Assembly (NCBI RefSeq): GCF_022376445.1
Contig: NW_025955058.1
Coordinates: forward strand, 62,001-126,000
Direction of reading: 5' to 3'
Source: Fomitopsis serialis
Taxonomy: Eukaryota > Basidiomycota > Agaricomycetes > Polyporales > Fomitopsidaceae
DNA length: 64,000 nucleotides
The notes under the pieces are model-generated. The model saw only the letters and a list, made by a program, of their open reading frames with translations. It made no database searches and was not told where the DNA came from. Positions within the stretch are counted from its first letter, which is position 1, and every line of letters starts with the position of its first letter. A program made the position numbers and the translations under genes. This document shows, one piece after another, positions 1 to 64,000 of the stretch.

Positions 1-28
1 ATACACGACGGAAACCGGGTACATTGAC

Positions 29-2007
29 TCACATAGATTGTGGGAAGGTGAATACTCCAGTCGGGTCGACCTCCGTCTTGATCTGTTGGAGACGTTCGAA
101 GCTAAATCGAGCACCGTATGTGAGCAATCCGCAACTGCACGCTGAACTGCTAAAGTACGTACTTGGACCCGAAGTAGAGTGCGTGCCATTCGTTCGGAGG
201 CAGGCGTGGATCGACGTAGTTAGGGTATGCCCTAACGATCATTCAATCACACGTTTGCTCTGGTAGTAGAGCTTCATGACCCACCCATAGTTGTAGCTCT
301 CCGGCTCGTTGGCTGTGATTGAAGCCACGAGGCCATCAAGGAACGCAAAGCCCTCTCTGGGGAAGGGCGGCTCGGCGTCAGCACTCGAGGTGTAGAACTG
401 CCACGGACGCTGACAGTGAGCGACATGACATCAGCCCGTAAGCGCACACCCACCTGTATAGTCCACAAATCGTGTCGGTTGAAGTACGCCGTAGCGTTCG
501 AAGGGATTGTGTCGATCTGCGAAGAGTTGCCGCCGTACAACTCTAGTTGTACGAACCAATTCTGGTTGTGTTCTCTGTGAGTGATTCCTATGTGATGCGG
601 CTGCCACCGCCACCCCGGTAGGACGCACCGTGTCTGTGTACCATCCTTCTACGGACATCCAGCTCGCAAGTGCGGTGATGGCCTCCTGCGACATAGGCGC
701 ATCGGATGGCGTTGTGAGACTCTTCGCATAGAAAGTGTTGTTCTCGGCAGCGATGCTTTGAGGCGTACTGGCAATCGCGCTGCCAGCGAGAAGCACTAGG
801 TTGTCAAGCCACGACGTCACATTGACCTGGGCCGGAGCCGTCTGGTTGGGCTGTGTGCCGCGAAAGGTGAATGGTCCGTTAACGAGAGCGTCAAATGCGA
901 GAATGATGGCGCGGTCGTACCATGGCGTCAAGGAATGGCTGTACGACGGCGCTGTACTGATCCGGGCTGCCGTAGTATGATCCCACCAGGTTGAGCAAGA
1001 TCTCTCCCTCGCTGCTGCCCTTCGTGAGGTCCATCTCAAATCCGATCTCTTTGGGAATCGAGGACGAGAAAGAGAAATTCTGGTAAAGTGATATGCCTGT
1101 GATAGCCTGATCCAGCGGGAGAGACCAGTAGTAGCTGAAGAATGTCGGTTGCGCCGGGGCGACGTAAGTAGTGAATTGGAATTGAGTGACGATACCGAAC
1201 GAAGGGCCCGCACCACGCAGGGCCTTGAAGAATAGTCAGCATTATGATAATGTACATGTGGAGGCAGAGGCGTACCCAGAATAGATCAGGGTATTGCGAA
1301 GCTGAAGCCTCAACGATCGTCCCATTTGCAAGGACGACGGTTGCACCGACGACGTTGTCCAGCGTGAGGCCCCATTGGCGGCTTGTAAAACCATACCTGC
1401 AGAACAGAGTGAGTGAGTACGTGCGCGAGCGGCGACTCGTATGAAGATTCACCCTCCGAAACTCGCGTGGCCGCCTATGCCAATCAAAGGACACGTCCCA
1501 TGGGGCAGAGCGCGCCCCGCCTGATTGAAAAGAGCGATGGCGATATCTCCAAGGCGATTTCCAGTGCCAATGGTGGCAACCCCGGTAGAGTTGTCTACGC
1601 TAATGGCGTTAATCTGAGTGAGGTCAACTACAAGGTGGCCGTTTGCGCCACCGAGACCATAACCGGCGTAGGAGTGGCCGCCTGAACGGGCAGTGACTAT
1701 CGGCACAGTTGAGCACAACCCGTTCGCCGACGCAGATGTATCGATACTCACCTGGGATATTGAGCAGTGCGCCAACCTTTACCAGCTCGGCGACCTGGTC
1801 CGTGCTGTTTGGGTACGCAACGGCGACGGGCTTGAAGTTAAGACGAAGGTTGAATGCCCGCGAGGCATTCTGGTAGCCTGGCTGACCCGGGAAATAGACT
1901 TCGAGGTCGTCGTTGCCGAGGATTGACTGAAGGGAGGGAGAATCTCCCAACACACTCTTGATAGTACAGAGAATGAGAAGGGAAGATGCCAGCAGCTGTC
2001 TTAGCAT
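29..2007 (-). CDS. Secreted FAD-linked oxidase (BBE / glucooligosaccharide-oxidase type)
   Basis: Predicted extracellular flavoprotein oxidase of the FAD_binding_4 + BBE family; fungal relatives oxidise sugars, oligosaccharides or alkaloid-like substrates, but the substrate here is unknown. The start at 2007 opens with a hydrophobic signal peptide ([21 protein letters not shown]). After splicing, the FAD domain shows [12 protein letters not shown], whose His is the usual covalent FAD ligand, and [18 protein letters not shown], whose Cys is the second ligand of bicovalent enzymes. The protein ends with a BBE domain ([16 protein letters not shown], then [20 protein letters not shown]) and a stop at 29-31. 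About seven short introns can be placed; all exons join in frame, so the gene looks intact. A TATA-like box lies about 45 bp upstream of the start. Confidence 0.9.
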
Positions 2008-2049
2008 ATTTGGTGTCCAGTTGGGGAATCGAGGGTAAAGACAACCCGA

Positions 2050-2056
2050 CTTTATA
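2050..2056 (-). promoter_or_regulatory. TATA-like box of the FAD oxidase gene
   Basis: TATAAAG on the minus strand, 43-49 bp upstream of the oxidase start codon. Confidence 0.5.
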
Positions 2057-3655
2057 CATTCGCGTGAGTCATCGCATTCATGTTGGCAGCAAAGCTGACT
2101 ACGGCGGCAGCGGGAGTGGACCGTCTAAGACAGACATGCTCAGCCACGTCAGCACTCTGCCCGAGGATATGCACTGACGTGCTGATGCGAAGACACCGGA
2201 AATGGGCAAAGACCAAGCGATTAACCGTCTACTGAGCTGTCAACCTTCAACACTGCCTCAACGCAATAATGTACTGACCTTGCGCTACATATAAGGTCGC
2301 GTCTGCTGTCGTGTTTCACCCGCAAGGAGAGCGCTGCGCCTATTCGGTAGGAGAGCTAGTGAGAGCCGGTCAATCAGCGGTGGCTGTCCTCCACCGTCTC
2401 TGTACTACGCTCACAATCAATCGTCAGCGGAGACGTAGTTGCTCATCGGGCTGCGCTCCGAATGCGTAGTGCTCCCTACTCGGCCTGCATGAACAGGGGA
2501 CGCTTATACGATGATGGCGACTCAAGACCGAGGGGTTGAACAATAGTGTCGCGCTCGTGATGGCAGTTCACCGGCCACAGACACTGACATGAAGACTATT
2601 GGATATTGGTCAACGTGCGTAGGCCGAGGTGAAAGATCCGGACTGCGTACGGGAGACGGTGGGCGATGCGCCTGCTGAGTGATCATGGCGCGGAGCGCAT
2701 GTCGGGGAAACGCTCGCCATACTTTGCCGCTGCCATTCCATGGCAGATGGTGGTGTTAAAGATGCGCCGGTGAACGGGAAATGCAGGTCACTCCACACTC
2801 ATGAGGCAAGATTTATGCCAGTAATATTAGTGCAGAGTCGGTATCATCACTGAAAGTGCATAACTTACCACTCTTGCGTTGATGTCTCAGTGCCTTGACA
2901 AATTGTCCTACTTCCACATAAGTATAGTCATAATTACGCACCGACGATATCTACTCACCCTTAGAGAGACCTCGCATGAACGTGTCGGGGCCAGGGTGCC
3001 AACCTCGATGTAGTCGAAATTACGTCCATCGAGTTCTGGTTTATGTCCCCCGTCCTAACCACGCCCGGCTCCCTCTTTCCCTCCCTTTCCTATGTGCGGT
3101 ACCCACTGGGTAGACGCGTTCGGCGTGGTCTTGTACTTGGGGTTTGTATGCGTCACGGTAGGTGCCAGGTCGTACTATACATTCTCGCGTTGTGCACTAG
3201 CTTAGAAGATGGGTCGCCAGGACAGCCTATAGGGTAGGTAAAAAGACGTTCATGGGGCGGCCCTGTATCAACCACGGAGGTATCGGTGAGCCAGATTGCT
3301 GCAGCTCAGTGCTGCCTACGTCCAGGTCTGAAGGCAACCGGAGCGCTCAGGCCTGCGGTCCCGATGTTCGTGAAGCCTCGACCCCCAAGTAGTATATTCT
3401 TGCCAAGTAGACTCAAGTAGAGGTGTGCACGACTGCCACTACGAGTGACTACTGAAGTACTGAACGTTTGAACGGTTGGCTTACATAATCACTGGCGAAG
3501 CACCAGCGAGTTTGAGCGGGGAAAAAGAACACTGTATGTAACTTTACAAGCAGTAACGCTGTACGTATACACTCATCTTTGAAGGGAAGATCATAAGCAC
3601 ACAAAGGTGGAAAACAACAGCCAGAAACACAAACTAACTATGTACGAAGTCTTCT
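2057..3655. other. Intergenic stretch without recognised gene
   Basis: Short open frames on both strands show no domain, no splice-compatible extension and no repeat structure that I could recognise. It lies between the promoter of the FAD oxidase and the 3' end of NSE3. Confidence 0.6.
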
Positions 3656-5089
3656 CTATTTGATGCCTTGAAGGGCTGCTCCGGCTGCAGCCCGCTCGAC
3701 CCCATTGTACACCCTCTCCACCCTCTTCCGCCAATCTTCACCCCTTCCTGCATCCTCATCTTCTGCATCCTCATCACTCTCCGCTGCGGCGCCCTTTAAT
3801 TCCATATCCACCATGAATTCCGCAACGAATCGGGCCATGGCCTTCTCGCTGACTTCAGCGTGCGCACGCGGGCCCCAGCGCCACTCCCACTGCTCCTCGT
3901 TCGTCGCGTTGCCGTTTGGGACTTGGGAGGCTGCGGGCACCCCGCCCCGCCCACGCTTTCCCTTGCCCGGTTCGCCAACACGCTGCCGGTCGAGGTAGCC
4001 TTGGCGAACCCAAGTAGATAGAAGCTGGTCGACTGAGAGCGAGGCAGTTGAGCGTGCGCTCAGTGGCATCTGTGTGCCGGAACCGAGCCTCAGGCGTTTC
4101 AGTAACTGCCGCATTTCGTCTATAGACCTATTAGTGACGAAGCAAACCGAGTAAGAGTGCGACCTACGGTCTCGCACGATCCTGCTATCCACGAGAATAA
4201 GCGAGAGCACGATATACAACACGCCTATGCTCGCGACCTCGTCGCTCCGCTCCCAGCCGAGCACGCTTCCTGTGACCCGTACGGACGCGTCGTCATCTTC
4301 GTCTTCGACATCGTACAAGGCCGCAAAGTCCTCGTTCGTGATGTTCGCACGCGTCGATTCGAGCCGGCGGAGTTCGCGATCGGGCGCGTTGGCCTGCGCG
4401 ATGATGGCCGGGTCGAGGACTGAGCGGAGGATGTACGTCTTTGCGCCACCTGCGGGGGCACGCTTACCAGCCCCCGCTGTTTTCTTGCCTTTCTTACCCG
4501 CTTCGGCCCCGTTCACCCCGTTTGCCCCGTTTGCTGCCTGCGTGGGCTCGGGTTCGTCGGCATCTTGGGCGAGAGCGGCGCGGGTTTGGAGCTCGCCCAT
4601 CTCTATGCCAAACGTCTTGCGAAGAATTTCCTGGCTCTGTCGAAAACGAGGCCAAATTGCCTTGAACTCGAACCCAGGACTGAATAGCCGCAGTATGTTA
4701 GCACAGTCTGGACATGATACATCCAAGAGCTGGATTTGATGGCGCGGGAAGACATCTCGAAGGTAATGCTTTAAAAGTTAAGTGATTCATGGCATCTCAC
4801 CTTTCTTGGAGATTTCGTCTCTTTTCAACGGCACGCGTCTGCTTTCTGCGAAGAGCGCCAACCGCGCAAGATCGCCTGCCTTGCGCTCCAGCTCTTTCTG
4901 AGAATCGTCTCCTCTTCCCTCATCGTCAACGTCCATTCCATCGTCGTAGTCTCCCGCATCAACATCATCGTCCTTGTCGTCGTCATAACCGTCGTCGACA
5001 GGCTGCGAACGGCCATTTGTTGCGCGCCCTACGCGATGTCGCGGCTGAGACTGTGAGGGCTGAGGCTGAGAGCGGGTAGCACGGGCCAT
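3656..5089 (-). CDS. nse3: Nse3 / MAGE-domain subunit of the SMC5-SMC6 complex (frame broken once)
   Basis: Nse3 pairs with the Nse1 RING protein and Nse4 in the nuclear SMC5/6 DNA-repair complex. Exon 1 (5089-4801) has an acidic N-terminus then the MAGE start (GDLARLALFAESRRVPLKRD, EISKK). Intron 4800-4680 ends TTCAG with branch GCTAAC. Exon 2 gives VLGSSSRQFGLVFDRA, then, one base out of frame, QEILRKTFGIEMGELQTR. Later come the winged-helix parts (GVLYIVLSLILVDSRIVRD, RQLLKRLRLG, LSTWVRQGYLDRQRVG). A 48-nt intron, 4167-4120, is itself open in frame. The family frame needs one extra base (GCC[C]AG) near 4633; without it the domain breaks at its most conserved point. Whether this is a mutation or an assembly error cannot be decided from this window. 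Divergent from MAD1, starts 288 bp apart. Confidence 0.85.
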
Positions 5090-5377
5090 GTGTGATGGTT
5101 CAAAGTCAAGTAGTATAGCGCGGAGATACTCTCCAGAAGGCTGGAACAAAGTCGGCAATCAGATTCGTACGCGTCGAGGTCGCGGTGTCGAGGTAGAAGA
5201 CAAGCGCGGTTACACGGGTGCCACAGGCGCGTTAGGCGCTCGCTGCCGGTAAGAATCCTGCGCACGTGATTCACCTGCAACAACGCCGCCGCGGTGGCGG
5301 CGGGGCTCGAGCTGCTTGTCCTCGACACTGAATCGGACATTCTCGTCACTGCTGCACGCCTTACATAACTCCACGGC
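5090..5377. promoter_or_regulatory. Shared divergent promoter of nse3 and mad1
   Basis: The two start codons (5089 minus, 5378 plus) are separated by 288 bp, so both promoters must lie here or overlap the 5' ends. No clear TATA box was seen. Both genes act in chromosome maintenance and segregation. Confidence 0.55.
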
Positions 5378-7980
5378 ATGGCGGACAAGTTTACTACGCC
5401 TGTGAGCAAACTCAGCCGGTTGCCTACGTCCTTATCTCGCTCGCAGACAATGAAGCGCGATTCCCTTGCGGCCGAGCTCGAGCGCGGTAAGTGCCACTCG
5501 CATGTTGCTTTGTTCGAGCACTAACGTCTTGGCTTCCCACCAACGGGTCTCCCATCTCCCACCATGCCAGATCCGCAACTATCTACTGCAAAACGACAGC
5601 AGCGCACGCAGACGTTCGCCTCGCACCTCGCACACGCCTCACTAGAGCGGCAGCTCATGGCCGCGCAAACGGCGCGTGCTGAGCTCGAGACGAAGCTACG
5701 TGAGAAGGACGTGGTCATCGATCGCCTGGAGGGCGATCGTAGGTGGCTTGCTGGGCGAGAAACAGAAGAACGCGAGGAGAAAGAACGTGAGCGTGCCGAG
5801 CGTGCTGAAGAGAAGGTTTGTCGCATACCATTCATTACCCCCTACCGTGTGGCATGGTCGCCTCTTTAACTGTCACATTCTCACCATATGAATAACACAA
5901 TCTAACTCAGTTCTTGCCGATAACAGCGTAAAGCGGACGCCGAGCTACGCGCATTGCGTTCTTCGCTCTCCGCCCTCCGTGAACAACATGACGAACTAAC
6001 GGATGAACACGACTCACTCTCGCGTTCGACCGCCCAAACCCTCTCGGCGCAGAAGTCACAAATCACTACCCTCACGCGACAAGTCTCGCTTCTTCATGAA
6101 GAGCTCACCGAATATCGGCAGATCGCAGAGGAACGTTCGCACGCGCTGGAGGCATTGCGGAGCGAGCTTGACGAAGCGAGCGCGGCCAATGAGAGCTTCA
6201 CGCAGAAGGCAGCTGACGAGGAGACATGGGCGGTCGTACGCGGAGAGCTGAGCCGGCAGGCGGAATATATGCGCGCTCTCGAGGCGGCGAACATGAAGAT
6301 GAACGCAGAACTTGCTGCGCTACGCGAGCGTCATGCGAGTGTCGAGGTGCTGAAGGAGCAGAAGCGCGCGCTGGAGAGAAAGGCACAGGGTGCGGAGGAG
6401 CTCCGCGAGAAGGTCGTAAGACTTGAGGCCGAGTTGGACGCGGCGCGGCGCGAGCGAGAGACGTGGTGCGTAGGTATTCAGGATCGTTGGTGACTCCGCT
6501 CATGAGGTCGTTGCAGGGCCTCAGACAATGCTCAGCCCTCAACTCCCTCCAAGACACCAGTGGGCATCACAAAAGCACTTGCTGATCTACGTCTGAACTA
6601 TGCACGTCTCTTGGAAGAGCACGGATCGACGACTGCGACGCTGAAGCGGCGTGAGGCTGAGATCGCAGATGCAGATCAACGCATCCATGAGACTGAAGCT
6701 TCGGTAGAGGCTCTCCAGGCAGATGCACGCACGCTCAAGGCTGAAGTGGCGCGTAAAGAGCGCGAGAAAGAGCTTGCAGAGAGAGAAGTCTCTTTCCTTC
6801 AGGCCATGGTGGTGCGTGGTTGCTGCCATTCCGAGTCTTCCTCGCAGTCTCTGACCGTCATTGCTCACTGTTGCAGGCTAGTTTTACGGCGGAGGAGTCC
6901 GCGCAGAATGGCGTCGACCTCGATGAAATGACCTCTGAGCGTTTGGAACACCTCGAGTCCCTTGTAGCTGACTACAAGGCTACCGTGCATGAGCTCCAGC
7001 ATGAGCTCGACGCGCTTAGCAAGGCCGGCGCTGTCAAAGGCGGGAGTGCCGCATTGCAGCGGCTACAAGAAGAGCTCGAGGCTGAACGTGCATCGAAGGA
7101 GCTGCTCCAAGCCGGTACGTATTCGTCTCTCACGATCGCTCACATGTGCTGATATTAGAATGATGTCCAGCACTGGAGAAGGCCGAGGAAATGTCCACGG
7201 CGCACGAGGAGCAAGTCGAGAACCTCGAACAGACGCTGTTCGAGCTTCGCGGGGAGATCGGGGCGGGGCGGCACCTCCCACCTGGGGTTCGCGTGCTGAG
7301 CTTGCGTGAAAACCCCGCGCAGCAGTGGGCAGATATGAGTCAAGCGGCGATGGATCGGCTGAAGAAGGAGAACGAAGCGCTGATGAAGCGATTGAAGGAG
7401 CTCGAAGATGCGGGGTCGCGAGTGGGCGGGCAGATGGGGGCTAGGAGCTCGACGAACGGTGGCACGGGAGAAGCTGCAGCGTTGGAAGGGATGGTCCCGA
7501 GGGAGAGCTGGGAGGTTGCTAACAGAGAGAAGATGCGCCTTGAGGAAGAGCTGAAACAGAGGGAGAAGAGACTATTGAGGCTGCAGCAGGTGAATTACTT
7601 TGCTTTGCTTTTCCAGTCGGGCTCGGACTCAACTTGGCCCTCAGATCTTCCAGTCGAAGTCGGCCGAGTTCCGGGACGCCGTCGCTTCCATCCTCGGCGT
7701 GAAGCTCGCTTTCTACCCGAATGGCCAAGTGCGTGTCACGTCGCACTTCGATCTCAACGCAGCGTTTGTCTTCCAGCCGACCGGACCCGCAGGGGGCAAC
7801 GACGGTGCCGGTGGGATGCGAATGCAGCTCGTCGCTCAAGGTGACGGCGGACCGGAAGACTTGCCGCAGCTTATGCGGTATTGGGTCGAGCAAGAGCAGT
7901 GCATACCGGGATTCTTGGCGAGCGTGACATTAGAATGCTACGAGAAGCATAAGATAGAGATGGAGAGAGGAAACCGGTAG
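5378..7980 (+). CDS. mad1: Mad1 spindle assembly checkpoint protein
   Basis: Coiled-coil protein that recruits Mad2 to unattached kinetochores and sits at nuclear pores in interphase. The start gives MADKFTTPVSKLSRLPTSLS followed by almost continuous heptad-rich, Glu/Arg/Leu-rich coiled coil. Introns can be placed at 5487-5570, 5816-5926, 6466-6516, about 6812-6876, 7115-7170 and 7590-7644; each preserves frame, e.g. RETW joins ASDNAQPSTPSKTPVGITK. The C-terminus is the diagnostic RWD-like Mad1 domain (ILGVKLAFYPNGQVRVTS ... LMRYWVEQEQCIPGFLASVT) and ends at 7980. The Mad2-interaction segment was not pinpointed. The frame appears fully intact. Confidence 0.93.
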
Positions 7981-7984
7981 GAGT

Positions 7985-9445
7985 ACTATCGGTGTGTCTT
8001 ATTTTGGTATTTGTTTTCCTGTTCCTGTACAAAAGTCCCAGCTGCTGTTATACTGAATGCAACATCAGGATTTGTGCTGATGTTGCTGACCACTTAACAG
8101 CTGCCACTTACAGTGAGCTAGTAAGGCAACTTCTGCAGCTTCATAAATCAATGCTCCATGGTGTCATGGAAATGGTGAAGCTATTGCATGTTACTCATGA
8201 TCTTGACCCTATACTTGCATACCTTGTGCTAGCCTGGTAAATATTGGCTACCTTGCAGATACCCTAGTAGATAAGAAATGAGTACTCCCATTCATCAACT
8301 CAGTTGTTAGCAAGTCTTTGTTGATATTCTGAAGTGTTGGAAAATTTGTGTAGAGTTATGGCATGCAAGCTGGTGTCAGCTTCAGTGCTGCTCACCACCT
8401 AAGTGTCAATTACTGTCTTCTAAATTCCCACAATGGGGCACTCCCAACCTTGTTTACAATCCTATCTTATTTTGAAATACCACAGTTTGTGAAATTCACC
8501 TATCATCCAATAGGTTTATATTTTGGAGTCATGGCATCATGCAAAGGAATATTGGTGTGAGATCAAATTCTGACTACAGTGTTCCTTGAGAGATATTGAA
8601 GGCTGGCATCCTTGAGGCTTGAGTGTCAGTCTTACAATCACATTTGTGCATAAAAAGTACTAATGCTCAAGATGACAAATAGAGTGTTCTTTGTGCAGAT
8701 GCTTTCATCCTGGACTCAAACTGGACTCAAGTGATGATACTTAAGTTGTGGAAGAGGGAGTGTGCATTTTAGAAGTGTGTATGATTTTGTTCTACATGCC
8801 ACACCACATGCAATGATAACTTGGGCATTGCTCAGATTGTCAGACTGAATGAATTGTGGCATTAGATGATCACATGAGGTAGGAACAACATAATCATATG
8901 GCACTAGCACAGTACTAGGTTCCACAGGGAAAGCATTTTCTACAACTGAGTATCAGTCATTGGGTATTTTCCTTGCCCCAGATTCTCATATTCTGAGGTA
9001 TCTAAGGCTGGAGCTGCCTGACTGGAAGCATGTACATCTTGTCTCTGTACTGCCACTATTTGCTGAGCAGGACACTGGATCCTTGCTAGCACTATTGCCA
9101 AGCCAATAAATCTCAGCCTATCTTAAATACCAGTCATAGTGTTGGCTCTGACAGTAATTCTAAATAACTGACTGAATAAGTCCATTGAAACTACTGTCCA
9201 ATTGAGTGGTGGTCAAAAATATCAAGTCATATTCACCCAGATAAATGGACTACTAGTGGAGAGTCTAAGTGTGGGAAGAGATTTCCTTACAAAGCAATTG
9301 TTAAGTGAAGGCTGTTCAAGACCCTGGTACTTACTACTGCAACTGGTGTGTTTTACATCTTACCTCTCAAGCATTCGATATGTCTCAGTATTTGATTTCT
9401 CCAGCAGAAAACCAATGATGAAGGGAACAAACATGTACAAATGTT
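7985..9445. other. AT-rich non-coding island, probable degenerate transposable element
   Basis: Base composition shifts abruptly, just after the mad1 stop, from GC-rich coding sequence to strongly AT-rich sequence, and shifts back near 9440. Only short open frames without domains occur. The texture resembles the outer arms of the palindromic element at 56.7-62.6 kb, but I could not find shared repeats, terminal inverted repeats or a target duplication. It separates the 3' end of mad1 from the promoter of the Msb1-like gene. Confidence 0.45.
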
Positions 9446-9724
9446 GTGTCGGGGCGTGCAACTGCAAGCGCACGCTCTGATCGGTTCCCAGGTTGTTCTC
9501 AGGCTATCCGACACTTCATTCCACTTCTTGAATGGGTTTCTTCTGGCCTGGTTATTTCTAACCTTCTGGTCGTTGCGATATTCTCACTCTCTTCCTGGCT
9601 GTTCAGTTCCACCCTGACGATCAAGCAAAACCTGTGGCAGATCCGAAATCTGCTGTTGTCCGGGCGACCGAACGTCCTCTCGTCGTCTCAAGCTCCCTCC
9701 TCTCCCTAGTCGCTCTCTCGCTTC

Positions 9725-12700
9725 ATGCACAGCATATTCTCTCGTGCACGCACAATCTCTACGCCCAAGAAGTCGGTCGACACTACCACCCCCGACGAGT
9801 TTGGGAGGGTCAACAGCAGAGGCTCCGCCCGCGGCCTCACCGCCTCTCCCGCCCCGGGCAAGAAGGACAAGAAGGACGGCAAGGACAAGGGCAGGGCGCG
9901 CACCGCATCCGCCGCAGAGCCCGACAGCCCCGAGTATGCCGTCCCCGATGGCACGTTCCTGCCGCTCAGCCTCGACCCGCCGCGCTTCGAGGCGACCGCG
10001 GACCAGCCCGCGTTCGAGCAGCAGAAGGGCCACGACTACGGCCACCTGTCCTACCAGCGCCACGTCGTGCTCGGCCTCGAAGAGGTCGCGCGGCTGGTGG
10101 ACGTCGTCGGCAACGAGCTCGCGCTGCGCGGCCTGACGACGCCGTTCATCTTCTCCGCACTCGCGCTGGACGTGTCGTCCAACTCCGTCAAGCGGCTGAT
10201 CCGCGCGTTCGTGCGCACATGCAGCAAGGCGTCGCCCGAGGCGGACCACCAGTGGCACGAGGAGGCGCGGCTGGCGGGGCCGCAGGAGCTGGGGATGTGC
10301 CTGCGGTGGGGGCTTGCGCGCGTTATCCGCATCATGAAGGGCCAGGAGGTGCGTGGGGTTGTCTCGTACGAAAACTACCTCGAGTGGCGGGACGCGGAAC
10401 TAGGTGCGTGCATTGCTGTCGAATCTGCCGCGCGCTGAACGGGAGAGAGCACAGCGCACAGCTACCCAGAGTCGCACTTTGCGGCGTTCCTCGCACCGCT
10501 CGCACCGCTCGTGCGCTCGATCATCGTCGGGCTGCTGACGCTGCTCTCGCGGTTCATCGCACATTCAGGGTCGTCCGGGCACACGCCGCCTACGCTCTCG
10601 CCGCTATTCGGACCGCTGCTGTTCGGCCTCGGTCCATCGACGCTCTCGTTTCACCAGGCGTACGTCGCGTACTCACGCGTGACGACGGCGACAGAGCACC
10701 TCATACTGGCGTTCATCCGCTGGCAAGACGCTCCGAAGCCCGGCTCGGGCGCGAGCGCGGCGCCGCTCATGGGCGTGCCGACGCGGCTGAAGGCGTGGAT
10801 CCAGGGCTACCCTGCGATGCTGCCCGCGATCGGGAAGCTGGACCGACGGCCGGAGCCGCGGCGGGGCGCGCGTACGGTGCGCGTCGTGGCCGTGCGGCGG
10901 AACGTGCGAATGTACTCGCCCGACCTCGTCAAGACGGCGGCGAGCTGGGCGCAGCGCCCGCGTGGGCCAACATCCAACATGGCGGAGCGCGCGTTCGTGG
11001 GGTCGAGGGAATGGGAACGCGTCGCGCCGCCGACGCTGAAGCTGCCGCCACGCTACTCGGACGCGTACCGCAAGCGAATGGACCTCGCGCCGAACTTCCA
11101 TCCCGCCACGGGAGCCGGATCGACTTCGTCCTCGTGAGCGCCCGTCGCTGTCTTCTTCGGTATCCTCCGCATCGTCGGCGATGTCCAGCATGGACGAAGA
11201 CCGCTTCCGCAGCCTGACAGACCTCAAGTGGGGCGAGTTCGAGGCCATGGGCTTCGGCGACGTGGCGGATGGCAAGAAGCTGCAGTTCGACCTGACGGAA
11301 GGCGCCCGGGCGGTGAGTGCTCCTGAGATGCACCACAGATTAACAATTCATAGATGGTGGGCTCTTCACAGGCACGCGCCGCGAAACGAGCCACCCTGAC
11401 CTGGCAGGACTTCTCCTCGTCGGGCTTCTCGAGGACAGATGCACCTCTCAACGCCACGCTCCAGTTCAGTACGCCCGTCACAAATACAGTTAACTCCTGG
11501 CCCGCGCATTCGGTGGAGATACATCGGAAGCTGAAGAAGGCGCAGAAGGCGCTACCGTCGTTCGGCTGGGATACGGAGCCTGTGCTCGGCTCAGAGGAGG
11601 TCGTCGAGGAGGCATTCGTTGACGTGTTCTGCGACCTCGTGTACGGCGGAGGTTGGTTGGACATTGAGAGATGTGAAGAGGTTGATCGAGAGTGTAACTG
11701 GGCTTTGGTGAGTGATCATATATGAGCCTCATGGAAGTGTGACAGAGTTGATCGGCCGTTCATACAGGTGGAGTTCAAGTCACTTCCGATGTCAAAATCT
11801 ACGGTCTCGGGTACCGCTGATCCCCGCACATCGTCTACTATGTTTCTCTTTGAAGAATTTGTCCCCCTTGAGTATAGGCAGCAGCTAGCGTCGTCAGGGC
11901 GCGCGCGACGGCGGATGCCTTCATTCTTCGGCAACGGCTCAAAGTCCAAGCAGTGGAAACCTGCCGCAACGCTCAATGGTCGTCCCTATGTTGTCGGGCA
12001 CGTACCGAGCAGTCCGTCGTACCGCGAAGTCGAGTTCGAGGGTTTGCTCCGCCAGAATGGCACTGCAACGAAGGTTATCTCTCTTGCACGTCCCGCCGAG
12101 TCTCGAAACGTAACTTCTCCCAGCGCGGTCGCTTCTCCTAGTACGCTCGCCTCACCCAACTCTGTTGCTCCTTCCCCTACTCCGGCGGCGACCCTTCCCC
12201 AACCTACGATACGGCTCGAGGCCACTCCAAACCCCCGGCCGAAACGACATGATGCCCTGGACATCGCCACCCAGATACACCGGCGTACGTCGCGGTTTAG
12301 GCTTCCGACGGGGCTGCCTGTTAGTCCAGGCGGAGCACGAAGGTCGGGATTACCTCCAGCCGAATACGAGAGTATCGACTTTGACGCACGTCTGACCAGC
12401 TTCTCCGACGATGACCTGCTTGATGGCGGTCGCGACAAGCACGGCCGGCGGCGCTCGCGGGATGACGCGTGGGTGGATATCCTCGTCGCGAATAACAACC
12501 GTCGGATGGCGAGTCAGGACGCGGAGCTGCGCAATGGACAGAGGCTCAGGAGCCGGCGCTCGGATCCGGAGCTGGCGAGCCAGGAGCTGTCCGAAGTGTT
12601 GGCTGCCGTACGTGGACAACCCTTCTCCGACGACGAGGATATGAGCATGGAGCCTGTGTCAATGCGGCAGAGGGACCGCGACGATGATGGCGATACTACC

Positions 12701-13525
12701 ACTATGGACGGCTCCGTCGTCCAGCACTCCATTGGTCTACAAGAAAGAGATTCCTACCTGTTCACCGATGATGAGACCGAAGAGGAGCCGAGACCTCGTC
12801 AACGGCGACCAACGTACTTCGATCTCCACCCCGATAGGCGTCCGCCGCGCTCGATCGATGGTCAGTCGCATGAGCGGCAGTCGTACGACAGCGATGCCTT
12901 CTCCACTGACTCATATGGCCAGTTCGACGAATCGCCGACGCGCCCTCGGCTCAATGGGGTGCGTCGTGGCGACGCAATGTCGGATTCGTACATATCGGAG
13001 GCGGAGTACGAGACGACGCCTAGCAACTCGCAGGTGGACCTGTCGGATAGCGGTGGGCAGGAGATTAGGAGGCCTGCGTACGTTGCCATGAGCCCTCCCT
13101 CGCCCAATGTTCCCACCTCACCAGCTCCGCCCCGCCCTCCACGTGCTATTCCTGTTGCTACCCCAGGAACAGCTGCAGACGCCGCGAAGAGCAAGACGGC
13201 TTCCCTCATTGAGATGTATCGCGAACGCGAGAAGACCACTCCAGGATCTGCTGCCGCCCCGTCCAAGTTGCCGCTGCGCTCCGTCTCGTTGCCACAGAAC
13301 CCCAAGCTGCCTGTTGGTGCTGCCCCGCCCGCCGTTCCCGGAGGCAAGATACCTGATGAACCGACGACCCCTACGGCCCCCGCCGCTCCTAAACCCACTG
13401 CGGAACCATCAGAGTCAGATGTGGAGTCTATCCTTGAAGAGATTCCGGAACCCAACCTTCCGGTGCGTTATATCCACGGTGCACCGTTGCATAACGTGCT
13501 GGAGGAGGAGGAAGAGGAGGATTAG
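9725..13525 (+). CDS. Msb1/Mug8-domain cell-polarity protein
   Basis: A fungal RhoGAP-like scaffold family (Msb1/Mug8, formerly DUF1708) linked in yeasts to Cdc42/Rho1 signalling and septation. The start MHSIFSRARTISTPKKS leads into the Msb1 domain (LSYQRHVVLGLEEVARLVDV, LRGLTTPFIFSALALDV, GPLLFGLGP, YVAYSRVTTATEHLILAFIR, roughly residues 75-340). A second conserved block includes LKWGEFEAMGFGD and WQDFSSSGF. A long disordered Ser/Pro/Asp-rich tail follows, with PPRPPRAIPVATP and an acidic end. Introns at 10404-10454, 11134-11188, 11313-11371 and 11708-11767 all keep frame. The tail from 11768 is one exon ending TAG at 13523-13525. The frame looks intact, with about 1190 codons. Confidence 0.87.
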
Positions 13526-14272
13526 AGTTCCGGCGTGCTGGTAGGCCTTCATCTCCGTTTCTACTAGGGCCCCGGCAGCTGGCGTGTATGTACTCCGTTC
13601 GCTCACTGTTTTCGCCTGTACCATATGTACAGGCCCGCTGGACGCGCGCCGCAGAGACACTCGTACATCGTACATATTTTACCTACAACCCGCGTCTCCT
13701 GCCTCTCTTATCGTGCATTGCTTTCTTGTTACCCTAACGGCTTGCGCAGTTAGTCCGTGCCCTCCAATCCCTTGTCTCTATCCGTAGCGTCCATCCATGA
13801 CTCGGCCATGTCTAGCCAGTACTTAGTACGCATAGGTCGCGATGGCCGTGTTCTTTAGTGCGATACCATACGCCGTCCTACTTTTTTGAGGTTGGCTGAT
13901 ATCACGTATCTACAGCATTCTAGTGTTCTTTATGCTTTCTTCGTCATGCATCAGGTTGTTGGAAACACGTAGTCAGTATCTATTGCTAAGTGGGCAATGG
14001 GATTACAGTATGATATATAGAAACGATACTGGGGCCAACGTGAGTGAAGTGCAATAGCCTGTACCGTACGGGCCAAGTTGAAGCAAAGAAGGAAGCTGCG
14101 AGGATGTGCAGGGACGTGCACAACTGTCAGCCTGCAGACCATTAGTGTGGATCGTATTCCGTGTTAGTACAGTACAGTGATGGCTACATCCAGTGTTTTC
14201 CAGTCCATAAAGAAACACTGAGATGGGTGGAGATACAGAGCACAAAGATGGGGCAGCGGCATTACTTGGGGA
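13526..14272. other. Convergent 3' intergenic region
   Basis: Lies between the stop of the Msb1-like gene and the stop of the small membrane protein on the other strand, so it holds both 3' UTRs. I see no further gene. Confidence 0.6.
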
Positions 14273-14936
14273 TTACACTCCGCTCAACGGCCGAGTCTTG
14301 TCCGACACGACTGGCGGAGGACCCGGAGGTGGGGTGTACTGGGGAGGCTGCGTCTGGTAAGGCTGTACCGAGTCCGTTGTCAGATAAGCGACAGATAGCA
14401 GGAGACAGGACAAAGACATACGGGGGCAAAGCCAGTGTGCGGATCCCACCCGTTATTATGCGTCGGTGGCGGGTACTGCGGGTACTGTGGGGCGTATGCT
14501 TGCGATTGATAGTAGCCTGGAGGCCCGGCGTACTGCGAGCCTTGCATCCCGATATTGTTGTTCACGTAGGCCATGTTGTTCCTCTTGATGCGGCGTTGAC
14601 GCATAATGCCTACAAAGAATATCAAGAGCAAACCGGCAACGGCTGAAGGAAAGATTGAGGTTATATTATGCTTCAAATGGGTCGCCTTGAACAATGCTTG
14701 CCTATTGCAATGCCAATGCCGATGCGAGCGCTAGGAGAGAGGACGCTACACTCCTGGAATCCGCGTCTGATGATCATCATGACCTGCGTTAGACAGCTGC
14801 GATCGACAGTGAATGAGATCACGACGCACCCAGTATCCACACAGTATAGTGCCCGCACACTTCGGAGATTCGAGAAAAACAACAACGCCGCTGCCAGGAG
14901 CGGGAGAACATGGGAATTGTGACTCGCTACACCCAC
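14273..14936 (-). CDS. Small single-pass membrane protein with signal peptide and Pro/Tyr/Gln-rich cytosolic tail
   Basis: Assembled from three exons, about 180 residues. Exon 1 (14936-14702) opens MGVASHNSHVLPLLAAALLFF, a signal peptide, followed by a short Cys-containing ectodomain (LYCVDTGCVV). Joining exon 2 at 14642 creates one uninterrupted transmembrane helix (IGIGIAIAVAGLLLIFFVGI) followed by the stop-transfer RQRRIKRNN. The tail is rich in Tyr, Pro and Gln (YYQSQAYAPQYPQYPPP). The last intron, 14421-14363, gives the tail PYQTQPPQYTPPPGPPP ending at 14273. The layout resembles RCR-like or other small type I proteins of basidiomycetes. No function can be assigned. The first intron needs a GC donor (GCAAGC, 14701) for the cleanest helix; a GT donor 12 bases downstream would insert GKH. 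Confidence 0.62.
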
Positions 14937-17900
14937 AGCCCACGATAGTCAGCAACCTCGTACCGCTCCGGGAGCCATACATACACGCACACATCACAGA
15001 TGAAGAAAATGTCGGGGAAGATCGTGAGGAGGGAGGGGTCGTTGGTGAAGGTATGAGACAAGACGTGGTGTTTGGCCCGTGGGGCCCTAGCCCGGCATAG
15101 CAGTGCGTAGACCGGCGCTTCCGCTGCCATGGAAAGCGCATCAGCGCCGTCGCACGTGATCCTAGCCACCTCTTCTCAAAATGGCAACTATACTCAGTGA
15201 CCAGAGACGACTGTCATGCAACGTCGATGCATTCTCCTCTGCTCAAATCCTCTCACGGATGGCTGCTTTATGCTCTTCGTTACGAATTTGCAGTAGACTC
15301 TTTTCTACTGGCTCAGCAAGCACCGAGGCTGAGCTTGGCTTAAGCTCATGTGCAGATGCCAAGTTGACAGGTACATACGTCGCCGAGACACACACTATGT
15401 GTGGCGGTTCGAATTCCCTTAGCGATGAATACATATTAGGCCCCGCATATATTGGCCGAAAGCAGCACAGACGGTCACACTTTTGGCGTAAGTGGTCCCA
15501 GGGTGCATTGCTTAGCCAGTGCCGTGATTGCTACTTAGTACCATGTCCCCGACAGCCCTCGAAATTCTGGTTTCAACATTGCCGACATGTCGCAATTGGC
15601 TTCTGTGGTTCGTTGTATGGCTGACTGGTCACTTGACAGGGAACTTTCCGTCTGTGACCTGTCTAGGTCGCAGTCTTCTCGCGAGAAACCCGGAGCTACA
15701 GACGGCAACGTCACCGCCTCCCTTGGACACGTTCTACTCTGGCATGCGACTGCTGCGGCTCAGGCCGAGTGATCGCAGCGTGAAGGTCTGTATTTCTCAG
15801 AAGAGCAGTTCGCCGAAATCTGATATTACGTCGCCTCAATTGCCAGACCTCATCTACCACACTCCAGAAGAAATGTTACGACGTAACAAGCCGAATGAAA
15901 GTGCTCTGGTGTGGGTGCGATGCCCATTCAATGGCAATTCTTGTATTATTGAGAACAACATCTCGTGTCCCGCTCAAGCTGATCAATGTTGGCACAGGAA
16001 GTGTCACAGTGATCTCTTATTCTCGAAGGCTCTATGAGCGCATCGTGTTGGGGATAATCCCATGCAATGAAGTCGCCGCACCCATCACGACGGCAGCGAC
16101 GGGCCGTGCGGAAACGCGTAGTCTTTCCTAAGGATGCGTGCATTCTTACAATCACTGAAGTTATCGGCAACGTAGGATCTGCGCACCGTGTTTGGCTACG
16201 ACACACACGATCAGGAGCGATAGACTCACGGCGAACCTGGGCACGGATGCAATACAGTGCAGTATGTCGTCAACGCGGACTTCGCACTGTGTTTTCCTCA
16301 TAGAGAAGTGCTTCTCGGCCACACATCACGAACAACGTTGCAGATGACCCGTTCTTTATGCTCGACCCTCGAAGTGGCGTGCACCGGACTCTGTGTGCTG
16401 ATTCGCCACTCTTGGTAAGGAATTAGAGTTGCGCTCCACCCTTGCGGCACGCTCTCACGCAGGGGTCGCAGGTTGCTAGCACTCTGCGTACGTGCGTGTT
16501 CAAGGTGTGAAGTGTCGCATACTTTGTTGTGTGGCTTCAGCCTGCTGTGGACGGCCGTGCATCGATTAGACACGGCAACTGTCCAGTTTTTCCGAATAAT
16601 CAGCAACTAGAATCTACTCGCTCTTGGCGGCCTCGAGTCCCTCTTCTCTTCGGATCGACGTATTGGCATCAAGCTCCAGAAAATTCGACACACAAAATAC
16701 GAAAGTCGTGTTGAGCTGAGGGCCTGAAGTAAGTTCTAACCATCTACCTTGTAGCCCATGAATGCTTACGTCGCCGCATGTTGGCAGAGCCTGTAGTACT
16801 CAGTGCGAGTGGGGCACTGGTGTCGAGCTATTGTACGGCGTCCACGACGCTATGAGAACGATCCTTCACGATATGTCCTTCTCTTCGGCATGAATCCCTG
16901 AATGAAGCGGCAGGCAACTTCATGCAAGCCGAATGCGGCAGCGTCTCTACGATCTAGAGCCACTCCTCCGTTTATCATTCAAAGTCATAGAAGTCCGTGT
17001 CACATTCTGATCACAGCCAGACACACTCAGGTGCTGATTGGAGGCGGAGGTGCATTGACGAAACGGTACGCATGTTTTCGGCGTCCGTTTCCAAACGTAG
17101 GTCTAGAACTGACTTAAAGACAACGGTACTTAGGCACTCCCACATTCCGAGTCCTGCATTCTTGTTTTGACAAATAGGTCCGGATTGCAATCTCTCCGGA
17201 TCGAGCGGCACCTAACTATTGTTCGCACCAGCCCAACGGCGAGGAAACATTTCGCGTTTGTATTGTGCAGGTCGTCGGCGAGCCTGGGACCGCCCCTGCG
17301 TTCCACTGCACTCATATCGGGCAGGGCTCAACGTCCTCGGAGTTCGTACCGAGGCACCAAGGGCGGCGCCACTGCTTAAGTCGAATGCACTCCGCCATAA
17401 ATGTCCTAGCGGCAGATCATTGAGTAATTGGTGAGTCTTTCCTCGTCGTTACCCGGGCACCATGCTGAATATAACCTAGTACTCTAGACAGTAGCCCGGT
17501 CCACTCGGAAACGGGGGCGGACGACGCCTCGTATGCTTGAATGACGAGTGATCGCGTTGATGCTGAGGCTCATCGAGGCTCCCGCGCGGACGTGTGACCA
17601 GCGGCAGGTCAGTGCATCCGGGCTATCGTTGGCCAATCTCGCGACGCGTCCGCTCGTCCTCGCGATCGGATAGGAGTGATCCCGCTGGAATGATTCCTAT
17701 ATTCGTGTGCGGTGTGTCCCTCGTCGAGCCCAGACCGTTTCTCATGGATCAGAGCAGCGGAGGGTCTAGCTCCTCGAACCAGTACGTGTATCTCTGCCGA
17801 GCGCGGGGGACGGCACTACGTGCTGAGCGCCCCTTCCACGGGAGCACCTCGAGCCTGCGAAACCATCTTCCGCGCGCGCACTTGGCGCCTTCTCTGCATC

Positions 17901-18215
17901 CGTTTGACTTATCAAACACAGCCGTGGGCAGACGGAGGCTCGCTGCTGCTAACACGCTGGATCTTGGATCAACACGTGCCGTGAAGTGTGCCGCGATGCC
18001 TGTGCGCGTCCTCGAGAATGGCTGAGCGTGCGGCCCAGAGCGCTCGCTGGCTCGAGAAGGCACCCTGGTTGTTCGTCCGGGGTCGATGTCTCAGAAGCCT
18101 GACGTGCGTTCGGTCCTACCCATCCACTGGACCACGCCCCAGCCAACAACATTCCCTTTTCCGGCTCTGATCTCATAAGACTCCCCTGTTAGGACGGTGT
18201 CAGCAGGCCGTTCGT
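14937..18215. other. 3.3-kb stretch without recognised gene
   Basis: Both strands carry only short open frames with no domain that I recognise, no tandem repeats and no inverted repeats. A GGTTCGAATTC motif near 15407 resembles a tRNA B box but has no matching stems. The last few hundred bases contain the upstream region of the cyclophilin gene. Confidence 0.5.
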
Positions 18216-18223
18216 ATATATAC
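18216..18223 (+). promoter_or_regulatory. TATA box of the cyclophilin gene
   Basis: TATATATA followed about 30 bp later by a pyrimidine-rich stretch that would hold the transcription start, near 18245-18260. Confidence 0.55.
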
Positions 18224-18483
18224 CGTCCTCGAGAAGGGCTCGCCGCACTGTGTCAAGACCTATTCCCCGTCCTCCTCGAACTCACGTCTTCCAGCCCGCC
18301 CCCATCCCGATCAAGCAACACTGTCACGTGAGTAGACACACTCCCCGGCGCCAGCACTGCACTTTGCTCCGGACACTGACTTTCGTTCCGACCGCTCCCT
18401 CCTCCGCTCCCTCCTTCTCCGTATCTCAAAATGGCCTCGTTCTGCGCCGCTTCGCGACTTCTGCATCAACAGGAGGGAAAACA

Positions 18484-19270
18484 ATGTAGCTAGAGCTATT
18501 CCTCTCGCGAACTCGATAGTCACTCACCGTGCTGCGACCCGCCACCACAGGGCCAACGTCTTCGTGAGTACACTGGAAAACATAGTCAGATCTTCATAGG
18601 GTTAATGCATCTTCTAGTTTGATGTCGCTATCGACGCGAAGCCCACAGGCCGGGTAGTCTTCAAGCTGTACGACGATGTCGTGCCGCGGACGGCTACAAA
18701 CTTCCGGGAACTCGCGACAGGGCAACACGGTTTCGGCTTCGCGGGGAGCTCATTCCACCGAGTCATTCCCAACGTGAGCATGGCGACCGTCTAGACTCTC
18801 TGAGGTCTTCTCATCTTGCGCTATGCACCAGTTCATGCTTCAGGGCGGTGACTTCACACGTCATAATGGCACCGGTGGCAAGTCCATCTACGGCGAGAAG
18901 TTCGCAGGTCGGTGCTACTCTACTCATACCATGTGGCCCAGAAGCTGATGTGGCTTGCAGACGAGAACTTCAAGCTTCGGCACGACAAGCCTGGCTTGCT
19001 GTCCATGGCGAACGCAGGGCCTAACACAAATGGGTCTCAGGTGCGCTTCGGCTTCTCAGACGTGATGAATCTGTGTCAACTGACTTGTCTGCCCCGTGTG
19101 CCGCTTAGTTCTTCATCACGACGGTGGTCACGTCATGGCTGGACGGCAAGCACGTTGTCTTCGGCGAGGTCGTCGAGGGCATGGATGTCGTGAAGAAGGT
19201 GGAAGCCGTTGGAACCGACTCGGGCCGGCCGAAGCAGAAGGTCACCATCACCTCTTCTGGCACCCTCTAA
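18484..19270 (+). CDS. Cyclophilin-type peptidyl-prolyl cis-trans isomerase
   Basis: Single-domain cyclophilin (about 162 residues), catalysing prolyl isomerisation and binding cyclosporin A. The order is canonical: [75 protein letters not shown]. The catalytic Arg and the cyclosporin-contacting Trp are present. Introns: 18486-18550, 18564-18617, 18774-18831, 18908-18960 and 19041-19108. The start is odd: the family's MANVFF requires the ATG itself to be made by splicing AT (18484-18485) to G (18551). The reading frame upstream of the split (ending VLRRFATSASTGGKT) has no ATG but looks like a mitochondrial presequence, so a longer targeted isoform is possible if a further 5' exon exists. The stop is TAA at 19268-19270. 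Confidence 0.95.
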
Positions 19271-21590
19271 ATCAACACTATCACGCCACGCTTCTGATGC
19301 CTCGTCATACATAACCGTCGATGCTCTGTCTGCTTGCTTCGGTCCCGTCCCGATCCAAAAATTCATCTTCACCGTATTGTGTCGTCACAACGAAATACAG
19401 TGGACAGTGAACAGCGCCCTTTCACTCTTTCGCGCAACGCGAATGATTTGTTCGGCCCTCAAGAAGCCGTAATCTAAACCACTTCGGCAGGTCTGAGGAA
19501 GCTGCGCGCAAAGCGATTGTAAACGCTGCATATCGAATGGTGCAAGCGCGTCTATCTGTGTCTACCGCCCGGGTGTTGTCAATCGAGGGATCACCACGTT
19601 CCAGCTATCCCTCGTCGAGGCTCGCGGGTAACGCCCCACTCACTCATCCAATACAGGATACATCTCTCCCAATGCACGGTATGTCGTAAGCATCATGACG
19701 TATGATCTTCCGCTCTTCCCACTCTGCAGAGATAGGCATTAATGTGTAACGTTGAATGCTCCGCACAGATCAGCTTCGCCGAATGATCGCGTACAGTGCG
19801 CAGAGAAGGGCGTAGGCTACCCTCCGCCCTCGTCCACTGTTGTGCGCATTGTCTCACGCTCATGCATTACGGCAGGGATCATAAAGCGCCGACTGTGTCT
19901 AACTCTAACAGCGGACCATCTTGCAGACGATGTGCGACTATGTGTCTGCCATATCGTATCATGTCTTGCGAGACACACTAGTCTATCGGGTGGCTGATAC
20001 TCAAGCGGAACATGCTCTGTTGAAGCGGCAGGGTTTGTGTCACAGAGGTCATGGACATTCCTTTACTCGATTCTGTCGAATAGCAGCGCTGATACCGCTT
20101 CAGCACGACACGTTACTTCAAACATACTCACCTCCTACATCCCCGTCATCCGAAGCGGCAGTTGCATGCGGCTACTGCGCCATTAAACGTGCATGCGCGG
20201 ACTTCAAGATAACCGAACACGCCCATCCTCGAGGCATCCTAGTCGGCACCGGTCCGCCCGGTATCTAACGGCAGACAAAGCATACCAGGACCCGCGCCTT
20301 GGAGCCTTCACAGTATCTCCTTGAGGTTGCGTCAAGCGCAGTGTTCCGCCTACCGCCAAAAACTGGACCAAACCCGTGCCCGCAGAATGGCGATAAGTGA
20401 GTGCGCTGAACTCGAAGCCGACCCTGCATGAACCTTCCGCTGACGCGGTAGATGATCCGGCCATTCTAAGTACCTACCGCAAGCACGGTTCACCGCGGTT
20501 CGAATGATCCGTCCTAACGAACGTTGCAGGAGCTTAGGCGGATAGTACCGTGTGTCAAGCGCGATATCATGGGTACAATGGGAACTCGCTCCCACCAAAG
20601 CCTTTCAATGCGCCCGGATGACAGCGAGTAGGTGAACAGCTTGATACGCCATAAAAAGCGCACTTAATGCGGATGAGCAGGGCGGGGAGAGGACGGGTGG
20701 GGGCATGCGTGCCGTCCATCATCGTCCGATGACTGGGGAAACCGTGCGCTCTAGCAACGATCAGCCGGATAGGAGTATATCGTCCGGGTACGTAGGTGCT
20801 TCTCCTAGGCTTGCGCGCTCCGAAGTCGCTACGGTCCTCGACGGTTGTACGCCACCAGGGCGGAGCACTGAATCGTCCATATCCGACCGTCGTCAAGCGG
20901 CATCAGCAGTCCAGACCGCTAAACAGCGTCTAGGCAATGGGAAACAGAAGAGTTCTGGCCAGCTATGTTGGGGAGGATCTGAACTGCGTCCGAGTTGAGA
21001 TCACAGCTCCGAGGCCGGTAGGGTTTGAGAAAATTTGCAGGGTGGTACGAACGACATGGGCGGACATTATGCATTCATGTACAGCCCAGCGAGCACCATG
21101 ACATGCATTGCTGAGCGTTGGAAGCGGACCGGGCTGAAAGGGCGAAGCATCCTGCGGCTGAGAAATCATCGACCCAGAAGCAGCGAACTTACCGTCAAAT
21201 GTACCCAAACACTGCCAAAGAACCTATGTTGCAAGGTAGTCAGCAATCGACACGAAATGGACCCACCCTCCTCCTCCTCCTCCTCCTCCTCCCTCACAAG
21301 ATTTGACCGCGGCTCGCAACCAGCAGTCCACATTGGTCCATACTGTATCTCTGCACACGCTGAATACGATATTTTAATGTGTAGATTGGGTGTTAATATA
21401 ACGTGGTGGTACAAGTACACAAGAAAGCATCCTCTGGGCAGGTCTACCACGTACACCGTTCCAAAACCAATAGCACAGGGATGTCATACTGATATCCACC
21501 TACATCTATGAGGGTATGCAGAACGCAATAAATGAGCAGTATAGGGATATGCGAGGGCGGACTAGATGCGGTGACAGATGACACGGAACG
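19271..21590. other. Intergenic stretch without recognised gene; (TCC)n tract
   Basis: Only short frames without domains. A pure (TCC)n microsatellite lies at about 21268-21293. The right end holds the 3' end of the OPT transporter; its terminal exon may extend to a stop at 21562 if an alternative acceptor phase is used. Confidence 0.5.
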
Positions 21591-24500
21591 CTAGGCAGCA
21601 AACTCTACCAGTGTTTTGGTCTGTGGTGCTGAGATGTTAGAGGCCTCCCGATAATATGGCGGACAACGGTACACGCACCCGAATGGCTTTATTCCTGTGA
21701 TGTTGAAGTAGGTTACAGACTGGGCGTCCATTGTTCTCTTGTACACTGTGTTGCCCCACCACGACTGTATTGTGCCGTTGCCAATGCTCCCGTTAGCGGG
21801 ATACTGTAAGGTGAAGTAGATAACGAGGACGGCTATCGCAACGCCGGAGTCCATCGCCGCGGAAAGGATGTCTTGATATGCCGAATGTAAGCTCCACGAA
21901 CATCATAGGACTGGAGTAGAACAGATGTAGATTGACGCACAGTTGTACTTCGTCCACCACGAGAAGTGTCTCCGGCGAATGACGTAGTTGAAGATGAACC
22001 CGACGATTGTCCAGGGGACGTAATTGAGCGCGGACGCGGGTGGTATCCATTGCGAGCCGTTGAAGATCACAGGGAAGTTAACGTATTTGAAGATGGAGTT
22101 CGGCCACTTGAGCGAGATGGCGTAGGAGACTAATGGACAGACGGCACCCATGATGAAAAAGAAGACGAGGCCGCTAAAAAGGTACTCAGGCATCGTGAAA
22201 GAGGCGTGGTGAACAAGCTTACTAGTAGATCTGACCGTTCGAGAATTGCCGTGCAGGACCGATGACTCCCCATATAAAGGAGGCCGTCCCGAATACTTGA
22301 GTTGAAGGACACTGGAGCAGCACACTCAGCAATGGCGCCAGTCACCAAGATACAAGCAGACCGACCGTGAAGCCATCCTTCTGGTCAAGATTACATATGT
22401 CGGGTATATTGGTGAACATCCACGATTGCACGCCGAGCTGCACTGTGCCGGCGACAAGTGTGGCGATGACTTGACCCCAGAACATCGCTCGGGGACTGAA
22501 TGAACCGTTTAGTCAAAACATAGCATCATGTTACAGTGTTGACTTACGGAACTTTCATGTAATGCCCCAGCTTCATATCGGACGTGAACTGCAACGCTTG
22601 GAACATGCTATAGTAGCCCCATGTCTTGAACAACATCATCGCAATGGGTTTACCAGGGAGGGCGTAACCGATGATGAGCTCCGCAATAACACTGAAGAGA
22701 GCCTGAGTGGTCCACATCATGAAATGCAGTACAACGGACATACTTCAGGGCAATCTGTTGATTAGTGATGGCTTGAATCATACCACAGGGCACGGTATAA
22801 ATGAACGCTGACAGACACGTCAATCCTGTAGACCTGAAGAACAGCTGGGAACTTACACAAGAGCAGGGCGAGTATGAGGCCCCACACCGGGAATTCCGTG
22901 TCCCAAACCTCGATGGAAATAACGGCAAACCCAAACATAGATACTACAGTCGCGGAGCGTGAATACAGAGCTGGACTATGTGTCGGCCAATCCACTCACC
23001 TAGAATCGCACCATACCACCACTCAGGGACCTGCGGGTACCGGTTCATCAACCGGGCATGGATGTCCGGCTGCTCCGACAACGATCTCCTCGACTGCACC
23101 CAGATCTGTCTGCGGAAGTACAGCACCGTGTGCACGATCGTCGACGTGATGGACGCGAACGAGAGGCCGTACGATATCGCGAACGTCGTCGACAGGAAGA
23201 GCGGCGAGTAGTGCTCGTAGCCCGTCTGGTTGAACGTCCCGGTGCTGGTGATGATCCGGCTGATGTTGTACGCCTGCCCCAGGTTGTCGTACGATGTGCG
23301 CGAGGACATCGGCATGTACTTCGCGTACCACGTGTTCGTGTAGTACAGGATCGGCGTGACGAACCAGAAGAAAACACGAAGCCGAATGCGACGTTCGCTT
23401 CAGCCCACCACGGCGTTGCGAGCGGCGAGAAGTTGTACGCGATCTGTGCGAGAATCGGTCGAAGGCGCGTGGCGAATATGACGGTACTCACAATCTGATT
23501 CCAATCGAACGTAATGAGGGACATCCCAGGCCGGACTCGTACCCAAAGAGCTGATTCACGACGACATTGTCAGGTACGATCCAGCACACCCAGCTGAAGT
23601 AGCTCAGTGCTTGGAAGATGTAGCCCGGGAAGAAGTACCAGCAGAAGCTGGCAGTGAAGGCGTACGCAAAGAACCGTTCCCGCGAGATACCGGCTCTGTT
23701 GCCCATCCCGACATACTGCTGCGAATGGAGCGTGTTGAATAGCGCACAGGTGACGAGGTTGGTCGGCCAGATCATAGACGGTGGCTGCACCAGGTACCGT
23801 CTGCAGATGCCACCTATCGAGAACCCGATCTGCCGCCAGATGTCAGCCACGGTACGGAACAGACGCATGCAACTCACCAGCTGCGTGGACATCACAACCA
23901 TCCACTGGTAGCTGAAGTTGTAGACCTGGTCATAATACACGCGCTGCACCGCAATAATGTCCGTCTGGGCGCACGTCAGGTCATCAATAATCACGGCGAG
24001 TCAAGACGGAACTCACGGCATATGCAGACGAATAGCCGACGGTGGCCATGATCGTGATCAATACATGCTCCTTCACAGTGAATGGGCCGGGGTTCAAGGA
24101 CATCCCGAAGAACTTGACCCTAGGCATCAACCTCGCCCACAACCGGCCAATAGGGAACGACAATAGTTGGGCGACAACCTAAACACCTCGTAAGACTGAG
24201 AGCAGACACGATCAAGAGCTGCTACGTACTCCGGTTACGGTGATAGAGGGATATCGGAAGAAGAAGAATTGGTTCATGCCAGGGAGGATGATCGACCAAC
24301 AAAGGCCGATGCACCACGCCCGTATTGTGTTGACGGGCATGTCGGGATCATCCGTGTTCGCGACCGCAGACCGGACCTCGGGATATGGCGAATCATCCTC
24401 TGCATAGAATCGATAGTCAGCGCGCAATTCCATGTCCATGTCCGGGTACTTAGTAGCTCAGAAGTAGGTGCCTAGCGTAGAATGTCATGTATGACGACCC

Positions 24501-25102
24501 AGCCCAGGTGACACTCTACGGACCAGGGAATAAAGGCTATGGATCGCAAGAGACAAGAGCGCCTCACGGGAAACCAAAAACAGCCTGCATTGTCCGACCG
24601 CTCCGCCGACATTGCAGGAAACCCGCCGCAATTGCACAAAGTACAACAAACTGAGGACATGGGTCCTTCTGAAATGACTGCACACATGCGGAGGACGTCG
24701 GGTCTTAACTTCATGACAGGTGGTCCGCGCCCTTCAGACGTTCTCCTCGTCCACCCTGAAAGCTCGGGCGCGGAGCAAGTACTTGATCCGCGAACCATTT
24801 GCGCAGCGGGTACGTCCACGCCCTCCGAGTTTCCCGGACCAAGAGACCGCAGCGAGGTGCACCAGGCCCATGTGAGGACGTTCAACGATGGTACTCACCG
24901 AGGCCAACCGCATCGAAGTCTATGTTCGGGTCATCGAATTCAGCGACTGGAACAGCGTAAACTGTTACGGGTGCCTATTTAGCCAAAGGGGTGCCATGGG
25001 GAGTTCGCACTCGCTCGTACCTTGCTTCTCGTTGTCCAGCTTCTCTGCAATAGAGCTGCGTGGGCTGGGAGGGGGTTTGTCGTCGGGGACGAGGACGGAC
25101 AT
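21591..25102 (-). CDS. OPT-family oligopeptide/metal-chelate transporter (frame broken twice)
   Basis: Plasma-membrane proton-coupled importer of small peptides (Opt1/Isp4 type). The start MSVLVPDDKPPPSPRSS is followed by DPNIDFDAVGL, SPYPEVRSAVANTDDPDMPV, MNQFFFFRYPSITVT, then many membrane segments and signatures: NFSYQWMVVMSTQL, ICRRYLVQPPSMIWPTNLV, NTLHSQQYVGMG, SYFSWVCWIVPDNVVVNQLF, YVNFPVIFNGSQWIPPASAL, YVIRRRHFSWWTKYN. About 13 short introns can be placed. One interval (about 24,480-24,890) is an unusually long intron or holds an unplaced exon. Two sites break the frame by one base: GLG/MSLITFDWNQI at about 23525-23527 (GGG where four G are needed) and GFVF/FWFVTPILYYTNTW at 23371-23374 (TTTT where five T are needed). 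Either a recent pseudogene or homopolymer errors. Confidence 0.94.
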
Positions 25103-26833
25103 GGGGGTGCCTGGCACACCTCCTCGCACACGACGACCGTAAGTATATGACACCAGATAAGGAAGAGCGGTTTCCGGGGTCGTTACCATACATGTTTGAT
25201 CCCGACTGCTTATGTAATCTACGAAGCCGCTAGTACATGTGGCTGCAGGTGGCCGCCCACTTCACTTGTTCCAAACTTGTTCACTGCTTTCACTGCGCTC
25301 GCTTAGACTGCCCCAACGACGCTGCAAAGAATCATGGTGACCCATGCTGGTCTTCCCGGGCTACTACGTCTCTCAGTGGCCGTCACCGATAACTACTTAT
25401 CGACTGGTCAGGAATCGGCGCCATCCGTTCACCGTAGAACGAAGCTAGTCTCATATTTCCCCACACGATGTGAGGGGTCTTATATACGAAGCACGACGCC
25501 TATATTTACAAGGCGAAGCAGGCTCTCAGTCGTAAGTACTCCTGCACCGGCATTCGCGGGTTGTTTGTGACGCCGTGTGGTGCGGGAAACTGGGCTACTG
25601 CTCCTGACATCCTGCCCCACAGCAGCCGGTACGGTATATTATGCTATTCTAAGTGAGTGGCCCTCTTAGCCGGCTTCCTTCCTCACCAATTCTTCACACG
25701 ACCAGCGCCGTCAGTCAGCCACCTCTCGTGGTTTGACCAATATCTGCACCCGCGCGCTGCGACGCGCTACCTATTTTCGGCGGAAACTTTACTCCGACTG
25801 ATGATGTTGTCGTGTCCGGGGCTAACTCACCCTAGGAGCCCTGATGTCCACATTGCGGTGGAACGATCCATGCGTGCGGGTCGGATGTGTTACGAGCCAG
25901 CGCATTCTCCTCCGTGCAAATCACAATTTTCGGGACTGCAATTGGCACGGTACTGCAATACGCAAGGTTTCGGCGTTGGACGGCAATCTACAAACTGTAC
26001 CGAGGCAGTGTATATGTAGCATTGCCAGTGACAGCCGCCAGGCGTTGCCATATGCTCAGTCGTGCATGTCGGACCTCGATCACCCTCGGAGAGGGTCGCA
26101 TGCCAAAGGAGAACTTACTGACCACGGCCACTAAAGAATCTGAAAAAGGCCGGCATTGGACCGGCAGTCTCTCTGCGCGTCGTCAGGAGGTTCGCCGGTG
26201 AACCAGCGACTTACACGGGTATATATATGTAAGTATGGCTCTTTCATGTGTCTGAAGCTGAGTCGGAGCCTGGGCCTGAGGCCTGAATGTTGTACGTCCG
26301 GTTTACCATGGAAGAGAGTGCATTAACTCTGTACAGTATAGGGAGATGTACGAGTCGTAGACGAAACTTACGCACGACGTACAGGAGTCTTGACAAGTTG
26401 AAGGGACTCCCGCTCACGTCAATGACGGGCTTGAGCTGCACTTGGGCGGCATGGAACATATTCATAGGTCAACCTCTGCTCTGACAATCCTGACAATCTT
26501 TCAACAGAACCACGCCCCTCTCCTCTGCGTTCTCGTCTTTCCTGCCCAACCGCCTCTTCCGTCCATACCACTGTCTCTGACGGCTCTACGCCCGCTCCAC
26601 CGCAATCTTGAAGAATCCCCAAGTGAATGATAATACAACAGGTCAACGAAGCGGATAAGTTATCGTCTCTCCTGCGAGAGAACGTAACGAAGGAGTTTAT
26701 GGGATGGAAGAAGGTTCGTGATCGCAGCGGATAGTATGTGCTAAAGAGAGTCGCTCAGCGGGTCAAGACGCGGTATGCAAAGCGGGGTGAAAGGATGCGC
26801 ACCGAAGCGATCGTGTACATTAGTAGAGCGTGC
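25103..26833. other. Region between OPT gene and pheromone gene; no clear gene
   Basis: I looked for a STE3-type pheromone receptor here and found no seven-helix frame. On the minus strand at about 26,370-26,470, a short run reading VQLKPVIDVSGSPFNLSRLL ends at a plausible GTAAGT-like donor and might be an exon of an unrecognised gene. Confidence 0.4.
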
Positions 26834-26953
26834 CTAAGCGATCGTGCACGAATAGCCGGCATTGCCGTTGGTGCGGTCGTAGTCGGAGAGGACCTGCGAG
26901 GTCTCGATCTCCTCGGAGGGGACGGGGACAGAGATGTCGAAGAAGGCGTCCAT
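26834..26953 (-). CDS. CaaX mating-pheromone precursor (39 residues)
   Basis: A tiny intronless reading frame, MDAFF...GYSCTIA, start 26953, TAG stop 26834-26836. It has the hallmarks of basidiomycete B-mating-type lipopeptide pheromone precursors: an MDAF/MDSF-type start, an acidic Pro/Ser-containing leader (VPVPSEEIE), a charged processing-type dipeptide (DR, residues 26-27) and a C-terminal CaaX box (CTIA). In the family the last three residues are removed and the Cys is farnesylated and carboxymethylated; the exported peptide activates a STE3-type GPCR of another mating type. A TATA box stands about 120 bp upstream. No receptor gene was found in the window, so this could be a B locus at the edge or a solitary, non-mating-type pheromone gene. 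Confidence 0.83.
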   Translation of the reverse strand: MDAFFDISVPVPSEEIETSQVLSDYDRTNGNAGYSCTIA

Positions 26954-27070
26954 TGCGACCTGTGGGCTGTTGGATCGCGAAGAAGAGGAAGGCCTAGAGG
27001 ATGAGGCGGGTGCGTCTGCCTATGTCTCGGTGTCCTGCTTGCTTGGCCGCTTTCCTGGCAGCATGCCAGT

Positions 27071-27077
27071 ATTTATA
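27071..27077 (-). promoter_or_regulatory. TATA box of the pheromone precursor gene
   Basis: TATAAAT on the minus strand, 118-124 bp upstream of the pheromone start codon, leaving a leader of roughly 90 nt. Confidence 0.5.
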
Positions 27078-28006
27078 CGAGTGCCGCCGGTACTGCGGCT
27101 TGCCTCCGGTCGACGAAGACAATTGTCCCTGCCCCTGAGGGTTTTGCCTCCGGCATCCCGATCGTTCACTGAATAGAAACCCGGGCCATGGATGCCGTTC
27201 CGAAGTGCAGACCTGCTGTGTCATTCGTCAATTGTGTTTGCCCGCCTCGAGGTCCTGCTGACGAGAAGGATGGATATTCACCGTGAACGCACATCCATAC
27301 ACTAGGATGTTTTCAGGCACTACGCGATCCTTGACACGAGACGGCATATTTTGCGAATGCCGGTGCCCACATGCCTGCCACAGGCATTGCACGGGATGGA
27401 ATCCTGCGAAGTCGACTCTCACTGTGATTATTGTCTTGCTTATGACGGCGCATTGGCAGGTGAGTAAGGTTTCCCGTTTCCCGTCCTGACCAGCTATTCA
27501 TTTGGCCGAACTCAGGCGTTCCGGACGGCGTGGTCGACGCTGGGGCCCAAGACAATAACGAGCCTCCGAGATCGATCCTTCGGTGTCCTATCGTGTCAGA
27601 TACCATCTCCGCGTTCAGAACGGAGGTAGCATTGCATGAGACCGAGTTCTCACCTTATTGTCAACTATACCGTCTTGAATCCCCTTGATCGAGCTCGAGC
27701 CAGTCTCGGAGCGCCGAGGTGATCGACTCAAAAGGCGAGCTTTAGATCCTAACATATGCAAACAACAGCTATGCAAGGCTGCGAACATGAGTTACTTACA
27801 TGACGTACGTCAGATCTTTGCCAATGGGCATTCATGTCGCTCGGCTGGTCAATGCGTGAACCATCAACTCAATATACAATGTACATGCTACGAATTCAAT
27901 TGCTTCTACGAACGGCGGAATAAAATGCACTACATGACACAGGGCCTCGGGAGTCGGCGACAACTACTGGAACGTACATCATCTACTACATCAGAGCAAG
28001 TTACTG
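27078..28006. other. Intergenic, no recognised gene
   Basis: Upstream region of the pheromone gene and 3' flank of the first dynamin-like gene. Short frames only; no second CaaX peptide was found when scanning starts of the MD- type. Confidence 0.5.
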
Positions 28007-30850
28007 TCAGACCACAAATTTGTTCAGCTTGGATATGATGATCTCCAAGCGACCCCTAATCTCCATCAGCCGCTTGCGTTCCGCGGCGCGCTCCGGGTCC
28101 TCCTTGAGTAACTCTTTGAGTCGTTCCGACGTATCAGGGTCGTCCAGCTTCAACTTGCTCAGCATTTCCATTTTGAGACCGTCGGCGAATACTTGATTCA
28201 AATCCCGTTGAATCGTCCGCGGGACGTGGTCGATGATACGCTGTAGTATCTATCAGCAGCACTTCCGTCGAGTCACTGCATACGGGAGACACACCTTATA
28301 GGCGACCTGGACGTAAGCCCGAACATGAGCCATTAGTTGCATCTCGTTCTCGTAGTTGCTCGGAATCTGTAGAGTTCTGTGCACTCGTGTCATGCTGGGA
28401 TTGTAGAAGCCAAGAACATAATAGTCCGCGTAGAGGTCGACAACACGGTAGTGGTGTAACCACCCCCGATAAATCGACTCATAGTAATGCACGTTCTCAG
28501 TGCGATATGGTACGCCCTCCCGTAAGACGACGTCGCGAAGAGCACCGTCGACGTCGTCGTGGACATGTTCTACAGCGGCCATGATGATTGGTCTGCAGAC
28601 TACAGTCAGCGAGAGCTGAAGCGACGTCCAAGACATATGTACCGCATATAGTTCTCGAGCGCCTTGAAGTCGCCGAAGTGCTTGACGATATGCTTGTCGA
28701 TGTACCGGTGCAGAATCGCAGTGCATTCCTTGAAGCACAGCAGGGCTGGACCAAGCCACTGATTGACAGACAACCCGATCAGGTATTCCTTCGCTTCGCG
28801 CGGGATTGCAGGGGGCATCTCCCAGCCAATGAAGCTAGCACGCATTCGGATGCTCAGTAACGCAGCACTTCTTTGGACATAGAGAACTTACTCTTCAATT
28901 ACTTTCCGTACCTCAATGAGACCCATTGGCTTGCTACCAACGTTGTCGTCCGGGTCGCCGCTCTCAGGGGCGACATTGTTCCCAGCAGCGTGATCTGGAC
29001 TCGGAGGTCTGACATGATTGGTGACCGTTTCGAACGGCCGGAAGTCGGTAAGGTCGACCGGATAGCTCTCTCGAACGTCGGTGAGCCACTATGCTTTCGC
29101 TTGGGAAGTCCCTCCTGTCCTCGTTGCGCCCGTGGACGTCGTTGCGCAGCGCGGTGCAGAAATCCGATATTCGACCGACGACCTCGGTCATCGGATCCAT
29201 CGTGAGCATTGTTGGCAAACGACTGATGTCGAGCTTCACTGTCGCAAGGCGCGCGTTCGCCTCTGCCTTGAGTCGTGGGATACTGCATCGAAACTTGTGA
29301 GCATGGGTGGTCAATTGATCTGCGCGATACTCACGAGTCCTCGATGACCTTCATCAGCAGTTCACTCAGAAAAGCGATGAGGTTGGGAAGGCCCAGACGG
29401 CCAGGGGACAAATTCTTCCACGGCGCCTTGGATGCGAAGAAGCGCTGTGCTTCTGCATCCAGTTCCGCGCGAGTAATCCCTTTCCCCCGCTGCTCGTCGT
29501 CGGGCAGGCGGGTCACGTAGTAGCCATGCTTGAGCCTGTCGTGCTCGCTGCGTCCTTGAATTATATCCAGCCATGCCTTGTGGGCCCCAATATTCCCTTC
29601 GAGCAATTGATCCGGTTTCGTCACGACGCCTGTGGATCGAGAACACATCCAGTATCAGGTCAAGGAAGAAATGACATCCTTACCTATGGTCCGCGCGCCC
29701 TCCGGATCAGCTTTCTGCGCGAGATTGGCGGCCCGTTGAGTCCGCATGTCCCCTGTCCGGTGTACATTAGTGGCATGTACAACAGTTCCAATGTGTGACC
29801 GGCTTACCGCTTGCCGGGAGGGTGACGAGTATGATTGTATGCTTCTCCGCAATGTAACTTTCCGTAAGGCTTTCCACAAGCTCGATCACCTCATCTTTGT
29901 CGTTCTGAATGAGACCTGATTTTTTTGCGCTCAGTGCAATTGAAATGCCTGACGTTCGCACGACAATCACCTGGTAGATCTATGAAGGCCAATTCGATGC
30001 CACGAGGATCGTAAATGTCGATCTCAACGATGCTCTTCGAAAACTCGAGGGACGTGGTCACGGCTCGCAGCTCTTGCTCTGTCTTGGTCACGAAGGAATT
30101 GCGGGGCGCAGTAGGATTTAGCAAGGCGATCTGCGCTCGCCGGATCCATAACTCGACTTCCGCCTTCGACGTTATTGGCGGACTGAATCGCTCTCTTGTG
30201 TTTGAAGAACCGGCGTCGGGGCTGATCTGAAGAAAAATGTCGCACGACCACGCTTTCGTATCAGAGAAGACCCTGCATCGCATTGGGCATCTGGAACGCG
30301 GATGATGTCAATCGCGTCGAGGTAGATACTACGACGATACATGATCATGGATTACCTTGTACAAGTCCCAGAGTCTCGTGGAACGCTTATCTGCTCGGCT
30401 TTCAGCATGGATTCACTATTGGTGTTTTACTGAAAACAAGGACTCACCCCGGTGATCGCTTCTACGAGTGAGCTCTTGCCAGCTAAGCCAGACCTGAGAT
30501 TATGTATGGATAGAAATAAAGACGGTGCGCTATACCTGACTGACCACCGATTACGGCAATTTCGGGTATCGCGATCTCCGACGATGCACTGCGGGTCGAG
30601 TCAATGAGAAGAACAGCGACAACGGAGCAGCCCCGTACCCAACATCCATCAACTCCTTCAGGAGCTTGTATACCTCTCTGCGCTTGCGTGCATAGTCGCT
30701 ATCAGCAAGACTAGTAGTAGTAGTAGTTGTTGTCCTGTCTGAGGACGGCAACATGATGGGACGAATCTGAGGCTGTGTGGCAGAGTTCGCCTGCGACGTG
30801 GTTTGTGACTGTGTCGACGTCTCTGAGCGACGTCGCAGAGCTCCAAACAT
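28007..30850 (-). CDS. Dynamin-like GTPase, copy 1
   Basis: Large GTPase of the dynamin/Mx type, which assembles on membranes and acts in fission or remodelling. The start MFGALRRRSETSTQSQ precedes a Ser/Thr-rich leader with a poly-Thr run. G1 is assembled over an intron (IAVIGGQSAGKSSLVEAIT); G3 is AFIDLPG; G4 is VVTKPDQLL. The middle domain includes GRLGLPNLIAFLSELLMKVI. The C-terminal GED-like part ends VFADGLKMEMLSKLKLDD...LNKFVV at 28007. About 12 introns are used. One stretch (about 29,080-29,140) does not read cleanly: the frame changes between GRNEDRRDF and ESYPVDLTDFRPFETVTN with a TAG in the most family-like frame, so a defect or an unusual intron is possible. Tandem with copy 2, the same order and exon structure. 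Confidence 0.88.
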
Positions 30851-30910
30851 CGCCTCAGTCTGTGCGGAAGTCGATTGGGGTAAACGCGAACCAGCGCATG
30901 GCACGGTGAA

Positions 30911-30917
30911 CTTTATA
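30911..30917 (-). promoter_or_regulatory. TATA box of dynamin-like gene copy 1
   Basis: TATAAAG on the minus strand, 61-67 bp upstream of the start codon at 30850. Confidence 0.45.
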
Positions 30918-31480
30918 CTTAGCGTAATAGTCATGAGCGTCAGGCATATAAAAATCAATCAATTCGTATCTTGGTTCTTCAGAAACGTGCTGATGCTAAC
31001 TTGGTTGATACAGTCCCGGGCTTGCCGATGAATCCTGGTAGTAGCTCCAATTCCCTTGGGGTGCAGGCGCATATCCAGGAACGCATCACGGCAGTGTCAG
31101 CTTTTGCAACTGTATGATGGGTATGCACGAGAAGAACCAACGACGAGTCATAACGTTCCGCGGTTTCACGTCGTTGGCGAGGGAATTGTCGAGGTGAGAG
31201 ACGTGAAGCATGCACGGCGCGTTCGTCCAATCACCACGAGGTGACTATTCCAAGCTTCCATCAGAAAGCATCCGCCTATAAAAGGGCATTACCTTGTCAT
31301 TCGGCAGTCAAGCAGCTTACTGTTTTCCATATTGGTGGTACTTGTTGGCAATCCCAGTCCAATGACAGTCGACAAGCACAGAAGTGCACCGTGCGCGACA
31401 GCGCCCACGTAGATTTGATGGTCCACTGTGCTGCGTGCATCTAGGGGCGACGTAGCTGCACAGCCGGAACGCCCTGCCAT
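30918..31480. other. Spacer between dynamin copy 1 and the SDH4 pseudogene
   Basis: No gene recognised. Its right end (about 31,430-31,500) shows weaker similarity to 35,580-35,655 next to the intact SDH4, i.e. the duplicated unit includes 3' flank. Confidence 0.5.
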
Positions 31481-31494
31481 GTCTACCGTTGCCA

Positions 31495-31930
31495 CCAGCG
31501 CGAAGCGTCCAGGTGAACACGCGGCCGAGGATGGGGAACTTGCGCGGGTGCAGGTAGTCGACGATAATGGAGTCGAACTGCCGGATGAATCCGCGCGTAA
31601 GTGCTGTGTGCGAATCGATCAAGAGAAGGTGTGCCGCACCCCGATATGACTGTGCATGACCAGGCTGACGCCCAGGATGCCGTCGAGGAGAGGATAGCTG
31701 CTGCCGCTCGTGGCGAAGGCGGCGACGGTCAAGGGCACGAGACCCGCGGAGATGAGGCGCTCGAATGCCCAGTGGTACGAGCCATGCGACTTGGAGGGAG
31801 GAGGGAAGGTGGTAGGGTCATCCACGGTGCCCTTGTAGATGGCTGAATGCCACGTCGGTCAGAGATATACGGAGAACGAGACTCGAGGACACTCACGTTC
31901 ACCAGACACATATACGGCGTCCGAAGACAC
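31495..31930 (-). pseudogene. Truncated SDH4 copy (succinate dehydrogenase membrane anchor)
   Basis: Nearly identical to the central two exons of the intact SDH4 at 35.8-36.2 kb: it retains PTTFPPPSKSHGSYHWAFER, SGSSYPLLDGILGVSLVMHS, the following intron, and FDSIIVDYLHPRKFPILGRV. At 31,495-31,500 the similarity jumps, so that the segment encoding the last half of that exon, the terminal intron and the LTELIAKVW end is missing (about 165 bp deleted relative to the intact copy). The first exon is also absent. A few substitutions occur, e.g. at the exon start. It cannot encode a working anchor. It sits just upstream of dynamin copy 1, as intact SDH4 does for copy 2, which indicates duplication of an SDH4-dynamin unit. 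Confidence 0.95.
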
Positions 31931-32191
31931 GCTTATACAATGTACAAACGGACTAAGATGCATTACATGACAAGACCTCGGGAGTTGGCGACAGTCACAA
32001 CGTAGGCTGTGGCAAACGTGCTCGTCGACCGTCGTTTCTCGCTTGTTCTAACATATGATTACGCTGAAACCCACGAAGATAGTGTGTATATATTCATTCT
32101 TCGTCCAGAAAGTCGGCCCATCGCTCGTAAAGCTGAGTCACAATGATCAGCCCTACTGCACCTGCGATGGCGTCGAGTCTATCGCGCCCCT

Positions 32192-35095
32192 TCAGATCGC
32201 GAAGCTGCTCAGCTTCACTACAATCTCCTCCAAGCGTGCCTTATCCGTCGCAAGCTGCACACGCTGCGCCGCCACCACCGGGTCCTCCTCAAGCAGCTTC
32301 TCCAGCCGTTCCGACGCATCCGCACCCCCCAGATCCAACTTCTTGATGAGCTGTTTCTGCAAGCCATCCACGAAGACTTGGTTGAGGTCCTTTTGGATCA
32401 ACATCGGGACGTGATCAATTATTCTCTGTCGCAGCTCAGTACGCCAACTCGAGTGCGTGGGATGAGGTGGGATGGCACCTACGAACCTTATACGCTACCT
32501 GGACATAGGCGCGGACATACGCCATCACTGTCAATTCGTCTTCGTGCGGGCGAATAGACGCGGATGGAGACGGGGACGCAACTTCGAGTCGATAAGATTT
32601 TATCACTGTCACTAGCGCTGAAAGACACAGGGTAAGCAATAACATACATTGTAAGTGCTCATCGTGTGCGACTTACAATAAGAGTATGCGTTGCCGTACG
32701 ATGCGCGGTAGTGTTGCAGCCAGCCCTCTCTAGCCGATATCAGGTTGTGGTTATTCTGAGTGATGTATGGGGTCTTTTCCCGTTCGATGGTGTCGCGCAT
32801 GATTTCAGATACGGTCTTCTGGCGCTGTAGACATTCTTCCCTGATGATTTTGCTATGCGTCCTCATCAGTTCAATACATTGCTAAGTCGAATCAAAGATG
32901 AACCGACCCGAGGTATGACTCTAGAGGCTTGAACTGAGCAAAGTGCTTCAGAATTTGCTCGTTAATAAACTCGCGCAAGATAGCACAGATACGCTCGTAG
33001 CACGCAACAGCCGGGGCGTTCCACTTGTCAACAGACAATCCGATGAGGCGTTCTTTCGCCTCGACGGGATGTGAGGGGAAGTTGCCATCCAGTACATCTA
33101 GCAATGATTATCAAGACGTCAGTGGATGAAGACTGCCCGCACAGATAGCGCGTACTTCTTGATCGTGTCGCGTACTTCAATCAGATCCAGGGGCGCCCCA
33201 TCGAACTCGGTGTCCATGCCATCAATGTCTGGGTCCATTTCGTCACGCTGTGACTGAGGATCGTCGGGCCTTCGATACTGCTTGTAGTCCACGAATGGGC
33301 GGAAGTCCGGGCGGGTCTTATAGATCGCTATTTTGAAGTCCCTATAGACGTCTTGACTCGATGCACGAACGCTTTGCTCTCGTTGCGGCCATACACGTCC
33401 TTCTGTAAGGCCTGGCAGAAGTCCGATATCCGACTGGAAACTTCGACCGTCGCATCCGTCTCCCTCTCCTCGGGCAAGAGACTGATGGCTTGGTTGACAT
33501 TCGCGAGCCGCGCGTTAGCCTCGTCTATCAGTCGCGGGATGCTATATCATCACACATCAGCAGTACTTCGACCACCGAGTTACAAGTGGAGGGCGTACGA
33601 CTCCTCAACGATCTTCATGAGTAGCTTGCTAATGTCCGCGATGAAGTTAGGTAAGCCCAGTCGACCGGAATTCAACAGCATCTTCCACGGCGGCGTAGAC
33701 GCAAACAGCTCGTGAGCACGCCTGTCCAACTCCTGGCGGGTGAGATTGTTGCTCCTCTCAACATCGTTGGGCAGGCGGACGACGTAGTAGCCCAGACTCA
33801 GCTGGTGGGAAACCGATCGTCCTTGGAAGATGTCCAACCATCGCTGCTGCAACCCTCTTTCACCGTCTCCCAAGTTGTCCGGCTTTGTCACGACAGCTAC
33901 ACACCTAGTCAACGAAGAACCGACGGTTCCTCAGGACATGGCATTACCTATGGTTCGTTTTCCATCAGGATCGACATCCCTCGCCAGGCGTGCAGCCTGT
34001 TGATTCTCCATATCATCTATGAAAACGGATGTTCGTATGGATGACTGCACAACGTATACATAGTTGAAACACCTACCGGCGGCCGGGACAGTGATGAGAA
34101 TGATTGTTGACTCGTCTGCGATATAATGTTGGACAAGGCCTTTCACAAGAGTGATCAAGTCGTCCGAGGCTAGGTTCTGCACAAGACCTGCGATGCAATC
34201 ATAAGCTCCAGCACACTGTTGTAAACACTCAGCCAGAGACACTCACCCGGAAGGTCTATGAAGGACAGATCTGTTCCCTCAGGGTCGTTGATGTCGACCA
34301 CGATGACGTCCCGTGAGAACTTGCGAATCTGGGGGTCGGAGGTGGTGAGAGCCTGGAGGTCCTGGTGTGTCTTCGTCTTGAAGGAGTCCGCCGGGGCGTG
34401 CGGACTGAGCAATGCGGTTTGCGCCCGGCGGATCCATATCTCGACTTCTGCTTTGGATTGAACTTTGAGCACCGGGCTGAACGAGACCCTGCGAAGTTGT
34501 CCCTCTATCCCGTCTGGGTCATACTCGAGAGAAACTTGACACGACCACTCCGTCGGTTCCGTGGAGATCGTGCACTCCATCGGGCATCTGGACGGCACTC
34601 ATCAGTTTGCCATCGCCGGACGTAATGCTATGGATCTGACCTTGTACATGTTCCACTGTCGCGAGGAACATTGATCTGCGCCAAGTTGTGGACATGCGAG
34701 TGGCGCTGAAATCATGGCAACACTTACGCCAGTTACCGCTTCGACTAGAGAACTCTTGCCAGCTGTTCAGTCCATGAGAGTTGTACAACGATACACATAT
34801 TATACGACGACGTACTCGACTGTGCACCTATAACGGCGATCCGAGGGATACGGATGTTGGACTGTGCGCTAGTGCAACTATTCAGCTGGACGCCGTGCAA
34901 CTCGTGGAAGGCCAAATCGTACCCGAGACTTTTCAGGTCCTTTAGGAAGCTGTAGACTTCTCTGCGCTTACGCGCATATTCCGTATCCGCAATACTTGTG
35001 CCTCGTGAGGTCGCCATGGCTGTAGGATAAGCTGTTGTGGCTTGCGGAGGAGTGGGTTGCATTCTCTGCGAGCGGTGTCTCAGCCTATTTAACAT
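32192..35095 (-). CDS. Dynamin-like GTPase, copy 2
   Basis: Paralogue of copy 1 with the same exon layout. The start is MLNRLRHRSQRMQPTPPQ; the shared SIADTEYARKRREVYSFLKD motif matches SLADSDYARKRREVYKLLKE of copy 1. G1 is assembled as IAVIGAQSTGKSSLVEAVT; G3 is SFIDLPG; G4 is VVTKPDNLG. The middle domain includes LNSGRLGLPNFIADISKLLM and RPDFRPFVDYKQYRRPDDP; the GED-like end is IDHVPMLIQKDLNQVFVDG...LSSFAI, stop at 32192. No frame break was found. By eye the two proteins share roughly half their residues, so the gene duplication is old, in contrast with the almost unchanged SDH4 fragment between them. Confidence 0.91.
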
Positions 35096-35660
35096 CGCCC
35101 GAGGCCGTGCACTGCCAGTGGGTTGATATCATAGCGTCCACTAAGAGGCGGCTTTATGGAGCCCTTATCCGTCCCTGAATACGTTAACCGCGTTCCACAA
35201 TGTTCCCAGGATTCTCAGCGCTCTCGAGGAACGTTTTGATGAGTCCCTACATCACAGGTGGGTGCCCTTGTATTGCGGTCGTCCTTGGGAATCTGAAATG
35301 ATATGTTACCTCAATGAACTCACCGTACAGACAGGCATGGTAAGGAAGCACCGCAATCAAGACACGTACCTGATGTCAGACTAACTCTGCTTGCGCATGG
35401 CCAGCATGGCTGTGTTGTATATGGAACCAATAACTGCTTGTGTTCGGAATACGAGAGGCTGTTGTAGTGGGCCGTTATATTGAGGCTGAACAAGAAATCT
35501 CCGCGAGCGCACAAGTACATCGTGCGCTACAGCCACGCACATAACATTGACGAGCCGCTTTGCTGCTATACAGGGGAAAACGTGCATCTAGATGCAACTT
35601 AGCTGCTCAATCGGGTCGTCGTCGCTCTCTGCAATGTCCACCGTTGCCACCAAAGATGCC
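35096..35660. other. Spacer between dynamin copy 2 and SDH4
   Basis: Promoter side of dynamin copy 2 and 3' flank of SDH4. No other gene recognised. Confidence 0.5.
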
Positions 35661-36490
35661 TTATGCGTGCCAGACCTTGGCAATAAGTTCAGTGAGACCT
35701 GTTCATCGCACAACGGTTAGCTTGGGATCGAGGACACCAAGTAACACAACTGACCAATGTCGTTGGTGTTGAATTGGTAAACACCGACGAGCACACCGAC
35801 GGTAGTTGCGCGAAGCGTCCAGGTGAACACGCGGCCGAGGATGGGGAACTTGCGCGGGTGCAGGTAGTCGACGATAATGGAGTCGAACTGCCGGATGAAT
35901 CCACGCGTAAGTGCTGCGTGCGAATCGATCAAGAGAAGGTGTGCCGCACCCCGATGTGACTGTGCATGACCAGACTGACGCCCAGGATGCCGTCGAGGAG
36001 AGGATAGCTGCTGCCGCTCGTGGCGAAGGCGGCGACGGTCAAGGGCACGAGACCCGCGGAGAGGAGGCGCTCGAATGCCCAGTGGTACGAGCCATGCGAC
36101 TTGGAGGGAGGAGGGAAGGTGGTAGGGTCGTTCACGGTGCCCTTGTAGATGGCTGGATACCAGGTCGGTTTGAGACATGCGGAGTACGAGACTTGGGGTT
36201 ACTCACGTCCACCGGGCACATATGCGGCATCAGACACGCTTCGAGCTGCACTCAATGGTGTCCGAAGAATGAATCAATTTGTTGTATTGCAGCGACACGA
36301 CGTTGTCAGTGCGGAAGCGTTTGGAGCGTACGGGCATGGCAAGTAAATACGCGAATGCGTGAGACCAGACATTCCCTGCGCTCTGCATGTAACGACGCAC
36401 CGTGGGCAGCAAGCGGGCGAAGCGACCTCGGGCAAAAGTGGAGGCGAGGCGGGCGTTGATGGCTGAGCGGGCGACGAGGGCGGAGGACAT
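35661..36490 (-). CDS. sdh4: SDH4, membrane anchor (CybS) subunit of mitochondrial succinate dehydrogenase
   Basis: Small subunit of respiratory complex II in the inner mitochondrial membrane; with Sdh3 it binds ubiquinone and haem. The start MSSALVARSAINARLASTFA is an Arg/Ser/Ala-rich mitochondrial presequence. Downstream exons read YKGTVNDPTTFPPPSKSHGS, YHWAFERLLSAGLVPLTVAA, LLDGILGVSLVMHSHIG (acceptor 36153, donor 35949), FDSIIVDYLHPRKFPILGRV, GVLVGVYQFNTNDIG, then LTELIAKVWHA with TAA at 35661-35663. The Asp-Tyr quinone-site motif (VDYLH) and the haem-side His (HSHIG) are visible. The first intron's donor is not certain (about 36,370 or 36,350). Divergent from ARH1, starts 549 bp apart. 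Confidence 0.95.
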
Positions 36491-37038
36491 GGTGGTGGAC
36501 GTCGATGTCGGTGTCGACCGCGTCGGGCGAACGTCACAGAGCGCGGGTCTTTCACGTGCACCGCCCAGGTAGACCGATTATCGCCGCGTCCATTTTCGGC
36601 AATTACGGAGCGTCAAATGAGAGCGTCGTTGTTTGTCGTTTGTCCGTCGCGCTCCCCATTTGTTGCGTAAGTTCAAAGCAAGTCCCAGTCAAAGAGAGGA
36701 GGACTCCGGGGTATTTCATTTTAAGACCTTCCACACGGCGCACGTGAGGGGTCTTTGTCGAACCCCGTCAATTTTGTGGCACGCCGCTTCAGTCTGCAGC
36801 CCGGGAGGACGCGTCCTTCGGCCAATTACTAATCTGGCCCTATTTAGTCCCCTTGACATTCGCCAGCACCATTCAGCGCCATTCATCGGGCTCGTGCGGG
36901 ATTACGCGATCTATTCGAAGGTGAGCGAGAATAGGTTGCTACTGACTGAACAGTAATGAGTGTATAGGTATAGTTTCTTGTACGGCACACTGGCGTTTGT
37001 GACTGAGTTCTGACTGGCAATTGACCAGATCAACAAAA
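36491..37038. promoter_or_regulatory. Divergent promoter region of sdh4 and arh1
   Basis: 548 bp between two start codons pointing apart, both for mitochondrial redox proteins. No convincing TATA box; no other gene recognised. Confidence 0.5.
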
Positions 37039-38573
37039 ATGGCACCCATAAAGCTGGCTATCATAGGCGGGGGCCCTTCCGCGTTCTATGTGGCATCTCG
37101 GCTACTCACCTTGCTACCACACGCAAGCCCACAAGGGTCCATGCTCAAGATCCACATGTATGATCGCCTGTGGGCGCCTCATGGCTAGTACGATACGGCG
37201 TCGCGCCAGATCACCGGAAGTCAAGGTAGATCCGCTGCGTGTCATGCATACGAGCCATGCTGAACCACGACGAGTAGAACTGCACCCACAAATTCGATGA
37301 CGCCGCGGAAGATCCCCGTCTGCGCTTCTTCGGCAATGTCAACATCGACACACCCTCGCAGAACCCGGACGCGGTGACGCTCCCGCTATCGTCCCTCCTC
37401 CAACACTACACACACTTGCTATTCTCTACAGGGTGTACAGTACCCTTATTACACCCAGCGCTGCCACCATCAGCCTACTGCGTACCGGCACTCTCGCTCG
37501 TTCACTGGTACACACAGCATCCATCTCGTTCACCTACCCCGCCTCTCGACAAGATTTCGCACGTCACACTCATCGGGCAGGGCAACGTCTCTCTCGACAT
37601 CGCACGCATGCTCTTGACACCGCCGTCCGAGCTAGCAAAGTACGACGTCCCCACTCCCGTCCTGGATGTCCTCGCGCAGTCCGCGGTCGAGCACGTCTCC
37701 ATCGTCGGGCGGCGCGGCCCGTTCCAGGCGGCCTTCACCACCAAAGAGCTGCGCGAGATGATGAACCTCACCGACGCGTCCATGGTCTCGCTGGACCCCG
37801 CCGCGCTGGAGCCGAGCGACGGTGCAGCGCTGACGCGCCAGCAATCGCGCACGCTGCAGCTCTTGCAGAAGGGCTCGAAGAACAAGCCCGGGTCGACGCG
37901 CAAGACATGGTCGCTCGACTTCTTCCGCTCGCCGACCGGCCTCGTCCTCCCCAGCGAGCCCGCCTCCTCGGTCCGCCCGCCCGCGCACCTCACCCTCGCG
38001 CACACGATGCTCGATCCCTCCATGCGCGCGGTACCGACGGGGGAGACGTCTACGCTCCCGACGTCGCTCGTGGTGACCTCCCTCGGGCACCGCGCGGAGC
38101 CGAGCGCGCCGTGGTACGACCCCGCGCTGGGGCACCTGCGCACGCTCGGCGGGCGGGTGCTCGACGCGGCGGGGCGGACCGTGCGGAACGTGTACGCGAG
38201 CGGGTGGGCCGCGGTGGGCGCGCGCGGCGTGCTCGCGGGCACGATGATGGACGCGTACGCGGTTGCGGACACGATCCTGCGCGACGCGTTCCCCGGCGAG
38301 GACGTCAAGACCGTGCCCGTTGGCGACGTCGATGTTGGCGCGGGGGCGCGGACGGGCGGGACGGAGGCGGATGGGGAGGACGTGCTACCAAGGACGGCCG
38401 AGGGGGAGGGCCCCCCGGTGGAGGTTGAGAAGGCGTGGCGAGAGGGACGGGTGACGGACTACGCGGATTGGAGGGCGATCAATGCTGAGGAGGTTCGGAG
38501 AGGGCGCGAGAAGGGTAAGGAGCGGGAGCGGATGGCTTGGGAGGAGGCCCGGGCGTTCCTAGCCCCTCGATGA
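37039..38573 (+). CDS. arh1: Adrenodoxin (ferredoxin) reductase Arh1 (frame broken twice in exon 1)
   Basis: Mitochondrial FAD enzyme passing electrons from NADPH to ferredoxin for Fe-S cluster and haem A synthesis. The start MAPIKLAIIGGGPSAFYVAS is the FAD Rossmann fold (GGGPSA). Exon 1 should end PHGLVRYGVAPDHPEVK. To read that, one base must be added at about 37185 (GGC[C]TA, otherwise TAG at 37186-37188) and another at about 37213 (CAC[C]CG). Intron 37226-37277 joins K to NCTHKFDDAAEDPRLRFFGN. Later landmarks: the NADP fold GQGNVSLDIARMLL, GRRGPFQAAFTTKELREM, RAVPTGE, and the C-terminal ASGWAAVGARGVLAGTMMDA and YADWRAINAEEVRRG. From the second exon on, the frame is open to 38573. The gene is usually essential, which favours sequence error over loss. 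Confidence 0.94.
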
Positions 38574-38959
38574 TTAATATTGTTGCTTGTTGACGATGTG
38601 TTCACAGCGATGCTGACTCTGCTCGTATGAGCGTTTTTGAATGATCATGCATTCCACTGCGCGCGGTGTTCTGACTATGCAGCTTAATCTGGCTAATATG
38701 TAACATATCGTAGTGACTGACGCGATCACGTGTACCTGGCGCCGCGACGCGTGTGGGTCGCTTAACGTTGAACGTTGAACATTAATTGCCGTATGTACTG
38801 TTTCACACTCAGTCTCGTCGCGCACAGCACCCACAATAGCTGACATGTCTCCCCGTCACCCAAAGCGATCATTGACAACGTTACAAGTAGCCAGCGAGTT
38901 GGTTGCACAATTCGACGTCAGTCTATTTCCTACCCAACTGCAGCATTCTCCCAATGACA
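38574..38959. other. Intergenic between arh1 and the kinase pseudogene
   Basis: No gene or repeat recognised. Confidence 0.5.
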
Positions 38960-40090
38960 CTCCCCAGATCGTGAAGACATCGCTGCAGCCGCTCGGACAA
39001 GGGACCTTGACGCCACGCCGCTGACCGTACTGAGACCCAGGTCAAACGTACAGATGCCGCCGTGTACAACTACCGACCACTCAATCTAGCTCCCCTACCC
39101 GTCACGATCTGTTATCCCATGTACGCCAAGTTCCTCTGAATGATAGCTGAGCCGCATGTCCCTACGAACGAAGAGCTCGACAGCGCTGACGTGCTTATAT
39201 ATGAGTCCTCTGACGAGGTGTGTGCTCACAGGGTTAACGTCGTTCTATACTGACGCGCTGCTAGGAATCCCAGGTTCGGCCTGTCCGACAAGTGTATTGC
39301 TGTCCCGCGTTCCTCAAAGGGATGGCAGGACCCAACAGCGGTGCTGTACTCGCCGACCAGCTCATTGCACAGACGCTGGCAGACTACATCTCTGTCATGG
39401 AGTCTCGCCCGGAGCTCCTGCTGGACGATGCCGACCATCGTGTCGCGAGACTCTTCCGAGCACTGAAAGTGTGTACCAAGGATATGAACCGATATTACGC
39501 ACAGGCACAGGAGATAGCCCCAGCAGCGCTCCCGCCCGCTGGTGGTGTCATAGGCAGTTATGGGCCTGCCTATACGACGACGAGGACGACGGAGACGCCA
39601 ATAATGACGACGATAACAAAAACAGAAACGAGAACGATCATAACGACGACCACGACAACGACCACGACAGCGACAACAACAACGACATATATGTTGGTCG
39701 AGTTCGTGTATCCGGCGTACAACCGCGCAGCCCTCGAACTCCTCACGGCTCTAGAGCCCGCGCACATCGCCTCCCTCTGGACGGCGGTGAGGACGTTGCA
39801 CGAGCGCGGATTCGAGCTCGGTGACCTGCGCCACCCAAAAGAACCTACCATAGGACGGTGACATCTACCGATTGACTTCGACCGGTGGGGGAAGGCTAGC
39901 GAGGCGCGGTATCCGTTGGGCATCCGAGTGACATCCTTCTGCGCGGCGTGTACGGCTGGGCGGGTTGATTGAGGATGTGCACGACAGATATCATTTCCGT
40001 ACTCTTACAAGAGAGGAGTTGTGACAGATTCAATGCCAACTCCACTGTTCCGTATATACTCGTGGCATGGAGTGCATATACAATTCGGCT
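38960..40090 (+). pseudogene. Decayed inverted copy of the FunK1-like kinase gene
   Basis: Matches, in opposite orientation, the kinase gene at 47.1-48.65 kb. Similarity begins near 38,965 (GATCGTGAAGACATCG against GATCGTGAAGGCATCG) and continues past the stop to about 40,090. An early TGA replaces CGA in the KFLRMMAEP motif (39,136-39,138). About 230 bp of the N-terminal half are deleted. The centre of the protein is replaced by an (ACN)n-type trinucleotide tract at about 39,575-39,690. The hinge segment MDYVEG is missing, and after LHERGFELGDLRH the frame runs out without the DFDW metal-binding motif. It has the start region MAGPNSGAVLADQLIAQTLA in common with the other copy. Not functional as a kinase. 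Confidence 0.88.
39575..39690 (+). repeat. Imperfect (ACN)n trinucleotide tract inside the kinase pseudogene
   Basis: Runs of ACG, ACA, GAC and AAC triplets, encoding almost only Thr on the plus strand, sit where the intact paralogue has ordinary coding sequence. Confidence 0.75.
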
Positions 40091-40229
40091 GTAATCAGAG
40101 GCATTCATACAAAGATTCGAGTGAGACGGACACGACACAACCCAAGCACAGACAAGACACGATACAAGTACACTACTCACTACAGAACACACAAGACATG
40201 CATGCTTACATCGGACACCCCACCACCGC

Positions 40230-42975
40230 TCAATGCGTCATCTCCAGCATAACCTGCAGCCTGTTCGGCTGCCCGCTCGGCGTGCCGTTCGCTGCCACCT
40301 CCATGAAGCTAATGCTCATGCGCCCTCCACACGCCCGCGCCATCCCCCAATCCTCCGCACACTCGCACAGCAGGTGGATCTGCGCGGTGTCCCCGCGCAA
40401 CACCACCGTCGTGTGCATGCGGTTCGTGCTGCGCGCAGAGGCACCACATCAGCCGGGAGCCCATTCCTCACACGACGAGAAGCAAAGACGCCACGCACCT
40501 GAACGGCATGTCGATGTACGAGACGAGCTCGTTCGCGGCCTCGCGCACGAGCGCCTCGTCCAGATCCCTCCCCTCCTCCTTCGTCACCTTCCATGTCCCC
40601 TGGAACCGGAACGGCGTCTTCTGCGCCTTCCACCGCCCGATATGCGCCATCAGCCCCTCAAAGAGCGCCTCGGACGTCTGGTACTCGGGCACCAGCCCCG
40701 CCGGTCCCGCCATCCTCGGAAGAGGCAACGCCGCTCCGGCCGCGAGGTGCGGTGCAGCGGGGGCGGAGACGGGCGGGCGTACGGCGGCCGCCTGTGGGCG
40801 GGGCGGGCTCTCGGGGTTGAGGGACACGCGGAAGTTGTAGTAGCCGCCGCCTTGCGCGTGCGCGCCGTAGTACCACGGCGGGGGGTTGCTCACACCCGCG
40901 CTGTTGATCGCCTGCGCGAGGGCGGTGGTAGGCGCAGACAGCGACGCCGGGTACGCGGGGGCTTGCGGTTGCGGTTGTTGCGCGGCGCCGGTGCTCGGAC
41001 CCTCTGCGGTGCCCTGTCCGCGCGAAATGCGCTGCTTCTTCGCAGGGGGCGGGCCGTCCTCGCGCGGTTTCTCCTTACCTCTCGCACTGGGCGCCGCCCT
41101 ACCCGCCTTCGCGCCTTTATCCTTCCTGGCCTGCGCGCGGCTCGTACCGGGTGTCGACGGCGGAAGCACGAGCTCCTCCTCCACCCGCGACTCCTCATCG
41201 CGCTCGTCCGGGTCCAACCCACCCAGTTCGTCCTGAAGGGCCATCCACCCGTTGCGCTCGACCATCACCGTCTCGCTCGACCAGCCCGACCGCGTCTGCC
41301 CCTCGTCCTCGTAGTCCGCGACCGGTATCTCCCGCACCTCCCCGTCGTCGTCCTCCGCGCCGCGCGCGCGCTGCTTCCCCCGTGCACCGCCCGCGCGCTT
41401 GCCCGAGTGCAGATCGTACGGCGCGGAGGGAACAAGAACGTACGCGTTGTTCCGTTTCGGAACAGACGGCGCGTCCTTGGATGGGCCCGCCCTCGTCACC
41501 GGGCTGCTCCGGCCCTCCAGCGCGTCGACGATCGAGCGCACGTACCCGCTCGACGCCCTCTCCCTTTCCCTTTCCCTCTCCTTCTCCTTCTCCTTCTCTC
41601 GCTCCTTCTCCCTCTCCTTCTCCCTCTCTCGCTCCCGCTCCTTCTCCCGCTCCCTCTCCGTGACCTGCACGTCCCCCTCGCTCTTACGCCGATTCTTGCT
41701 CCCGGGCGGGCGGCCCCTCGGCCTCTTGGGCGGGTTCGGCGTGCTAGGGTTCGGCAGAGGGTGTATGCGCGGGCGGCCTCTCGGCTTCGGTGCTGGTACC
41801 GTCTGCGGAGCAGGCGCAGGCGCGGGCGCGGGAAGCGGCGCCACCGAACCCGGGAGGGTGTTCTTGCGCGGGCGGCCGCGGGGTCGTTTCGCAGGGCCGC
41901 TCGGCGGCGGGATGAACGTAGGCGCAGGCGCCGGGGCAGACGGGGCGGACGCGCGTGCGGCGACGTGCGTGCTCGGGAGGACGGTGCGCGTCGCGGGGTG
42001 CGCGGAGGGCTCCGCGAGGGACTGGGCGCGTTTCGCGGGGCGCGGGGGCGCGGGAGTGCTCGTGCGGCGCGCGGTGCTCGCGGCGCGCGGCTTCGAGCGG
42101 GAGCGGGCGCGCGGGGGCCCGATCTTCACCGCCCCGCTCGGGTCGCGGCCGTTGCCTTTGTCGGCGGGCGCAGTGGCGGGGAGGAGGGGGAGGTCGGCGG
42201 CGCGGACGGCGGAGCGCGCGCGGCGCGGCGGGGGGCCTACTTTCGTGGGGATGCCCGCCGTGAGCCGCGCCGGGGCCGGGTCCGCACCGACCCTCGCTCG
42301 CAGCGTGGAGGCGGACGAGTGGGAGCGCTTCCGGCCCCGCGTCTCCTCGAACACGGGCACCTCCGGCGAGACTGGTGCCTTGGCGGCGCGGGCGGGGGTG
42401 GTGCGCCTGCCGCGGCTCACGCTGCGGGTGCGCTTCGGGCTCGCGGCGGCGTTGCTGCGCGCCGTGCTCTGCGAGCGGGCGCGGCGGCGGGGGGCGGCGT
42501 CGGGCGAGGGCGTGCGCGTGGGGATCGCGACGGTGATGTCGCGGTACGTCTCCTGCCAGACCCGCGCCTCTTCGCGCCCCGCCGAGCCCACGTCGCCGCC
42601 GCCGTCGTCGTCGTAGTCGCCGTCGTCGTTGTGGTCGTCGTCGGTCTCGCGCCTGCCGGCCTTCGCGCTCGGCCTCCCCCGCGGGGTCCCGGTTCTCTTG
42701 AGCCTCGCCACGCCCGCTCTCCCCCGCACCGGCTCCGCGCCCTCGCTCTCGCTCTCCTCGGACGGCTGCACGACGGGGCTGTCCGCGCCGGGCTGGGGCG
42801 TGGGCGAGGACGTGCGCGACTCGGCGGTGCTGAGGCGGCGGCCGGCGCGGCGTTGCGCGAACTTGGATTTGTACACGCGCGGGGTGGACGGCGGGCCTGC
42901 GCTGCTGCCGCCGTAGCCGGACGAGTTGCGGCCGGGGCCGGGGCCGGGGCGGGTCCAGTCGGGGGATGGGGGCAT
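40230..42975 (-). CDS. AT-hook nuclear protein with a conserved C-terminal module
   Basis: Two exons: 42975-40499 and 40428-40230, with a 70-nt intron. The long N-terminal two-thirds are disordered and basic, rich in Arg, Pro, Ser and Ala. Three AT-hooks stand close together near the middle (KRPRGRPRKN, KPRGRPRIHP, KRPRGRPPGSKNRR), which suggests minor-groove binding to AT-rich DNA. They are followed by an Arg/Glu/Lys charged run and an acidic patch. The C-terminal ~110 residues look folded (SEALFEGLMAHIGRWKAQKT, FRFQGTWKVTKEEG, then across the intron MHTTVVLRGDTAQIHLLCEC); I do not recognise this module. Probably a chromatin or transcription factor; the specific role is unknown. Strong codon-level GC bias gives long shadow frames on the other strand. 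Confidence 0.75.
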
Positions 42976-43650
42976 GTGTGGGCGGCGCGTTCGCTAGTCG
43001 GCCGCGGGTGGTGGTTCGGTCGGCGGAGAGTGGCTGTCGCAAGGACGTGGTCAGAGATGTCGATCAGAGAGTACGACGGCGTCGCGCAGTGGCGACAGCG
43101 GACTCTGCGCATGCTGTGCAGCACGTACGCGGGCACGATAGACGATCAGGCGCGATGCGACGACTCACCACGCAGACGTGTGCCTTTGAGGCCACAGAGG
43201 TGGTTGTTGACAGCACGCGATGTGCAGCCAAATGGTGAGCGCGACACTTGCAGCCCCTTGATAATCGAGACAATCGAGCGAGTGGACGGCGGTGGCTGTC
43301 GCGAGCGAGGAGTGCGCAGTGCGAGGCGGGCGGGCAGGTGAGGATGACGAGAAGGCGAGCCGGTTCCCGCGACGCGGCGGTCGCCTTCGCGGTCATGTGA
43401 CGTCGCCCGATACGGCGTCGTCGCTGATGCGGCCGAGCTGCGCACTTGCCGCGCGTCTGGTGCCGCGCGAGGCCATGAAGAGACCGCGGTGGATAACACG
43501 GAACGACTGCGAGCGCAGACAGGCGTCTGTCGGTCCCTTCTCCAGGACGGACGGGGCACAGGTCCTCTTTCCATGGTCCGTCCAACTCTCGTCCCGCATG
43601 CCGCGCTGACATCCGACAGCGTGCAGCTCGCTAGATACCGCGGGGACAAT
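42976..43650. other. GC-rich intergenic, no gene recognised
   Basis: Upstream region of the AT-hook gene, and possibly the lost 5' part of the adjacent DUF6534 remnant. Confidence 0.45.
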
Positions 43651-44533
43651 GCTCAATGTCGACGTGCTTCTTGCGAGCCGTCGCACCCTTGTGCCGACCT
43701 CACCCATCGCAGTTCCTATGCCAGTGGTACTACTTGATCGAGAGCCGACACAATCCCCTCGCCACACCCGTCGTTCCCCCGTGCGCCCACATTCCTGGCG
43801 ACCATATGGCATCGCATACTGACCACAGCACGCTTCCCGGTCAGAGCATATGCTGTGGGTCCACCGTGCTCCTCATCTGAACTGAGGTACACCTATGCCG
43901 AGCACGCTCTAGAGGTGAGTCTGGCGTCTTCCAGCAAACGAGATGTAGGCACTTTCCGCCCGGTGTGGCCGAGTGGGTCCGATGAGCGGTGGCCAACCGG
44001 CCAGCCCGGCTCTCCCCTCCGCCCGCCAGCACTGACGCTCCGTCCCTTAGCTTCTACACACACAACGTCTCGGCGCGCACGTCCCCCACACTCTTTCATA
44101 ACCCCGGTGCTGCACTTCCCGCGGACGCTCACGCCCAGGTCGTGCGGTACTGGCGTCGCGCGCGCCGCAGTACGTCAGCGCCATCGCGGAGGGGAGCCTC
44201 GTTCGTCGTCGACATCTGCAGCATCCCGGGCAGCACGCGTACGCGCTCCTCCTCCTTGCACCCCCCACCCCCCAGACAGCACTGACGCCCCCCGCCTCCC
44301 CAGTAAGTGTACGTCAACTCCCTCCTCGCAGTGTACGCCCCCCCTCTCCTCCACGTCCGAGTCTCTGCGCGCTCACGTCTGACGCCCTGCCTCCCAGACT
44401 CAACACGCGACACCACCTCCGCTCCGCGCTGCACCTCCACTCCGACGTCGCCCTCGTCGTCTCGGGCGCGGTGCCTACCGGCCCCGACTCGGGCTGCGGC
44501 ACGGGCTCGGGCTCGGGGACGACCCTCAGGTAG
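43651..44533 (+). pseudogene. Remnant of a DUF6534 multi-pass membrane protein gene
   Basis: Fragments recognisable as DUF6534 (a basidiomycete 7-TM-like family of unknown function) appear in order but not in one frame: WYYLIESRHNPLATPVVPP at about 43,720-43,790, SFYTHNVSARTS near 44,050, FVVDICSIPGST near 44,200, then (after an acceptor AAG at 44,305) LYVNSLLAV, a 66-nt intron, and LNTRHHLRSALHLHSD, ending TAG at 44531-44533. The 3' exon order and intron positions match the DUF6534 gene at 63.6-63.9 kb. Frame changes, e.g. just before FVVDIC, and the absence of an N-terminal exon suggest decay; part of this could be assembly error. Confidence 0.6.
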
Positions 44534-45460
44534 GTTTGGGCGCCGGACCAGGGGCGGGGGCGGGGGCGGGGACGGCGAATGGGACGGAGACCGGGACCGC
44601 GAGCGGTGCGCCAGGGACAGTAAGGACGGGGACGGCGGTGGAAGCTGTCGGTGGACGAGCGTGACTGGGCTGGGGGCGCGTTCGGGGTAATCGTTGGGAT
44701 ATTGATGAACTGTGGGCCGGACACCTGCAGACCGGACGACGGGATGCGTATCGTCCGACTCTCACCTAATGCCCCGAGCGGACCTGCCGCCGCCCCTTCA
44801 AGCTGCGCGTGCCGGGCAGACGCTGTGCGCGCTGTGGACCGCGACGTGGACCGCAACCACCCCGCCAACCGCCTTTGACTTATAAACGCCTGGTGGATCG
44901 TGTCTGTGTGTCAGTACTTGTCTGGTTGGAGGGGGGTGACTGCTTCGAGAGGCTGTCCGGACGTGACGGCAGTCCTGCTGCAGTATGTACCTCGGCGGCA
45001 TGGACTGTACTTGGCCAGGTCAGATCGACTGGGGTACATAGCTTAGATCTGCTGCTTCGCATAGCGGTATGCACCATATATTAGTCTTCATGTAACACCT
45101 GGTTGCTGTATTACGGTGTTGGTGCTAGGGTAGGGATCCACATGTCAGCGTCATTACCGTCCGGCGAAACCATCGCCATCTAGAAGCTAAGAAGGCGAGT
45201 TACATGAAGTACCAAAGAAGAGCTGTCGTCAAGTACTGACACGGAGCACCCACCAGGCGGCCAGTCAGCCAAGTAGCGATACACTCAAACATGGTAACAC
45301 TTCACTATATGATTGCAACACCACGCCTTAGTGTCCGATAGTGGTTCTCTATGATACACACAGCCACAGCCTTGCATACGTACACTTCCAAGCACAGCGC
45401 AACGCGTCACCTTCACGTACCACCCCCTCATTGACAGCTGCTCCCAACTTGGGAGGCAAC
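44534..45460. other. Intergenic, no recognised gene
   Basis: No domain seen; a TATAAA at 44881 has no gene behind it. Confidence 0.5.
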
Positions 45461-46929
45461 CTACACCCACCGCTGGACGACCACCGCGTTGACGAGCCCC
45501 GCCTGCTCGACCGTCTTCGCGTTGTCGTCCAGCACCTTCGCAGGGAACGTCGTCTGGATCGTATACGGGCGCGTCAAGTTCTCCGGGCGCGACCTACACA
45601 CCCATCGATCAGAGGGTGCTCACATGCCCGAGCAGACGGAGCCACTCACGCGTTGATGAAGTTGCGGATGTCGCCCACGGTGTGCGTCAGGTTCATCCGG
45701 CACACCATCCTCGTCCCGTCCGCGAGGCGCACCTGCACGCTCGTCGTCGGCAGGCTCTGGTCGACCTCGAAGCGCGTGTTGATGCTCTCCGCCGACCGCA
45801 CACTCGCCCCGCTTGCGCTCGGCTCTCCTACGCTCCCGGTCGCGGTCACGGGGAAGCTCCCCGGCATGTCGACAGACGCGGCCGCGCCGAGGCCCGCGAT
45901 GGACGGGACGGGCGAGCCGAGGCGGTGGCCCTCGCCGGAGAACACGTCGCGCGCCTTGGGCGGCGCCACGAACTCGTCGCTGAGCCGCTTCACGACGCGG
46001 AGCTCGACGGGCTGTCCGGGGGAGACGTTAAGGATATGCGGCGGTGCGCGGCTGCGTGAACACGAGTCAGTGTCATACGATACGGTTGCGGGTGGGTGTC
46101 GAGTCTACGCACCCGGAGTTGATCTCGTTGAGGATTTGGGCATTGGTGGGGTCGTCGTAGCGCATGAGGTCCCCGTCCTCGACGCTGAAGCCGTCGCGCC
46201 AGAAGGTGAGGTGCCGTATCGCGGTCTCTTCTTCGGGAGCTGCACAGGAGCATGAGCGGACCTGCAGAGAGGAAGACGTACAGAGTGTACGTACGTATGG
46301 AAGAGCTGGGGTCGGGGATGAACGTGCTGTCGACCTCGTCGCTTCCGAGCGTATGCCCACCTCCCGTGAACACGGATGAGCGCGACGAGCCAGCATCCTC
46401 CTGCGGCGGCCCGGCCCTTCGTCGCGAGTCAGTGACGCACCCGCATGAGATGAAAACGCGACTCACTCTGCTGCGCGGCGCAAGAGATCGCGTACTAGGC
46501 TTCCGCCGGGGACAGCGCCCGGCCTGTTTGGGTTCTGCACCGATATTCCACTGGGATCCCGCGCCCATCAGCGCTGGCGACTCTCCGAATGGACGGACGT
46601 ACGCACCTTCGCTCGCCTCCCGCAAACCAGTTCTCGCCCTCCTGCTCGTCATCGTCGTCATCGTCGGCCGCATGTGCGCGACCGGGGCGGGCGCTGCACT
46701 GGGCGGTGGCACAGCGGGGCCGCTGGCGGCCACGTCGCGCAGAGATGCGACGCGGGGGCTGAGCCACCTCTGCCTCTGTGAACAGACGATGCGTAAGTCG
46801 GGCGAAACGCGTCGTTGGTGAGAGCGGCACTTGCGCGGAGGAAGAGGAGCTGCCCCAGCCGCCGATGCGGCCTATCTGGCCTGAGGGGCGACTCCATACT
46901 TTGGCTGGGCGGGGATTGTTGTCTGACAT
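45461..46929 (-). CDS. shp1: Shp1/p47 (SEP + UBX) cofactor of Cdc48 (frame broken once)
   Basis: Adaptor of the Cdc48/p97 ATPase in proteasomal degradation, membrane fusion and autophagy. The start [18 protein letters not shown] lacks an obvious N-terminal UBA domain. Conserved pieces in order: [54 protein letters not shown], then the SEP domain ([40 protein letters not shown]) and the UBX domain ([40 protein letters not shown], ending VVVQRWV with stop at 45461). Six short introns. Between AHMR and ADDDDDD one base is missing for the family frame (CGG[G]CC, about 46,668), so the sequence as given would be truncated there. Confidence 0.92.
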
Positions 46930-47142
46930 CGTGTGCAGTGGTGGAAGTGTAAGGAGAGGCCTGTACTGGAGGTGGAGGAGAGAAGAACGCGTGGGCGAAC
47001 CGCGAGCGCGCGCGTCGTTGCTGACTAAGCGACTAGGCTCCTTCACGGTACTCCGAGTCAGTACTACTTACTTATGAACTGTATGGATATGCATTCCATG
47101 CCACGAGTACATACTGTATATACGAATGTCATGAACAGTCCG
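46930..47142. other. Short intergenic; outer edge of the inverted duplication
   Basis: Bases about 47,080-47,142 match (inverted) the 3' flank of the kinase pseudogene at 40,020-40,090, including an ACTCGTGGCATGGA motif. Confidence 0.55.
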
Positions 47143-49272
47143 TCACAGCTCCTCTCCTGTAAGAATGTGGAAAAGATGCCTGTCGTGCACCTCCTCAATA
47201 AGCCCGCCCCGCCGTACACTGTAGTGCCACGGAATTTGGCCGTCCAGAAGGATGTCGCTCGGATACCTCGCCTCGCCAGCCTTCCTGCACCAGTCAAAGT
47301 CGATCAGTACCACCCTCTCGCCCACGACGAGCACGTTCCTTTGGCGTAGGTCGCCGAACACGAACCCGCGCTCGTGCAGCGTCCTCACCGCCGTCCGGAG
47401 GGAGGCAACGTGCGTGGGCTCGGTCTGCACCTCCCCGAGCTTGCTGCCCTCCACGTAGTCCATTACGACGACCCACATGCCCACACTGTCCTCGTATGCA
47501 CAGTGCCGCAGCCGAGGTGCCTGTGGGGGCTCTGCGGCCGCGAGGAGTTCGTGTGCCTCACGGTTGTACGTGTGCGCGAACTTGACGACCACCTTCGTCG
47601 GTGTCGTTTCCGTTTCGGCCTCCCGTCTTGCCTCCGCGACGATCACCGCTCTCCCTGTGATGTCGGGGCTGAGCCGCTCCTTGTACACAAGCTCGATCGA
47701 CTGCCCAGCGCTGTCGAGGTATTCCGTGAAATGAGGCCCGATATACGACGGCACGCGCATAGCCTGGGCGACTCTGGCTGACTCGCTCACGGAGGCACAA
47801 CTGCCCATGACACCAGTGACAGGCGGCGGAGGTGGCGGGGCGACCTCTTGTGCGACCTGTTTGTAGTATCTGTTCAAATCCTCGATACACACTTTGAGTG
47901 CCCGGAAGAGTCTCGCGACGCGATGGCCGGCATCGTCAAGCGGGGAGCGGCCCCTTTTCCCCGGGCGAGGGACGACGGAGATGTAGTCCGTCAGCGTCTG
48001 TGCGATGAGCTGGTCGGCGAACACAGCACCGCTGACTATGATGTTGGGCCCTGCCATCCCTATGAGGAATGCGGGACAGCAACACGCTTGTCGGACAGGC
48101 CGAGCCTGGGTGCAGTAGAATGTCAGTGAGAGACAACATTAGTTCTGTGAGCACGCACACACCTCGTCAGAGGGGTATAGAGCCACGTACGCACACTTTA
48201 CCTGCGCGAGCGGCTCGCAGACACCTTCGCCCACCTCGAGCGCAATCTTGGTCAACGCGGTGACTGTGCTGAATTTGTTATTCACAACCGCTGAATACAC
48301 AGCACCGTCTACTTCAGATTCGCCAGATGCGTTGGAGATGATCGTTGTTGAGAAACTTTGTCGATGTACCGCCATCGCCATTTCGAGCGATCGCGCGAAT
48401 CGCCTGTCTTTACTTGAGTAGTAAGCTACGGCCTAATCCACGAACCTCTGAGCGCCATCGAGCTCTTCGTGCGTAAAGACTTGCGGCTCAGCCATCATTC
48501 GCAGGAACTTGGCGAACACGGGATGATAGATCGTGATGGGTGACTGAGTGGTCGGTAGTTGTACACGGCGAACGGCCGTAGCGCCAGTCGAAGGTGAGTG
48601 CCTTGTCCGAGCAGCTGCGGCGATGCCTTCACGATCTGAGGGATGAAGGGCCTATAAAGTATGCTGTAGTCAAAGAGGGAGTAGACTGACGAATTTGTGC
48701 AACCGACTCGCCCGCTACTTGCAACGCGGCCAATGATTGCGTTGGGCGATGGGGAGGCACGACAGCTGTTATGGGCGTTGTGAGTGACGAGAGGTATGAA
48801 AGGCTCATAGACGCACTAAGAACGGCGACCAATTCCTCCAGTGTGGTCAACGGTTCCCGAGGATCCAGCGGGTATGCCTTCTCCTTGAGGAAGGGGCCAT
48901 CTATAACCGCGTATGTCTCCTCATGTTTGGCCTCGGTCTTCACGTCAGGCCGAAGTGATTCCACCAACTGTAAGAAAGGGGTTAAGTGTAAGATGTCTCA
49001 AGCCACAATCTCGCCATCGTACCTCGTGTATTTGGACGTCCATCGTACCGTCTAGATTAACATCGAGCAGATTTGCACGTTTGCGATTTTTTTCGATGAC
49101 TACGTCTTCAAGGTTGGATACATAGGCGGCGTTCCGGTGGCAAATACTCGTAGTAAGCCATAGTCAGGAACCGATACTTACCGGCAAGGGAACCGGGAAC
49201 GGAGGTCGCGGACTTGTTGGGAGGATCGGCATACATAATGGGAAATTTGAACCCGCGATATTCTTCGGCCAT
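47143..49272 (-). CDS. FunK1-like fungal protein kinase, probably disrupted
   Basis: Member of an expanded mushroom family of kinase-like proteins. The catalytic half is one open exon (48057-47143): VVVKFAHTYNREAHELL (lysine strand), VVVMDYVEGSKL (hinge), LHERGFVFGDLRQRNVLVVG (catalytic loop, Asp present) and VVLIDFDWC (DFG equivalent). The start at 49272 (MAEEYRGFKFPIMYADPP) is followed by NLEDVVIEKNRKRANLLDVN, LVESLRPDVKTEAKHEETYA and an N-terminal region with PFIPQIVKASPQLLGQGTH. Two defects lie in the N-terminal half: a one-base shift before IYHPVFAKFLRMMAEP (about 48,538) and an in-frame TAG at 48433-48435 in FVD*AVAYYSS. The TAG is not explained by a homopolymer slip, so this copy may also be losing function. 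It has a more decayed inverted copy at 38.96-40.09 kb. Confidence 0.8.
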
Positions 49273-49897
49273 AGTGAGAGTTGCATTGAAGGATGCAGAT
49301 GCGCTGGTGGTGGTTCAGGCGACCGTTGGCTCGGTTGAGCGACCGCGACTACATAAGTATCACGTGGTCGCGTCCGCCTCCTCCCAACCTGCATGGCACA
49401 GATACAGCGAGTGGTCAACCAGTCACTAGTCGGTACCAGCAGGCTCCGGACACGTACGCGTACAACAGTGGACACGTCGACGTTGAGCCGGACGACTTTG
49501 TTCAATGCAGTAATAGTGAACACGCATAGCGATTACATCATTTCGGAGGTCCGAGTGGCAAGAACCGTCCAGCACATAAACGTGCTGCCACATAGCTCTA
49601 GGCTGCGTGCAATATGCTGTTTAAGCTTCAGAGCGACCCTGTGAGCCATTCGATCTAGCGTCCGAGTCACCAATGCCACACCACATCTGCGCATCATATT
49701 CAGCTGCTGCGAAGCAACTGCTGAGCCGCCCAGGAGCCGCCCTTGCATCGCAGAACATCACCGGCGTACCTCAAACATACAATATCAATGCAAATGAGAA
49801 TACTAACGTACAGCTCCCGATTCAGCTAAGTTTCCTACAGTCCACGTCAGCATTGCCGTATGGACGCCGAGACGGTATAGCGCATATATTACTTGCC
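49273..49897. other. Intergenic, no recognised gene
   Basis: Upstream region of the kinase gene and 3' flank of the DUF6533 gene. Confidence 0.5.
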
Positions 49898-51640
49898 TTA
49901 TGACGAGTACCTTTCGACCTCATCCGTCTCTAGATGCGCCGTAACAGTAGTCAGATAAATCGGTAGCGTAGGCTGCTTGTACTCACCTGCTGTGCACCCA
50001 TCTCCGTTCACTTCCGGGGGTTCGCATGAACTATCAGTCGGGGCAAGCGTAGTGTCCATATCGTCCGGCTCTGACAAAATCCGCGAGACGACTGCGTTGA
50101 GCATGTTCGCGGTGTGGACCACACTAGACAGCTCCGTGGGCAGATGTTCTGGTTGGACGAAGGACAAGTGGAGCGTGTCGATGTCATCGCTGTCGTCTGG
50201 CACGCTGTTGTTGGTCGCCGCCAGGAGTCGCAAGACGCTGCGTGAGATGATAATGGAGATGGCGCTATGGGTGGATGTCAGATCTATAGACGAGCGGTAT
50301 CGGCGCAGCGAAGCTCACGGGTCGACAAATATCGTCAGGGCCCAGCCGTACGGCTATGGCGGCTGTTGTCAGCATGATGAAGTGACGGACGGGCGTAGAT
50401 GCTTACTACTGTGAAGTAGAGGGCAACGGCGAATACGTTGAGGACAGCGAAGAACCTAGACACATCATCATTGTCGGTCTAAAGCCATCGAAAGCTCCCT
50501 GTGACACCTACACAAACATCACAAATCCTTGATTGGAGCAATCAGCGAAGGCTCGTTCTCCTGAGCTGCCGGGCATCACTCACCATCTCTCTGTATGAGG
50601 AGTACAAGTGACGGTCTGCTCTGAGGCAGGCCTTGACTGAGGATCCCTTGTCCTCTCGTGTGATATGTTATCGCTGCGATCACGGTGAAGTCGGACGCGA
50701 TGGCGCATATGCGTGTTGCAATGATTACTACGCATATAATCAGGTCAGAACTGAGAATGTAACTTGACAGAGGCTCACATCTGTCCCGGTACATAAATCA
50801 AGGATTAACAATCGATAGTGGCACGCACCTCTTCAATTCGACATCGGAGATACCTCTCGTTTCGATGCAAGACTCTACGAAATCGGGAAGTGTGGCTATC
50901 TTGAAGGTGGATTCCGCATAGAGAAACTAGGAGAAGATGAAGCAAGCCGAGTAAATGGTATCGGGAAGGCTTACGATATGTGTGGCGAGAGAGACAAGCC
51001 CCAGCATAACAGCGATGGACGTCCACCTCCAGTCACGTCTACTAACAGCATAGACTTTGACATATGCAGAAACTAGTCAGATTGATCAGCATCCGTGGTG
51101 GTCTCGACGATTCTTAGAGCACACCTGTTACGACGGGAGAGAAAAAGACACCAAGGACATGCCGAGTGTTCGATACGGCCGTACATCTGCGACGTTGTTC
51201 AGCACAATCGAGGTGAACGTAGAATAGAGTCGAACGTACGTCTAGAGAGTAGTATCAGGGGTGACCTCCGGTGGCGTGAACACCGGAGCTATCGTACCAA
51301 ATCAGACGAAGACGATACACAGCCTAGGACTGCGTAAAGCACCATGGAATATCGGCAGAGGACATAGAACACGGAGGTGATTGTCGGTCTCCGAGACCAG
51401 ATCAGCGGAATCTCTCTATCGAGATTCAGGAGACAGTCATAACAGAGCAGCACTGCGAGAGTAACGAAGTCATCAGGGCGTATACCGAAACATGAACTCG
51501 AAACGTACCCGTTGTGGCGAGGGTGTTGTAACCATGAACAGCGCTGGGGCGAATGTCACTGAGGAGCGGCCCGCGATAGGCTGGATTGGGCTAGAATCGT
51601 ACCTGGCATATCCTGTCAACGCAGTGTCAATGGCAGACAT
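49898..51640 (-). CDS. DUF6533 multi-pass membrane protein (GPCR-like, basidiomycete-specific)
   Basis: The start MSAIDTALTGYA (51640-51603) is joined over a 44-nt intron to SDIRPSAVHGYNTLATT and then to VLLCYDCLLNLDREIPLIWS, the DUF6533 signature (D-E/R-x-P-x-I-W). Further membrane segments are YVLCRYSMVLYAVLGCV, VSAYVKVYAVSRRDWRWTSI, VMLGLVSLATHI, LIICVVIIATRICAIASDF and FFAVLNVFAVALYFTVV. The cytosolic tail is acidic (NNSVPDDSDDIDTLHLSF) and ends at 49898. The order and hydrophobicity pattern fit the seven-helix DUF6533 family, whose function is unknown. The exon around 51,080-51,240 is not securely placed. No definite frame break elsewhere. Confidence 0.84.
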
Positions 51641-52330
51641 GGGGGTGCAAATCGATCTGTCGTGCGATGAGAGCGACTCTGACAGTATCACTGCCAGGGC
51701 ACCGGTGCTGCTCAGCACATCATGTCGAGGCCAATATATGTGATACGTCGTCCGGCCGATGATGCATCACAATGACAGGCCCGCGCTCGCTCCCTGTCTG
51801 AGTACCGTGGCTAACTTGGTAGATCAGCACGCCCGACGGAATTTAGAGGGAGGCCGAACTACTTACCTACATACCTGCTACCGAGAGGTCGATTGCCGGT
51901 GCACTGCTGAACATGAATTATCCACACAAGATTTCTGCATAGCACTGGCATTGTCAGCGATATGTACCTCTATACGAGAGCGGTGCAAGGTTTTACGCGC
52001 GCCCAGTGCTCAAGAACTCCGAATCGGCCCCCTTCTCATGTCTCATAGCGCTCAAGCTGCGGGGCGCTCTCGGACACTCCATGAGGAGCGATGCTTGGGT
52101 GAGTCAGCAAGAACAAGCAGAAGCGTACCCAACAGAGCTCCGGACCCTCCGGGGAAATGCAGTACTCTGACCGGGGTTCAGAGGAAGACGGACATGATGC
52201 CCCCCCCCCCCCCCCCAGATCCGCCTCGCGCGACGTCGCTGCCATTGAGAGAAAGCATTGTCAAGTCACAACTTGAACTGCTGCACATAAATACTCGCGC
52301 GTTCCGCCCGACATTCGCACATCGGCGTTA
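51641..52330. other. Intergenic with a 17-base poly-C tract
   Basis: No gene recognised. A homopolymer C run spans 52200-52216. Confidence 0.55.
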
Positions 52331-53300
52331 CAAGCGACTCTGAAACTACAAATCTTCACGATCAACTGGGAGACCTACCAGACGTGGTACAGCCCCCGCG
52401 GCGACCTCAGCTGCGACAAGCGCCCCCTCGTCGTGCTACACGGCCGCCGGCAGGGCTGGCCTCGGGCATCAATATATGACGACGCACTATGAGCTACATA
52501 TAGAACGTACCCCGTCATATGCTACGACCACTTCGGCATCGGGCAGAGCACGCACCTTCGTTAGAGGCCGAAGGAGTTCTGGAGAGTGCAGCTGTTTGTC
52601 GAGGAGCTCGCGAACCTCGTCGAGAAGCTTAGGATTGCAGAGAGCTTCGACTTGTGTAGCCCGTTCGTAGGGCGGGATGCTCGCACTGTCGTACGGGCTC
52701 GCGAAGCAACCCGAGGGACTGAAGCGGATGGTCCTGGTAGGGACGCCGTTGCCGATGAAGCTGTGGCAGAAATAGACTGGCCTAGGAGCTGCTCAAGGGC
52801 GTGCCGAATGATGTGCCAGTCTCAAGAGACGCCGGAGAGATTGAGGGAACGACACGACGGACAGTGAGGAACAAAAGAAGGGGATGGGACTTCCGCGAGC
52901 TTGAAAGTCAAGTCATCCCGGTCCCCATTGGCACAGGAAACGCTCCGCGCGAAGGAGGAAGGCCCTACGTTGTATTCGACCATGTGGGGTGATGCTCTGC
53001 ACTCACCATCCACTAATTGTGTCCAGGAACGGTCCATCCGAGTTCTAGATCACCGGAACCATCAAGAGTTGGTCGATGCCTGGTCGATGCTCGACGACCT
53101 GCACAAGATCTCCCAGGAGACGCTAGTGATAAATGGCGCAGACGATGAGGTGATAAACTTTGTCGTCGGCCCTCTGTTTTGACAGATCTCAAAGGCGAAG
53201 TGGGCGCAGTCCTTCGAAGAGTTCACCTAGCCTCACCTAGCGTCCTTCGAGGAGCCGGAGCGGTACTTCCAAGTTGCGCAGTCCTTGAACGCCCCCGTAA
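52331..53300 (+). pseudogene. Decayed alpha/beta-hydrolase of the proline iminopeptidase / L-amino-acid amidase type
   Basis: Fragments match the fungal proline-iminopeptidase-like family in the right order but in different frames and with stops: FTINWETYQTWYSPRGDLS and KRPLVVLHG at 52,345-52,450 (the oxyanion HGG region is damaged), YPVICYDHFGIGQSTH near 52,510-52,560, KEFWRVQLFVEELANLVEKL at 52,570-52,630, then WSMLDDLHKISQETLVINGA and DDEVINFVVGPLF at 53,080-53,180, and EEPERYFQVAQSL near 53,250. The nucleophile elbow expected after FDL (GHSWGG) is missing: the sequence reads CSPFVGRDAR or, in the next frame, similar junk. Clearly non-functional. Confidence 0.82.
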
Positions 53301-54175
53301 GTTCATTCGGTATGCAGTCGAGATCAGCCCCCAATATGTAGGGCTTCATGATGTATAAGAATGTTACTCGCAAACTATTTCTGGGGACCGGAGCAGGACT
53401 CGATAACTGTTAAGCCCGGGAACTCGAGCGTAAGGTCGCGTTCGCTCCTGTTGCATGGCTCGGTCAGTATTTGACAGAAGCTGGCACTCCGAGTCTCTGA
53501 CGAAATAACACTCAACTGATTATGTAGACCTAGTCTCGCACTCGTACGTACAGCTCGACGTGTAGAGGTAAGTATCACAGTTCTGGAGGTGTACGATGGT
53601 TGTGAAGAACAAGTTCAACGCGCGCGGCCAACACGCGAGGCGCGAGGCGCCGCCACAGTCATGCCCGCTGGCGCGACTCCGCCGCGAGCGTCGATCGCGA
53701 CTTCCACTTGCTTCCATCGGCCCCCGCTGCCTGAGCCTGCATATACTCGAGATTTTAAACAGTGATTCCTCTCGACGTTATGAGCAACCGCTGTCCGTTC
53801 GCACTCTATGGCATCAAGAAGACCCGGCTTCGCGAATCTCTCAAACTGACAGACCAACTCGGAAGTGCTGGACCCTCAGCCTGAGGCCTCAGATCTTAGA
53901 ATGCTTGGATGCGAGAATAACAATACAGTGGCCGGGCGCTGTTTCGCCGAAGTCCGCAGCCGCGTTCATCAAACTTTTCAACGAGACCGTCTCATCGCAG
54001 AGGCGCAACGGCGTGCTACGGATGGGTGCCGGAAAGCAATCAACTGTGCGTTCGAGAGTGTCATGTTTCTAGCCCTATACCATGCCTCCCTATGCGTAGA
54101 ACCATCAACATTGGCGTCCCCATCCTAGCCCGAGATTACCGACTCCCAGAAGCAAACGCGCATACAGTATGTATG
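53301..54175. other. Intergenic, no recognised gene
   Basis: 3' flanks of the hydrolase pseudogene and the Sec14 gene; short frames without domains. Confidence 0.5.
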
Positions 54176-55243
54176 CTACCTCTCATCTCGCATCGGCTTG
54201 CTCCACTTGCACCCGCCGACCTCGCTGCACTCGCATCGTCCCCCGTAGAACGTCGGCAAGCTCTCCGCGTCGATATACTTCAGGAGCACCGCCTGGTAAT
54301 CCGCGCCGAGGATGTCCATCTTGTCGATCGTCCGCGGGGCGAGCCAGAGCTTGAGGAGCGACCAGATCGTCGTGAAAGACCACGGCGCGTTGATGATGTA
54401 GAACTTCGCGGACCTGTGCGGGGATGGGGCGGCGGGCTGTGAGACGAGCAGGTCAGGTGTGGAGGGACCGGGCGAGACGTACATCTCGGGATAGTGGTCT
54501 TGCATGACTTGGAACGAAGCGCGTACGAGGTCCTTCATCTGCCAGAACTGGCCCAACCTGACGTTGAAACGCATCAGATACCCTCTCCCGCCCGCCCGCG
54601 GCACTCAGATGATGGACTTACGAATATCCCTTCAAGTCCACGATGAGGAACGTCCCGTCGACCTGGTGACCCACCGCCCGCGACGCAGTGGGTATGATTT
54701 CGCGCGGTATGCTCTCCGACATCGTGACGATGTACCACCAGAACCGCTCCGGCGTGATGTGCTTGTAGAGCTCCGGGATGTTCACCCCGCCGTACTGCTG
54801 GATGCTCACCGGCCTGCCCTCCTTATCCGTCTTGTGGAACCACATCGGCCAGTAATTGAATACCTCGCGACGCTCCGGAAACTGTGAGACGTGCGTAAGC
54901 GGACGCGTAGGATGCGGGCAGGGGTACACACGTCGTATGCGTCCATTTTCGTGTACAGCTCGTCGATTCCGACGCCCTCGGCCGTCTTCCGCCACTCCTG
55001 ACATTTTGCCCACATCGCCACGGTCGTCTTCACATCGTACCCGCGCGCGCGAAGGAATCGTCTGCAACCCACTTCATAGTCAGCCCACAGAGCTGCCGCT
55101 TCACGTATAGTTGTCGAAACCTACTGGAGCGTGAAGTCGTCCGTCCCGATTGTGTCGCCCTCGTTAATGAGATCCTGCTCGACGAGCTGCGCGCGAAACC
55201 GCTCGACGATCGCTGCTTGTTCTTCTGGACTAGGCTCTGACAT
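54176..55243 (-). CDS. Sec14-like CRAL-TRIO phosphatidylinositol/phosphatidylcholine transfer protein
   Basis: Cytosolic lipid-transfer protein coordinating phosphoinositide and phosphatidylcholine metabolism at the Golgi. The start MSEPSPEEQAAIVERFRAQL begins the CRAL-TRIO N domain, which continues after the first intron (55124-55062) with RFLRARGYDVKTTVAMWAKC. Introns 54931-54882 and 54621-54558 also keep frame. The lipid-binding domain shows FPERREVFNYWPMWFHKTDK, EGRPVSIQQYGGVNIPELY, VDGTFLIVDLKGYSLGQFW, ESLPTFYGGRC and FYIINAPWSFTTIWSLLKLW. The stop is at 54176. The length (~300 residues) and motif order are typical; the frame is intact. Confidence 0.94.
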
Positions 55244-55988
55244 TGTGGGCGTGGAGTCGAGGCGGCGGGTGGAGGATAGCGCAAGCGGACCGTAGTGAAG
55301 GCATCGCGTTGCACGGAGTGGTTGAGCTTCCGCCTCGACGGACGCACCGTGGGAGGCCAGTCGTTTCCTGGCAGGAATATCCCTGTCCAATCGTCGACGC
55401 ACGACGCTTCACGCACGCAGTGTTCGCGTGCGGAAGCCTGCGGAAGCGTGCGGCTAGCATCTCGACAAGTTAGCTTCCACTTCCATTTGTCGGTGAGTCC
55501 CACGCTCATTATGTCCGTTATCGGAAGTGCACATAACTTACCATCTCCGCATCCGTGTACTGCGGGTATGCAGGCTGTACACCTGTTCGTTGAACCGATG
55601 GACATACATCAAGATGCAGACACGGACATGATCCGCGGCGGCCGCTCGATGTCACTCGGGAAATCCAGTAGTGAGTAGTATGCAATCTCTTCGAATCCTG
55701 AACGAATCGATGACCAGCCACGTCGAAGTCGTCCCGGCTACTGGCAGCTAACGATGTATGTTGACAGGGCTCTGGTCGACAACAATGTCAGCGGGTCCGT
55801 ATCAAGTTGCAAATAGAGTTCTTCATGGCATCGGCGCTGGATGTGCTTTATGCACAGCTTCGGCCAGAGACAGTCGCACTGCCGTATCGTATACTTCGAT
55901 ATCATATCGATAGCTCGTGCGGAGAGCTGTCTTCGGTTGACATGATTGCACTGTGGCCCGAACAGCGCCTATGACAGCATTTTAACCT
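55244..55988. other. Intergenic, no recognised gene
   Basis: Upstream regions of the Sec14 gene and of the interrupted DUF6534 gene. Confidence 0.5.
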
Positions 55989-55995
55989 ATAAAGG
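55989..55995 (+). promoter_or_regulatory. TATA box of the interrupted DUF6534 gene
   Basis: TATAAAG on the plus strand, 58-64 bp upstream of the ATG at 56053; supports 56053 as the real gene start. Confidence 0.5.
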
Positions 55996-56710
55996 GTGCT
56001 GCCTCGCATCTCCTGAGGTGTACTCCCTCCAAACCCGCATCGTAGAGCCACTATGAGCGACTTTGCGAAGGGTTTGGGCTGTATCTTCGTGTCTGTGACC
56101 GGCTATGTAGCGTGCGTCATTCCATATACCCTATTGAGACGATTGTACTGAGAACAGCGCGTGTACAGCCTCTTTGGGGTCACTATCGCGCAAACTATCT
56201 TTTATCTCTCGAACTACCGGGATGACCATCTGCTCTTGAAAGTCTTCGTAAGTTCATTCAGTGGGGTTCGGTACCGATTCAGAGGTACTCACGTTGGTGA
56301 ATAGGCCGTTGGCTTGTGGTCCGTATCAGTGCCCTGGCCTGCCACGCACGGAGTGCATTGCGAGCTAATGAAACAGCTTACTTGACATGACGGTGACTAT
56401 GTTCTACGGCTATGTTCGTACTTCACTACCTGCTTTGTCACATAATTTGTTGACACGTAGCACGCCTCACAGCTCCTCTGGTTCTACTGTGTCTGCAATC
56501 ACGGAAATATGGCAGACTCGTTGGTTATTCCACGGTATGTCTCGTCTAATATTTGATGGTATGACTCTCAAGTCGACACCGCAGAACCTACATCGTGCGT
56601 TTCTGGTTTTCCGCTCATGTGGATGACTATCTCCGCCCAATCTCATCGACTGTGACAGGCTCAGCATATGATCGACGTATGTCCATGTACAACTCAGATA
56701 GCGATGACAG

Positions 56711-56713
56711 TAG
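56711..56713 (+). other. Left target-site duplication (TAG)
   Basis: TAG immediately outside the left CACCGGGCG terminus; the same three bases follow the right terminus at 62603-62605. Confidence 0.65.
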
Positions 56714-58551
56714 CACCGGGCGAGAGTCGGAATCTTTCGTCCCGAAAGATTGGGAAAAGAGTTCGAATCTTTTTACCCATATTTGGTATGAATGATTAGT
56801 AATATGATTGCAAACATTATGTTCGATCATTGTGTGCACAATATTGGAGACAGATTCCTAAAAAGATTGTAGACATTGTTTTGAATCATTCTGTGTGCAG
56901 TATTGAAGACAGATTGGTGTAAAGATTGGAAATGAGTTTTGGTCATAACATCTCTGATCTTTCAATGTAGAAGCTTGCAGAAAGTTCTCAGATGCAGAAT
57001 GAATATTTTGGGCCAAATTGATTGTGAACAGACATCAAAAGGATTGCAGAGTGATAAGTTACAATCTTGTTTCTCCATAATCACATCATGTAATATTGAC
57101 AAATGATTGTGACAGGCTTCACAATCCTCCATGTCTAATGTATTCCAAAGGTCTTTCAAAGGAAGTTTTGAGTTCTGTGAATACTGTCTTTTAGGTATGA
57201 AAGATTGGAAAGTATGATTGCAATCCTATCACAGCACATGTGTGCAGAAAGATGGTGATAGGATTAGAATGCAATTTTGAAGCTTGTGTCTCTGATTGAA
57301 GTGTAACATTGTTCATGATCTCTCCACAAACTCTTCTCCTGAAATATTGGGAACATTGTACTCAAGATTTGGGCATGAAGTATTGGAAATAGATAGCAGT
57401 GGCACACCTAGCTGCAGTGTACCCTCTCAATTCCAACAGCTCACATGAAGAGATACATGAAGTATTGTGACCATGGGGGTGACAAATCATGTTTGTGATC
57501 TTTCAGGGAACAAAGATAGTGAATGAAAGTGTGCCACTCCTAAAAGATTGCAAACATGTGTGTGCCACTTGTGAAAGATTGCAAACAAATGGGTGCCACT
57601 CAGAGCAGATTGTAAAGAAATCAGTACTGATGCCATCTGGGACCAGCCTCTGCATATGTAAACATGGTCAATCACACTGGACTATGACTTGGATAGGCAG
57701 ACAAGTCAATACAGTGACAGGCTGACTAATATATGTAGTACATGTATATGTATAAAGCACATACACTGGATAGTACAGCCTGAACATTGGGACAATTAGT
57801 GGTGTTGCAGGTGATTGTACAGTGTAATTGTACAAGGACATGTAACATGCTTGTACAACTGCCATGCATATGTATTGCTACTGTACAACTACCTGTGCAA
57901 CTGTACAAGGAGTTGTACAACTACTTGTACATCTACTTGTACATAACAACTTGTACAACTACTTGTACATCTACTTGTACAGGGACTTGTACAACTACCT
58001 GTGCAACTGTACAAAGACTTGTACAGCTACTTGTACAAGGGCTGGTACAAGGGCTGGTACAACTACTTGTACAAGTAGTTGTACAACTACTTGTACAGTG
58101 ACTTGTACAAGGGCTTGTACAAAGGCTTGTACAAAGACTTGTACAAGGGCTTGTACATGGGATTTGTACAAGGACTTGTACAAGGGCTTGTACAAAGGCT
58201 TGTACAAAGACTTGTACAAGGGCTTGTACAAAGGCTTGTACAACTACTTGTACAACTACTTGTACAGGGACTTGTACAGGGACTTGTACATCTACTACGT
58301 GCAGTCACAGAGCAGTGCGAGCAGAACTCTGAGGCCGGGCAACGTACAGCACGACGCACACAGTGATCGTGAGCACGTAGGGCCAATTCGCTACGTGCAC
58401 AGACAGCCGATGGATGGACAGCATGCGCGCGCAAGTGAGCAAGCAAGTGGGTGACAAGGCGGGTACAGGGCATGACAACGCCCAGCACGACACAGACACG
58501 GACAGTGACCATATGCATACAGGGTGAATACCCTGTGTGCAAACATGGCCG
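56714..58551 (+). repeat. Left inverted arm
   Basis: Outer AT-rich block 56,714-57,780, TTGTACAA array about 57,820-58,295, inner GC-rich block to AACATGGCCG at 58551, where similarity to the right arm ends. Confidence 0.93.
57820..58295 (+). repeat. Array of TTGTACAA palindromes, left arm
   Basis: About 35-40 copies of an (A)CTTGTACA(A) core spaced mostly 12 bp apart (CTTGTACAAGGG, CTTGTACAACTA, CTTGTACAGGGA). Because the core is its own reverse complement, it translates as repeating LYK/LYN or TCT on either strand; these open frames are a by-product, not genes. Confidence 0.9.
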
Positions 58552-60765
58552 AGGAACGGACCATGTGTGAATGGCCGAAGGACAAGCCTGAGGGAGGGCG
58601 AGTAGGCAGTAGACATACAGGAACGCACAACAGAACACACGCCACCCGCGAGCGCAGAGGGCAAAAGCCCCGCGTACAAACACAGCCGACACGCAGAGCC
58701 ATACCGACGAGCAGCGATGACTGCAAGCGGACGGGAGCGAGCGGGTGACGGGGGAGGGCGAGCAGCTGGGAGAGACAGCCAAGCGGCTGGGAGACAGGCG
58801 AGGACGAGCAAACCGCAGGGCACGGACGGGCAATCGGATGGCGGAGGAGGGCGAGCACACGGCGAGGGAGGGCGAGTGGACGGCAAGGGAGGGCAAGCGG
58901 GTGGCGAGGGAGGGCGAGCAGCTAGAGAGACAGGCAAGCAGCTAGAAGACAGGCGAGAACGAGCGGACAGTGAGGCGCGTGCGCGAGCGAGCAGACGGCG
59001 GTGAAGGGCAGCAAGCGGCTAGGAGACAGGCGAGGACGAGTAGATGGCGGGCGCAGACGGGAGCGAGCAGGTGGCGGGGGAGGCGAGCGGCTGGGAGAGA
59101 CATGCAAGCAGCTGGGAGAGACATGCAAGCAGCTGGGAGACAGACGAGGACGAGTACACAGCGAACGAGGACGGAAGCGAGCAGATGGCGAGGGAGGGCA
59201 AGCAGCTGGGAGATAGGCGAGGACGGATGGACGGCATGCACAGGATACGGCGACGTGCAGCACAGGCTGCACAGCGCAAATGTCCACCGCAGGCACGCAG
59301 AGCTAACACCTTTTATGCAGACGCCTTTCATGTTGACCGAGTCAGCACCTTCGACACCTCGGGGGGCTCCGGGAGGCCTCCTTGGACGTCGGTAGCGTCC
59401 CTCGGTGTTGCAGCCTTCGATGCCTCCTTCGGGATCGTTGGCTTTGACACAACCTCCTGCGGCGTTGCAACCTTGCAGGCTTCCCGAGGCGTAAGCGGGC
59501 TGAGTTCCTCCCTCATCGGTGTCGGAGGTACAGTCGACCTCAATGGCTCTACCCTCAGAACTGCTGGGACCCAAGAAGTCGAGGGCGAGCAGGCATGAAG
59601 CCGAAGACGGAAGGGCAGGCCCGGGTGGGCGGTGGTCGGGTAAGAGGACAAATGCAGGCAGGAAAGAACGTGTTGGCGGGCGGGTGGTCGAGCTAGCAAC
59701 AGGGCGATCACGGGCGTACAAGAACACGCGGACAGGGTAGGGGTGAATGGGCGAGAGAAGAGCAACGAGAACGGGAGGGCAAGCTAACGAGAGGATGGGC
59801 ATACAGGAAAGACTGGCGATGCGGGTGCGAGAGGGCGGGCACGTGGGCATAAGAGGGTAAGCGGGTGGGCACGAGAGTGCAAGCAGGTAGGTGCGAGAGT
59901 GCAAGCAGGTAGGCGCGAGAGGATAAGCGGGCAAGCAAGAGGGCAACAGCGAAAGGGCGAGGGCGAGCCAGGGAGAAGGATGGGAATGGGCTGCAATGTG
60001 AGGCAGGGCGGGCGGGCCATTCAACAGGTGGGCGAACAAAGCAGGCGGGCGCGTAAGCTGAGCAAAGGAGACAGGGAGAGCGCGCGGGCGGGCGTGCAAG
60101 CAAAGAGGGCGAGGGCGGGCACGGACTGGCGGGACTGGCGGACAAATAGGCACTGCAAGTTGTTGCTTGTCAATGCATTTGCTCGAGCATGGTGACTGAA
60201 AACAGAAGCCGTCAGTAGGAATGCTAAAAACGACCGACCTTGGGTTTCACGCCTCTGCTTTCCTGTCTCTTCGTTCACCACTCCTACCCGTCATTCGTTC
60301 TGTCCCTCTTCCTCCGACTGTGCTCGGTTATTGTGCTCAGGCTTGCGCACTCGGGCTAGTGGGACGGCACGAATGCCTCGCGTCGGGATGGCAGTCAATG
60401 ACAGCTCCGCCTAACGGGTCGATATCAATTGTACTGCGGCCTCAATTGATGGCTCAAACGGTGTAGCCACATCACCGGTGTTAGTACCCAGTAAGCTTAA
60501 GTCGCCCGCCTCGGTCGGATCCTTATCAAGTGGTGAGCCAAATGGGACAAAGCGCAGGACCTTGCGTTCGCGCAACAGCCATCTGGTGGTACCGGTGCCA
60601 TCACAATATTTGGTGATGTGATCGAGAAAGCCCGAGTCGGGAGCCTGGGTCGTACTAGTCGAGCTCTATAGCCTTATCGTGAAGATGGTCAGAAGAATTG
60701 TCATCGATGTGCCATGCACATTCACAAACCTTTAAAGAAGGCCTATGGCCATGTTCACCTGCTGA
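58552..60765. other. Central spacer of the palindromic element
   Basis: The part up to about 60,150 is strongly purine-rich on the plus strand (GGGCGAG, GAGGGCGAGC, GGCAAGCGGG) with short direct repeats, such as the 21-bp unit AGCTGGGAGAGACATGCAAGC in tandem at about 59,090-59,135. On the minus strand at about 59,340-59,560 a Thr-Pro-x-Glu/Asp repeat (TPREACKVATPQEVVSKP) looks more gene-like than its surroundings. From about 60,200 to 60,760 composition is ordinary, with a minus-strand run reading CDGTGTTRWLLRERKVLRFV and PFGSPLDKDPTEAGDLSLLG. These two could be captured host fragments. No complete gene. Confidence 0.6.
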
Positions 60766-62602
60766 CGGCCATGTTTGCACACAGGGTATTCACCCTGTAT
60801 GCATATGGTCACTGTCCGTGTCCGTGTCGTGCTGGGCGTTGTCATGCCCTGTACCCGCCTTGTCACCCACTTGCTTGCTCACTTGCGCGCGCATGCTGTC
60901 CATCCATCGGCTGTCTGTGCACGTAGCGAATTGGCCCTACGTGCTCACGATCACTGTGTGCGTCGTGCTGTACGTTGCCCGGCCTCAGAGTTCTGCTCGC
61001 ACTGCTCTGTGACTGCACGTAGTAGATGTACAAGTCCCTGTACAAGTCCCTGTACAAGTAGTTGTACAAGTAGTTGTACAAGCCTTTGTACAAGCCCTTG
61101 TACAAGTCTTTGTACAAGCCTTGTACAAGCCCTTGTACAAGTCCTTGTACAAATCCCATGTACAAGCCCTTGTACAAGTCTTTGTACAAGCCTTTGTACA
61201 AGCCCTTGTACAAGTCACTGTACAAGTAGTTGTACAACTACTTGTACAAGTAGTTGTACCAGCCCTTGTACCAGCCCTTGTACAAGTAGCTGTACAAGTC
61301 TTTGTACAGTTGCACAGGTAGTTGTACAAGTCCCTGTACAAGTAGATGTACAAGTAGTTGTACAAGTTGTTATGTACAAGTAGATGTACAAGTAGTTGTA
61401 CAACTCCTTGTACAGTTGCACAGGTAGTTGTACAGTAGCAATACATATGCATGGCAGTTGTACAAGCATGTTACATGTCCTTGTACAATTACACTGTACA
61501 ATCACCTGCAACACCACTAATTGTCCCAATGTTCAGGCTGTACTATCCAGTGTATGTGCTTTATACATATACATGTACTACATATATTAGTCAGCCTGTC
61601 ACTGTATTGACTTGTCTGCCTATCCAAGTCATAGTCCAGTGTGATTGACCATGTTTACATATGCAGAGGCTGGTCCCAGATGGCATCAGTACTGATTTCT
61701 TTACAATCTGCTCTGAGTGGCACCCATTTGTTTGCAATCTTTCACAAGTGGCACACACATGTTTGCAATCTTTTAGGAGTGGCACACTTTCATTCACTAT
61801 CTTTGTTCCCTGAAAGATCACAAACATGATTTGTCACCCCCATGGTCACAATACTTCATGTATCTCTTCATGTGAGCTGTTGGAATTGAGAGGGTACACT
61901 GCAGCTAGGTGTGCCACTGCTATCTATTTCCAATACTTCATGCCCAAATCTTGAGTACAATGTTCCCAATATTTCAGGAGAAGAGTTTGTGGAGAGATCA
62001 TGAACAATGTTACACTTCAATCAGAGACACAAGCTTCAAAATTGCATTCTAATCCTATCACCATCTTTCTGCACACATGTGCTGTGATAGGATTGCAATC
62101 ATACTTTCCAATCTTTCATACCTAAAAGACAGTATTCACAGAACTCAAAACTTCCTTTGAAAGACCTTTGGAATACATTAGACATGGAGGATTGTGAAGC
62201 CTGTCACAATCATTTGTCAATATTACATGATGTGATTATGGAGAAACAAGATTGTAACTTATCACTCTGCAATCCTTTTGATGTCTGTTCACAATCAATT
62301 TGGCCCAAAATATTCATTCTGCATCTGAGAACTTTCTGCAAGCTTCTACATTGAAAGATCAGAGATGTTATGACCAAAACTCATTTCCAATCTTTACACC
62401 AATCTGTCTTCAATACTGCACACAGAATGATTCAAAACAATGTCTACAATCTTTTTAGGAATCTGTCTCCAATATTGTGCACACAATGATCGAACATAAT
62501 GTTTGCAATCATATTACTAATCATTCATACCAAATATGGGTAAAAAGATTCGAACTCTTTTCCCAATCTTTCGGGACGAAAGATTCCGACTCTCGCCCGG
62601 TG
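60766..62602 (-). repeat. Right inverted arm
   Basis: Reverse complement of the left arm, with the TTGTACAA array at about 61,024-61,500 and the AT-rich block to 62,602. One base shorter than the left arm. Confidence 0.93.
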
Positions 62603-62605
62603 TAG
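62603..62605 (+). other. Right target-site duplication (TAG)
   Basis: TAG directly after the right CCCGGTG terminus, matching the left flank. Confidence 0.65.
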
Positions 62606-63240
62606 CCTGATCAGTTCGACCCAGGAGATTATAGTTTTCCTTGTCCAATGGTGCGCGGTCACTCGTGTCCCGATGTGTTGGTGCTGACCTTGCCGAGTAA
62701 GTTTCTACGTTCATACTATATGGTCACGTACGTGCTCGTACATGATATCATCCCCGATATCATGATCTGAACCGCGAATTGGCTAAGTGATGAAACTACA
62801 AAGTCGACGACACAGTCTGCCTCTCATCCTCGCCGCGGTACACTCTATATTTTGATCATGGAACTAAGTTGCTGCTATTCTCACGTCGTGACTACGTTAT
62901 AGCTTATCCTCGTACTGATATCTTTGGGTCCGTGTTTGGCTCTTCTCGCATTGCTTTGCATTGAATAGTAGTGATTTAGCGTGCGGTATCGGTATGTAAT
63001 CTTGACTTCTTTTCTAGTTTCCTGCTTCTGACGAGAATAATGTATTTGCTAGGCACAACGTATCAATCGTAGGTATGCTACTTCAATTCACTGGCATCTG
63101 ATCTGATCTCGTCTGGACCATCCCACCAAGGACAACCACAACAAATGCTACCAGATTTCTCAGCAACGCGACAGTAAGGATTGACATAGATGCTCCTTAT
63201 TCAACCATCCTCATCGTTATAAGGTCCCGTCGCTCATACA
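62606..63240. other. Right flank of the element, probably degraded middle exons of the DUF6534 gene
   Basis: No clean frame. Hydrophobic runs occur but cannot be assigned with confidence. Confidence 0.4.
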
Positions 63241-64000
63241 ACTGCTGTCAAGTGCCATTGCGGATACGTATCTGACAGTGTCTCTGTGCTGGATTCTCCG
63301 TGGTTCTGGAAGTGGGCTTCCTAAGTACGTAGTCTGTTTGATGTGTCTGCATGCTGAGTTGGTGCACTTTGCTCATGCAGTGTCACTTTACAGCACCGCT
63401 GGGATAGTGTCGCAGCTGACACTGTATGCCATCAATCGTGGCGCCCTCACTTCGTCAGTGACTATCTACTGTGTCAACGGTGGTATGACTCGGAGCCTTA
63501 CGTGCCGCGGCAGGGTTACACAGCTGCTGTCATTTGGCACCGTGAATAATTCAGTTGCTGAGCTGATATGCTGACTCGCTAACAAACATCCGCTAGTACT
63601 TCATTGAGCTCTACCAAGGGTCATACATCATCGACATCTTCGACATTCCTGGAAGCGCACGTAGGTCAAGTATTTCGACGAAGATAAGCTATGATTGACG
63701 GGGTTGTTTCATAGTGTACGTCAACTCACTGCTCGCTGTGTAAGTGTATTCTGTGACATGTCCTCTCGGATCGCCCCGATTGAATGTGTTGCAGACTGAA
63801 TGTACGCCGACATATACGAGAGACTCTACACGTCTATTCCGATTTTGAGCTCAACGGCTCAGCTGGCGACTCGGGCCACCAGCCTTCGGTGCGCAATTCG
63901 CTACGAGCGACAGAGATGTGATTTGGGTTGCCAATGGTACACTAGATGCGGTCTGACAAACTCAGCGATGTCAATCTAACTTGTGCACATTGAATGAACG

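Follow-up and report, generated by a model that had tools for sequence, protein, structure and literature searches.

In the 64,000-nucleotide stretch of Fomitopsis serialis DNA that was analysed (hereafter the window), positions 56,714 to 62,602 are occupied by a giant palindromic element that is real and recently mobile. With a probability of about three in four, it is a non-autonomous DNA transposon of the EnSpm/CACTA type with giant foldback-like arms and rearranged host gene fragments, moved by a transposase made elsewhere. Its arms are under concerted evolution: they have exchanged sequence since the palindrome formed, in at least some lineages.

Architecture of the element

The element measures 5,889 bp and consists of two inverted arms around a centre. 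The left arm (1,838 bp; 56,714-58,551, plus strand) begins with CACCGGGCG, and the right arm (1,837 bp; 60,766-62,602, minus strand) is its inverted copy; in the arm alignment, the two differ at one base and in a single 1-bp indel, in agreement with the roughly two differing positions given in a preliminary description of this DNA. Arms of such length cannot be chance products. Both ends of the element are CACCGGGCG and read inward as CACCGGGCGAGAGTCGGAATC; the end sequence of the element family is CACCGGGCGAGAGTC. The identical ends and the TAG on either side had likewise been described, and the target duplication could be placed at 56,711-56,713 and 62,603-62,605, the empty site (L066) having a single TAG.

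Each arm is AT-rich on the outside and carries an array of 12-bp units further in. The outer left arm (56,714-57,883, plus strand) contains repeated AAAGATTG-type motifs: AAAGATTG itself occurs six times, compared to at most four occurrences of the commonest 8-mer in 200 dinucleotide shuffles, and AGATTG is found eight times on this strand and once on the other. In each of the arrays, previously noted as palindrome arrays, a 12-bp unit based on TTGTACAA is repeated ~32 times (left, 57,902-58,290, plus strand; right, 61,027-61,414, minus strand). A three-unit array pattern, searched with zero mismatches, is confined to the element: all 62 matches in the genome lie inside the four palindromic copies. 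The centre (2,214 bp; 58,552-60,765) is GC-rich and CpG-rich, and its ORFs are without Pfam match.

Copies in the genome and uninterrupted sites

The preliminary description proposed a genome search for further copies, and the 66-Mb assembly (806 contigs, the window included) indeed holds three more full palindromic ones, on three other contigs and at unrelated sites: C270:26196-34945 (8,750 bp, duplication CAG, its centre enlarged by two long inserts), C21:30366-36447 (6,082 bp, duplication ATT) and C745:57172-62949 (5,778 bp, duplication AAC). All four copies have CACCG..CGGTG ends and arms of 1.79-1.94 kb. Counted by substitutions, arms of different copies are 98.3-99.7% identical; where gaps are counted as well, the figures for C21 and C745 fall to 94-96%.

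Besides the palindromes, the genome contains a degenerate lone arm, starting at C112:13504, which is ~71% identical to the element arm and retains a short array remnant only. A second arm was found neither by a whole-genome search with the lone arm nor in the surrounding 8 kb. At L012:1400-1510 (C112), the lone arm starts a few bases past a tRNA-like gene, recognised by eye, and its T run; ARAGORN, run in bacterial mode, found no tRNA at this place.

The longer of the two inserts in the C270 centre (~1.87 kb; L009:2394-4258) is bounded by inverted ends, TAGTG(C/G)ATTGCAGGGGT, and flanked by what is, as judged by eye, a likely target duplication of 8 bp, ATGGCACA; by these features, we take it to be hAT-like. 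The second (~1.0 kb; L009:5130-6139) has short inverted ends starting with GCGCTGA, and its target duplication is not clear.

Empty sites were sought with the joined flanks of all four copies. Uninterrupted counterparts exist on C472 for the window site, on C279 for the C270 site and on C14 for the C745 site. The joined C21 flanks correspond to a dispersed repeat that this copy had entered, with at least 29 repeat copies matching (40 of the 96 candidates scored); one of them, on C796, was checked at the junction and shows the unoccupied sequence at a locus other than the C21 insertion site. In all four cases (C472, C279, C14 and C796), a single triplet is present at the junction. The window site aligns with C472 over 1,995 bp on the left (zero mismatches, one gap) and over 1,399 bp on the right (12 mismatches). 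C472, C279 and C14 presumably represent the other haplotype, because the assembly has other near-identical contig pairs, such as L045 and L046 (99.8% over 3,387 bp). The search might have turned up neither further copies nor an empty site; with three copies and uninterrupted counterparts at hand, the proposal of a mobile element survived, and the 3-bp duplication is real.

Long palindromes are a hazard for sequence assembly, and the assembly is in 806 contigs, so that mirrored or collapsed contigs might be suspected as the source of the second arm. However, the copies reside on four contigs, with differing flanks on both sides and differing duplications, their array lengths are copy-specific and uninterrupted sites exist; an artefact of this kind is extremely unlikely.

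Homogeneity of the arms

Within a copy, the arms are 99.7-99.95% identical, differing by one substitution in the window copy (plus one indel), five in C270 and one each in C21 and C745. When all eight arms are aligned and the ungapped informative sites are considered, 30 sites group the arms by copy, none groups them by side and none is mixed; eight further changes affect single arms. Most of the by-copy sites (24) fall inside the array and six outside, and the number of independent events is smaller than 30, because one rearrangement of the array alters many columns. Longer differences follow the same pattern: C21 alone has a 106-bp stretch, in both of its arms, and C745 alone lacks stretches of 36 and 11 bp in both arms, where it also has one base that no other copy shows. 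The window copy has no private change common to both of its arms. Since the two arms of a copy share copy-specific changes, the data indicate arm-to-arm conversion.

The junctions between arms and centre are identical to the base in all four copies. The palindrome therefore appears to have formed once, before these copies diverged. Of the two options offered in the preliminary description, very recent formation or continuing conversion, the first is not supported, given the junctions common to the four copies, and the second is supported by the distribution of the informative sites. Each palindrome might instead have been made recently and separately, when a single-armed element underwent inverted duplication, with no conversion thereafter; differences of just one to five substitutions between the arms of a copy would suit such a history, and a degenerate single arm does exist at C112. 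Yet the four copies have not only the same two junctions but also the same centre, which places the palindrome before the copies, and four independent events at identical points are implausible; separate formation is thus very improbable.

Captured host sequence in the centre

Several parts of the centre resemble sequences elsewhere in the genome. Positions 59,363-59,567 are 77% identical to C803:46636-46845 and C423:238113-238322, the repetitive part of a host gene; fragments within 60,399-60,742, with the frame on the minus strand, are 72% and 70% identical to C803:48269-48661 in the host gene. The first of these regions and parts of the second are collinear with C803 and C423. Positions 60,603-60,765 are 86% identical to C168:220519-220677, and this likeness ends two bases into the arm. 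The centre contains rearranged pieces of a host gene. Inspection by eye shows the captured coding frame to be recognisable but broken, and, relative to the C803 gene, one intron is absent from the centre but another is retained; the retained intron implies that DNA was captured. By its motifs, we tentatively take the host gene at C803 to be Hsp70-like; a Pfam search of the gene gave no match, and DnaK was matched once, with an E value of 0.03. Within short GC-rich tandem repeats of the centre (59,090-59,110 region of the window, alignment columns 539-559), a stretch of 21 bp occurs in the window copy only.

CpG transitions account for most differences between the centres: 22 of 31 for the window copy versus C270, 24 of 34 versus C21 and 25 of 30 versus C745. 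The ratio of observed to expected CpG is 0.33 in the arms and 0.93 in the centre, a pattern that is consistent with methylation of the inserted copies. The centre differs more than the arms when the window copy is compared with C270 or C21, and selection on the arms was considered as an explanation; it is not claimed, because the changes in the centre are mostly CpG transitions and the arms are CpG-poor.

Provisional assignment to the EnSpm/CACTA superfamily

According to those parts of the literature that were covered, fungal EnSpm elements combine CAC..GTG ends with 3-bp duplications (PMC12730594), and CNIRT6, an active element of Cryptococcus, pairs CACTG ends with 3-bp duplications of variable sequence (PMC12810828). 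A further CACTA criterion is the presence of short subterminal repeats, both direct and inverted (PMC8978399, PMC8195511); CACTA elements are also commonly non-autonomous and commonly carry captured pieces of host sequence (PMC8195511). The element shares these features: (i) its CACCG..CGGTG ends conform to CAC..GTG in the four copies; (ii) its 3-bp duplications have no fixed sequence (TAG, CAG, ATT and AAC); (iii) the AAAGATTG motifs and the 12-bp arrays constitute subterminal repeats. It departs from the short inverted ends that are usual for the superfamily, though not a strict requirement, by virtue of its kilobase arms. The preliminary description held that no class could be named, which was too cautious: ends and duplications carry the published fungal EnSpm/CACTA signature, the class being provisional.

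In descriptive terms, the architecture is that of a foldback element: long inverted arms, with tandem repeats inside them, enclose a centre that varies. The target duplication of FB (Drosophila Foldback) is 9 bp, and that of PIF/Harbinger elements is 3 bp and TA-centred (TWA). The duplications of the element are 3 bp in all four copies, as opposed to the 8-10 bp of Foldback/Tetris-like elements, and none of the four triplets is TA-centred. Plavaka elements end in TGT..ACA or CATCA..TGATG (PMC12730594), unlike CACCG..CGGTG, and hAT and Zisupton elements produce 8-bp duplications (PMC12730594).

Search for a transposase and an autonomous partner

Eight ORFs of at least 150 aa overlap the window element, and none of them matched a Pfam family, even with E values as high as 0.1 admitted. 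The element is probably mobilised in trans, as had been proposed, because there is no recognisable transposase inside. The genome contains 27 matches to PF02992, the CACTA transposase family, and hence has CACTA transposase genes; none of the matches is on the contigs of the four copies, and the searches described below tied none of them to the ends of the element. A genome-wide search with the 15-bp end and up to two mismatches gave 143 places versus 151 for the reversed control, hence no excess; with zero mismatches, the matches listed comprise the eight ends of the four copies and C112. A looser end pattern matched 15 places versus none in the control, of which nine belong to the element family; the other six are three unlike sequences without further likeness to the element.

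Inverted ends with short duplications were sought around three of the 27 PF02992 places (L072, L073 and L074). Around L072, no inverted ends were found, and L074 yielded one weak inverted pair, CAGTCTCGCTGCG, with two mismatches and a 4-bp duplication, unlike CACCG. L073 (C309) was considered as a second giant palindrome around a transposase and rejected, as it reads by eye as two opposite copies of a small element: a 0.75-kb element is present twice (L073:523-1281 and 5473-6221) in opposite orientation, ~98.5% identical, flanking a CACTA transposase gene. Comparison of two related transposase regions (C168 and C24) did not reveal clear ends, and the L057/L058 boundaries did not help to define any. 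Genome-wide end searches thus did not find the autonomous partner with the same CACCG end that the preliminary description had suggested looking for.

In L074:3711-6920 (C105) and in L055 (C323), a CACTA transposase frame stays open over 1,069 codons; close to its end lies a SAP match that remains below threshold, and 3,477 bp around this frame are identical on the two contigs. A protein search with a transposase frame of 1,068 aa yielded no hit at E up to 1e-20 among 7,996 proteins scored. The fungal kinase family PF17667 has 165 matches in the genome, which suggests a mushroom-type basidiomycete; the profile also matched control genomes, four out of 14, and two of these four exceeded the cut-off.

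Could the element belong to a superfamily other than CACTA, for instance an undescribed transposase group with 3-bp duplications, and resemble CACTA elements in its CACCG ends by chance? The outcome of the end searches would fit, the inverted ends of CACTA elements are normally short, and giant repeat-filled arms, which are also known from Galileo of the P superfamily, say little about class (PMC4168063, PMC3573991, PMC3688188). Against this possibility, the conjunction of CAC..GTG with variable 3-bp duplications is the fungal EnSpm signature (PMC12730594, PMC12810828), and the four duplications fit neither the TA-centred Harbinger target nor the 8-bp hAT and Zisupton duplications; a non-CACTA origin is therefore rather unlikely.

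Comparison with known elements

With regard to ends and duplications, the closest counterparts to the presumed CACTA element are the Puccinia EnSpm families and CNIRT6, which likewise display CAC..GTG and variable 3-bp duplications (PMC12730594, PMC12810828). CNIRT6, however, is ~7.5 kb long with 24-bp inverted repeats and a transposase (PMC12810828), in contrast to the present element, whose arms measure 1.79-1.94 kb and in which no transposase is recognisable. The inverted ends are similarly short in LsC1 of lettuce (28 bp; PMC8195511) and in the CACTA elements of grapevine (5-23 bp; PMC2528002). Those of pvCACTA1 from common bean are called long for the class, but they measure 145-158 bp and belong to a small element with >12,000 copies, compared to kilobase arms and four copies here (PMC4938662). 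The Tpn1 family, the relatives of LsC1 and Cactavine-5 of grapevine resemble the element in another respect: they are non-autonomous or enlarged, and their shared subterminal regions enclose fragments captured from the host (PMC8195511, PMC2528002).

The arms find their parallels outside the superfamily. Galileo has long inverted ends (up to 1.26 kb) with tandem repeats (PMC3573991, PMC3688188); its arm repeats hold extra transposase-binding sites, the longest ends are found on non-autonomous copies and conversion between ends has been proposed by its authors (PMC3573991, PMC3688188). By analogy, the arm repeats of the present element may bind transposase. Galileo differs in its 7-bp duplications, its membership of the P superfamily and its animal host, Drosophila (PMC3573991, PMC3688188), and the arms of the 1.26-kb copy are 95.2% identical, compared to 99.7-99.95% here (PMC3573991). 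Tetris, a foldback element of Drosophila virilis, is alike in having ends of up to 1,735 bp, an inner tandem array and a non-coding centre, and comparable in that three structurally complete copies are described and its partner was not found; 8-10 bp duplications, a 220-bp repeat unit and the animal host set it apart (PMC4079207). In the portions of the reports drawn upon, no functional transposase or partner was found for either Galileo or Tetris (PMC3573991, PMC3688188, PMC4079207).

A CACTA element with kilobase arms is not described in those parts of the open-licence PMC literature that the search covered. Within this scope, CACTA-like ends in fungi are known, and what is unusual is inverted ends far longer than 145-158 bp, the longest found for CACTA elements.

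Proposed mechanism

The assignment to EnSpm/CACTA suggests the following course of events: A transposase of the CACTA family would recognise the CACCG ends, excise the element and insert it with a 3-bp stagger, perhaps assisted in recognition by the AAAGATTG and TTGTACAA repeats of the arms. The single origin of the palindrome, prior to the divergence of the known copies, may have been an ancestor with a single arm, one end of which was duplicated in inverted orientation (compare the degenerate lone arm on C112). Subsequently, the arms of each copy would have been homogenised by conversion, e.g., when a template switch occurred or a break was repaired across the palindrome.

A further idea, which we consider unlikely, makes the palindrome part of the transposition cycle: with each move or repair of the site, one arm would be re-copied from the other through a fold-back intermediate, and a CACTA-type transposase would only be borrowed to cut the ends. 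If both arms were indeed renewed with each jump, the element would have the life cycle of a foldback element, and none was found described for its presumed superfamily.

Implications

The enzyme that moves a foldback-type element has often not been identified, and the upkeep of arm likeness has been little tested. The F. serialis genome offers four young copies together with their uninterrupted counterparts, and the length of the array tells which arm copied which, so that arm conversion is traceable by array length between strains or single-spore offspring. If the CACTA assignment is true, one more superfamily has giant ends filled with repeats, and this would support the published idea that such ends are convergent among unrelated transposons (PMC3573991).
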